A DNA stretch of 41,757 nt from a virus (IMGVR_UViG_3300030060_002456:1-41757), one strand, 5' to 3'; shown: positions 1 to 41,757, numbered from the stretch's first letter. The notes: generated by a model not told the origin, from the sequence alone. Numbers and translations: made by a program.

Positions 1-1578
1 AGAGGCACCTTTAGATATATGAGATATACCAAAGAATATAACATCCATTTGAGTTGCTATTTGTTTTAAACTATTAACTATCTTCTCCATTTTAGTAAAT
101 GGATCATTATTGTATTTAACTTCTATTGCATCTATAGTATCTATACAAACAATCTGTGGCTGATTATCTGCTATTAGTTGTTTCATAGAATCTATATCTG
201 GACTAGTAGTCATTACTTTGATATGTTTTACTTTATCATTTATTTTAGCGACATTTTCTTCATCATATGTTCTGTATATTTCGTTTACTTCTTGCTTTGA
301 CATGCCATTGCCTGCTTGCAAGAATCGTCTAAATATAAGCCAGTCACCAACCTCTAATGATAAATACATTATATTCATATGAGATAGTTTTACCATAAGA
401 CTTTGTAGCCATGCTGTTTTACCTAATTTAGTATCACCTAGCAGTATTGCTAATTCGCCAGGTAAGAATCTATAATCAGTATTCATAGGATAATGGTCTT
501 TAAGATTAAAACTATTAGTGTCCATATCCATATGTACAAAGTCTTTTAGTTTACTAGAAAGCTCTTTTACATTAAGAACTTCAAGACCATAGTTTTTATT
601 CTTATAGAATTTACATATTGGATCACAATACTTTTCCATAATTGTATCACTACAACTATAACCATTGTGTTCCCATGCATATACGTCATCTATTATTTTA
701 AGAATTTCGTTATGATCTAATGAAGGTATATTATATTCTGACATTTTAATAGCACCTTCTTTAGGAATGCCCATTCTACGCCAACCATTAGCCATCCTAA
801 GTAGTGTTATATGTCGTTCACCTTCTTTATCTGATTTCCACATCTTTTGCACACAAGTAACATGTGCATTAAGATTTGTATTAGATACTTTGGTATTTTC
901 TTCATCTTTAAACTCTTTTACATCAAGAACTTTGTCTTCCCATAATGGATAGACACTATCTAGATTAAAAGGTTTATGATGATAGTCTTGTTTTTGTGTT
1001 TGACAATATTCACATATTTCTTGATATGTCATATCGTTTAACATAGCAAAAGACAATGGTAGTTTATATAGCTCACTTTTCATATTAATTGTGTAGCCAA
1101 CACGTATAAGTCTACCTTTGTCATATATATTATCTACAAGTTTACCAAAGTGACTGTCAATAGTCATTTTTACTTGATAAGGTAAGTTTTCACTTTCTTC
1201 AAAACCATAAAGATCTGGTATTTCTATGTGAAAACCTCTGCCGCTAAACCATATATGCAGCTGCTTATCTTTATCAACACCTTGTTCTATTAATGTATTG
1301 ATAAATGCTATTGCTCTTTGTCTTGTATCCTCACCAGTCTTTTTACCTCTGTCTATATCATATATTATGCTATTTAATGAATATGTACCTTTGTACGATT
1401 TTATAGATCCTTTGTCTCTAAAATGCTCAAAAGCTGTATTATCTAGCACAAATAGACTACGATACAATTCCTGGTTAGGTTTTATGTATTTAGTTATATG
1501 TTCTGGACGAATAGCATAGGCTCTGTTAGATACAGAACCTATTGCTAATTCTACGTATTTTACGTTATTATCTGCCAT
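1..1578 (-). CDS. Primase-helicase: AEP-type primase fused to a DnaB/RecA-type helicase (partial at left edge)
   Basis: The leftward frame is open from ATG at 1578 to the window edge (526 residues seen, C terminus missing). The N-terminal part has the marks of an archaeo-eukaryotic primase (AEP) catalytic domain: YDID with D74 and D76 as metal ligands, SGRGFH ending at H117, and a later D..R..R segment near residue 150. The C-terminal part is a RecA-fold motor: Walker A GDTKLGKT at 381-388 and Walker B CIDTID with D480, followed by FFGISHISKG, as in DnaB-type helicases. It would prime and unwind at the phage replication fork. It overlaps the upstream gene by 19 bases and is the last seen gene of the 2882-to-left operon with ERF and the SSB-like gene. 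The start has only a weak ribosome site (ACTAAGAC). The family call rests on motifs; the exact AEP clade is not determined. Confidence 0.85.
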   Translation of the reverse strand, partial: MADNNVKYVELAIGSVSNRAYAIRPEHITKYIKPNQELYRSLFVLDNTAFEHFRDKGSIKSYKGTYSLNSIIYDIDRGKKTGEDTRQRAIAFINTLIEQGVDKDKQLHIWFSGRGFHIEIPDLYGFEESENLPYQVKMTIDSHFGKLVDNIYDKGRLIRVGYTINMKSELYKLPLSFAMLNDMTYQEICEYCQTQKQDYHHKPFNLDSVYPLWEDKVLDVKEFKDEENTKVSNTNLNAHVTCVQKMWKSDKEGERHITLLRMANGWRRMGIPKEGAIKMSEYNIPSLDHNEILKIIDDVYAWEHNGYSCSDTIMEKYCDPICKFYKNKNYGLEVLNVKELSSKLKDFVHMDMDTNSFNLKDHYPMNTDYRFLPGELAILLGDTKLGKTAWLQSLMVKLSHMNIMYLSLEVGDWLIFRRFLQAGNGMSKQEVNEIYRTYDEENVAKINDKVKHIKVMTTSPDIDSMKQLIADNQPQIVCIDTIDAIEVKYNNDPFTKMEKIVNSLKQIATQMDVIFFGISHISKGAS

Positions 1579-1817
1579 GTCTTAGTTTTGTTTTGATTAG
1601 ATATTTCTTTCAAATCAATGACACCTATTTCACTATATTCTTTATTCTCTCTTATCTTACGCCATGTTCTAGAATAAGCTGAAGGCAGTCTTGTAATATT
1701 ATGGTACACTCTACCATACTCTGGTAATCGTGTTTCAATATGTATTGAAGATATTACTGGAACTCCTTCATTTATCCTATTTGTAAGATATTTAAGAATT
1801 ATTTCTTTAGTTGTCAT
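1560..1817 (-). CDS. Small basic protein, possible winged-helix, replication operon
   Basis: An 85-residue protein that I do not recognise. It has an N-terminal helix (TTKEIILKYLTNRINEG), then a basic stretch rich in R and K (TRLPSAYSRTWRKIREN), and a polar C-terminal end. The spacing of short helices followed by basic residues would fit a small winged-helix DNA-binding protein, but this is inference only. The ATG overlaps the stop codon of the SSB-like gene as TAATG, and its 3' end overlaps the primase-helicase start by 19 bases, so it is translated as part of the same operon. AAGGGA about ten bases upstream serves as ribosome site. A role at the replication fork is suggested only by position. 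Confidence 0.75.
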   Translation of the reverse strand: MTTKEIILKYLTNRINEGVPVISSIHIETRLPEYGRVYHNITRLPSAYSRTWRKIRENKEYSEIGVIDLKEISNQNKTKTWQIIT

Positions 1818-2407
1818 TAAGTTGGCATCCCTTGGAACTGATCGTCATTTGACCAAGGGCTATCACCTTCTGATGATTCTTCTGAAGTTTGAAAATCCTT
1901 AACATAGTTCTTACCTACAGAATCTTTAAAGTCTGCTTTGAATTTACTTACTTCATAATTAGGCATTCTAGTTTCTTGCCAATCTTTCCATAATTGTCCA
2001 CCATCACGTTTAGTTTTAGTAGAAATGTATGTTAATCTTAGAAACTCTTTACCTACTAGTCTTTGTTCTGCATCAGCTGGTAATCTGCTAGATTGCGGAT
2101 TCTTGCCTTTATCTAACATTATTGGTAATCCTATAGAGTCAAAGAACATTTTTACTTTAAATGCTGTTGACCATCCTACAATCTCACCACTTACATCGTC
2201 TTTCTTGTAATTACCACCTATATACATATTAGGTTGGAAATCTTTACCGATGTCTAATGTTAGATGCACAGAAATATCATCTGAATATGTTTGCCAATCT
2301 TCTTTGACACCATATTTAATTTCTGCTTTTGCAATCTTAACTTTATCGACAAATATATTGTCTTTACTCTTTGATCCAGAACTGCTACCGCTAGTTACCC
2401 AATCCAT
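1817..2407 (-). CDS. Probable single-stranded DNA-binding protein
   Basis: A 196-residue protein with a serine-rich N terminus (about residues 6-15), a beta-rich core rich in aromatic residues (for example DISVHLTLDIG, NMYIGGNY, WKDWQETRMPNYEV), and an acidic, low-complexity C-terminal tail from about residue 172 containing EESSEGDSPWSNDDQF. An OB-like core followed by a disordered acidic tail is the usual plan of phage SSBs, where the tail binds replication partners. The last residues (QGMPT) are not the canonical bacterial DDIPF. The gene starts behind a strong AGGAGGT site ten bases after the ERF gene, and ends in a TAATG overlap with the next gene. Context between an annealing protein and a primase-helicase supports the call; the sequence itself gives no diagnostic motif. 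Confidence 0.6.
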   Translation of the reverse strand: MDWVTSGSSSGSKSKDNIFVDKVKIAKAEIKYGVKEDWQTYSDDISVHLTLDIGKDFQPNMYIGGNYKKDDVSGEIVGWSTAFKVKMFFDSIGLPIMLDKGKNPQSSRLPADAEQRLVGKEFLRLTYISTKTKRDGGQLWKDWQETRMPNYEVSKFKADFKDSVGKNYVKDFQTSEESSEGDSPWSNDDQFQGMPT

Positions 2408-2417
2408 TTGTACCTCC

Positions 2418-2882
2418 TCATTCGTTTACTTTGTTTACTTTACCTGATCCCTCATTACCATCGTCATCCTTTTGAGCTACACCAGCCATAGATGCTAAAC
2501 CGTATCTTCTACCATAAGTATTAATACTACCTATTGCTTGTGCATTAGCTCCTTTAGGCATTGGTAATGCCATCTCGCTTGATAACCATTCACCAGATGA
2601 ATGTATTAACTTTGTTACTACAAGAAATACACCATCTTTGAATCTGTTACCTTGTGTAAAAGCAATTTCTTGCTTTGACAGTTGCGTTCTACATGCTTCA
2701 ATAACTATGTTTAAATCTGCATAGTTGCTCTTGAAGAATGGATTAACTGCGTTTTTACTAGCACCTGATATATTAGCTTGTGCTTTTGACAATGCTAGTG
2801 CTATTTTGCCTACTGTAGGCGATTGATCTTCTACTATATATTCTATTTTAGGAATTTGTTTTTCCGTTTGATTATTGTCCAT
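2418..2882 (-). CDS. erf: ERF-family single-strand annealing protein (recombinase)
   Basis: A 154-residue protein with the signature of the ERF family: a helix with ALSKAQANI near residue 32, then NPFFKSNYADLNIVIEACR at about 47-65, GEWLSSEMALPMPK near 100, and the hallmark QAIGSINTYGRRYGLASMAGV at about 115-135 followed by DDDGNEG. ERF proteins bind single-stranded DNA and anneal complementary strands, acting in phage recombination and genome circularisation. The length is typical for the conserved domain alone, without the extra C-terminal region of P22 Erf. It begins the leftward operon with the SSB-like gene and the primase-helicase; GGAGG lies four bases before the ATG. Transcription probably starts in the AT-rich stretch at 2885-2930, after the terminator at 2931-2963. 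Confidence 0.93.
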   Translation of the reverse strand: MDNNQTEKQIPKIEYIVEDQSPTVGKIALALSKAQANISGASKNAVNPFFKSNYADLNIVIEACRTQLSKQEIAFTQGNRFKDGVFLVVTKLIHSSGEWLSSEMALPMPKGANAQAIGSINTYGRRYGLASMAGVAQKDDDGNEGSGKVNKVNE

Positions 2883-2930
2883 TTTACCTCCGATTTGGAT
2901 TATAAATATACTTTATTTAAGAGTATAAAG

Positions 2931-2963
2931 CAAAAAAAAAGAGAGCCTATTACAGACTCTCTT
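2931..2963 (-). terminator. Rho-independent terminator, leftward
   Basis: A stem of AAGAGAG at 2939-2945 with CTCTCTT at 2957-2963 is flanked on the left by ten A, which read as a U-tract in leftward RNA. It closes transcription from the DUF932 operon and the structured element next to it before the ERF operon begins. Confidence 0.8.
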
Positions 2964-2980
2964 CTTTATCCTAAAACACA

Positions 2981-3165
2981 AGCCAGACAGAGGTTACTAT
3001 TCTGGTTTTCCGTGCGCACCCACTATCAAGTGTTTTAGTTTGTCAGACAAAACTAGGGATAAACTAGTGTTTGACATTACTGCTTATAGCATCCGACTGC
3101 TAATATACTAAGCTTACCAATATTACTGGTATCCAGCTGCTCACCGCTGGCGTGTCGTTTATCCC
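2981..3165 (-). ncRNA. Structured RNA element A between DUF932 and ERF genes
   Basis: This gap has no credible reading frame but much pairing. The main domain is closed by GGGATAAAC (3056-3064) with GTTTATCCC (3157-3165), nine perfect pairs, and contains TACCA/TGGTA (3115-3130) and CCAGC/GCTGG (3133-3150) hairpins. A second part at 2981-3055 has CCAGA/TCTGG and TAGTTT/AAACTA hairpins. The stop codon of the DUF932 gene (3159-3161) lies inside the closing stem, so the element can only be part of, or processed from, that leftward message. A terminator follows at once. No known RNA family was recognised and tRNA features are absent. It may be a 3' stabiliser, a processed small RNA or a decoy. Confidence 0.55.
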
Positions 3166-3968
3166 ATTGCTTTTCTAGCATAACCCACTAATCCATCTAC
3201 TATGTATGCATTGTGGTCAAAATCAGACTTTGTCTGCTTTGTTTTATGCCATGTTACGTTAGTTCCTGCATTTAATAAATCATACGTTGTAAGCATTTCC
3301 ATAGGCTTATAATCTAATAATTTATCAACTATATTTCCAAACAAAGATACAGGTAGTTTGTCTAAGAAATCATTTCTTATTAAACTTAATTTATCTATGT
3401 CTAAAGCTTCGTCTGACATATATCTTAAAGCTTTAATTACATATCTAATTTTATCATCTGATCCTTGTATTAACTTTACAGCTTCCATTATCTCATCTTC
3501 GTAATTAGCGGAGTTCTTATCATGTTTAAACCTAAAAGATTTAAATACATCATTAGAAATCATACCATTAAGACAAGCTAATCTCTGTATGTATAATTTA
3601 AATTGCAATGCTGTTGATCCATCATAGCTATTCCAAATCATCATACCAAGACCTAAATCATCATCAACTTTTACATTGTGATTTTGAGATGCGTCTTTTG
3701 ATACCATGGAATACATAAATTGTTTACCATTCCAAAATATCTTATCTTGCTCCCATTGATAACCTGATGCTGCTGCAATATCATTTATTAACTCTTCTAC
3801 TTTTGTATTATCTATTAATAAATAATTATCGCTAACTACACCTAGTTCTTGCCATTCTGATTTGTCAGTTAAATTTTCTATTTGTACTGACCATGCATTT
3901 GATTTTACACCCATATATTCTAAAGGTACTTTTCTTATTGGACTATACCATTCTGGTACTTGTTTCAT
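3159..3968 (-). CDS. DUF932 (phage/plasmid-like TIGR03299) protein
   Basis: A 269-residue protein of the DUF932 family, common in phages and plasmids and of uncertain function. Family marks are the N-terminal ELGVVSDNYLLIDNTKV segment and the central D-G-S-TALQFKLYIQRLACLNGMI block at about residues 117-135, where the conserved L..RL.C.NG pattern is clear. Members are often near replication or recombination genes, as here. It starts behind AAGGAGAT ten bases after the stop of the upstream 100-residue gene, so it is co-transcribed with the genes up to 4778. Its stop codon is buried in the closing stem of RNA element A, which is unusual. Confidence 0.85.
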   Translation of the reverse strand: MKQVPEWYSPIRKVPLEYMGVKSNAWSVQIENLTDKSEWQELGVVSDNYLLIDNTKVEELINDIAAASGYQWEQDKIFWNGKQFMYSMVSKDASQNHNVKVDDDLGLGMMIWNSYDGSTALQFKLYIQRLACLNGMISNDVFKSFRFKHDKNSANYEDEIMEAVKLIQGSDDKIRYVIKALRYMSDEALDIDKLSLIRNDFLDKLPVSLFGNIVDKLLDYKPMEMLTTYDLLNAGTNVTWHKTKQTKSDFDHNAYIVDGLVGYARKAMG

Positions 3969-3978
3969 TTTTATCTCC

Positions 3979-4281
3979 TTAATCTACTCTTATCATTGAA
4001 AATGGTACTGTATAATGCACCATTTGATCTCTATACTTATCATAGCAATCTACAACTGCTCTTGTCTTATTTATTTTAACAATCTTACCTTTATCTACCT
4101 TTCCAGAACCATTTATTCTTACTTCTTGTCCTACAATAAGATTAAATCCATTTGCTCTAGCTAATTTCTTTCTTCTATGTATAAGGTAATCTTGTATTTT
4201 CTCTAAATCATCTAAACTATTTAGATTATCTATATTCTTTTCTATTTCAAATAACGTTACTTCTCTTGGATCTTGCTTCAT
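3979..4281 (-). CDS. Small KOW-like conserved phage protein
   Basis: I place the start at 4281 rather than at the in-frame ATG at 4305: AAGGAG lies six bases before 4281, and this ATG overlaps the stop of the upstream gene as ATGA. The resulting 100 residues have an N-terminal helical part (LFEIEKNIDNLNSLDDLEKIQDYL, then HRRKKLA) and a C-terminal beta domain from about residue 52, VGQEVRINGSGKVDKGKIVKINKTRAVVDC..., ending YTVPFSMIRV. The beta part has the G-x-V-x-x-I-N-x-x-R-A-x-V pattern of KOW-like small barrels, seen in similar proteins of marine T4-like phages. A role in nucleic-acid or ribosome interaction is possible but not shown. Confidence 0.8.
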   Translation of the reverse strand: MKQDPREVTLFEIEKNIDNLNSLDDLEKIQDYLIHRRKKLARANGFNLIVGQEVRINGSGKVDKGKIVKINKTRAVVDCYDKYRDQMVHYTVPFSMIRVD

Positions 4282-4454
4282 TGTTTTCTCCTTATTAGTT
4301 TCCATTTGCCTGTAATTAAAAGATTATGTTCTATTTTATCCATTAGTTCTTTTTGATTATTTATTTCTCCATCTTCCCATAAATCTTCATCAGGAATTTC
4401 TTCCCAATAAGAACGAGTTGAAAATAGTTCTTTATATAATTTTAATTGATTCAT
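4278..4454 (-). CDS. 58-residue protein with MNxLKLYKELF N terminus
   Basis: A short leftward gene with AAGGAG five bases before its ATG at 4454. It overlaps its upstream neighbour by four bases (ATGA) and its downstream neighbour likewise, which strongly supports it as a real gene. The product is acidic in the middle (EEIPDEDLWEDGE) with a helical C-terminal half ending KWKLIRRKQ. The first eleven residues, MNQLKLYKELF, nearly repeat those of the 68-residue protein at 8643-8849, and the underlying 24 bases are identical. Function unknown. Confidence 0.75.
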   Translation of the reverse strand: MNQLKLYKELFSTRSYWEEIPDEDLWEDGEINNQKELMDKIEHNLLITGKWKLIRRKQ

Positions 4455-4678
4455 TTCTTCTCCTTAATATCAATTATTAATTTATTAGGATTCTTGGTTA
4501 TAGTACCTGCTGGTCCACCTGGTTTATAACCTTCGTGTATTTTTATATTCAGTGTTGTTCCGCTTTTAAGCTGCACTGTGCCTACAAACCTATGATCTAC
4601 ATTAACAAAGATACCATCCTTGTTACGTTTTAATATTTTCTGATACTTACGTGATTTGTTTAAATAGAATTTACACAT
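4451..4678 (-). CDS. Small beta-rich protein, unknown
   Basis: A 75-residue protein, strongly basic at the N terminus (NKSRKYQKILKRNKDG) and beta-rich after that (HRFVGTVQLKSGTTLNIKIHEGYKPGG). Its ATG lies inside the end of the zinc-ribbon gene upstream in the eight-base overlap ATGTGTAA, and its stop overlaps the next ATG. I do not recognise the family. A single cysteine at residue 2 gives no metal site. The tight coupling implies coordinated, probably roughly equal, expression with its neighbours. Confidence 0.75.
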   Translation of the reverse strand: MCKFYLNKSRKYQKILKRNKDGIFVNVDHRFVGTVQLKSGTTLNIKIHEGYKPGGPAGTITKNPNKLIIDIKEKK

Positions 4679-4778
4679 CTTTTTCTTCTTCTAAACATTT
4701 ATAGCACATTCTTTCTTCTGCGTCTCCTTCAACAATATCTTGATAGGGAAACTCACATTTAATACATGTCCATTTCAT
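4671..4778 (-). CDS. 35-residue zinc-ribbon microprotein
   Basis: ATG at 4778 follows AAGGAG at good spacing. The product has two CxxC knuckles, CIKC at residues 5-8 and CYKC at 25-28, separated by 16 residues: enough for a single zinc ribbon and little else. It leads the operon 4778-to-3159 that also holds DUF932. Two other very small zinc-ribbon genes occur in this region (9539-9697 and 9890-10042). Such miniature ribbons in phages may bind nucleic acid or a host protein; nothing here decides which. Confidence 0.75.
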   Translation of the reverse strand: MKWTCIKCEFPYQDIVEGDAEERMCYKCLEEEKDV

Positions 4779-4803
4779 ATTTTTCTCCTTAATTAAAAGA
4801 TAA

Positions 4804-4929
4804 CAAAAAGAAAGAGAGCCTCACATATTCCTTTGCCTAGACTGAACCACCTTTGCAGTTTGATTATATCAGTATTTAGTAGCTACTAACCTTGGACTAG
4901 GACTTACAGGACCAGTTATTGGCTCTCTT
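4804..4929 (-). ncRNA. Structured RNA element B with terminal U-tract
   Basis: The gap between the radical-SAM gene and the zinc-ribbon gene folds into one closed domain. The outer stem is AAGAGAGCC (4812-4820) with GGCTCTCTT (4921-4929), nine pairs. Inside are CCTAG/CTAGG (4836-4840 with 4897-4901), the 14-base palindrome at 4876-4889 centred on TAGTAGCTACTA, and ACTG/CAGT around 4841-4859. In leftward RNA the outer stem is followed by UUCUUUUUG, so the whole may act as a terminator with a roughly 100-base apical domain. It begins five bases after the radical-SAM stop codon. No tRNA or known family is recognised. Confidence 0.55.
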
Positions 4930-4933
4930 AATT

Positions 4934-5794
4934 TTAGAATATATATCTAATTTTTTGCCAAGGCACAACAGTGTTATGCAATTGCTTAAAATCTTTTATA
5001 TATTGTTTTTTGTTATGTCGGTTATACCTAATATTTAAACAACCATACTCAGAAGTTTTAGGTTCTTGCAAGTCTGGTCGCCATAAATATTTTTCGCCAT
5101 TTACATCGTTTATAACGTTGTATTTGTGCATTTCTTTGTTATGTGTTAAAAATATACATTCTGCTTTTACTTTATGTTTTATAGATTCATCTACAATAGA
5201 ATCCACAAGTTTAAATAAATCATTATAATCTTTTTGAAAGTTTTCATACATGATTATTGGTGAATAATTTAAATGAACATCATATCCTGCTTCATAAAAG
5301 TCATTTACCGCTTTTATTCTATCTACAATCTTAGATGTACCAGGTTCTAGTATATCTGATAGTTTTTGCGGCATAATACTAAATCTTATTCTGACTTTTC
5401 TATTAGCATTGTAAGACAATAAGTTTTTGTTTACATATTTTGTTGCAGCAGTACCCATTGCCTTTGGATCATTTTTAAAGTAATCAAATAAGTATTCCCA
5501 ATCATGATATTTAGCATGTAATACATAATCTTCGTTGCAACTAAAATCATATGTGTAATATTTACTATGTGTCTGATTGGGTTCTTTAGGCCACTTTAAT
5601 AGCCATAGATGTCTTGCTATAGCATCTATGATTTGCTCTGTATTTTTGGCTATTGTTAAGCCTTTTTTAACATGTCTACGCATATAACAGTAGCTACATT
5701 TATATAAACAACCATAACCAAAGCTTGGTGTTATAAAATCACTGCTTCTGCCAGATTCTCTTATTATCATTGCTTTTCTATTTACATATTTCAT
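4934..5794 (-). CDS. Radical-SAM protein, spore photoproduct lyase-like
   Basis: A 286-residue protein with the 4Fe-4S cluster motif CX3CX2C at C29, C33 and C36 (GCLYKCSYCY), the spacing used by spore photoproduct lyase (SPL) and other radical-SAM enzymes. Before it is NRKAMIIRESGRSSDFITPSFGYG; later blocks (RKVRIRFSIMPQ near 137, KIVDRIKAVNDFYEAGYDVHLNYSPII near 158-183) match the SPL-like barrel plan. SPL uses an adenosyl radical to revert a UV thymine dimer. The protein is shorter than Bacillus SPL (about 340). A phage could use it for DNA photodamage repair or for another radical reaction. It stands alone between RNA elements B and D, with AAGGAAT as ribosome site. Assignment to radical SAM is secure; the SPL substrate is inferred. 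Confidence 0.8.
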   Translation of the reverse strand: MKYVNRKAMIIRESGRSSDFITPSFGYGCLYKCSYCYMRRHVKKGLTIAKNTEQIIDAIARHLWLLKWPKEPNQTHSKYYTYDFSCNEDYVLHAKYHDWEYLFDYFKNDPKAMGTAATKYVNKNLLSYNANRKVRIRFSIMPQKLSDILEPGTSKIVDRIKAVNDFYEAGYDVHLNYSPIIMYENFQKDYNDLFKLVDSIVDESIKHKVKAECIFLTHNKEMHKYNVINDVNGEKYLWRPDLQEPKTSEYGCLNIRYNRHNKKQYIKDFKQLHNTVVPWQKIRYIF

Positions 5795-5810
5795 ATTATT
5801 CCTTAGTTTT

Positions 5811-5895
5811 ATAGAGCCTGCAAGGTAGTTCTATTGCAAATGTATGATCTTGATCATCCCATAGCTCATCCTGACAGTAATCTTACAGGCTCTAT
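5811..5895 (-). ncRNA. Structured RNA element D, 5' leader of the radical-SAM gene
   Basis: ATAGAGCCTG (5811-5820) pairs with CAGGCTCTAT (5886-5895). In leftward RNA the stem continues through a U-G wobble and three more pairs to 14 in all; in rightward RNA the wobble would be a C-A mismatch. The interior holds CTAT/ATAG and the perfect hairpin ATGATC-tt-GATCAT at 5844-5857. The element ends 16 bases before the AUG of the radical-SAM gene with no U-tract between, so it would lie in that gene's 5' untranslated leader and could control it. The 79-base length of the closed part recalls a tRNA but no T-loop or anticodon arm fits. Confidence 0.55.
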
Positions 5896-5900
5896 TTATT

Positions 5901-6056
5901 AATGTAGTCAATGCAACTGTAACCCTCAATACGATAAATCGTTTTGTGTCGGCTGGGCTTATTCAGCTTAGTTAATACAGTGCCATACAGGTTCTCTTAG
6001 AGATCAGGAATATTGCATATGCTCACAAGTATCTCCGTGACTGACATGACTACATT
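5901..6056 (-). ncRNA. Structured RNA element C
   Basis: AATGTAGTCA (5901-5910) pairs with TGACTACATT (6047-6056), ten perfect pairs, closing a 156-base domain. Inside are ACGAT-AA-ATCGT (5931-5942), GCTG/CAGC (5953-5966), ACTGT/ACAGT, TCTC/GAGA near 5995 and GAGAT/ATCTC, which suggests a multi-branched fold. The stop codon of the DUF6915-like gene (6050-6052) lies inside the closing stem, as in element A. It is directly followed in leftward RNA by element D. No family was recognised. Confidence 0.55.
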
Positions 6057-6400
6057 AAAGTGTGTTTCTTTAGTACATTTTTCTTGGTGCTTGCCATCCA
6101 AGGTTTTGGTTTAATACTACTAAGCCAATCTTGAACACTTGGAATAAATCCTAAATCCTCACGTATATGCTGTTCTGCTATTGATCTAACAGGAACATCT
6201 TTGTTATCTGAGTTATTTATTATTATTCCAAACTTCTTTTCACACTCTTTAATACCTTGAGTGTGATGTCTTAGTGCTCTATGGCGTAAATCACCATAAT
6301 AATCCTTAGTTTCGTCAAACCAAGCGTGTATTTGGTAGTAGTCACCTTCTCTACCACCAAATAACTTTACACTTGATTTACAATGATGCACTGATTTCAT
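6050..6400 (-). CDS. DUF6915-like conserved phage protein
   Basis: A 116-residue protein rich in histidine and tryptophan. Its N-terminal HHCKSSVKLFGG, the block WFDETKDYYGDLRHRALRHHTQGI at about 28-51, and VPVRSIAEQHIREDLGFIP near 70-88 match, from memory, the DUF6915 family found widely in phages. The many conserved H and C residues could bind a metal, but no function is established. Its ATG overlaps the stop of the DUF6878-like gene (ATGA), so the two are translated together. The stop codon sits in the closing stem of RNA element C. Confidence 0.8.
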   Translation of the reverse strand: MKSVHHCKSSVKLFGGREGDYYQIHAWFDETKDYYGDLRHRALRHHTQGIKECEKKFGIIINNSDNKDVPVRSIAEQHIREDLGFIPSVQDWLSSIKPKPWMASTKKNVLKKHTLM

Positions 6401-6966
6401 ACTTCGTGCAACTCACTGTCATAACCAAACTCTGGATCATCACCATTAAGAAAATATCTTTCTGTAACATCATTGCAAGCACGTACATTTTGTTCACCAT
6501 TTACAGTAAGATTTTCTTTTTCTAAATCCCAAAGAACTTCACCTTGACCACCTTCGTTGTTATACCAATCATAATCAACAAGATCTACAAGTTCATAATG
6601 AAGTTCACTTTGAAGTTTTAAATCAGGATGTTTTTCTCTGAATTTATCATAATCTTTTTGAAGTTGTACTTGATTTCTTGTAAAATTCTTATATTTATCA
6701 AAGTTTTCTTCTTTATTATGATTCCATGCTTCAGTTTGATAATGATCATGCCAAGTATTTCCATTACTTGTTACTTTAAGATCTATTTTACCTTTCCAAC
6801 CTTCTGCATGATAACATTCACCAGAATCACCACATCCTTCATACCATACTCGTATATATTTATAGCCAAGTCCTTTTAAATACTTGTTTAATAATTTATA
6901 CGACTTTGCTTGTTCTTTTCTTGCTTTTATTCTATCTTCGTGCCATTTTGATACGTCAAAACTCAT
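6397..6966 (-). CDS. DUF6878-like conserved phage protein
   Basis: A 189-residue acidic protein. The C-terminal region, with DLVDYDWYNNEGGQGEV at about 127-143 and VNGEQNVRACNDVTERYF after it, fits the DUF6878 family as I know it; the N terminus is helical and charged, followed by YIRVWYEGCGDSGECYHAEGW, a loop with two cysteines and several acidic residues. Function unknown. GGAGG lies five bases before the ATG. It heads the two-gene unit with the DUF6915-like gene, after terminator F. Confidence 0.8.
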   Translation of the reverse strand: MSFDVSKWHEDRIKARKEQAKSYKLLNKYLKGLGYKYIRVWYEGCGDSGECYHAEGWKGKIDLKVTSNGNTWHDHYQTEAWNHNKEENFDKYKNFTRNQVQLQKDYDKFREKHPDLKLQSELHYELVDLVDYDWYNNEGGQGEVLWDLEKENLTVNGEQNVRACNDVTERYFLNGDDPEFGYDSELHEV

Positions 6967-6994
6967 ATTACCTCCGTAATTATTAATATTAACG

Positions 6995-7067
6995 AAAAAA
7001 AAGAGAAATTAGAAGCAAGCATCTGTAGTGCGGGATTGTAATATGGGTTTGCTTACTTCTATTTCTC
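6995..7067 (-). terminator. Long-stem Rho-independent terminator F
   Basis: GAGAAATTAGAAGCAAGCA (7003-7021) pairs with TGCTTACTTCTATTTCTC (7050-7067): 18 pairs with one bulged T. The single C-A mismatch of rightward RNA is a U-G wobble in leftward RNA. In leftward sense it ends with eight U. The 28-base apical loop is GC-richer than its surroundings. The stem is far longer than an ordinary terminator needs. Confidence 0.75.
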
Positions 7068-7069
7068 AA

Positions 7070-7292
7070 TTCTTTGGGGCGAACCATCTGTTATTTTCGA
7101 GGTGTATTGAGTGATCAGCCATGTCGTCCCCCGACCATGTTAGTATATTGTCAACATCGTCCACCAAGATGTATTGAAAATACTTAGGTCATCATCCTTA
7201 CCTCTTCATTCCTTTGTTTCAGAGTTGGACTAAGTTTTGGCATACTTTGTCAGTGCTCTCGAGATGCATTTAAACTGATCCTGCGTATGCCA
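7070..7292 (-). ncRNA. Structured RNA element E
   Basis: This is the rest of the gap 6967-7300, which contains no credible gene. TGGCATAC (7238-7245) pairs with GTATGCCA (7285-7292), enclosing TCAGT/ACTGA (7250-7278) and the palindrome TCTCGAGA. A second hairpin is AGTAT/ATACT (7142-7146, 7180-7184) enclosing ACATC/GATGT, and a third is CATGTCG/CGACCATG (7120-7139) with one bulge. It starts nine bases after the stop of the 69-residue gene and leads into terminator F, so gene, folded region and terminator form one unit as elsewhere. No known RNA family was recognised. Confidence 0.5.
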
Positions 7293-7300
7293 GGCAACAT

Positions 7301-7510
7301 TTACATTAATCTTAATCTATTTTTAGCATATATAACTTTTGATGATAACATTCTTTCATCTTCGTTATATCTACCTCTCATTATAACTTTTTGTATAGAT
7401 CTATTTTCACGTATATATGATTTAAGTTCATACTTATTCATTATTCTTATCTCGTCAAAATTATTATCTACATTAAATACTGTTCTTATTATTGCTGCTC
7501 TTGTGCTCAT
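7301..7510 (-). CDS. 69-residue basic protein, unknown
   Basis: A small basic protein (MSTRAAIIRTVFNVDNN ... AKNRLRLM) with no motif I recognise. The ATG at 7510 overlaps the stop of the upstream gene as TAATG and has AAGGAGAG upstream. It is the last gene of a four-gene unit starting at 8243, and its stop lies nine bases before structured element E. Confidence 0.7.
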   Translation of the reverse strand: MSTRAAIIRTVFNVDNNFDEIRIMNKYELKSYIRENRSIQKVIMRGRYNEDERMLSSKVIYAKNRLRLM

Positions 7511-7755
7511 TATTGCTCTCCTTTAAATTTCTCATATTTATTAAAGTAATCATCTGTTACTTCTACTTGTATTAATTCAGGTTCGTTACCTAAATGATAC
7601 AAAAAAAAAGAGAAATCTAAATCTTCGTCAAGATAAACATTGTCATTTTTTACATATGAACTTGATGAGATGAAGTCAAGCAATCCTAACCTTGCAAGTT
7701 CTGATTTCTTGACCTCAACCCATCCTTTTGTATCTCCTACAAAATGTCTATACAT
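7510..7755 (-). CDS. 81-residue acidic protein, unknown
   Basis: I take the ATG at 7755, giving 81 residues (MYRHFVGDTKGWVEV...). It lies in an eight-base overlap (ATGTATAG) with the stop of the upstream gene, the same arrangement as at 4671-4678 and 8643-8650. A longer form from 7797 is possible but would overlap the upstream gene by 50 bases; AAAGGAG is about 15 bases from 7755, and a TTG at 7764 would have better spacing, so the start is not certain. The C terminus is acidic and aromatic. No family recognised. Confidence 0.7.
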   Translation of the reverse strand: MYRHFVGDTKGWVEVKKSELARLGLLDFISSSSYVKNDNVYLDEDLDFSFFLYHLGNEPELIQVEVTDDYFNKYEKFKGEQ

Positions 7756-8044
7756 CAATGACAACAGGTTCTCCTTTACCATCTGATGTATATACAATTA
7801 ATGACAAGTTTTTAAACACAGACAATGTATTTATAACTTGTAGTAGTTGTTGATGTGATAAATTGTGTTTTACAGCCATTTGCTCTGCATCTTTAAATAT
7901 TTCTACATTATATTTACAATCAGATCTAAATGAGTTTACCACATTTCTGCTTACATTTTTTGTAGCTCTGTACAAATTTGCTATACCCCAAGTTGTATGT
8001 GCAAATATTTTTGAAAGTACAGATAGTATTGTTAGTTTACTCAT
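7748..8044 (-). CDS. 98-residue protein, unknown
   Basis: A 98-residue protein with an N-terminal semi-hydrophobic helix (MSKLTILSVLSKIFAHTTWGIANLYRA), a basic middle (TKNVSRNVVNSFRSD), and a helical C-terminal half. The N terminus is not hydrophobic enough to be a clear membrane segment, but could associate peripherally. AAAGGAGG precedes the ATG by five bases. It overlaps its upstream neighbour by eight bases and its downstream neighbour likewise. No family recognised. Confidence 0.75.
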   Translation of the reverse strand: MSKLTILSVLSKIFAHTTWGIANLYRATKNVSRNVVNSFRSDCKYNVEIFKDAEQMAVKHNLSHQQLLQVINTLSVFKNLSLIVYTSDGKGEPVVIDV

Positions 8045-8243
8045 CTTTACCTCCTTTGAACATATCTATATTTTTACTTTGGTAATAGTCTCTTTTGCTT
8101 GAATGATAATATTCCCATATTGGTATTCTTTGTGCTATTATATTACTCATATGTTCAAGTTTAGGTAGTTGATTTTCATCAAATCCTAAATCACGACCTC
8201 CTTCGTCAAGAAAGTCCATTACTTTATTTTTCATTTTTCCCAT
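8037..8243 (-). CDS. 68-residue protein, unknown
   Basis: A short, mixed-charge protein (MGKMKNKVMDFLDEGGRDLGF ... MFKGGKDE) with AAGGAG before its ATG. It is the first gene of the unit 8243-to-7301, following the terminator at 8284-8315. No motif recognised. Confidence 0.7.
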   Translation of the reverse strand: MGKMKNKVMDFLDEGGRDLGFDENQLPKLEHMSNIIAQRIPIWEYYHSSKRDYYQSKNIDMFKGGKDE

Positions 8244-8283
8244 ATCTCTCCTTTGTAAGGGTTATAATTTACAAAAAAACAAC

Positions 8284-8315
8284 AAAAAAAAGGAGCAATT
8301 TCTGCTCCTCTTTTT
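8284..8315 (-). terminator. Bidirectional Rho-independent terminator
   Basis: AGGAGCA (8291-8297) pairs with TGCTCCT (8303-8309) around a five-base loop. Eight A on the left and a T-run on the right would serve as U-tracts in either direction; the genes here run leftward. Confidence 0.85.
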
Positions 8316-8337
8316 ACATCAACGAATGCATTACCCG

Positions 8338-8385
8338 ATCTGTTTTAGATATAATTAGAATAGTTGGGTTGATTCTATTACAGAT
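8338..8385 (-). ncRNA. Small folded element I after the 87-residue gene
   Basis: ATCTGT (8338-8343) pairs with ACAGAT (8380-8385) and encloses TAGAAT/ATTCTA (8356-8361, 8372-8377). It begins two bases after the stop codon of the gene at 8387 and is followed by a terminator, the same order seen in the larger gaps. Confidence 0.4.
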
Positions 8386-8386
8386 G

Positions 8387-8650
8387 TTAATCGCCTATTC
8401 CTATAACAGGGAATATTTCGCTATCTTCCTTGTTTGCATGATACATAGCTCCAGCATCATTTCCTTCATCATCAGCTTGTGGGTATAACCAAGTACCATC
8501 ACTTAATTTAAATGCTACTGGTCTATTACCCCATCTCATATGTTCTGCTTCTTCATCAGACATATATTCAACTGCTACTATTTGCTTTCCTAAGACTCGT
8601 TTTTCCGCTATTTCAGTCCACCTATCTTGAATCTCACGTTTTTTACTCAT
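8387..8650 (-). CDS. Conserved small phage protein (DGTWLYP...DDEGN family)
   Basis: Start at 8650 gives 87 residues; it overlaps the upstream stop by eight bases (ATGAGTAA). A start at 8668 is in frame but has no better ribosome site. The core, LGKQIVAVEYMSDEEAEHMRWGNRPVAFKLSDG followed by TWLYPQADDEGNDAGAMY, matches a small family I have seen in phages and environmental bacteria without a known function; the pattern R-P-V-x-x-x-L-x-D-G-T-x-L-x-P-x-x-D-D-E-G-N is characteristic. Probably a compact beta-rich domain. Confidence 0.75.
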   Translation of the reverse strand: MSKKREIQDRWTEIAEKRVLGKQIVAVEYMSDEEAEHMRWGNRPVAFKLSDGTWLYPQADDEGNDAGAMYHANKEDSEIFPVIGIGD

Positions 8651-8849
8651 CCGTTTCCCTTTCTTCATTTATCATTGTAAAAGTTTTATCATTCATTATT
8701 TCTATTATTATCTCTACGATAATATATCTTGCTCTTGCTGATAAATCTCTGTTTGCTCTTTTCATAAATTGATAAAAGTCTTTTTCACCCATTATTTCTA
8801 CATTGCTATGTTGTATAAATAGTTCTTTATATAATTTTAAGTAGTTCAT
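8643..8849 (-). CDS. 68-residue protein with MNxLKLYKELF N terminus
   Basis: The product starts MNYLKLYKELF, almost the same as the protein at 4278-4454, then diverges. The rest is helical and contains YIIVEIIIEIMN, a short aliphatic stretch. The ribosome site is weak. It leads a two-gene unit with the 87-residue protein and follows the terminator at 8879-8911. The shared N-terminal block with its 24 identical bases suggests duplication or a selected N-terminal peptide. Function unknown. Confidence 0.7.
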   Translation of the reverse strand: MNYLKLYKELFIQHSNVEIMGEKDFYQFMKRANRDLSARARYIIVEIIIEIMNDKTFTMINEERETDE

Positions 8850-8878
8850 TTTTTTTCCCGTGTACGTTAAGTAGTAAC

Positions 8879-8911
8879 AAAAAAAAAGAGAGCCGTGAGG
8901 CTCTCTCTTTT
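8879..8911 (-). terminator. Rho-independent terminator
   Basis: AGAGAGCC (8887-8894) pairs with GGCTCTCT (8899-8906) around a four-base loop, eight perfect pairs, with nine A on the left (U-tract in leftward RNA) and CTTTT on the right. It ends the single-gene unit at 8919-9209. Confidence 0.9.
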
Positions 8912-8918
8912 ATACTAA

Positions 8919-9209
8919 TTATTTAGTACTTAGATTTGGAACTAATTTAATAGTTACCATATCATCTTCTGCATTTAACTCATCACGCCAAATTACATAA
9001 GAATTTCCCGAACCCGACAATCTAATATTGCCTCTAAAGTTTAGATTTTCTTTTAATGTATCTAAACATTCAGGATACGGATCTTCTGTCAATGATAAAT
9101 TATTAGACTCAATTGGAACTGATATAAAATCTACATCTTTGTTCATTGATTTATGTTTAATATTATCATCATTTTCTTGTTTCTGCCAACATATAACTTT
9201 GATATCCAT
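8919..9209 (-). CDS. 96-residue acidic protein, unknown
   Basis: A 96-residue protein: basic first twenty residues, then an acidic middle (ESNNLSLTEDPYPECLDTLKENL) and a beta-rich end (GNIRLSGSGNSYVIW, MVTIKLVPNLS). AAGGAT is the ribosome site. It stands alone between terminators at 9260-9298 and 8879-8911, so it has its own promoter or depends on read-through. No family recognised. Confidence 0.7.
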   Translation of the reverse strand: MDIKVICWQKQENDDNIKHKSMNKDVDFISVPIESNNLSLTEDPYPECLDTLKENLNFRGNIRLSGSGNSYVIWRDELNAEDDMVTIKLVPNLSTK

Positions 9210-9259
9210 TTGAATATCCTTTCTGCTTATAATAAGCGTTTATTTAACTAACATAACAT

Positions 9260-9298
9260 AAAAAAAGAGAGCGTATGTGATACAAATTACGCTTTTTA
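9260..9298 (-). terminator. Bidirectional terminator
   Basis: AGCGTA (9270-9275) pairs with TACGCT (9288-9293); a run of A precedes and TTTTT follows. In leftward RNA the stem is followed by CUCUUUUUUU. Confidence 0.7.
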
Positions 9299-9325
9299 TT
9301 CATTGGCTTTTTTGTTTGTAAAAAT

Positions 9326-9451
9326 AGAGAGATTAGAGAGGCTACCATAATTACTCTCAGAATTCATAGCGGACTCCCGTGCTTTTTGAGTTATTATTTA
9401 ACCTCCACCTAAATGTAGCCCAACATTATAACCTCACCTCTCTAATTCTCT
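9326..9451 (-). ncRNA. Structured RNA element H
   Basis: AGAGATTAGAGAGG (9328-9341) pairs with CCTCTCTAATTCTCT (9437-9451): 14 pairs with one bulge, closing a domain of about 125 bases. Inside are GGCTAC/GTAGCC (9340-9345, 9415-9420), ATAATTACTC/GAGTTATTAT (9347-9356, 9388-9397; nine of ten pair), and GG/CC around 9370, so a stem of stacked helices can form. An alternative hairpin AATGT/ACATT (9412-9427) competes with GTAGCC. A run of A lies just left of the outer stem. Part of the 329-base gap 9210-9538, which holds no gene. Confidence 0.55.
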
Positions 9452-9464
9452 TTTTTTAAGCATA

Positions 9465-9535
9465 AATAAAGAGTATAACCTTGCTCGGTAGTCCTATTTC
9501 ATACTGACGTGAGACTCACAGGTTATATCTTTATT
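9465..9535 (-). ncRNA. Structured RNA element G
   Basis: AATAAAGAGTATAACCT (9465-9481) pairs with AGGTTATATCTTTATT (9520-9535), sixteen pairs with one bulged G. The 38-base interior has GTGA-GAC-TCAC and TAGT/ACTG options. It begins three bases after the stop of the zinc-ribbon gene at 9539-9697 and is followed in leftward sense by element H. Confidence 0.55.
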
Positions 9536-9538
9536 ATT

Positions 9539-9697
9539 TTATATGCCTTTCCATTTATAATCGTCTATACAATCATTACATATTGGATTATCTCTGCAAT
9601 CACTTTTAATTAATTCTACTTTACACATATCATTGCAATAATCACATTCTATCCAACTATTTAAATAGTCTTTAATAACGTTGCCTATTGTTGTCAT
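9539..9697 (-). CDS. 52-residue zinc-ribbon protein
   Basis: ATG at 9697 follows GAGGT at seven bases and gives 52 residues: a short helix (MTTIGNVIKDYLNSWIE), then CDYC at 18-21, a further C, a C in KSDCRDN, and CNDC near 40-43. Four cysteines in two CxxC pairs can bind one zinc. The frame stays open upstream to 9790, but those 31 codons read across folded element J and have no ribosome site, so I exclude them. Function unknown. Confidence 0.75.
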   Translation of the reverse strand: MTTIGNVIKDYLNSWIECDYCNDMCKVELIKSDCRDNPICNDCIDDYKWKGI

Positions 9698-9736
9698 AGT
9701 AACCTCTATTTTTTTAACAGAACACAAAAAAAGAGG

Positions 9737-9801
9737 AAGCCAACTAGAAGAAAGATTACTATTGGTATTGATTGACACATCTGCTTTCAACTAATTGGCT
9801 T
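9737..9801 (-). ncRNA. Structured RNA element J with U-tract
   Basis: AAGCCAACTAG (9737-9747) can pair with CTAATTGGCTT (9791-9801): eleven pairs in leftward RNA, one of them a U-G wobble that would be a C-A mismatch in rightward RNA. Leftward RNA then reads CCUCUUUUUUUGUG, so the element ends like a terminator. Confidence 0.5.
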
Positions 9802-9849
9802 TATAATGAAGTATGTAGAAGATATTAGGAATATAATGAACATTATACA

Positions 9850-9886
9850 CAAAAAAAGAGCAAACTAATTAATAGTATGCTCTTAT
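9850..9886 (-). terminator. Rho-independent terminator, repeated copy 1
   Basis: AGAGCA (9857-9862) pairs with TGCTCT (9878-9883), extended inside by ACTA/TAGT around a TTAA loop; seven A lie to the left. A near copy occurs at 10066-10101. Confidence 0.85.
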
Positions 9887-9889
9887 ATT

Positions 9890-10042
9890 TTAGTTAGTTA
9901 TATCTTTTATTGTTAAAGGATTATTTCCATATTCTATAAAATCGAAGCAATCTTTACAAACTTTAATTACTCCTAATGAACAACAAGGACAAGATACGTT
10001 TTTAAAAGTATTTATTTTTTCTTTACATTTACTGCAATTCAT
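9890..10042 (-). CDS. 50-residue zinc-finger microprotein
   Basis: ATG at 10042 follows AAGGAGG. The product has CSKC at residues 3-6, CPCC at 18-21 and CKDC at 29-32, eight... six to seven cysteines in 50 residues, enough for one zinc ribbon and part of a second. The C-terminal end is EYGNNPLTIKDITN. It is a single-gene unit between two almost identical terminators. Function unknown; nucleic-acid or protein binding is possible. Confidence 0.75.
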   Translation of the reverse strand: MNCSKCKEKINTFKNVSCPCCSLGVIKVCKDCFDFIEYGNNPLTIKDITN

Positions 10043-10065
10043 TACGCCTCCTTTTAATTATACAT

Positions 10066-10101
10066 AAAAAAAGAGCACACTAACAAGTAGTATGCTCTTT
10101 G
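10066..10101 (-). terminator. Rho-independent terminator, repeated copy 2
   Basis: AGAGCA (10072-10077) pairs with TGCTCT (10093-10098), extended inside by ACTA/TAGT; one interior pair is U-G only in leftward RNA. Seven A lie to the left. Confidence 0.85.
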
Positions 10102-10105
10102 ATTG

Positions 10106-10261
10106 TTATCTGACGTTCATATCAGACATTTTACTTGCTTTACTTTGCTCTCTACCATTGTTAAATTCTTTATACATAGCCTTAAAAGGTTTAGTAGAAG
10201 GCTTAGGACAGTTATAAGATAATTGACCTAATTTGTAAGCAAGTTTAAGTAAATGTTTCAT
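10106..10261 (-). CDS. 51-residue basic protein, first leftward gene
   Basis: ATG at 10261 follows GAGGTAAC. The product (MKHLLKLAYKLGQLSYNC ... SKASKMSDMNVR) has a basic amphipathic N-terminal helix and a polar, lysine-rich remainder. No family recognised. It is the gene nearest the divergent control region and therefore probably one of the earliest transcribed. Confidence 0.65.
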   Translation of the reverse strand: MKHLLKLAYKLGQLSYNCPKPSTKPFKAMYKEFNNGREQSKASKMSDMNVR

Positions 10262-10345
10262 CGTGTTACCTCACGTTTAATTAACAATACATAAATAAAG
10301 AGTACATATTAATTTCAACGTAAATGTGTAGCACTCACAAATCAA

Positions 10346-10395
10346 TGTAAGGATTTAGTAAAAGATAACCTATCGTGTGTGTGTAAGGATTGAGT
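10346..10395. repeat. Pair of 14-base direct repeats
   Basis: TGTAAGGATTTAGT (10346-10359) and TGTAAGGATTGAGT (10382-10395) differ at one base and start 36 bases apart, with a GTGTGTGT run just before the second. They could be protein-binding sites on one face of the helix. Confidence 0.55.
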
Positions 10396-10457
10396 TAATC
10401 GTAGTCTCACCCCCTCCTGCCTCGGGGGACACACCACCGTTAGCTCACACGTGTGTT

Positions 10458-10483
10458 GGGCGAGGCGAGTGGGGTGGGTGGGG
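10458..10483 (+). other. G-quadruplex-type G-run cluster
   Basis: Four G-runs lie on the + strand: GGG (10458-10460), GGGG (10471-10474), GGG (10476-10478) and GGGG (10480-10483), with loops of ten, one and one bases. The long first loop makes a quadruplex possible but not certain. Confidence 0.45.
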
Positions 10484-10615
10484 ACATAGATTGGTGTGTG
10501 AGAATAGGTTGAATGGAACTAACGTAACCAACTCAACCTAATCGAACACCCCAACCCCTACATTCAAGGGGGGTAGGTTAACTGAATCTCTTCCACACTC
10601 ATTCTAAAATAAGTT

Positions 10616-10645
10616 TTGATATATAGCACTCTCCTTTTGTATATT
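10616..10645 (+). promoter_or_regulatory. Sigma70-like promoter for rightward genes
   Basis: TTGATA (10616-10621) and TATATT (10640-10645) each match the consensus at five of six positions with 18 bases between. The predicted start would fall at about 10652, which is the ATG of the next gene. Random matches are common in AT-rich DNA, so this is tentative. Confidence 0.35.
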
Positions 10646-10651
10646 ATATTT

Positions 10652-10837
10652 ATGACTAAGAAAAAGAAATATGCTATATTTGATATAAGCACTGGTAAAT
10701 TCGAGGAAAGTAAGGAAGATATAGACTTTGCAGAGTATCTGGAGATCATAGAAGCTGAAAAGCAGATAGCCAGACGTATTATCAAACAGAAGTTAGATAA
10801 AATTTCACCAAGTGACTATAAGGAGAGTACGGATTAA
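10652..10837 (+). CDS. 61-residue protein, first rightward gene
   Basis: I choose ATG at 10652 (MTKKKKYAIFDISTG...) over an in-frame ATG-less extension from 10616, which would read through the promoter-like sequence. The product has a basic N terminus, an acidic centre (EESKEDIDFAEYLEIIEAEKQ) and a basic helical end (ARRIIKQKLDKISPSDYKE), a coiled or helical protein. No Shine-Dalgarno site is visible, unlike most genes here, and the message may be leaderless. Function unknown; a regulatory or packaging role is suggested only by position before terminase. Confidence 0.6.
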   Translation: MTKKKKYAIFDISTGKFEESKEDIDFAEYLEIIEAEKQIARRIIKQKLDKISPSDYKESTD

Positions 10838-10895
10838 AGTAAGAGTAGACGTATATAGTAGAATACGTGGAAAGTAGAGATAACGTATACTTACT

Positions 10896-10925
10896 ACAAA
10901 CGTAATGTTTGAGCATTACGTTTGT
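10896..10925 (+). other. Perfect 12-bp inverted repeat
   Basis: ACAAACGTAATG (10896-10907) and CATTACGTTTGT (10914-10925) pair perfectly around TTTGAG. There is no T-run after it in either direction, so it is not a plain terminator. It lies in the 200-base gap between the 61-residue gene and small terminase, amid several ACGT cores, and could be an operator, an RNA processing hairpin, or a packaging signal. Confidence 0.7.
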
Positions 10926-11039
10926 AAGAGTAGTAGGAGTTAACGTAATAGAAAAGAAATTAACATTATTAATAGTATTATGGCTAATAGACAAGTTAGT
11001 TATGTTAATTATGTTTATGTTCTTTAATTAAGGAGGTAT

Positions 11040-11813
11040 ATGGATACAATTAGAAGAAGAATAGCTGGGAAAGTAAGAAGCTATGAGGTATATACGAAAG
11101 ATGAAGCTAATAAGCTAGGATATGCGTATATAGATTGGAGACATGCAGATGAGGGAGATCTTGCAGTGTCAGATGATGGGTATGTTAGCGATTGTATATC
11201 TAAAAATATATATACTGATAAGAAAGGCAGAACTAAGACCTTTATTAAGTGCGCACATGGCGTACAATGGGTAACAAGTAAGTCTAAGTTTTTATATGAG
11301 CCTAATAAAGCAGCAGGAGTTTACTCACATGTTAAACCTAGTAGGTGGGAAGATAAAGAAGCTAGGACAACAAGAGCTAAAAATGCAGTAAATGCTTATG
11401 TTACGGACATAATTAAAGGCGAAAAGCCTGATTGGGAGATGATTGGTAAGATATATAGACCAGATCAGAAATGTCCAGAGGCTACAGTAAGAAGATTATT
11501 TAAAAAACAGAGGATAGTAGACATGGTAGAGAAAAAGTTAAAAGAAATACTGATAGATAAGGGTATTACGCAAGAACAAGTACTTGATTTGCAATTAGAA
11601 GCTATTGATTTAGCTAGAGCTAAAGGTGATGTGTCTAATATGCTACGTGTTGCAGATAACTTTATGGATCTATTAAGTATGAAGCCAGGTAAAGTAGTAA
11701 CAACAGATACTATGGAACTTGATATGAGTAATAAGATTATAGATGCAATTGAATCAGAAGATAAAAAATTAAAACTAGAGAGAAAAGTTGAAGAAAGAGA
11801 AGATACTCAATAA
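11040..11813 (+). CDS. terS: Terminase small subunit
   Basis: A 257-residue protein directly before large terminase, behind AAGGAGG. The N-terminal 100 residues (DTIRRRIAGKVRSYEVYTKDEANKLGYAYIDWR...) look like a separate domain; the middle part (PDWEMIGKIYRPDQK, then CPEATVRRLFKKQRIVDMVEK) resembles a helix-turn-helix DNA-binding unit; the C-terminal part (GITQEQVLDLQLEAIDLARAKGDVSNMLRVADNFMDLLSM) is the helical segment common in such subunits. It would recognise the packaging site and hand DNA to the large subunit. The last codons overlap the next gene by 26 bases. The extended N terminus is longer than in many small terminases. Assignment rests on motif type and context. Confidence 0.75.
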   Translation: MDTIRRRIAGKVRSYEVYTKDEANKLGYAYIDWRHADEGDLAVSDDGYVSDCISKNIYTDKKGRTKTFIKCAHGVQWVTSKSKFLYEPNKAAGVYSHVKPSRWEDKEARTTRAKNAVNAYVTDIIKGEKPDWEMIGKIYRPDQKCPEATVRRLFKKQRIVDMVEKKLKEILIDKGITQEQVLDLQLEAIDLARAKGDVSNMLRVADNFMDLLSMKPGKVVTTDTMELDMSNKIIDAIESEDKKLKLERKVEEREDTQ

Positions 11814-13275
11814 ATTAAAAGAAAATATGATTCTATTTGGCAAGATTGCTATGCCTAATATGTTTTCTGCTGCTTCTCCTGATTTTCACTATACTATTGC
11901 AGAGTCATTACTTAAATCAGAGAATAAACAGATAAATATTATAGCACCTAGAGGTCATGCTAAGTCATCTATAGTAGGTGGTGTATTTCCATTATGGCAT
12001 ATAATGTTTGATGAAGGTCCAAAGCTTATAGTATTGGTATCTAGAACGCAAGATCATGCAGTTAAACTACTAGGTACTATAAAAGATGTACTAGATTTTT
12101 CTGCTACATTTAGACAAATGTTTGGATACTGGGGAATGAACTCTGCTAGAGCATGGGCTAAAACAGAAGTGCAGCTAAAAGATGGTACTATGATTATATG
12201 CAAAGGTACTGGTCAGCAGTTACGTGGTATTAAGCACGGTAATCAAAGACCTACGTTAATTATTGTAGATGATCCAGAAGATGAAAACAATACAAAGACA
12301 GCAGAAGCTATGGAAAGCAATCTAAGATGGTTATTGCAGTCTGCTATACCATCATTAGATCCAATAAAAGGTAGAATTGCAATTATTGGTACACCAATAC
12401 ACCAAAGATGTATGGTGGAGACATTAAAAGAAATGAAAGGTTGGTTAAATTTCTTATTTAAGCCAGATTTAGACAATAATAAAGCATTATGGGAAGAATG
12501 GCAGCCAGTTAAGAAATTAAAACAGAAAAAAGAAGAATTAGAGTCAATTGGTCGTGTTAGTGTATTTTACAGAGAGTATTTATGTGAAATAGTTGGTGAT
12601 GAAGACCAATTGTTTAAAGAAGAATATATAAATTACTATAAAGGTAAGATTATACATCATAACGAAAAAGCATATATAGAATTAACAGATTTTGAAGGAA
12701 CTGATAAGCAAGTCAGGGCAGTAAACATATTCATGGGAGTAGATCCTGCGTCATCAACAGCACAAACAGCTGACTACAGCACAATAGTTAGTATAGCAAT
12801 AGACAAGGATGGTAATCGTTTCGTTCTTCCGTATTATAGACAAAGGGCTACTCCTATGAATTTGGCAGAATCAATAATTGATCAGTTCAAAATATATAAA
12901 CCTGTAAAAACCAGAATAGAGTCAGTTGGTTATCAAGAAATGCTTAGAGAGTATGTAAAGAAAAGATGTGAAGAAGAAAAATTATTTATATCAGGATTGG
13001 AAATAAAAGAAAGACCTCGTAATTCTAAATCATCAAGATTAGAAACACTACAACCATACTTTGCACAGGGAAAAGTATATATTACTAAAGAAATGATTGA
13101 ACTGAGAGATGAGCTACTTCTCTATCCCAGAGGAAAACATGACGATTTACTAGATGGTATGTTTTATGCTAATAAGGGTATTTATCCACCTTTCCATGAA
13201 GATTCTGATAAGGATTCCCCAGAAAATACTAGTTTTCGTAATAAATTTCAAAATGAGTCTTGGATGACAGTGTAA
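11788..13275 (+). CDS. terL: Terminase large subunit
   Basis: A 495-residue packaging ATPase and nuclease. The ATPase domain has Walker A APRGHAKSS at 53-61, LIIVDDPED (Walker B) at 157-165 and the coupling motif IIGTPIHQR near 199-207. The nuclease domain has FMGVDPASS with D319, and HDDLLDGMFYA near 455-465 as the last acidic cluster. The start is TTG at 11788, behind AGAG, overlapping the small subunit by 26 bases; the first in-frame ATG (11827) would lose the N-terminal helix and has no ribosome site. It packages DNA through the portal and cuts it at headful or cohesive ends. Confidence 0.96.
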   Translation: MKKEKILNKLKENMILFGKIAMPNMFSAASPDFHYTIAESLLKSENKQINIIAPRGHAKSSIVGGVFPLWHIMFDEGPKLIVLVSRTQDHAVKLLGTIKDVLDFSATFRQMFGYWGMNSARAWAKTEVQLKDGTMIICKGTGQQLRGIKHGNQRPTLIIVDDPEDENNTKTAEAMESNLRWLLQSAIPSLDPIKGRIAIIGTPIHQRCMVETLKEMKGWLNFLFKPDLDNNKALWEEWQPVKKLKQKKEELESIGRVSVFYREYLCEIVGDEDQLFKEEYINYYKGKIIHHNEKAYIELTDFEGTDKQVRAVNIFMGVDPASSTAQTADYSTIVSIAIDKDGNRFVLPYYRQRATPMNLAESIIDQFKIYKPVKTRIESVGYQEMLREYVKKRCEEEKLFISGLEIKERPRNSKSSRLETLQPYFAQGKVYITKEMIELRDELLLYPRGKHDDLLDGMFYANKGIYPPFHEDSDKDSPENTSFRNKFQNESWMTV

Positions 13276-13299
13276 CGTGTTTTTATATTAATAGCAATT

Positions 13300-13315
13300 T
13301 TAATTAGCTAATTAA
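13300..13315. repeat. 16-base perfect palindrome before the portal gene
   Basis: TTAATTAGCTAATTAA is fully self-complementary and sits ten bases before the portal start. It may be an operator or just AT-rich symmetry. Confidence 0.4.
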
Positions 13316-13324
13316 AGAAAACAT

Positions 13325-15556
13325 ATGCCAGAAACAAATAATGAAGTCAAACTCACAGAAGACCTTTTACGAGATTACTCTGGAGCTAAAACCGAATGGG
13401 CAAAACAAGCAGCTGAAGATAGTGAATTTAGAGCTGGTGTCCAATGGACTAAAACTCAAGTAGAAACATTAAAATCTAGAAACCAAGCACCTGTTGTTGT
13501 AAATGTAATACATAGTGCGGTTGAACAAGCAAAAGCTCTTCTTACTACAAACAAACCAAGATTCCAAGCTACAGGCAGGGAAGATAGTGATGTTAAGACA
13601 GGTAGAGTACTATCTGACTTAATGGAATATATATGGGATACCTCTAATGGTAATACTGTATTAAAACAAGCTATTGATGATTACTACGTAAAAGGAATGG
13701 GCTGTATTATGGCTTATCCAGATATGAATGGTGATTTTGGTAAAGGCGAAGTATGTCTTAAGTCTATAGACCCAATGGATGTATATATTGATCCAGCATC
13801 AAGAGATCCGTTTTGTCAAGATGCTAATCATATTATTATTGCAAAGAAAACAATGCAATCACAATTATTATTGAAGTATCCTGATTATGCAGAGCAAATA
13901 CAAAATGCAGATCAGACTAGTATACTAGGTAATTATCCAACATCAAGAGATAATTCAGAATACAATCAACAAGTTGGTCCTTATAATAAAGGTGCAACTG
14001 TAAGTGCTCTTGATGATGATAGAGAATTAGAAGTAATGGAAAGATTTACTAAAGTTAAAATGCCTATGGTTAGGGTATATGATCCTTATGAACCAAGAGA
14101 ACGTGTTTTAAGTGAAGAGCAGTTTCAGGAATATTTAAAGAATCCAGCATTTGTTATACATAAAAGAGGTGTAGATCCTATATACGTTACAGCTAAACAA
14201 GAAGTAGAAAGAACGCAACAAATGTACGATCAGTTTAATGGCGAGTTTCATGAGTTTATGGATCCTGCTACTCAGCAAATAGTGCAATTACCAGGAGAAG
14301 AAAGAGCAGGTTCAATTCCTAACTCTACTACTAGGTTAATTCCTATTACTATAAATGATTTAGTAAAAGATAATATGATACAAATTACTCCAATAAAATG
14401 TGATAGAGTAAGATGCATTATATCTGTAGGCGACCAACTTATTGTTGATTATATGAAACCTATTTCTGTATATCCAATAGTTACTTTAATGAATCATCAC
14501 GATAGAAACCCGTTTCCTCAAAGTGATGTTAGACTAGTTAAAGGTTTACAAGAATATGTTAATAAAATTAGAAGTTTAATTATAGCACATGCTTCTAGCT
14601 CTACTAATGTTAAGCTACTTATACCTAGAGGTTCTATGGATAAAAAGAACTTAGAAGAAGAGTGGGGCAGAGCAGGTACTGCTGTTATAGAGTTTGATCC
14701 TGAATTAGGACAGCCAATTGTTGCTGGCCCTGTTCCGTTACCAAACGAATTATATAACAACGAAAGAGAAGCTAAAGCTGACATAGAAAGAATTTTAGGT
14801 ATATATGCATTAATGCAAGGTGATCAAGGTGCTGCTCCTACAACATATAAAGGAACTATAGCACTTGATGAGTTTGGTCAAAGACGTATTAGATCTAAAA
14901 AAGATGACATTGAAGCAATGTTAAATCAATTAGGTTTACTTGTTATTGAAATGATACAATGGATATATACAGATGAAAAAACATTTAGAATTATACAGCC
15001 TAATAGAGGTCCTAAAGATGTTAAAGTTAATGAATTAGTATTTGATGATTTAACTAATGCAATTTTAGGTAGAGTAAATGATATTACAGTAGGTCGATAT
15101 GACGTACAAGTTGTATCTGGTTCTACATTACCTTCTAATAGATGGGCAAGATTTGAATATTATAAAGAATTATACTCACTTGGAGTTATAGATCAAGTAG
15201 AGTTATTAAAACAAACAGACGTAGCTGACATGGAAGGTGTTCTTGAGAGAGCAGGTCAAATGCAACAAATGCAATCTCAAATGCAAAATGCACAAGAAGA
15301 AATCAAAAAACTTAAAGGTGATCTTCAAACTGCACAGCGTGAATCACTGCATGATAGAAAACGTGTTGAATTAAAAGATTTTGAGGTGAAGCTAGCAAAA
15401 CTAGAAGCAGATATGAAAGCAGCATCTCAATTGTACAAACATCGAACTAATGACCACTTAAAACAAATTAAGGACGAAGTTGACGTTATTGTTAAAGAAG
15501 TCGACAGTCCTCAAAGAGTTATGAATGAGGAGTTGTTAGGTATCGATGATGAATAG
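13325..15556 (+). CDS. Portal protein
   Basis: A 743-residue protein in the portal position after terminase. The N-terminal region (ETLKSRNQAPVVVNVIHSAVEQAKALLTTNKPRF...) and KSIDPMDVYIDPASRDPFCQDANHII are typical of the P22-like long portal family, where a ring of twelve forms the DNA entry and exit channel. Residues of about 640-715 form a coiled coil (QMQQMQSQMQNAQEEIKKLKG and on), like the barrel helices that project into the head in P22. Length matches that family (about 725). Only a weak ribosome site is seen. Followed by the scaffold gene after 28 bases. Confidence 0.9.
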   Translation: MPETNNEVKLTEDLLRDYSGAKTEWAKQAAEDSEFRAGVQWTKTQVETLKSRNQAPVVVNVIHSAVEQAKALLTTNKPRFQATGREDSDVKTGRVLSDLMEYIWDTSNGNTVLKQAIDDYYVKGMGCIMAYPDMNGDFGKGEVCLKSIDPMDVYIDPASRDPFCQDANHIIIAKKTMQSQLLLKYPDYAEQIQNADQTSILGNYPTSRDNSEYNQQVGPYNKGATVSALDDDRELEVMERFTKVKMPMVRVYDPYEPRERVLSEEQFQEYLKNPAFVIHKRGVDPIYVTAKQEVERTQQMYDQFNGEFHEFMDPATQQIVQLPGEERAGSIPNSTTRLIPITINDLVKDNMIQITPIKCDRVRCIISVGDQLIVDYMKPISVYPIVTLMNHHDRNPFPQSDVRLVKGLQEYVNKIRSLIIAHASSSTNVKLLIPRGSMDKKNLEEEWGRAGTAVIEFDPELGQPIVAGPVPLPNELYNNEREAKADIERILGIYALMQGDQGAAPTTYKGTIALDEFGQRRIRSKKDDIEAMLNQLGLLVIEMIQWIYTDEKTFRIIQPNRGPKDVKVNELVFDDLTNAILGRVNDITVGRYDVQVVSGSTLPSNRWARFEYYKELYSLGVIDQVELLKQTDVADMEGVLERAGQMQQMQSQMQNAQEEIKKLKGDLQTAQRESLHDRKRVELKDFEVKLAKLEADMKAASQLYKHRTNDHLKQIKDEVDVIVKEVDSPQRVMNEELLGIDDE

Positions 15557-15584
15557 TTGCTGATAATGACAAACTAGGAGAAAC

Positions 15585-16478
15585 ATGGAAAACGTAATAA
15601 ACACAGAAGCGGCAGTAATGGAAACAACAGATCCAGCAAAAGCACCAATAGGTCAAGCAGGCGTTATGCCCGAAGAACCTAAATTAAGTGTTACTGGTGA
15701 TATGGTTAACCCAACAGCTGAAACTTCTATAGGACAATTAGCAAGTGATGCTAATGCTGTCCCAAAACAAGAAAAACAAGATACCGATCGTTATGAATAC
15801 TGGCAATCGAAGCACGACAAGACACAAGGTGAGCTTAATCGAATGAGTCAAGAGTTTGAACAATATAAGAACATGATGGGACCTGTTGCAAATGCTATAC
15901 AACAAAACCCCCAGATCTTGCAAAATTTAGAACAGCAATCGCCTTCCAATGAACCACCTGCGCAGCAGAATTCATTGCAGGCTCCAAATCGTCCTGAAAA
16001 ACCACATTCTTACAACGAGGTAGACGCATACAATGATCCAGACAGCGATTCATTTAAATATAGGTTGTCTGTTGATAAATATAGAGACGATATGTTAGAT
16101 TACTATGGTAAAGTAGACGAATATAGACAAGAGCAACAAACATTAGCATACGAAGCTCAAAGAGAGCAACAAGCTCAAAATCAAGCTGTAAGTTATGCTA
16201 CTCAAACTCTTGGCTGGGATGCTAATAAAGCAAACGATGCAATTAATTGGCTACAAAATCCAAGTAATGTTACATTTGAAACTTTATTTAAAGTGTATGA
16301 AATGAATCATGCACCAAGTAGAGAGCAAATGCAATCACAACAAAAAGTCGCTGAGTATCAACAAAGAGAAGAAAGAATGAAAGTTCCTCAATCCACAGCA
16401 GTAACAAGTGGAACTTCTCAAGCACCTATGAGTGATGAGCAGTTGTTTAATCAAAGTATGCTGGCATGGAAAAAATAA
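15585..16478 (+). CDS. Scaffolding-type protein
   Basis: A 297-residue, glutamine-rich, hydrophilic protein with no globular core: an acidic N terminus (residues 1-70), a helix near 75-105 (KHDKTQGELNRMSQEFEQYKNMM), a Q- and P-rich linker at 110-140, and a long helical stretch around 160-215. Gene order portal - this - coat and the amino-acid make-up fit a scaffold that guides coat assembly and later leaves the head. AGGAG precedes the ATG. No protease or decoration domain is visible. Confidence 0.8.
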   Translation: MENVINTEAAVMETTDPAKAPIGQAGVMPEEPKLSVTGDMVNPTAETSIGQLASDANAVPKQEKQDTDRYEYWQSKHDKTQGELNRMSQEFEQYKNMMGPVANAIQQNPQILQNLEQQSPSNEPPAQQNSLQAPNRPEKPHSYNEVDAYNDPDSDSFKYRLSVDKYRDDMLDYYGKVDEYRQEQQTLAYEAQREQQAQNQAVSYATQTLGWDANKANDAINWLQNPSNVTFETLFKVYEMNHAPSREQMQSQQKVAEYQQREERMKVPQSTAVTSGTSQAPMSDEQLFNQSMLAWKK

Positions 16479-16546
16479 TAAACAATCTATCCCTGACCGA
16501 AGGCTTATATAGCAGTTGAGTGAAGGGTTAATTAGGAGATAATGAG

Positions 16547-17908
16547 ATGGCAGCAAAAGATCTATCGGCATCTGGAGTTCTCTTTACGGATAGACGTAAT
16601 TTTTACATCGATCCTCAAGTTGTAAAAGAATTGTGGACGGACGTAACTCCGTTTACAACTGTTATAGCTAATAAAGAAACAAGAAATGTTCCAGATCCCG
16701 TTTTTAAAATGTTCGAACACAAACAACCTTGGGTAAAACAAAGTTTTACTTCTGGTACAGATGTAGCAAACGCAACTGATGGTAGTGAATCAGGAAATAT
16801 GGATGTAGCTAATATTGTAGGATTACCTGCATGTAATGCTTCATGGCTTGGTTTAGAACTTGAATGTTGGGATTCTACTGAAACAACTAAAAGAGGTGTT
16901 GGAATAGTAACAACTGTTACCGATTCAGATACAATTAAATTTACACCAGTTGGAGGTGCTATTGACGTAGCATCTGGTGATGTATTTCATGTTATTGGTA
17001 ATGCACACGGTGAAGGTGGTTATTCACCTGAAGCTTGGTCAGATGAACTTAAAGTAGTTTATAACTCTTGTCAGATTTTTAAGAATCCTCTTGAAATTAC
17101 TGGTACATTGTTAGAAGCAGCTTTAAGAGGTGAATCATCTGAACTAGCTAGGTTGAGAATGCAAAAATCACAAGAACACAAAATCCAAAAAGAAAGAGCT
17201 TTCTTATTTGGTAAGCGTTTAGGTGGTACTGGATTGCAAGATTCAGCTCAATCAGATGGATATAACGATTCATCAGCAATAGGCGAATCATTTGCAGATG
17301 GTGGTATTAACGGTGCAGCAGTAGGTTCAATAGCTACTCCAGCAGGTTCAGGAGCAGGTAAAGTAAGAACTACTTATGGTATTGTTTCTGCTATTGAAGC
17401 TTATGGTGAAGCTACAACAACTCACGATTATCAAAACATATTTTCATGTTCTGAAGCAAGTTACACATATAGTAACTTTGTTGATGATATGGAAAAAATA
17501 TTCCAATATGTTCCAACTTCAGGTGTTAAAAAAGCATTTGTTGGTGCTGGTGCACTAGGATACTGGTCTAAAATGGCTGGTAACGCTGGTTTTGCTGGTA
17601 ACAATGGTTGGAGTGTTAATCTTGGTGATATGAAAAGAGATGCTCTAGGGTTCAATTACAGAACTTTAGAAACACCTCATGGAATGTTACAAATGATTCC
17701 TACTCCTGCTTTAAGAGGACCATATAACAAGTACATGTTAGTTGTTGATGATGATAATCTATTCCACTCACAGTATAGAGCTTCAATGTATCAAACAAAT
17801 ATCAAAACTGATAATGCGTATGATGGCGTTAAAGATCAATACATGTCTGATGAGGGAATTGGTATTACTAACATTAACTCACATTCGTTAATTAAAATCA
17901 CAGCGTAA
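16547..17908 (+). CDS. Major capsid protein
   Basis: A 453-residue protein located directly after the scaffold, behind AGGAGA. The sequence has the mixed composition of an HK97-fold coat: an extended N-terminal arm (DRRNFYIDPQVVKELWTDVTPF...), a helical spine region near 165-220 (SCQIFKNPLEITGTLLEAALRGESS..., then HKIQKERAFLFGKRL), and a C-terminal domain ending YDGVKDQYMSDEGIGITNINSHSLIKI. The end resembles coat proteins of marine podovirus-type groups. No separate prohead protease gene is seen nearby, so maturation may be protease-free. The fold is inferred, the role rests on context and length. Confidence 0.88.
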   Translation: MAAKDLSASGVLFTDRRNFYIDPQVVKELWTDVTPFTTVIANKETRNVPDPVFKMFEHKQPWVKQSFTSGTDVANATDGSESGNMDVANIVGLPACNASWLGLELECWDSTETTKRGVGIVTTVTDSDTIKFTPVGGAIDVASGDVFHVIGNAHGEGGYSPEAWSDELKVVYNSCQIFKNPLEITGTLLEAALRGESSELARLRMQKSQEHKIQKERAFLFGKRLGGTGLQDSAQSDGYNDSSAIGESFADGGINGAAVGSIATPAGSGAGKVRTTYGIVSAIEAYGEATTTHDYQNIFSCSEASYTYSNFVDDMEKIFQYVPTSGVKKAFVGAGALGYWSKMAGNAGFAGNNGWSVNLGDMKRDALGFNYRTLETPHGMLQMIPTPALRGPYNKYMLVVDDDNLFHSQYRASMYQTNIKTDNAYDGVKDQYMSDEGIGITNINSHSLIKITA

Positions 17909-17922
17909 GGGGGGGCTAAGAA

Positions 17923-18339
17923 ATGGCTAGACCTTATATTGGTGGAACAAATGGCGGAGTTAAAGTAGTATCAGCTGATACAACTTTACAATTAGCAGAT
18001 TCTGGGAAAACTGTTTTCTTAGATGGTAGCGCAGCTAATGTGCTTACCTTACCTGCTGTTTCTAAAGGGTATGAGCTGAAAGTTATCTTAACAGCTACAG
18101 GAGCTGCACCAACAATAGTAACTAATAGTAGTGCTAACATAATAGTTGGAACTACTTATAGTTCTGGAGATGATGCAGTAACTGCTGTTCAATCCGATGC
18201 AGATGCAGACACTATTACTTTTGTTAATGGTGCTGTACCAGGAGACTATTGCGATTTAATATGCGATGGAACTAACTGGTATGCATTTGGATTTTCTGGT
18301 GCAGATGCTAAGTTAACTATTACTCAGGAATCCGCTTAA
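17923..18339 (+). CDS. Head decoration or head-fibre-like protein
   Basis: A 138-residue beta-rich protein, rich in T, A, G and D (GGVKVVSADTTLQLADSGKTVFLDG..., DADADTITFVNGAVPGDYCDLICDGTNWYAFGFSG). This pattern, with alternating small residues and a final W-Y-A-F-G-F strand, is common in phage head decoration and fibre proteins. It follows the coat gene after 14 bases, behind AAGGGGGGG, and is the last gene of the head block before a strong hairpin. Trimeric decoration of the capsid is likely but inferred. Confidence 0.7.
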   Translation: MARPYIGGTNGGVKVVSADTTLQLADSGKTVFLDGSAANVLTLPAVSKGYELKVILTATGAAPTIVTNSSANIIVGTTYSSGDDAVTAVQSDADADTITFVNGAVPGDYCDLICDGTNWYAFGFSGADAKLTITQESA

Positions 18340-18356
18340 TTAGTTTAACAGAACTA

Positions 18357-18384
18357 GGAGCAAGTCGTATAAAGGGCTTGCTCC
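18357..18384 (+). terminator. Strong hairpin after the head genes
   Basis: GGAGCAAG (18357-18364) and CTTGCTCC (18377-18384) form eight perfect pairs around a 12-base loop. No T-run follows (AAATCTGC), so it is either a weak or Rho-dependent stop, a message-processing site, or a stabiliser that keeps head mRNA abundant. It lies between the decoration gene and the connector genes. Confidence 0.6.
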
Positions 18385-18405
18385 AAATCTGCAACAAAGG
18401 AAACT

Positions 18406-19035
18406 ATGGATTTTAAAGATAAAATAACATATTATATAAGCACAACAGACGGATACACTGACGCAGAAGCGCAGCAATACATTATTGATGGTTGTTATGA
18501 TGTGTATAGAAAGTTTAAATCGTTAGAAGGATCAGATACTGCTCAAAAGTTTGGAGTATGGTCAGATCCTGCTATAACTAATGGAAATGCTATAGATATA
18601 GACGAAGTACATGAAATTATATATGTACAAAGAAATGGTATACCTGCTATACAAGTTAGTCCTAGCAATATACATAAATATACAGATGCTGATTCAATGC
18701 ATTATGCTTCAGCTAATGATCCTGTATATTATTTTCAAGAACAATATATGACTGTTAAACCAGCACCAGATGGATCTAATCCTTTATATTATATATTTTT
18801 ACCAACATATGCAGTAACAGCTTATGATGGTCCAACTTCATCAATAGATAAGTTTCCAGCAGAATATTATGATTATGTATTGAAATACGCTGCTTATAAA
18901 ATAGCAGAAGCATTAGCACATAATTATATGGAAGATGATGAAGACGCAGAATTAAATCAATTGATGACTGCTAGAGCAGCATCTTTAAAAGCAGAATATA
19001 TGGAAATGTTTACAACAGGAGGCACAGAACAATAA
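18406..19035 (+). CDS. Head-tail connector-type protein
   Basis: A 209-residue protein with an N-terminal helix (MDFKDKITYYISTTDGYTDAEAQQYIIDG) and a C-terminal helix bundle (DKFPAEYYDYVLKYAAYKIAEALAHNYMEDDEDAELNQLMTARAASLKAEY). This all-helical frame with a beta insert is typical of phage adaptor (connector) proteins that bind under the portal. AAAGGA precedes the ATG, and the stop overlaps the next start (TAATG). Assigned by style and position. Confidence 0.6.
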   Translation: MDFKDKITYYISTTDGYTDAEAQQYIIDGCYDVYRKFKSLEGSDTAQKFGVWSDPAITNGNAIDIDEVHEIIYVQRNGIPAIQVSPSNIHKYTDADSMHYASANDPVYYFQEQYMTVKPAPDGSNPLYYIFLPTYAVTAYDGPTSSIDKFPAEYYDYVLKYAAYKIAEALAHNYMEDDEDAELNQLMTARAASLKAEYMEMFTTGGTEQ

Positions 19036-19310
19036 TGACTTTAAAACAAATGATAGAAATAATTAAAGAACAGCATCCTGAAGTATCAGATCAAAGAATT
19101 ATACAATTATTAAATCGTGCAAACAGAGAATTTAGTATACAATCTAGAGTATCAAACAGCTCTTATGTAGTATCAGGAGGTACAGTAAAGAATCAAACAT
19201 ATTACACTTTACCTAGTGCTATTACAACAATAGAAGATGTATACATTAAAAAAGAAAGAGCTGATAGATTAGCAGGTAAACCAAAGAAAGAAGATGAGGA
19301 TTTAACATAA
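19035..19310 (+). CDS. Small connector-module protein, unknown
   Basis: A 91-residue protein with an N-terminal helical repeat (LKQMIEIIKEQHPEVSDQRIIQLLNRANREF), a short beta part (SNSSYVVSGGTVKNQTYYTLPSA), and a basic end. TAATG overlaps couple it to both neighbours. The N-terminal part resembles the adaptor fold of the gene before it, so it may be a second connector component. No family was firmly recognised. Confidence 0.65.
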   Translation: MTLKQMIEIIKEQHPEVSDQRIIQLLNRANREFSIQSRVSNSSYVVSGGTVKNQTYYTLPSAITTIEDVYIKKERADRLAGKPKKEDEDLT

Positions 19311-19693
19311 TGGCGAAAGATAGATTTGGATATGGAACAGAAGAAAAAAATCCACGAAAAGATTTTTTATCAATAATTAACGATGAAGAGTTTAGATTTA
19401 AAATAGAAAAATGGCTTGATTCAGAACCTAATAAATCTGATTATGCATCATATAGAGCTATTCTTAAAAAAATGTTTCCTGGATCAGGTTTAATTACAGA
19501 ACTTAATAAAGATACAGGAGAAAAAAGGTATAGAGCAACATATACTGGTCCTGATACAAAAGAAGGACGAAAAGAATTTGAAATGTATCAAGCATTAATG
19601 CCTATGTTGGCTCAAGCTAAAGGTTTAGAAATTCCTAGCTCTATAGTTCTTAGCAGTGAATTAGCAAAAATATATGCAACGGAGAATGAATAA
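19310..19693 (+). CDS. 127-residue connector-module protein, unknown
   Basis: A charged 127-residue protein (MAKDRFGYGTEEKNPRKDF ... SSELAKIYATENE) of mixed helix. It is coupled by TAATG to the genes on both sides, with no motif I can name. Context among head-tail genes suggests an assembly or connector role, such as a head-completion chaperone. Confidence 0.6.
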   Translation: MAKDRFGYGTEEKNPRKDFLSIINDEEFRFKIEKWLDSEPNKSDYASYRAILKKMFPGSGLITELNKDTGEKRYRATYTGPDTKEGRKEFEMYQALMPMLAQAKGLEIPSSIVLSSELAKIYATENE

Positions 19694-20103
19694 TGGCAGT
19701 ATTAAATTCAAGTGGATATGTATGGTGGATAGAACGTGGTAAACTAGCAATAGGTACTACATCTACTTATGGATCAGAAGTTTCACCACCATCTATAGCA
19801 GGAGATACAATAAGAGTATACGGTAAAGAAATAGCTACTGTAGACAATGGCGGTGGTACTGAATTAAGTAAATTTAGTACTGGAAGTTCTATAAACTTAG
19901 CAGAGTATTCTAAACTACCAGAACAGTTTCATGATGCTCTTGTTGCTAAGGTTATGGAATATTTATATAGAAAAAATGTAGAAGGTGTGCCTTTAGCAGA
20001 TTATTGGAGTAAAGTTTATATGTCTCATTTAATAGAAGCTAAAAAATATGCTAACTCAAGGAGATTAGACACAGGATTTAATATTAAACAACATGACATG
20101 TAG
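19693..20103 (+). CDS. 136-residue connector-module protein, unknown
   Basis: The protein begins with a beta-rich half (YVWWIERGKLAIGTTSTYGSEVSPP, GDTIRVYGKEIATV) and ends in a helical half (LPEQFHDALVAKVMEYLYRKNVEG, YWSKVYMSHLIEAKKYANSRR). The helical half, with its F-HD-ALV-KVM-Y pattern, is like tail or connector adaptor proteins in marine phages. TAATG overlap with the previous gene; the fibre gene starts eight bases after its stop. Confidence 0.6.
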   Translation: MAVLNSSGYVWWIERGKLAIGTTSTYGSEVSPPSIAGDTIRVYGKEIATVDNGGGTELSKFSTGSSINLAEYSKLPEQFHDALVAKVMEYLYRKNVEGVPLADYWSKVYMSHLIEAKKYANSRRLDTGFNIKQHDM

Positions 20104-20111
20104 GAGTTTTA

Positions 20112-23100
20112 ATGACGACTTGGAATAGAGATGATTCAGATTTAACTACCGTATTAGGACTTAACTCTACTACTGTTGGAAATATACGTATTACAGGAAA
20201 CACTATAGGTCATTCTTCTGATACAGATATACTTACCTTTGCAGAAACTACACTAGATATAACATCACCAAATGTAGATATTAATGGTAATCTTTTTATT
20301 AAAAATTCAGCAGGTGATACAACATATGTTACTTTATCTAGTGCTGGTATTTCTGGAACACTAACTACAGCAGCACAACCAAATATAACTACAGTAGGTA
20401 CAATAAGTACAGGCGTTTGGAATGCTACTGCGTTAACAGCTTCTAAAGTACCTAATCATGATAATTTAAACGGATATGTTTCTAGTGAACATATAGATTG
20501 GACAACAGATCAAGGTTCTACAAATATAAATGTAAATAATGTACCATGGGCAACTGGTAATCCATTTGACAATGACAATGCAGGTATTGTACCTAATCCT
20601 GGATCTACAGGAACTACTACAAAATATTTAAGAGAAGATGGCACTTTTCAAATACCACCAGATACAAATACTCAATTAAGCACAGAACAAGTTCAAGATA
20701 TAGTTGGTAATATGTTTAGCAGTAATACTGAAATAAGAATAACAGCTACATATCAAGATGGTGATGGAACTATAGATTTAGTAGTAGATGATTTAAATAC
20801 TGATACAACTTATACAGGTGGAACAAATTTAACTTTAGCAGGAACTACATTTAATGTAGATGACGCATTTCTTATAAATAGTGGAGATGATACTACAAGT
20901 GGTGTTATAACAGCAGGTGGTTTTACAACTACTGGTACTTGGACATTTGATACATCAGCAGGCGGTACTACAGGAATTACAAATGTTAATATAGGTAGTG
21001 CATTTACAGACAATGATACTACAATAATGAGTGCAGCAGCTATAAAAAATAAAATTGAATCTTATAGTTATAGTACAACAACTGGAACAATTACATCAGT
21101 AGAAGTAACTACAGATTCAGGATCTGGTGCTAGATTTAATCAAAATAGTGGCGCAGCATCATTTAGTATATTAGGTACAAGTGGTATTGATGTAACTAAT
21201 AGTAGTGGAACTGTTACTGTTACATCAGTGCCTAGTGAAATAGATCATAACTCTTTAGACAATTATACTTCTACTGAACATTTTACACAAGCAAACATAG
21301 TTACAGTAGGGACTATTACTACTGGTGAATGGACTGCAACTCCAATTGCTCATGCTTATATAGGTAATGATGCTATTGAAGGAGATAACTTAGCAGACAA
21401 TGCAGTTGATAGTGAACATTATACAGATGGAAGTATAGATCATGTTCACCTTTCTGCTGATGCTGTAGATGGAGATAATATAGCAGATGATTCTATTAAC
21501 AGTGAACATTATGTAGATGGATCTATTGATACTGCTCATATAGCTGATGATCAAGTTACGTATGCTAAAATGCAAAACGTTAGTGCTACTGATAGAATAT
21601 TAGGTAGAGATTCTGCAGGAGCAGGCATAATAGAAGAAATAACTCCTGCTAATTTAAAAACTATGTTATCATTAAATAATGTGGAAAATACTGCGTTAAG
21701 TACTTTTGCTGGTACAAGCAACATTAATACATTAGCTAGTAGTATATCATTAGGTGGTAGTCCAACAACTACTACACAATCAGCTGGAGATAGTTCTACT
21801 AAAATAGCTACAACAGAATTTGTTTCTACAGCAGTATCAAACTTAGTTGATTCATCTCCTGCTGCATTAAATACATTAAATGAATTAGCAGCAGCTTTAG
21901 GAGACGATGCAGACTTTTCTACAACAGTAACTAATTCAATAGCTACAAAAGCACCATTAGCAAGTCCTACATTTACTGGTACAGTAACTATGCCTGCTAC
22001 AATAGCAAGAACAGGCGATTTAACATTTGATGTAAGCGGAGATATAACTTTAGATGCAGATGGTGGTGATGTAACTATAGTAGATAATAGTCCAAGCACT
22101 CTTAAGCCAAGTTTTCAAATAACATCTACTGATGCAGGTTCATTTGGTCCTATTGTTACATATAAACATAACAGCGCATCTCCTTCTAATGCTGATATGA
22201 TTTTTATTGAATCTTACGATGGTAAAAATGATGCAGACCAAGATGTTACTTATGTTCAAGATACTATTCAAATAGGAAGTATAGCAGATGGTCAAGAGAC
22301 TGGTAAATACACTAAAGCACTTATAACTAATGGAACTAATAGATCAGCATTAGAATTTATAGCATATACTGATAATACTATTGATACTACCATAGGATAT
22401 GGAGCAGCATCATCTACTACTATTGCTGGTGATTTAACAATCACAGGTGGTAATATAACAAATGCAATAACATTTGATGAAGACTTAACTATTACTACTA
22501 TACCTGAAGCAACAAGTGATACAGATAAATTTTTAGTGTCAGATAGCGGGCTTATTAAATATGTTACAGGTGCTGATTTAAGAACTTATATAGGTGCTGG
22601 TACAAGTAACTTAACTATTGGAACAACTGGAAGTACAGCAATGGCTGGAAACACAGTTATACCAGCAGCTGTTACTAACTATGTAACAAACAATGCTGAC
22701 GATGAAATGCAAGGTACATTAACTATTGATAAAAATAGTACAGCAACAAGCAGCAGCACTACAAATGGTATATTTATAGATTTTGACCATACAGGTGTCT
22801 CTGAAAGTGGACAGTTAGTTATTAATCAAGGACTTAAAATAGATTTAAATAGCAATAGTGTAACTCACATAGGATCAGTTAGCAACTATGGCATAAGAAA
22901 TACTATAATTGCAGGTACAAGTGGTAGTCAAAATAATTATGGCATGATTCAGTCAGTAACAGGTGGAGATATAAATATAGGTATATATCAAACTGTTACT
23001 AATGGTGGTTCAGACTTAGTATTTCTTGATAGTGCAAATGCAAATAATTACTTTGTATTAAAAACAGAAGCAAATGCAGAAACTACAATTAGTACTAATA

Positions 23101-23534
23101 ATAGTAGCATAGCAGGTCATTTAAATATAGAGCCTAATGGTCATGTAGAGTTTGATGGTTGTGGTGTAGGTTTTGATTTAGTAACACCTACATTTAATGC
23201 TGCTGATACTAATGTAGATTTTAGAACAGGTAATAAGCAAATGGTAACACTTACTGATAATTTACTAGATTTAAATTTATTTTTTCCAAATACATCAGGT
23301 AATTTTACTTTGTTATTAAAACAAGATGGCGTTGGAAGCAGAACAATAGCAGCTGATGGTTATTTAGTATTTGAGCATGATAGTACAGCAGCAACAGTTT
23401 CTACTGTTAAGTTTGCAGGTGGAAGCAATCCAACATTAACAACAGATGCTAATCACGTTGATATAGTATCATTTTTTTGGGATGCAGATAATCAAGTGTG
23501 TTATGGTGTAGCAAGTTTAGATTTTCAAGATTAA
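20112..23534 (+). CDS. Tail fibre-like protein
   Basis: A 1140-residue, T/S/N/G-rich, beta-heavy protein. Residues 420-475 carry tandem blocks (AIEGDNLADNAVDSEHYTDG, AVDGDNIADDSINSEHYVDG), a repeat type frequent in fibre shafts, and near 595-615 is the collar-type segment AALNTLNELAAALGDDADFS, followed by KAPLASPTFTGTVTMP, a very common tail-fibre joint. The C-terminal 200 residues are a glycine- and asparagine-rich beta domain. This would be a trimeric host-binding fibre or head fibre. The stop overlaps the ATG of a tiny gene (TAATG). Confidence 0.85.
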   Translation: MTTWNRDDSDLTTVLGLNSTTVGNIRITGNTIGHSSDTDILTFAETTLDITSPNVDINGNLFIKNSAGDTTYVTLSSAGISGTLTTAAQPNITTVGTISTGVWNATALTASKVPNHDNLNGYVSSEHIDWTTDQGSTNINVNNVPWATGNPFDNDNAGIVPNPGSTGTTTKYLREDGTFQIPPDTNTQLSTEQVQDIVGNMFSSNTEIRITATYQDGDGTIDLVVDDLNTDTTYTGGTNLTLAGTTFNVDDAFLINSGDDTTSGVITAGGFTTTGTWTFDTSAGGTTGITNVNIGSAFTDNDTTIMSAAAIKNKIESYSYSTTTGTITSVEVTTDSGSGARFNQNSGAASFSILGTSGIDVTNSSGTVTVTSVPSEIDHNSLDNYTSTEHFTQANIVTVGTITTGEWTATPIAHAYIGNDAIEGDNLADNAVDSEHYTDGSIDHVHLSADAVDGDNIADDSINSEHYVDGSIDTAHIADDQVTYAKMQNVSATDRILGRDSAGAGIIEEITPANLKTMLSLNNVENTALSTFAGTSNINTLASSISLGGSPTTTTQSAGDSSTKIATTEFVSTAVSNLVDSSPAALNTLNELAAALGDDADFSTTVTNSIATKAPLASPTFTGTVTMPATIARTGDLTFDVSGDITLDADGGDVTIVDNSPSTLKPSFQITSTDAGSFGPIVTYKHNSASPSNADMIFIESYDGKNDADQDVTYVQDTIQIGSIADGQETGKYTKALITNGTNRSALEFIAYTDNTIDTTIGYGAASSTTIAGDLTITGGNITNAITFDEDLTITTIPEATSDTDKFLVSDSGLIKYVTGADLRTYIGAGTSNLTIGTTGSTAMAGNTVIPAAVTNYVTNNADDEMQGTLTIDKNSTATSSSTTNGIFIDFDHTGVSESGQLVINQGLKIDLNSNSVTHIGSVSNYGIRNTIIAGTSGSQNNYGMIQSVTGGDINIGIYQTVTNGGSDLVFLDSANANNYFVLKTEANAETTISTNNSSIAGHLNIEPNGHVEFDGCGVGFDLVTPTFNAADTNVDFRTGNKQMVTLTDNLLDLNLFFPNTSGNFTLLLKQDGVGSRTIAADGYLVFEHDSTAATVSTVKFAGGSNPTLTTDANHVDIVSFFWDADNQVCYGVASLDFQD

Positions 23535-23638
23535 TGACTAAAAAACAATATAATAAAATATTAAAGCAGTCTTTAAAGTTTTGGCAGCAAGATGTAAAAA
23601 AATATAAAAAATATTTTAAGAATGAAAGCATTAAGTAG
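23534..23638 (+). CDS. 34-residue basic helical microprotein
   Basis: The ATG overlaps the fibre stop as TAATG; the product is MTKKQYNKILKQSLKFWQQD then VKKYKKYFKNESIK, eleven lysines in 34 residues, forming an amphipathic helix. The gene overlaps the next by 17 bases. The overlapping junctions favour a true gene, and a small fibre-assembly or structural role is possible. Confidence 0.5.
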   Translation: MTKKQYNKILKQSLKFWQQDVKKYKKYFKNESIK

Positions 23639-25802
23639 AACACATTGTCAAGTAGATGATACAACTTACAAACTGTATCCTATTAGTGCTCCGTTATGGT
23701 ACAAAAAACCAGATGGAACATTTGATGAAATTGATTTAACATTTAACGATACTACATCTACTATTGGTGATATATCTTTAATGGATAAAGGTATAATGAG
23801 TGTAGGTAAAAGAAAAGGAAACAATCCACATAAAGTAGTAGGAGTTAGACCTGATAAAAATCAACATTTAGGAACACAACAATTAGAGTTTAGTTTAATT
23901 AATGTAGAATTAGATGAAGAATTACAAGATTTTAATGTAGAAACAGATCTAGAAGTATTACTAACAAGAAGAAAAGTTAGGCAGCTTGTTAAGTTAAATA
24001 AATCGTTTAAAGATTGTAAAATAGAATTTGACATATATGCTAAAGGATTAACATTAGAAAATAGTAAGTATGAAGAAAATACTGTAATAAGAGATTTTGG
24101 ATTTAATTTAACTAATATTGGTGAAAATATTGGAAGTACAACTTTAGGTATACACGGTGCATATAATCGCTTAAATAAAGATATTTCTTATTTTGATTGT
24201 TTTGCAGGTAAAATTACAGATGATTTTATAGCTAAAGGTAAGTATACAGATGAAGAAGAGTTTGGAGATTCTGATTTAACAGATTATAGTTTTTTAGATA
24301 TGTTTGAATCAGGAAGTAGTATTTACTTTAAAGATGCTATTGTATTTACAGCACAGGCTTATAATTTGAGTAATATAGAAAGTGTAATGTCTAACAATAT
24401 ATGTGATATATATGGATTGGAGGTTTTTGATGATGGAGGTAGTGGTAAATATTTTACAAAAGATAATAAAAAAGTTGGTGGATATGGTGCAACAGATGAA
24501 GTATTTTTTGCATTTATTAATACTGCTGATATACCTGATAAGATTAAAACATTATTTCAAAGGAAGAATTTTGAAGACACCTCGTTTTTAAATTTAGAAC
24601 TATCTGATTTTTGCACAGACATTTCTAATAAATTTAATAAAGATTTAAAAATAGAAGTTGACACTAATTATTATAAACCAAATGATCTTAATAATTTTAG
24701 TTTTAAAATATCTAATCATTGTTTTAATATAGGATTACCAGTAGCATTTGATGAAGATTATAACAATTTAAATTACTATACTACTCACACATTAAAACAA
24801 AATGATGATGGAAGCTATAGATACACAAAAATATTAAAACCTGATACAGCATTAGATTTTAATTCTGCACAATATTTAGATGCAGATTTAAATGTAAGTT
24901 CAGAAGAAGCAAGAATTTACGGATTTGTTAGTGATACTAGTTCTCCATTTGATCCAAGATCGAGTTCAAATTTTGATTTAATAAGAAATAATGATTTTGC
25001 TGATAGCGCAACTGGATTATTTTTTGGAAATCAATCAGATCAATCAGCATTTGGAGATGACAATCAAAGACCAGGTTGTGGGGAAGTTACTACTTTTAGA
25101 CCTGGAACACAATTTGTAAGCGCAGCTGGACAATATGGACATGCCCAAACACACATGGAATTTGACTCATCTGGAATAACTGGAACTGTTAGTGATTTAA
25201 CATTTGAATGCAGAGGAATGGCAAGAGTAGCATATCCTACTGGTGAAACAGTTCCTCATAATGACATAAGTATTATATTTTTAAAATCAGAATATACTTC
25301 AGCAGGAGCTAGTAGTCAACAATGGAATAAATTCTCTGGTCATGGTTCAAATTGGAGTGGTAGTGATTTTTTTGTAAAAGAATATTCTGCAGAAATAGTA
25401 GTGACTGATATTCATTCTAGCCACACTACTTCAAGTGGTGTACAAACTACAAATAGAAATATAATTAGCGCTGCTTCATCTTTACTTAATATAGGTCTTA
25501 ATCCTTTTGCTCAATCTTTTTCTTTTAATTCAGATGCTAAATCTGATTTACAAAGTTTAAGTACTTTTAAAATATGTATGATGGATTATGATGCTTACTA
25601 TCAAGATAGTTATGATGATCATAGTGGATTTTCCCAAAGACCAGGAAGCGCTACAACTAACGAAAACTTAGAAAGAGCATTTTATTTTGGAGAATCAGAT
25701 TCTACAGTTACATCTATGATACCATATTTAGAATATACAGTCAGTGGTGGTGGAACACCAACTGTAACTAATAATGCAACATTTTTTGGAACTAACTTTT
25801 AA
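23622..25802 (+). CDS. 726-residue virion protein, unknown
   Basis: A large D/N/S-rich protein. The first 130 residues (KLYPISAPLWYKKPDGTFDEIDLTFNDTTS...) resemble a recurrent N-terminal block in phage tail proteins, the middle is beta-rich with FDCFAGKIT and FAFINTADIPDK, and the last 250 residues are low in charge with many S, G and T (FDPRSSSNFDLI, PGCGEVTTFRPGTQF). It probably belongs to the tail or adsorption apparatus. No enzymatic motif was seen. The start overlaps the microprotein gene; the stop overlaps the next ATG (TAATG). Confidence 0.7.
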   Translation: MKALSRTHCQVDDTTYKLYPISAPLWYKKPDGTFDEIDLTFNDTTSTIGDISLMDKGIMSVGKRKGNNPHKVVGVRPDKNQHLGTQQLEFSLINVELDEELQDFNVETDLEVLLTRRKVRQLVKLNKSFKDCKIEFDIYAKGLTLENSKYEENTVIRDFGFNLTNIGENIGSTTLGIHGAYNRLNKDISYFDCFAGKITDDFIAKGKYTDEEEFGDSDLTDYSFLDMFESGSSIYFKDAIVFTAQAYNLSNIESVMSNNICDIYGLEVFDDGGSGKYFTKDNKKVGGYGATDEVFFAFINTADIPDKIKTLFQRKNFEDTSFLNLELSDFCTDISNKFNKDLKIEVDTNYYKPNDLNNFSFKISNHCFNIGLPVAFDEDYNNLNYYTTHTLKQNDDGSYRYTKILKPDTALDFNSAQYLDADLNVSSEEARIYGFVSDTSSPFDPRSSSNFDLIRNNDFADSATGLFFGNQSDQSAFGDDNQRPGCGEVTTFRPGTQFVSAAGQYGHAQTHMEFDSSGITGTVSDLTFECRGMARVAYPTGETVPHNDISIIFLKSEYTSAGASSQQWNKFSGHGSNWSGSDFFVKEYSAEIVVTDIHSSHTTSSGVQTTNRNIISAASSLLNIGLNPFAQSFSFNSDAKSDLQSLSTFKICMMDYDAYYQDSYDDHSGFSQRPGSATTNENLERAFYFGESDSTVTSMIPYLEYTVSGGGTPTVTNNATFFGTNF

Positions 25803-26047
25803 TGATTAATAAGCTACTAAATATTATAAAAAAATATAAAAACAAAGATATATCGAGAGTAGGTTACACTGATAATTATGATGAACTACAAAAACTTCCA
25901 AAAGACAATCCTATAATAATGAATAAAGGATGGGGTTTTGATGGTTATCCTGATGATAGCAAATATGTTAGTTGTTGTGAAAATGCAAAGAATGATATTC
26001 TAAGTAAGATAGAAAATGAATTAAGCATTGGAAAAAATAGCGACTGA
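25802..26047 (+). CDS. 81-residue protein, unknown
   Basis: A small protein with a basic N-terminal helix (MINKLLNIIKKYKNKDISR) and C-terminal part with one CC pair (YVSCCENAKNDILSKIENELS). Coupled to the virion gene by a TAATG overlap. No family recognised. Confidence 0.6.
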   Translation: MINKLLNIIKKYKNKDISRVGYTDNYDELQKLPKDNPIIMNKGWGFDGYPDDSKYVSCCENAKNDILSKIENELSIGKNSD

Positions 26048-26081
26048 TAATAATATAATTAAATAATAAAATGGAGAATAC

Positions 26082-26231
26082 ATGGAACTAAAGACAAAAA
26101 AAGATAATCTAAAAGCACAACTTAAACAAGCAGAGGCTTATTATTTAAAGTTACAAGGTGCTTTAGAACTAGTAGAAACTATGTTAGAAGAGCAAAAAGA
26201 TAGCAAAAAGGAGAAGAAAGATAAAAAATGA
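26082..26231 (+). CDS. 49-residue coiled-coil microprotein
   Basis: ATG at 26082 follows GGAGAA. The product is one amphipathic helix (MELKTKKDNLKAQLKQAEAY, then YLKLQGALELVETMLEEQKD) with a lysine-rich end (SKKEKKDKK). Its stop overlaps the next ATG as ATGA. A short coiled coil of this kind is often seen in marine phages between tail and lysis genes; function unknown. Confidence 0.65.
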   Translation: MELKTKKDNLKAQLKQAEAYYLKLQGALELVETMLEEQKDSKKEKKDKK

Positions 26232-26437
26232 TACAAGCTATGCTATTAAAAAAGCTAGCCGATACTGTTATAAAAAAAGTAATGGATAATCGTGAGCTTA
26301 AAAAGATACAAGAGCATGATAGAAGAATTAAGAAGTTAGAAAAATTAGCTCATGCAAAAGCAGAGTATGTTTGTACTACCTGTGGTTGCAAGGCTAAAAG
26401 AGTAAAGAAAACAAAAAAGAAATCTAGGAGAAAATAA
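26228..26437 (+). CDS. 69-residue basic coiled coil with C-terminal CxxCxC
   Basis: A helical protein (MLLKKLADTVIKKVMDNREL, then KKIQEHDRRIKKLEKLAHAKAE) followed by CTTCGC near residues 49-54 and a strongly basic tail (KRVKKTKKKSRRK). Three cysteines in CxxCxC may bind a metal with a partner. ATGA overlap with the previous gene and TAATG with the next. Nucleic-acid binding is plausible from charge. Confidence 0.65.
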   Translation: MIQAMLLKKLADTVIKKVMDNRELKKIQEHDRRIKKLEKLAHAKAEYVCTTCGCKAKRVKKTKKKSRRK

Positions 26438-26586
26438 TGTTATCATTTATTACATCGAACTGGGAATGGATGTTATTAGCTTTATATGTTTTAGAAAAAG
26501 GTATAAAGTTATCACCATCTACAAAAGATGATTTGGTTTGGGACATGGTCTTAAAACCTATAGTTGATAAAATAAAGTCTAAATAG
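26437..26586 (+). CDS. 49-residue protein with one short hydrophobic segment
   Basis: ATG at 26437 overlaps the previous stop, behind AGGAG. The first half (SNWEWMLLALYVLEKGIKLS) holds one moderately hydrophobic stretch that could cross or touch a membrane; the second half is charged (KDDLVWDMVLKPIVDKIKSK). It lies in the run up to the lysis genes and could be a minor membrane protein or accessory lysis factor. Confidence 0.6.
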   Translation: MLSFITSNWEWMLLALYVLEKGIKLSPSTKDDLVWDMVLKPIVDKIKSK

Positions 26587-26594
26587 GAGAAGTT

Positions 26595-26687
26595 ATGCCA
26601 TACGGAAAAGGAACATACGGTAAAAAAAGAGGTAGACCTAAAAAAAGAGTTACTAGAAAAAAAAGAACTAAAAAAGGTAAGAAGTAA
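26595..26687 (+). CDS. 30-residue basic protein with AT-hook core
   Basis: The product is MPYGKGTYGKKRGRPKKRVT followed by RKKRTKKGKK: 17 of 30 residues are K or R, and KRGRPKK is the core of an AT-hook, which binds the minor groove of AT-rich DNA. Such a peptide could condense or bind the AT-rich phage genome, or be packed in the virion. AGGAG precedes the ATG and the stop overlaps the next ATG. Confidence 0.65.
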   Translation: MPYGKGTYGKKRGRPKKRVTRKKRTKKGKK

Positions 26688-26812
26688 TGGGTAAAAAAGT
26701 AAGCTGGATGTGGGGAGGAAAGCGATATAGTGGTACTCTTATAAGAGAAACTAAAACACATAAATACGCTAGAACTCATAATGGTAAAACTAAAGTTATA
26801 AAGAAGAAGTAA
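26687..26812 (+). CDS. 41-residue basic protein
   Basis: A short basic protein (MGKKVSWMWGGKRYSGTLIR, then ETKTHKYARTHNGKTKVIKKK) with a W-x-W and no recognised family. TAATG overlaps link it to both neighbours, supporting it as a translated gene. Possibly a small virion or DNA-binding protein. Confidence 0.6.
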   Translation: MGKKVSWMWGGKRYSGTLIRETKTHKYARTHNGKTKVIKKK

Positions 26813-27201
26813 TGCCTAGGTTTGGAAAAAGAAGCAGAGAAAACTTAGCTACATGTCATAAAGATCTTCAGAAAGTATTTAATGAAGTTATAAAACATGT
26901 AGATTGTTCTGTTTTAGAAGGGCATAGAAGTGAAGAAAGACAAGAACAATTATTCTCAGAAGGAAAGACTAAGGTACATTACCCTAACGGTAGGCATAAT
27001 TCTAAGCCTAGTAGGGCTGTTGATGTCGTGCCTTACCCTATTGACTGGAAAGATCGTGAACGTTTCCACCTTTTTAGTGGGTTCGTCATTGGGTTGGCTC
27101 GTGGGATGGGTATTACTTTACGTTGGGGAGGAGATTGGAACATGAACTTTGAAGTTGACGATAACAAATTTGACGACTTTCCACATTTTGAATTGAGATG
27201 A
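26812..27201 (+). CDS. Endolysin, peptidase M15-like
   Basis: A 129-residue protein of the M15C (D-Ala-D-Ala/L-Ala-D-Glu carboxypeptidase) type. The zinc ligands are H62 and D71 in GRHNSKPSRAVDVVPYP, and H125 in FPHFEL; EGHRSEERQEQLF (36-48) and LRWGGDW (103-109) are further family marks. It cleaves peptidoglycan stem peptides at lysis. The length is that of a single catalytic domain, without a cell-wall binding domain. A second frame inside residues 40-112 encodes a probable holin (26930-27145), and this stretch uses codons (CGT, GTC, GGG, CTC) rare elsewhere in the genome, as expected for dual coding. Confidence 0.9.
   Translation: MPRFGKRSRENLATCHKDLQKVFNEVIKHVDCSVLEGHRSEERQEQLFSEGKTKVHYPNGRHNSKPSRAVDVVPYPIDWKDRERFHLFSGFVIGLARGMGITLRWGGDWNMNFEVDDNKFDDFPHFELR
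26930..27145 (+). CDS. Probable holin nested in the endolysin gene (+1 frame)
   Basis: A 71-residue product starts at GTG 26930, with GAAGGG eight bases upstream as ribosome site. It has a charged N terminus (MKKDKNNYSQKERLR), a hydrophobic segment at about 16-38 (TLTVGIILSLVGLLMSCLTL), a short turn (TGKIVNVS), a second hydrophobic segment at 47-66 (TFLVGSSLGWLVGWVLLYVG), and EEIGT. Two membrane spans with charged ends is a class II holin plan. The frame lies entirely inside the endolysin, and the third positions over this part are unusually GC-rich. This is strong for an overlapped reading frame, though expression is not shown. Confidence 0.6.
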   Translation: MKKDKNNYSQKERLRYITLTVGIILSLVGLLMSCLTLLTGKIVNVSTFLVGSSLGWLVGWVLLYVGEEIGT

Positions 27202-27250
27202 TATATGGATATATATACATACCAGTTGATTATTGGGAAGCAAGTATAGA

Positions 27251-28015
27251 ATGCAATTACACAAACGAGTAATAGTTACTCCTGACAAGCACTTTCCAGT
27301 ACATGATCAGAAAGCTATTAACGTAGTTTGTAAGGCTATTAAAATTGTTAAGCCAGACGAATACGTTGATTTAGGAGATACTGGAGAATGGGAACATTTT
27401 AGTACGCACTATTGGAAAGGCAGAAATGCTAAACCAATGGAAGACTTAATACCATTATTAAACAAAGATGTTAAAGCAGTTAATAAAGGTATGGATCAAA
27501 TTGATAAAGCGTTAGACAAAGCAGGTTGCAATGTAAGACATTTTGTTCAAGGTAATCACGAAGTATGGTTAGATAAGTTTGTTACAAGATACCCATACTT
27601 GAGTCATTATAAAACTTATAATGCTCTAAAGTTAGAAGAAAGAGGATATAATTATTATCCTTATAATAAAAAAGAAAATTTAAAGATAGGAAAGTTGAAT
27701 TTTACACATGGTAAGTTTACTGGTAAATATCATTCTTTCCAGCACATAGATGTTTATGGTGAGAGTATTATGTATGGTCATACACATGACCTACAAAGAT
27801 TTACTAAGACACGTAAAGGTGGAACTATTAGTGCATGGAGTTTAGGTTGTTTGAAAGATATAGAAATTGATGAAGATTGGCTGTGCGGTAGATTGACTAA
27901 TTGGAATCACGCATTTGCTATAGTAGATTTTTTTAAAAATGGTAATTTTAATGTACAAGTTGTTGAGATAGTAAAAGGTAAAACAACATTATGGGGAGAA
28001 GTTATAGTTGGCTAA
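27251..28015 (+). CDS. Calcineurin-like metallophosphatase
   Basis: A 254-residue protein from ATG at 27251; TTG 27233 is in frame but has a poorer site. Metal-binding residues of the family are present in order: D12 and H14 (TPDKHF), GDTGEW with D43, GNHE with N102 and H103, H153 (FTHGKF), and GHTHD with H177 and H179. The fold hydrolyses phosphoesters, for example nucleotides, DNA ends or phosphoproteins. Placement between endolysin and the largest tail gene does not decide the substrate. The stop overlaps the next gene by eight bases. Confidence 0.9.
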   Translation: MQLHKRVIVTPDKHFPVHDQKAINVVCKAIKIVKPDEYVDLGDTGEWEHFSTHYWKGRNAKPMEDLIPLLNKDVKAVNKGMDQIDKALDKAGCNVRHFVQGNHEVWLDKFVTRYPYLSHYKTYNALKLEERGYNYYPYNKKENLKIGKLNFTHGKFTGKYHSFQHIDVYGESIMYGHTHDLQRFTKTRKGGTISAWSLGCLKDIEIDEDWLCGRLTNWNHAFAIVDFFKNGNFNVQVVEIVKGKTTLWGEVIVG

Positions 28016-31000
28016 AAGTAGTTTTGAAATATCAACGTTTACATCTGGAGTTGTAGGTTCACCTTCAGAAACCGATATACCTAACGATGCAGCTTCATAT
28101 TCTAAAAATATAAATCCTGTATCAGAAGATGGTACATTACAAGCAATATCTAACGATCAAGTATTGCAAAATAACGAGGGTTTTACAACAGGTGCTAAAA
28201 CTGTACAGACATTAAAAGTATTAAGATCTGTTCAAACTTATAATAGTTATTCTGTTTCAGCTATAGGAGCACACACTGATGGCAATGTAAAATTTACAGA
28301 CAATAATCATAATTTAGCAGCTGGTGATACAATAATTTTTGATGCTACATCAGGTGGCACAGAATTAGATGGACAATTAGTAATTGTAGGAACTCCTAGT
28401 GTAAATACTTTTACTGTAAATTTTTTATATGCAGATTTATCTACTACACCATTAGGAAGTTATGTAATTAAAAAAGATATAAGCGAAAATAAACAAGATT
28501 ATACTAGTGCTACAATACAAGCAGTAACATATAATTCTAGCTATGAAGAATTAAAATATGTATTTTACTTTGTACAGGGTGGTACAGGGGTAGTTCCTGA
28601 TATAGAAGGATATACGCCAGTATCAGTTGCTATAGGTATTTCTGAAGGGGTTAATGGTATAGCAACAGCTTTAAACACTGCAATAAACGCACAAGATGGT
28701 TTATCTTCTAGTGTTAGTACAGATACAATAACAATATCTCCTTCTGTAGATGTTGAAGCACCATTGTTTTATATACCAAATAATCCAGATAGTGTTGTTC
28801 CTCAACAAGATTCATCAATTATAGAAATAAATACTTCTTGTATTTTACCAACTATTACAACGGAAGGAAAAGGCACAGTATTTCAATTAAATGATATGGC
28901 TGTTGTTAATATGGATGATAAGGTTTATACTTTATTTGGAATTAATTATACTTCCGATAAGATATTTAAATGGGATGATATATATAATACTAATGGAGAA
29001 AACTTTACATCTGAGTTTGCAAGTAATATTACTAATGATAGTAAGTCTACTATTCAACAAAGAAATAAAAATTTATTTATAGGGCTAGGTGGTTCAGAGA
29101 TATTTAATACTAAATGGGTTGGATATATAGATACAGTGCAAATAAACAAAGATATTACAGGCTGGTTTATTGTTAATGATAAACTTGACTCTATAGATGA
29201 ATCAGCAGCGCCTAACAACTACGATTATATTACTGCACAACAAATACACGATAATAATACTGCGTTTAATGAACAGCAATGCTATCATGCAGTTTTACCT
29301 GATTTAAATGCAGTAACTATGCAAGTAGCATTTGAGTCAGGAGGTGCTGTATATGCTTTAGGAGATGATGACAGTAATGATATTAATGAATATGGAAAAA
29401 CAAACGATTCAACGCCTAAAATAGGGTGGTGTTTTAAAGTATCTTCAGCAAGCCATGATTCTAGCGATGATAAATTAAGAGATGCTAAAAGATATAAATA
29501 TCATGACGATGTTACATTAGCAGACGATGATGTATTTATGGTTGTTGATAATACTACATCAAGTTTAAAATTTGAATATTTAGGTAATGCCTCAACAACA
29601 GAACCAGCATTTATGATGGCAATTGTAGAAGGAACATCTAAGATATACAAAATAAGTACTTCACCTGCACATGATGATTTTACTACAGAACTAGATAGAG
29701 TTAGTTTTGTTGATTTATCTGAACTTATAGATGATGAAGATATAACTACAATAGCACAATGTAGAAGTCCTTTAACTTCTGGTACATCTGTAACTAATTC
29801 TAATTATTTATATTACTGTGATGGTACAATAGATAGTGGTCATGTATCAGATCAAAGATGCAGACCATTGCATATGATGTATTGGGTAGGTACAAGTAAT
29901 GGTAATTTATATAGAATTAACTTAACAGATTTTCATAGCCAGCATAATAGTGACACTTACAAAGGTCCAAAATTAGATGCTAAAATGGTATTAGATTATT
30001 CTAATATAGGAAGATGTCAAGACTCTCAATATGATGGTAATTTTAAACATTGGTATGGAGCTATATATGGAGCTAAAAGATTTAATGAATATGGATATTC
30101 TAATTCTTCAAATATAAAAACTATAGATCATAACTTAGAAGATACTGATACAACAATTACAGAATCTAGTGGAGCTTGGGTAGAATCTTATTCTTGGTCT
30201 AAAGAGCCTGTAAATTCTAACATTGCAGGTATAGTTGAAACATGGAATAATGCAACTGATACTTCTAAAGTACCAACAGCTGTTCAAAATAATGTAGCAG
30301 AAAGATACGTTTATGATGATGATACAGATTCTGCTGGCGCAGGTGCTAATCCAGGTAATATGACGCATCATCATGCACAAACTAATCAAACAGGTGATTT
30401 AAAAGATTACGCAGCAGATAAAACTATTAAAATACAATCACATGCAAGTAATCTAAATCATGGATTTGATACTGGTAATATTATTACAGGCTTTATAAAT
30501 AAAGATGGTAAAGGGCATACTAATTACCAAGGTAATACTGTAATAACTAAAGTAGAAGGTTTAAACGAATTTAAAGCACAAGGAACACACCCTACAGGTA
30601 GCGGAAATCAAGATTCATTTCCATACTATTCATGCAAAGTATGGGTATTATGGAAAAGAAAAGATGGCAGTGCACATGAAAAATGGGATTTAATGTTATA
30701 TAATTTTTATCCAACTACAGTTCAATCTAATACTGCTGTAGTATATGATCGTACTCCTCCTTATGATGAGTGTGAAAAAAATATAATGTCTGATAGTCAT
30801 GGAGCTGATGATACAGGATTTTGGAAAAAGGGAGATTGTAATTTTTATATACAAAAAAGTTCTATGATGTTAGGTAAAGGTAATAGTGAAGCATCTAATA
30901 CTATATTGCCACAATCTTCATCTTATACTGTTCACCAAGGAGCTGGTCCTAATAATATTTATGTGATGAGAAGAGATGGAAGCGGTATATCTTGGGAAAG

Positions 31001-34000
31001 TTCAGGTTATTATACTCATACATCATTAGGTAATTATATAGGTTTTGATGGTAGCATGGAAGGAGAGCCTAGGTTAACTACGCCTTTTTCTCATACATTA
31101 AGTACAGTAAAACCATTAGAAGAAATACCTGCTGACTATAGTGCTATAGCATATGACGACAGCTTATCTTTTAGTAACACTAAATGGCACAAAGGTGCTA
31201 ATAAACACCAAGTATGTTTTGCAGCTATAGTTAATGGTAAAATGGCTATAGAAGGTTTTAGTCATACATGGATGTGGAATGATAGCGAAAGAGATAATAG
31301 TCATTCAGTTCGTGAAAATCAATTTAGAACATTTAATGATACTCCCGTATTGTTTAAAATAACAGACACTGGTTCTGCAAAGTCTGATACAAGAACATTT
31401 GCAGGTCGCTATGCTAGTACTTCAAATTCTACAGCACACACTAATAATGAAATACCTTGGCATTATAACAATGGTGGTAAATTTAAAAAGAGATGTATTT
31501 ATAATACTGCAACTAGTACACATATATCTACAAGAGGATCAGGGGAAGTTGCAACTGATTTACATAATCTTTATTATACATCTGGCACATATAGTTTATA
31601 CGATGGTACTAAATTAGTTCCTACAATAGTTCCCTTTTCTAATGCTTCTGATGGCAATATGGTTCAAGGTCAAGTTGGAGATTATTTATATATCGATAGA
31701 AAATGGTTATCAGGTGAACCTTTACTAGGAACTACTACTATGTATAGATCTGCTTCTGGTTATGTAGCAACTGGAGAAAGTGAAGGTGGAACAAGTTTTG
31801 TTTGGGGTAGAAATCAAAAACAATTTAGACCATATACTTCTTCAAGTACATCAGCACCACAAACAATAGTTATTAGAGGTGTAGATGGTCATTTAAATCG
31901 TTTAAGTTCTAGTGATTTAGCCGAAAAAGTAACCCCTAGCGGTAATGCAACTAATCATAATATGGAAAGATTTAATCAACAAATTATTATTACATCTGTT
32001 AAAAGTGCTTATTCTATTACAAGTGTTACTAGCGGTAATAGAGGTGGAGGAGATGAATATTATTACAATCAAACTGACACTCAAGCTACAACTAATAGAT
32101 ATAGCAACACTGATTCTAAATCACAAATAACATATGATATAAATAGATATTCACCAGGTTTTGAAACAATGGCTTATCATGCAGCAGAAATGAGACCATT
32201 TGAATTCCAAGGTGGACCATTAGATTTAGTTAGAAGTTTACAACCTATAGCTAATAATAATTTTTCTTTAGACAATCAGTTATTTGTTTCTACAACTAGT
32301 GTTATAGGAGGAGAGCCTACATCTTCGTTATCTGCATATAAAGATAAATTTTACAATGATACTTCTGGACAAAGTTTTAATAACTATCTTTCTAGTAAAA
32401 TAGCAGGGTTATTGCATACAGTAGATCAAGAATTTGTTACTGAATACACTACACATTCTAAAATTATACCAGTATCTTTAACGCCTAATGAAGATATAAT
32501 TGATGGAGAAGATGCACAACACGCAATATGGGGATCTGCTAACGCTAAAATAAATAATGTAAATAAACAATTTGTAGCACCTTTAACAGGTGAAGGTTAT
32601 GATTATACAGCGGGATCTTTTTCAGCATTTGACGCTGATCTTTATATAGTAAATAATCCATTATTAACTTTTAGTAATGAACAAGGCACAGAATCAGAGT
32701 TTGTTAATCTTCAAAATATTAAATATAAAGTATCTTTATTATATGATGGTTATCAAGAAAGCCCATTGAGTAGTTTCTTTTATGACAAAACAATGACTGC
32801 GAATAGATCTAGTCATGATGTAACTGTAAATGTAGATGAAAATTTTACTTTTAATCCTAGAGTTACTCACATTGTTATTTATAGAAAAAATACAGATGGT
32901 GATTTATATAGATTAGTAAAAGAAGTTCCATTAGATAGTAGAGTATGGATTAATGAAAATGGAGTAAATAAATTTACATTTAGAGATAGTAAAAGATTTG
33001 CATCTTATGCAGCATTAACAGGCATTAATGAAGAAAGAGAAACATTTAGTTTAAATTATTCTTTAAGTGCACAAATTAATGACCAATTATTTGTTGGTCT
33101 TGCTTGGCATAAAGATGCAGAAGATGATACTAAAAAATACATATATAAATCTAAACCAGGTAATTTTAGTCAATTTGACTATAAAAACGACTTTTTAGTA
33201 TTACCTAATATACCTACAGCATTAGCATCATTTAATGGCAAAATATATGCTTTTGATAGAAATAATACATATGTTATAAATCCACAACAAATGTTTATAG
33301 AAGATACATTTGAAGGTGTAGGTTGTCTAAGTCAAGATGCTTTTGTAGTTACAGAGTTTGGAATGTGTTTTGCAGATGTAAACAATATTTATTTACACAA
33401 TGGATCTATTGCTAAACCAATAGGTACAAATATACTAGATGTATCTACTTTTGAAGGTTACAAATTAGGATGGCAAAAAGCTGTAGAATACTCTGAAGAT
33501 ACAGTAGGTGTAAATCCTTTTGTATTTTATGATGGTCCTACTAATTCTTTTGTTTGCTTTGTTCACGGTTCATGTGAGCAAGGAGCTTGTAATAATGGTG
33601 TTTCTAGAGCTTGGGTATATAATATATCTAGAAATAGATGGGATTATTGGGAAGCACCACTTGTTAAAAAAGCAATACAAGGCATGGATGGTGATATACT
33701 TATATCAGATGGTAATCTTATTTATAATTATAAAAAGAATACTACAGTAAAAGATTGGAAATGGTTAAGTAAAAAATTATCTTTAACTAAGCAGACTAAT
33801 ACAAAAAGAATGAGTAGAATTAAACTACAAGGTACACCTACTTTAGATACTATAAGTACACCTCCTAAATGGAATGATGATTTAGTAGTATATGTAGATG
33901 GTGATATACAACAATTAACAATACCAAATATAAATCCATCTAAAAATAAAGGTTTTACAAAAGAATTTAGTGGTTGTTTTCAAGGAGGATCAGGTCACTT

Positions 34001-34355
34001 AGCAGTAGATGCTACAACAATTGATGTTACTGGTTTAAATGAATCTACAATAGGAGGTAAGTTACCACCTGTTGGAAGTTTTATATTGTTAAATAATGAG
34101 TGTATGCTAGTTACTGGAAATCCAACAGCAACAAGTTTAACTGTAACAAGAGCACAACTTGGAACAACAGCTGTAGAGCATCAATTAGTAGATAGCAGTA
34201 CATCAGGTATTGAGCAAGCTAGAATATTTAATGTATGCCCTATAATTAAATTACCTTCTAAATGTAAAGGTAAAAATATAGAGATTTATTTCCAGAACCA
34301 AAAAGGTATAGTAGATAGCTTTGCTATACACTTTATAGATAAAGGAACAAAATAA
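28008..34355 (+). CDS. 2115-residue tail protein, probable nozzle or stabilisation protein
   Basis: The start is TTG at 28008, with GGGGAG seven bases upstream. The protein is N-, D-, S- and T-rich and mainly beta. The N terminus (EISTFTSGVVGSPSETDIPN) resembles tail-tube or stabilisation proteins of marine podoviruses. About residues 1690-1960 show a propeller pattern: FNGKIYAFDRNNTYVINP, FGMCFADVNNIYLHNG, FVCFVHGSCEQG, ISRNRWDYWEAPL, FLISDGNLIYNYKK. This is typical of T7 gp12-like nozzles. No enzyme motif was seen. It is more than twice as long as T7 gp12 (about 790), so it may combine nozzle and additional receptor or fibre-anchor domains. The nozzle role is inferred. TAATG overlap with the next gene. 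Confidence 0.65.
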   Translation: MAKSSFEISTFTSGVVGSPSETDIPNDAASYSKNINPVSEDGTLQAISNDQVLQNNEGFTTGAKTVQTLKVLRSVQTYNSYSVSAIGAHTDGNVKFTDNNHNLAAGDTIIFDATSGGTELDGQLVIVGTPSVNTFTVNFLYADLSTTPLGSYVIKKDISENKQDYTSATIQAVTYNSSYEELKYVFYFVQGGTGVVPDIEGYTPVSVAIGISEGVNGIATALNTAINAQDGLSSSVSTDTITISPSVDVEAPLFYIPNNPDSVVPQQDSSIIEINTSCILPTITTEGKGTVFQLNDMAVVNMDDKVYTLFGINYTSDKIFKWDDIYNTNGENFTSEFASNITNDSKSTIQQRNKNLFIGLGGSEIFNTKWVGYIDTVQINKDITGWFIVNDKLDSIDESAAPNNYDYITAQQIHDNNTAFNEQQCYHAVLPDLNAVTMQVAFESGGAVYALGDDDSNDINEYGKTNDSTPKIGWCFKVSSASHDSSDDKLRDAKRYKYHDDVTLADDDVFMVVDNTTSSLKFEYLGNASTTEPAFMMAIVEGTSKIYKISTSPAHDDFTTELDRVSFVDLSELIDDEDITTIAQCRSPLTSGTSVTNSNYLYYCDGTIDSGHVSDQRCRPLHMMYWVGTSNGNLYRINLTDFHSQHNSDTYKGPKLDAKMVLDYSNIGRCQDSQYDGNFKHWYGAIYGAKRFNEYGYSNSSNIKTIDHNLEDTDTTITESSGAWVESYSWSKEPVNSNIAGIVETWNNATDTSKVPTAVQNNVAERYVYDDDTDSAGAGANPGNMTHHHAQTNQTGDLKDYAADKTIKIQSHASNLNHGFDTGNIITGFINKDGKGHTNYQGNTVITKVEGLNEFKAQGTHPTGSGNQDSFPYYSCKVWVLWKRKDGSAHEKWDLMLYNFYPTTVQSNTAVVYDRTPPYDECEKNIMSDSHGADDTGFWKKGDCNFYIQKSSMMLGKGNSEASNTILPQSSSYTVHQGAGPNNIYVMRRDGSGISWESSGYYTHTSLGNYIGFDGSMEGEPRLTTPFSHTLSTVKPLEEIPADYSAIAYDDSLSFSNTKWHKGANKHQVCFAAIVNGKMAIEGFSHTWMWNDSERDNSHSVRENQFRTFNDTPVLFKITDTGSAKSDTRTFAGRYASTSNSTAHTNNEIPWHYNNGGKFKKRCIYNTATSTHISTRGSGEVATDLHNLYYTSGTYSLYDGTKLVPTIVPFSNASDGNMVQGQVGDYLYIDRKWLSGEPLLGTTTMYRSASGYVATGESEGGTSFVWGRNQKQFRPYTSSSTSAPQTIVIRGVDGHLNRLSSSDLAEKVTPSGNATNHNMERFNQQIIITSVKSAYSITSVTSGNRGGGDEYYYNQTDTQATTNRYSNTDSKSQITYDINRYSPGFETMAYHAAEMRPFEFQGGPLDLVRSLQPIANNNFSLDNQLFVSTTSVIGGEPTSSLSAYKDKFYNDTSGQSFNNYLSSKIAGLLHTVDQEFVTEYTTHSKIIPVSLTPNEDIIDGEDAQHAIWGSANAKINNVNKQFVAPLTGEGYDYTAGSFSAFDADLYIVNNPLLTFSNEQGTESEFVNLQNIKYKVSLLYDGYQESPLSSFFYDKTMTANRSSHDVTVNVDENFTFNPRVTHIVIYRKNTDGDLYRLVKEVPLDSRVWINENGVNKFTFRDSKRFASYAALTGINEERETFSLNYSLSAQINDQLFVGLAWHKDAEDDTKKYIYKSKPGNFSQFDYKNDFLVLPNIPTALASFNGKIYAFDRNNTYVINPQQMFIEDTFEGVGCLSQDAFVVTEFGMCFADVNNIYLHNGSIAKPIGTNILDVSTFEGYKLGWQKAVEYSEDTVGVNPFVFYDGPTNSFVCFVHGSCEQGACNNGVSRAWVYNISRNRWDYWEAPLVKKAIQGMDGDILISDGNLIYNYKKNTTVKDWKWLSKKLSLTKQTNTKRMSRIKLQGTPTLDTISTPPKWNDDLVVYVDGDIQQLTIPNINPSKNKGFTKEFSGCFQGGSGHLAVDATTIDVTGLNESTIGGKLPPVGSFILLNNECMLVTGNPTATSLTVTRAQLGTTAVEHQLVDSSTSGIEQARIFNVCPIIKLPSKCKGKNIEIYFQNQKGIVDSFAIHFIDKGTK

Positions 34356-34618
34356 TGCCTAAAATTAAAAGTTTACAACATCCTCCAAAAGTTGCAGATG
34401 CAGAAGTTCAACTTGCAATAAATAAGATTTATAACGAAATTAACACATTGATAGATAGTGTGAATTCTAGCGTTACAGACTATGAACAAGAAGGAAGCGG
34501 TAAACCTGGAGATGTTAGAGTTACTACAAAATCTGATAGAGATGTAGTTTTAGAAGTAAGAACAGATGAAGGTTGGTTTGAAACGTCTGGTTTAACAATG
34601 ATAAAGAAAAGAGGTTAA
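34355..34618 (+). CDS. 87-residue protein, virion-module, unknown
   Basis: The product has an N-terminal helix (VADAEVQLAINKIYNEINTLIDS) and a small beta-rich C-terminal part (KPGDVRVTTKSDRDVVLEVR TDEGWFETSG). A helix plus small beta cap is a frequent layout in small trimeric tail proteins. TAATG overlap with the 2115-residue gene; the stop directly abuts the next start. Confidence 0.65.
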   Translation: MPKIKSLQHPPKVADAEVQLAINKIYNEINTLIDSVNSSVTDYEQEGSGKPGDVRVTTKSDRDVVLEVRTDEGWFETSGLTMIKKRG

Positions 34619-35191
34619 ATGGGATTATTCAGTGCAGTTATAGATAGAAGTCCAATAGATCAATTTGGTGCAGGTGCAAATGCAGCAGCACAAGTTGGTA
34701 TGTCGCAAGCAGCGTTTAATAGATCTAATGATATGTTTAATATGAATAGTACTAGAAATCAAATGCAAAGACAGATGAATAGAGAACAAGCTTTTGATGT
34801 ACAAGCACAAACAGATATGATGCAAAGAAGACAAGCTGCTAGAACAGGTCAATCTTATAATCAAACAGACACTACATCTGCAATTCTTAATCAAGTTCAA
34901 AATGCTAATATGCAACAAGGTCTTGCTAATCAACAGATGGCTTCTGGTTATTTAAGTCAAGCAGCATCAATGCAAGCAAGTGCAGCTAGCACAAGAAATA
35001 GTTTAAACGGTATGTACAGGCAACAACAACAAGCAAATCAAAGAGCTAAACAACAAGCTAAAGCAGCAGCAATGAGTGCTGTAGGTGGCTTAGTATCTGG
35101 TCTAGCTGGTCCAGCAATAGGGGTATTAGGACAAGCAGGAGCTAATGCAATAGCACCAGCATTTAATTTAAAGAAAGTAGGTATTAACTAA
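34619..35191 (+). CDS. Internal virion (ejection) protein
   Basis: A 190-residue protein, Q/N/A/M-rich (MNREQAFDVQAQTDMMQRRQ, NQVQNANMQQGLANQQMA), with long helical central stretches and a hydrophobic glycine-rich C-terminal segment at about 151-178 (SAVGGLVSGLAGPAIGVLGQAG). Such a plan (amphipathic helices plus a C-terminal glycine-rich hydrophobic helix) is common in short-tailed phages' ejection proteins, which form a pore through the cell envelope. The stop is adjacent to the next gene. Confidence 0.7.
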   Translation: MGLFSAVIDRSPIDQFGAGANAAAQVGMSQAAFNRSNDMFNMNSTRNQMQRQMNREQAFDVQAQTDMMQRRQAARTGQSYNQTDTTSAILNQVQNANMQQGLANQQMASGYLSQAASMQASAASTRNSLNGMYRQQQQANQRAKQQAKAAAMSAVGGLVSGLAGPAIGVLGQAGANAIAPAFNLKKVGIN

Positions 35192-35192
35192 T

Positions 35193-35705
35193 ATGTTTTC
35201 AATAGCACAAGCAGCGCAAAATCAAATGTCAAGAATGCAGAATCAACAGCAGTATGACAGAAGAATGGATTTAGAAGAATTAAAAACTGAGCCTATGCTT
35301 TATGCGTTTAATAGAGCAAAGCAAGACGATGTAGTTGTAGATAATATAGTTAAAGATATTCTTGATGATAGGTATAAAAAAAATATATATAAAAAAGAAC
35401 TTGAAAAATATGAAAATGAAAGGCCTAATTTATTTAGATTAGGTTTAGAAGGATTCAATCCTAGATCAGAAAATTTTAAAAAGTACTTTACTGAAGGCGA
35501 AGATTACATACCTGCTCCAGAGTTTAAAAATTTTAATGATCCTAGTTTATATTCAGGAGCAACTGGACCTACTCAGTTAAAAATTAAAGAATTAATAAAT
35601 GCTTATACTGATAACACAAAACAACTTTCTAATGAAGAATTATTTGATTATATAAATAAAAACTTTAAAGGTGGAATAAATTACTTAAACAAGGCGGGGC
35701 AATAA
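35193..35705 (+). CDS. 170-residue internal-virion-module protein, unknown
   Basis: A helical, Q-rich start (MFSIAQAAQNQMSRMQNQQQ), an acidic-basic middle (LDDRYKKNIYKKELEKYENERPNLF) and a C-terminal helix. The start resembles the protein before it, and it is placed in the ejection-protein block. No family recognised. Confidence 0.65.
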   Translation: MFSIAQAAQNQMSRMQNQQQYDRRMDLEELKTEPMLYAFNRAKQDDVVVDNIVKDILDDRYKKNIYKKELEKYENERPNLFRLGLEGFNPRSENFKKYFTEGEDYIPAPEFKNFNDPSLYSGATGPTQLKIKELINAYTDNTKQLSNEELFDYINKNFKGGINYLNKAGQ

Positions 35706-35707
35706 TT

Positions 35708-36277
35708 ATGAATCAAGAATATGAAATGTATAATGTAGTAAAAGAATTAGTAAAAAGATTTAACAAAGGAGATTTAGATTATTTGCCTGAAAAACAAAAA
35801 GAACAAATAGCAATGTTAGCTGCACAGATGGGATTAGATTTTAAACCTAAATCAAAACCTATAAGAAAAGGTTTATTTGATTTAGTAGATACAGCAGCTT
35901 TTGGTTTAGTTCCTAATTCTTTAAGACCTACATCTATTGGAGAAGAATACTTTGGTGAATCAACAGCAGATAAAGTAGCAGGTGGACTTGGTACCTTAGG
36001 TGGTGCAGTTGTTCCTATTGGTCTTGCTTATAAAGGTATGAATTATGCAAGAGGTGGCGGTAGATCTTTAATGGATATGGGTAAAAATAAAATGGCTGAT
36101 TTAAATCCATTAAGAGATAGTATTATTAGTAGAACTAGTAATATGGCATCTAATGCAGCAGAAGCAAGTAGTGTTGGACTTAATGCTTTATTAAGAAGAG
36201 CTTTAAAAAACGCACCTAGTCCAAGAACAGGTAGCCTTGCAGACGATATATTCACAGGAAGTCCTCTAGGATTTTAA
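35708..36277 (+). CDS. 189-residue protein with glycine-rich hydrophobic segment, probable ejection protein
   Basis: A helical N terminus (VVKELVKRFNKGDLDYLPEKQ), then a lysine-rich stretch, and at about 81-105 a glycine-rich hydrophobic segment (STADKVAGGLGTLGGAVVPI, GLAYKG). The C terminus is basic and polar. The G-rich hydrophobic motif again recurs in the giant protein to its right (GVQGAIAGGAFGG), as expected if these proteins share a membrane-insertion role. The start has only a weak site (GGCGGGG). Confidence 0.6.
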   Translation: MNQEYEMYNVVKELVKRFNKGDLDYLPEKQKEQIAMLAAQMGLDFKPKSKPIRKGLFDLVDTAAFGLVPNSLRPTSIGEEYFGESTADKVAGGLGTLGGAVVPIGLAYKGMNYARGGGRSLMDMGKNKMADLNPLRDSIISRTSNMASNAAEASSVGLNALLRRALKNAPSPRTGSLADDIFTGSPLGF

Positions 36278-36294
36278 AATAAGGAAAGGTAAAC

Positions 36295-36504
36295 ATGGCA
36301 ATTAAATGTAAAGTTTTTATTCATGACACTAAAAATATAGTTAGTGATGATGGTGACGCAGATGGAAAATTAGCTGAAGATGTACAAGATTACGTTACAG
36401 CTAACCATGGTACTTTAGATGTTACAACCCAATTAAATGTTACATCTACTGTTATTGAAGGCGGAACTAAAATTATGACATTAGTTATTCTTGACAATAG
36501 CTAA
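36295..36504 (+). CDS. 69-residue small beta-type protein
   Basis: A compact protein (MAIKCKVFIHDTKNIVSDDG ... VIEGGTKIMTLVILDNS) with alternating beta strands. AAGGAAAGG precedes the ATG. It lies directly before the giant gene. It may be a minor virion or chaperone protein. No family recognised. Confidence 0.6.
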   Translation: MAIKCKVFIHDTKNIVSDDGDADGKLAEDVQDYVTANHGTLDVTTQLNVTSTVIEGGTKIMTLVILDNS

Positions 36505-36509
36505 GATAT

Positions 36510-39500
36510 ATGTCTACATATAATGATAGAATTTTTAACCTTGTAAGGACTTATAGATATAACCCTACTTTATTTTCTGAGGAACAAGTAGATCAATTAC
36601 AAGAATTAGCAAATCAATACGATATTCCATTTAAAAGAAAAGTAGATAACTTTAATCTTCGTAAGACTGTTATGAATTTACAAACAGGATTTTTAGAAGG
36701 TTTTACTACTATTCCTGTAGGTAAACTAAGTGGACATCAACCTACTACTACATACGAAGCAATAGCACATTCTCTTGGACATTTAGCAGGGTTTGCTCCT
36801 GGTATAATGGCAGCTCCATTTAAAGCTGTAGGTGCTAAAGCATTAAGTAAACTAGCATCTAAAACAAATAACTGGTCAGTACCAATGATGTTTGGAGATG
36901 CTGCTAAAGCAGGAATGGAATCTGGTTTAAAGAAAAAGCTATTTGGTAAAGCTAATATAGAGTCTTTAGATTTTATGAGAAAAGGAGCAGCTCCTAGAGC
37001 TATTATAGACCAAGCAGTACACCTTGGCGCAGCAAGTGCAGTATCATCTATATGGAAAGGAAAAGATGAGATTATGAATGCAGGTGTACAAGGTGCTATA
37101 GCAGGTGGTGCTTTTGGAGGTTTAGGTGAATTTAGAATGATTGGTAATTATCTTAAATCTAAAAACCCCTTAGATTATAAAAAAGGTGAGCAAAGATTAA
37201 AGTCAGCTATTGGTGCAGGTATGCTAGGTATTCCAACAGCATTACAAGGTGAACCTATTGAAATGGTTATATACCAAACATTACTAGGTGGTTACTTTGG
37301 ATATGGATCTAGACCTGCTTTAGAGAAAGAAGGTGGTCAGTTTTTACAAGATTTAATTTTTACTAATAGAAAAGATTATATCTTTAGACCTGAATTACAT
37401 CCTGAAATAAATAGTTACTCTAAAGGTGCTAAAGAATATATAAATAAAGAAGCTACACAATATGCTAAAGATTACTATTTAAGAAATAGAGAGAAAGTAT
37501 CTGGAGACACAAGAGAAAATATAGAATTAGAAATAGAAAATTTTGTAAGACAGTCTAAGGGATTAGGACCTAATGAAAAACCATCTAAAATGGATATAGA
37601 TGCAGAGTATAGATATAGAGGAAATAATTTTTACAATACATATTATGCAGGTAAAGGTTATAAATACTATATACATAAAGATGTTAGAGATATGCTTAAT
37701 AGTTCTGATCATAGAATGGACAGCATGGATGATGTTAATATTAATGTAAATATAAGCAAAGATCCTAAGCCAGGAAGTTCTCAAGAAAGATTATTAAACA
37801 CTAAAAAGAGAGAAAAAGAAAGAAACATATTTGCTGTAGAAGAATACTTTGATATTAATGGTAGAAAGCAAAATAGAATTATAGGACCTTTTTCTCCTAA
37901 AGAACTTGGTGTTAAAGGTGATTACTATGGTAAGATATTAGGTGAGTCTAGGTTTGATAGACCAGCAGATAAACTAGAAAATACAGAGTATATTTTATGG
38001 GACACTGTATTTATTAATAATGCTAAACCTGGAGCTAAAGCTAATTATGAAAAACAAAAACCTTTAGATTTTAAATTTAATAGTGATAAAAGAAAAACAG
38101 ATGCAGAAAAAGTATTTTCTTGGGAGAAAGTATTTGAAACAGATTTAAGATTAGATGAAAAAGGATTTTACATATTTGGTGGAATAAAAGATAAGTCTAA
38201 CTTTACTATTAGAAAGTATCACGATGAGTATAGAAGATACAGCAAAGAAGAATTATTTGAAGCATTAGCTAAAGAAAATAATATTACAGCTGCAGAAATA
38301 TCAAATAGATATGAAACTAGTAGAAGAGAGTTTATTAAAATATATAGTCATCATAAAGATATTGATCTATTAAATCGTATGCATGAAGACGCATGGAAGT
38401 CTAATGTGCTAGTAGAAGCAGATAGGAACGGATTATATAATGGTGATTTATCTAGAATACACTTATTAGAAAGACCTGGTTTTTCTAAAAATGTAATTGA
38501 TTGGAATAAAAGAGAGCAAATATATCACGATAAATCTATGCCTTTAATGGATGGAACATTAAATGGTGGTAAATTTGCTATTTTTAAAGATGTAGTAGCT
38601 GAGACTTATAAGAATGAAAAGGGTGAAGAAAAGTTTTATGATAGTGATACAGATGGTACGATTTATTTTAGACAAACAGATTTAAGTAAGATGATGGATA
38701 GTCTTGGACTACCTAAGAATGTTGATATGAACAAACCTGTTATGGTTGTTAAAACTCCACAAGGTACTATGATTGTTAAAGCAGCAGGTAAAAGTGCACC
38801 TAAAGAATTAGATGCATACATGAAAAAGAATAACATTAAAGCTTTAATTATGGATTCAGCTGCTAAACATAAAGGATTAAATAAAGTTAATGAATTTGAT
38901 AGAGCAGCACTAGAAAGAGGAGAATGGAATCATAATGGTGAGTTGTTTACTGGGGAATTTAAAGATTCTGATATTAGGATTAATTTAGGAACGTTTGTAG
39001 ATCCTAAAAAGTTTGGTGGTAACAATAAATCAAGAATTGTAAGACAGCTATTAAGTAATCTTAATAATAAATCAGCAGAAGGTGTTATGTCTATTGTTTG
39101 GGATAGAGTATTTGAACCTAGCATTAATGGTAATGAGAAGTTAAATACAGCTATTAAAACGCATTTAAAAGATAAGACTGATATAAAAGAAATAGAATCT
39201 TTTATGAAAAAGAATAAACTTACAGTTGATGAAGTTGGATTAGATGTTATACATGATATTTTTGTAAACCATGGTAATAGTAAATTAGCACAAAAGTTTG
39301 CAAGGGAAATAGCACGTCAAGATAAAAAAGGTGAATTAGAGGATGTAGATACATTTACACCAGAAGAATATAAGCAGTATGTTTATAGAAATAATAGAAT
39401 ACTTGACGCATCTAATTTTTCTCAATCACAAAGAGAAGCAGGTCGTAACTCTAGGCAGTTTTGGGAAAGTGTATATAAAAAATACTTTTTAAATAGATTA

Positions 39501-41757
39501 TATAGCCCTAAATATGATTACTCTGCTAAAGCATGGCTATCTCCTAAAGATCCTGTTACTTTACTTAACGCATCTAAAAATATAAAAGAAGGATTTTTTA
39601 AATTAGATGACGGTCATAGAAATATGAAAGTTATATACAAAGGTGAGGAGATGACTCTTGAAAAAGCTTGGAGAAAATCTGGTAGAAATAGTAATGATCC
39701 AGACCTTGAAATGCTTGTTATTCGTGTTCCTTCTGATAGTATGTCTGGTACACGTGCTCTTAAGTTTGCTGGTTTTACTCGTGACAAGGGATACTCAATT
39801 ACCACTAATGCAAAGGATAATGCGTACTTAGGTGGTGCAGATAAAGATAGTGACTCTGCATTTATATATCAAGGTATGCCACGAGAGCTTCATAAAGCTA
39901 CTAAAGGCGCTGCAAATCAGTGGGAGAGGGGTGATGTATTACTTGACTCTAAAAGAGCTAAAAACGACAGATTATTTGGTGCACAAGAATCTGCTGCTGA
40001 AATATATAAAACTACTACAAGTAAGTTTTCTCCATCTTTAAGAAGAAATGTTGCAGAAACAGCTGCAAAAGGTAATCAAGGATTAGGTTTAGGTGTTATT
40101 GCTAAAAGTAACTTAACTGCAATAGCAGATTATATATTAGCTAATGGAGGAAGATTAACTAATTTACCTGTTTATAATAAAAAAGGTAAACAGTATGCTA
40201 CTATAGAGTATATACAATTAAAACCTGGCGGTTATGATAGATTGATTGAACTTGGTAGAGAAATTGTTAATAGATCTGCTGACTCATCTAATTATCCTAC
40301 TATGGTTGACTACACAAAGTTCCCAGATATTTTAGTTAAAGAAGCATTTAACACTAAAATAAGAATAAAAAAAACAAAAGGTGGAACATTTTTAAAAGAC
40401 ACATCATTTTCTGAAATAAGAGGTAGTAAATTAGGTAATATAACAAACGTTGTTAGAGATATTGATCCAGGAAAAGGAAGTAAAAAAGTTAGTTGGACGC
40501 AGTTACAAAATACTGTTAAAAATGCAAACATAAAAGGATTTGATAATTTTGCTAGTTTTGTTGGTAGAAAAATGCAAGATATGAAAATAACTGACTCTAT
40601 ATTTGAAGAAGCTTTATTTACTAGACACTCAGAACTTGTTAGTAATATTGGAAAATACTTAGAGACAAGACAACAAATACCTGATTCTGTTATTAAAGAG
40701 ATTAATCAGTTAGCTGTATTTAAATCTAATACTGGTAATATACTTAAACAGTTAGAAAAAGGTAGAAACTATGAAGATATAAGATACATGCTTGAAAGAG
40801 ATTTAGAAGCAGTAGCTGGCTATGTAGCCTTAACACAAAAAGGATATGATTTGTATAAAATTATAGACTCACTACCTATATCTAAAAAAAGCAAAGCTAA
40901 ATTTGTAGATAAATATTTAAAACCTATAGCAGAAGAAGCATCTAGAATTAAAAGAGCATCTTATAATAATAATCCTAATAAGTTTGGAAGTAAAGAATTA
41001 ACACATTCAAGTAGTGAATTATTTGATAGAGAAGTAGTCAATTATAAATATGGAAAACTAGCTCTACATGCAAATAAATTAAATAATGAATTAAAAAGAC
41101 TAGGAATTGAAATAGAGTGGTCAAAAACAAACTCTATGAATCAAAGTGGAGGAACAAGTAAGTTTCAAGAAACATTAAATGATTATTTTGACTTATGGTT
41201 ACTTAGTCCTTTTTATACACAGTCTGTTAATACACAGTATTCTAAATTTCCTTGGCAATCTAAAAGTGTTAGTCAAGGCTCTATTGAGTATTATACTAAA
41301 ACACAAGACCGTATTTATGACAAACTAAATACTTTTAAAGAAGGCGATCAAATTAGTAAAGACATATTTAAATTTGAACCAGAGCCTTCTACACCTAAAG
41401 AAGTCATAGAAAAGAAAGTAGTAGAAAAGTTTGTACCTAAGGATCAAGCAGAGTACTTAAAGAGTAGAGCTGTTACAGATCCTGAGTTAAAACTAGTAGA
41501 AGAATTTATCTCAAGAGTTAATAAAAATGAGATTATAAGAGATAACTTAGAAGACTTTTATATTAATTGGCAGCTACAAAATAAAGGTGGAATAGATGCT
41601 AAAGATTTATCTTTGATTGATATAAAAGATATAAATGCAATTAACAATTATTTGAAAGATGCAGATGCTAGGTTTACTGCTAAAGGAACTAAGTTACCTG
41701 ATTACGCATTTAGAGCATCTCCAGAATATATGGATTTACATATGCAGAACTTTGAGA
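36510..41757 (+). CDS. Giant virion-type protein with RNA-polymerase-like DxDxD motif (partial at right edge)
   Basis: The frame is open from ATG 36510 to the edge (1749 residues, C terminus missing). N-terminal hydrophobic and glycine-rich segments (83-110; about 192-207; about 232-265) fit an ejected inner-virion protein. Residues 1068-1080 (MLVIRVPSDSMSG) and 1108-1118 (GGADKDSDSAF) resemble the R-x-P-T ... DxDGD block of the double-psi-barrel catalytic subunit of RNA polymerases; D1111, D1113 and D1115 would be the metal-binding acids, with S in place of G1114. In crAss-like virion polymerases the same loop also lacks the strict glycine. Position at the end of the structural block parallels known virion polymerases. 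Active polymerase is inferred, not shown; a large polyvalent protein with a derived domain is the alternative. Confidence 0.65.
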   Translation, partial: MSTYNDRIFNLVRTYRYNPTLFSEEQVDQLQELANQYDIPFKRKVDNFNLRKTVMNLQTGFLEGFTTIPVGKLSGHQPTTTYEAIAHSLGHLAGFAPGIMAAPFKAVGAKALSKLASKTNNWSVPMMFGDAAKAGMESGLKKKLFGKANIESLDFMRKGAAPRAIIDQAVHLGAASAVSSIWKGKDEIMNAGVQGAIAGGAFGGLGEFRMIGNYLKSKNPLDYKKGEQRLKSAIGAGMLGIPTALQGEPIEMVIYQTLLGGYFGYGSRPALEKEGGQFLQDLIFTNRKDYIFRPELHPEINSYSKGAKEYINKEATQYAKDYYLRNREKVSGDTRENIELEIENFVRQSKGLGPNEKPSKMDIDAEYRYRGNNFYNTYYAGKGYKYYIHKDVRDMLNSSDHRMDSMDDVNINVNISKDPKPGSSQERLLNTKKREKERNIFAVEEYFDINGRKQNRIIGPFSPKELGVKGDYYGKILGESRFDRPADKLENTEYILWDTVFINNAKPGAKANYEKQKPLDFKFNSDKRKTDAEKVFSWEKVFETDLRLDEKGFYIFGGIKDKSNFTIRKYHDEYRRYSKEELFEALAKENNITAAEISNRYETSRREFIKIYSHHKDIDLLNRMHEDAWKSNVLVEADRNGLYNGDLSRIHLLERPGFSKNVIDWNKREQIYHDKSMPLMDGTLNGGKFAIFKDVVAETYKNEKGEEKFYDSDTDGTIYFRQTDLSKMMDSLGLPKNVDMNKPVMVVKTPQGTMIVKAAGKSAPKELDAYMKKNNIKALIMDSAAKHKGLNKVNEFDRAALERGEWNHNGELFTGEFKDSDIRINLGTFVDPKKFGGNNKSRIVRQLLSNLNNKSAEGVMSIVWDRVFEPSINGNEKLNTAIKTHLKDKTDIKEIESFMKKNKLTVDEVGLDVIHDIFVNHGNSKLAQKFAREIARQDKKGELEDVDTFTPEEYKQYVYRNNRILDASNFSQSQREAGRNSRQFWESVYKKYFLNRLYSPKYDYSAKAWLSPKDPVTLLNASKNIKEGFFKLDDGHRNMKVIYKGEEMTLEKAWRKSGRNSNDPDLEMLVIRVPSDSMSGTRALKFAGFTRDKGYSITTNAKDNAYLGGADKDSDSAFIYQGMPRELHKATKGAANQWERGDVLLDSKRAKNDRLFGAQESAAEIYKTTTSKFSPSLRRNVAETAAKGNQGLGLGVIAKSNLTAIADYILANGGRLTNLPVYNKKGKQYATIEYIQLKPGGYDRLIELGREIVNRSADSSNYPTMVDYTKFPDILVKEAFNTKIRIKKTKGGTFLKDTSFSEIRGSKLGNITNVVRDIDPGKGSKKVSWTQLQNTVKNANIKGFDNFASFVGRKMQDMKITDSIFEEALFTRHSELVSNIGKYLETRQQIPDSVIKEINQLAVFKSNTGNILKQLEKGRNYEDIRYMLERDLEAVAGYVALTQKGYDLYKIIDSLPISKKSKAKFVDKYLKPIAEEASRIKRASYNNNPNKFGSKELTHSSSELFDREVVNYKYGKLALHANKLNNELKRLGIEIEWSKTNSMNQSGGTSKFQETLNDYFDLWLLSPFYTQSVNTQYSKFPWQSKSVSQGSIEYYTKTQDRIYDKLNTFKEGDQISKDIFKFEPEPSTPKEVIEKKVVEKFVPKDQAEYLKSRAVTDPELKLVEEFISRVNKNEIIRDNLEDFYINWQLQNKGGIDAKDLSLIDIKDINAINNYLKDADARFTAKGTKLPDYAFRASPEYMDLHMQNFE

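What the first reader, a model, noticed from the sequence alone, without database searches (positions are those of the whole stretch)
2931..10101. Array of folded leftward RNA elements filling nearly every early-region gap
Seen: each leftward intergenic gap of more than about 60 bases holds closed stems of 8-18 pairs (2981-3165, 4804-4929, 5811-5895, 5901-6056, 6995-7067, 7070-7292, 9326-9451, 9465-9535, 9737-9801), usually in the order stop codon, folded domain, stem plus U-tract, next gene. In four long stems (5811-5895, 6995-7067, 9737-9801, 10066-10101) the lone C-A mismatch in + sense becomes a U-G pair in leftward RNA, so the pairing fits the transcribed strand. Inference: these are selected RNAs, not just terminators; the large apical domains (70-140 bases) exceed what termination needs. 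They share no obvious sequence with one another, and I recognise no family. They could be stable small RNAs, 3' message protectors, or decoys for host nucleases or defence.
Basis: partly seen in the sequence, partly recalled or inferred. Interest (0 to 1): 0.78.

Follow-up and report, generated by a model that had tools for sequence, protein, structure and literature searches.

The report
Swappable structured RNAs between phage genes
Gaps between early genes of this uncultivated phage, and of more than a hundred related viral DNA pieces, hold a mix-and-match set of folded RNAs that evolution has clearly preserved, that match no catalogued RNA family, and whose job is not yet known.

Summary
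The short stems are ordinary terminators. The large domains belong to at least seven conserved RNA families found in other uncultivated phages, none in Rfam. Folding energy alone is too weak to show this (7070-7292: z about 0); comparison shows it. The commonest family (M1, 4804-4930) has about 125 distinct copies, a near-invariant core and compensatory changes in 10 of 11 closing-stem pairs; six further families covary. Copies sit between one gene's stop codon and the next gene's ribosome site, beside unrelated genes; one junction can hold M1, M4, M5a, M4+M5a or nothing. Long phage contigs usually carry one copy per class. Modules nest in each other's loops: 40 of 109 M1 inserts (one a false hit) recur outside M1, against 0 in five shuffled sets. 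I infer, without expression data, that they are released from early mRNAs and act in trans on host factors. Cis protection or processing of messages is the main rival.

The parts
4804..4930 (-). M1 module: closing stem AAGAGAGCC/GGCUCUCUU, near-invariant internal loop AAUAACUGG/AAUAUGUGA, P2 UCCU/AGGA, inner AAGUCC...GGC, variable cap; here the closing stem runs into a U-tract
   Evidence: CM R1 76.8 bits, E 1.6e-18; about 125 distinct copies elsewhere; covariation
5897..6060 (-). M2 module, closed by AAUGUAGUCA/UGACUACAUU
   Evidence: homologues in about 10 phage loci; 6 of 30 pairs with compensatory changes, 0/500 shuffles reach the score
5811..5895 (-). long hairpin, possibly a divergent M4 (GUAAG...GUCAG...AGAACUACC..GCAGG)
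   Evidence: z -3.6; R2 hit 17.6 bits, E 0.019, weak; homologues in L001, L004, L198
6991..7068 (-). long stem with U-tract (terminator-like, about 30-base loop)
   Evidence: z -5.8; homologue only in near relative L001
7068..7240 (-). M3 module: AGUCC..GGAUA hairpin carrying the cap UGAAACAAAGGAAUGA, plus GGGG-CGACAU...AUGGNUCG-CCCC domain
   Evidence: 13 sequences, 12 of 22 pairs compensatory, 97.9% of cells paired; no energy signal
7226..7290 (-). M6 module: UGGCAUAC...GUAUGCCA with inner covarying hairpin; also found without M3 (L017, L060)
   Evidence: 10 sequences, 3 of 10 pairs compensatory
3050..3166 (-). M5a module: GGGAUAAAC/GUUUAUCCC closing stem, CCAGCGGUGAGCAGCUGG hairpin, AGCAGUCGGAUGCU hairpin
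   Evidence: 8 sequences, 136/136 cells paired, 8 compensatory pairs; 18 viral stretches
2970..3052 (-). M5b module, adjoining M5a here and in L001, L013, L026
   Evidence: 6 distinct copies, all flanked by co-directional genes
2931..2967 (-). ordinary intrinsic terminator after M5b
   Evidence: z -4.5
9467..9533 (-). M4 module: fully variable closing stem, core GUGAGNCUCNCGUC-hairpin-ACCGAGCA
   Evidence: R2 77.6 bits, E 1.3e-20; 11 of 16 pairs compensatory; 24 viral stretches
9326..9453 (-). M11 candidate: GAGAGGUGAGGUUAU...GUAGCCUCUC with conserved inner segments and variable inserts
   Evidence: one homologue, L097, E 1.1e-33; leftward z -2.2
9722..9804 (-). M12 module: conserved 23-base loop GAUGUGUCAAUCAAUACCAAUAG on a variable stem, closed by a U-tract stem; lies downstream of a TATAAT-containing stretch with no convincing gene between
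   Evidence: z -3.6; stem covaries in 10 sequences, 5 of 6 pairs, score 0.863 vs 0.336 shuffled; 11 viral stretches
8882..8911 (-). ordinary intrinsic terminator
   Evidence: z -5.5
8285..8315 (-). ordinary intrinsic terminator
   Evidence: z -4.6
9850..9895 (-). terminator-like hairpin with U-tract, followed by TATAAT-like sequence
   Evidence: z -4.2; sequence
10070..10100 (-). ordinary intrinsic terminator, followed by TATAAT-like sequence
   Evidence: sequence

Best explanation
Shown: the large leftward domains are members of several phage-borne structured RNA families, transcribed in the direction of the early genes and placed between a stop codon and the next ribosome site. They are built from self-contained modules that recur alone, in tandem, or as caps in each other's loops. 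Inferred: each class works as a phage non-coding RNA gene. It is co-transcribed with early genes, ends in a stable closed stem that survives as a discrete RNA, and acts in trans, most likely by binding host proteins or RNAs (takeover or counter-defence). This would explain why a genome usually carries one copy of a class, why position and neighbouring gene do not matter, and why caps are exchanged.
For: Covariation: M1, M4 (54), M5a (61), M12 (89), M3 (93), M2 (94), M6 (60, weaker). Sense-strand wobble: 22 G-U against 5 A-C exceptions in 60 distinct M1 stems, p 0.0015 uncorrected for relatedness. Non-coding: insert lengths 39/43/45 in the three classes mod 3. Position: M1 starts a median 16 nt after a stop and ends 21 nt before a start; 103 downstream proteins fall into 39 clusters. 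One SPL 3' junction holds M1, M4, M5a, M4+M5a or nothing. Copy number in 40 long contigs: M1 31 with one, 5 with two, 4 with none; M4 12 with one, none with two. Nesting: 40 of 109 inserts recur in non-M1 contexts, 0 in five shuffled sets. Of 32 bacterial genome hits to the M1 3' core only one (L198, in a Flavobacteriales MAG) has the 5' core too. Tandem arrays in the window and in L008, L100, L021.
Against: No RNA-seq, no target, no measured activity. Tight placement before ribosome sites would also suit a cis role. The 40 contigs were not a random sample (most were fetched for carrying M1) and may be incomplete. Scarcity of second copies could also reflect selection against repeats, since the phage encodes an Erf-like annealing protein. 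The host is unknown, and the function is inferred by exclusion.
Confidence: 0.45

Rival explanations
1. Cis elements of the message: compact folded plugs between cistrons that stop 3'-to-5' decay, insulate translation of neighbours, or mark RNase processing sites. Any stable module serves, so classes interchange.
For: Snug fit between stop codon and ribosome site; different classes at the same junction; in the window several are followed by U-tracts.
Against: Does not predict near-invariant internal-loop cores or about one copy per class per genome; several modules stacked in one gap seem excessive; some junctions have none.
Confidence: 0.28
2. New self-cleaving ribozymes that cut early polycistronic RNA between genes.
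For: Compact conserved core with variable closing stem and freely variable peripheral insert; intergenic position.
Against: No match to any ribozyme family in Rfam; no permuted forms noticed (not searched systematically); M5a, M2 and M3 do not look like one ribozyme class; catalysis untested.
Confidence: 0.1
3. Mobile DNA elements or recombination sites (REP/MITE-like, or integron attC-like hairpins with variable centre) that insert between genes.
For: Variable positions, nesting, variable-length centre between conserved arms, Erf-like annealing protein nearby.
Against: Usually one copy per genome; where both flanking genes were scored, M1 is co-directional with both in 75 of 86 cases; sense-strand G-U bias; no integrase or transposase among the proteins searched.
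Confidence: 0.1
4. Ordinary intrinsic terminators with long loops, as the only function.
For: Explains 2931-2967, 8285-8315, 8882-8911, 9850-9895, 10070-10100.
Against: 113 of 127 M1 copies have no T-rich tail; conserved cores and covarying inner helices are not needed for termination.
Confidence: 0.03

Closest known systems
GOLLD and ROOL RNAs (phage- and prophage-borne ornate RNAs; PMC12286853, PMC2864571)
   Same: structured phage RNAs of unknown function, defined by covariation; a GOLLD occurs in L086, which also carries M1
   Different: GOLLD and ROOL are far larger single RNAs, often near tRNA islands (PMC12286853); the modules here are about 45-230 nt, of many classes, and lie between early protein genes
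RAGATH motifs and phage self-cleaving ribozymes (recalled from general knowledge, not checked in a paper here)
   Same: small structured RNAs in phage gene gaps, several classes near each other
   Different: no Rfam match to any such family at gathering threshold; cleavage untested; caps shared between classes are not a feature I know for them
Marine phage-associated candidate RNAs manA and wcaG (PMC2864571)
   Same: structured RNAs of phage and metagenome DNA found by comparative analysis
   Different: those sit in potential 5' UTRs of particular metabolic genes; M1 precedes unrelated genes
Intrinsic terminators
   Same: several elements of the window end in a U-tract
   Different: the same modules elsewhere mostly lack one

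Membership tests
Intrinsic terminator | GC-rich stem directly followed by a U-tract (five short stems of the window) | tested here: met
Intrinsic terminator | GC-rich stem directly followed by a U-tract (M1 as a family) | tested here: not met
   113 of 127 copies lack a T-rich tail
Any Rfam 15 family | score at or above the curated gathering threshold | tested here: not met
   0 matches in the window; best sub-threshold matches are implausible
GOLLD | match to RF02032 | tested here: not met
   no match in the window; separate GOLLD locus in L086
Self-cleaving ribozyme | match to a known ribozyme family | tested here: not met
Self-cleaving ribozyme | self-cleavage in vitro | not testable with these tools
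   needs bench assay
Gene-specific riboswitch or leader | consistent downstream gene family | tested here: not met
   103 proteins downstream of M1 in 39 clusters, largest 18
Repeat or MITE-like mobile element | multiple copies per genome | tested here: not met
   M1 one copy in 31 of 40 long contigs, two in 5; M4 never two
Integron attC site | integrase and arrays of like sites | tested here: inconclusive
   one M1 in the whole record, so no array of like sites; no integrase among the window proteins searched, but not all proteins were searched
tRNA or tmRNA | ARAGORN or Rfam tRNA match | tested here: not met
   0 in the window
Trans-acting phage sRNA | discrete RNA accumulates during infection | not testable with these tools
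   no expression data

The most novel reading that the evidence does not exclude
These phages carry a combinatorial, recombining repertoire of structured RNA modules, an RNA counterpart of the exchangeable small early anti-host protein genes: conserved scaffolds with swappable caps, usually one of each class per genome, acting in trans against host defences or RNA machinery.
Probability: 0.3. Interest if true: 0.92.

Novelty: new variant of a known kind. Interest (0 to 1): 0.78.

Why it matters
Structured phage RNAs are known mainly as a few large families of unknown function. Here several unlisted families share one genomic niche and exchange parts, giving natural evidence for RNA domain shuffling and a well-defined set of short testable RNAs. 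If they act on the host they would be a class of phage effectors that protein-based annotation misses; if they act in cis they reveal how these phages manage early messages.

Tried and rejected
Folding energy as sole test: too weak for the large domains. Rfam at permissive E-values: only implausible hits. GenBank phages: no DNA match for the early region or for an M1 consensus; the SPL-like protein has no relative there and the terminase only below 60% identity. Bacterial genomes: 32 hits to the M1 3' core, all but L198 without the 5' core, so taken as chance. Protein 8919-9209 gave no relatives. Coding explanation for M1 inserts rejected by uniform length mod 3. De novo clustering of gaps merged many modules into one component of 257 gaps, and the greedy module split stopped on an error after eight families, so the full vocabulary was not counted. 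A first test of short caps was inconclusive (14 of 71 against 7 shuffled); the longer-insert test was decisive. Literature searches found no description of these modules, within an open-access library only.

Full report
The window is a 41.8 kb uncultivated virus record with rightward head and tail genes from about 11 kb (portal, terminase, head and tail proteins) and leftward early genes from about 10.3 kb to 1 (primase/helicase, Erf-like annealing protein, DUF932, an SPL-like radical SAM protein, DUF6915). No GenBank phage matches the first 25 kb at DNA level.

Observation. Against dinucleotide shuffles the short stems and long hairpins are strongly folded, but the large domains range from z -2.5 to about 0. 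Energy alone would therefore leave the question open.

Homology. Using relatives of three early proteins, elements 4804, 5901, 7070, 9465, 2978 and 9737 were found again in other phage contigs, often at other gene borders. No copy was found in bacterial genomes with both M1 core halves except L198, a contig of a Flavobacteriales MAG that may itself be phage DNA. Habitat and host were not established.

Structure. M1: 10 of 11 closing pairs show compensatory changes, 97.3% of cells paired, score 0.578 against 0.181 in shuffles and at most 0.205 when slid. The core was partly used to find copies, so the invariance of its 3' half is partly by selection; the 5' half and the closing stem were not in the search pattern. 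M4: 11 of 16 pairs. M5a: 136 of 136 cells paired, 8 compensatory. M3: 12 of 22, M2: 6 of 30, M12: 5 of 6, M6: 3 of 10. Related sequences inflate such scores, and the M2 and M3 structures were derived from the same alignments, but the slid controls, which keep relatedness, are clearly lower in every case counted that way. Exceptions in the M1 stem are G-U on the transcribed strand (22) rather than A-C (5).

Context. M1 lies a median 16 nt after a stop and 21 nt before a start; the genes that follow fall into 39 clusters. At the SPL 3' junction different phages have M1, M4, M5a, M4 followed by M5a, or no element. Forty long contigs carry M1 once (31), twice (5) or not (4), and M4 once (12) or not (28). 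The window has one of each, with a weak second M4-like score at 5805-5899.

Modularity. M1's inserts run from 3 to at least 146 nt. Of 109 inserts of 28 nt or more, 40 match sequence outside M1, against 0 in five shuffled sets; one of the 40 (L098_2031) is a false M1 in coding DNA. Examples: the L226 cap is also inside M2 (L126 and L054); the cap of window M3 (UGAAACAAAGGAAUGA), exactly or with one or two changes, tops M1 in L017, L064, L075 and L158; the L004 insert scaffold reappears in L249 with M12 as its cap; the L227 insert occurs as a free-standing hairpin in L160, L077 and L139. Modules also stack in tandem: M5a-M5b in the window, M1-M5a in L100, M4-M5a in L008.

Interpretation. These are selected RNAs; that part I hold at about 0.95. 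What they do is inferred. Usually one per class per genome, no fixed neighbour, conserved cores and exchangeable caps fit trans-acting phage RNAs best; cis protection or processing remains a serious rival, and ribozymes or mobile elements are less likely. The Erf-like annealing protein beside M5 (2418-2882) could drive exchange between short shared stems; that is a conjecture.

Noticed in passing
window 10285-10640: GC-rich, strongly folded divergent intergenic region (z -4.4 leftward) with partial conservation in L012 and L060; possibly an origin or control region.
   Followed up: no
window 9857-9838 and 10072-10057 (leftward): Some leftward terminators are followed at once by TATAAT-like sequence (TTTTTTTGTGTATAAT), suggesting terminator-promoter relays between early genes; the general promoter scan is not above chance.
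   Followed up: partly
L057:8863-9014: The M1 insert contains a tRNA T-arm-like stretch (GUAGGGUUCGAAUCCCU) inside a longer foldable insert.
   Followed up: no
L086:799-1219: A GOLLD RNA (RF02032, 192.7 bits) in a phage contig that also carries M1, with a tRNA nearby.
   Followed up: no
window 4934-5794: Spore-photoproduct-lyase-like radical SAM protein (PF20903, E 5.8e-22) found in 45 viral loci but not in GenBank phages.
   Followed up: partly
L082:5625-5884: Another large conserved gap element (AAAGAUUUUGGUAAC...GUUACCAAAAAUUU), 13 hits, not in the window.
   Followed up: no
L239 (IMGVR_UViG_2716884438_000001): M5a-carrying record whose identifier differs in form from the others; might come from an isolate or single cell and so give a host. 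Only a 35-base match to Synechococcus phage S-PM2 was found.
   Followed up: partly
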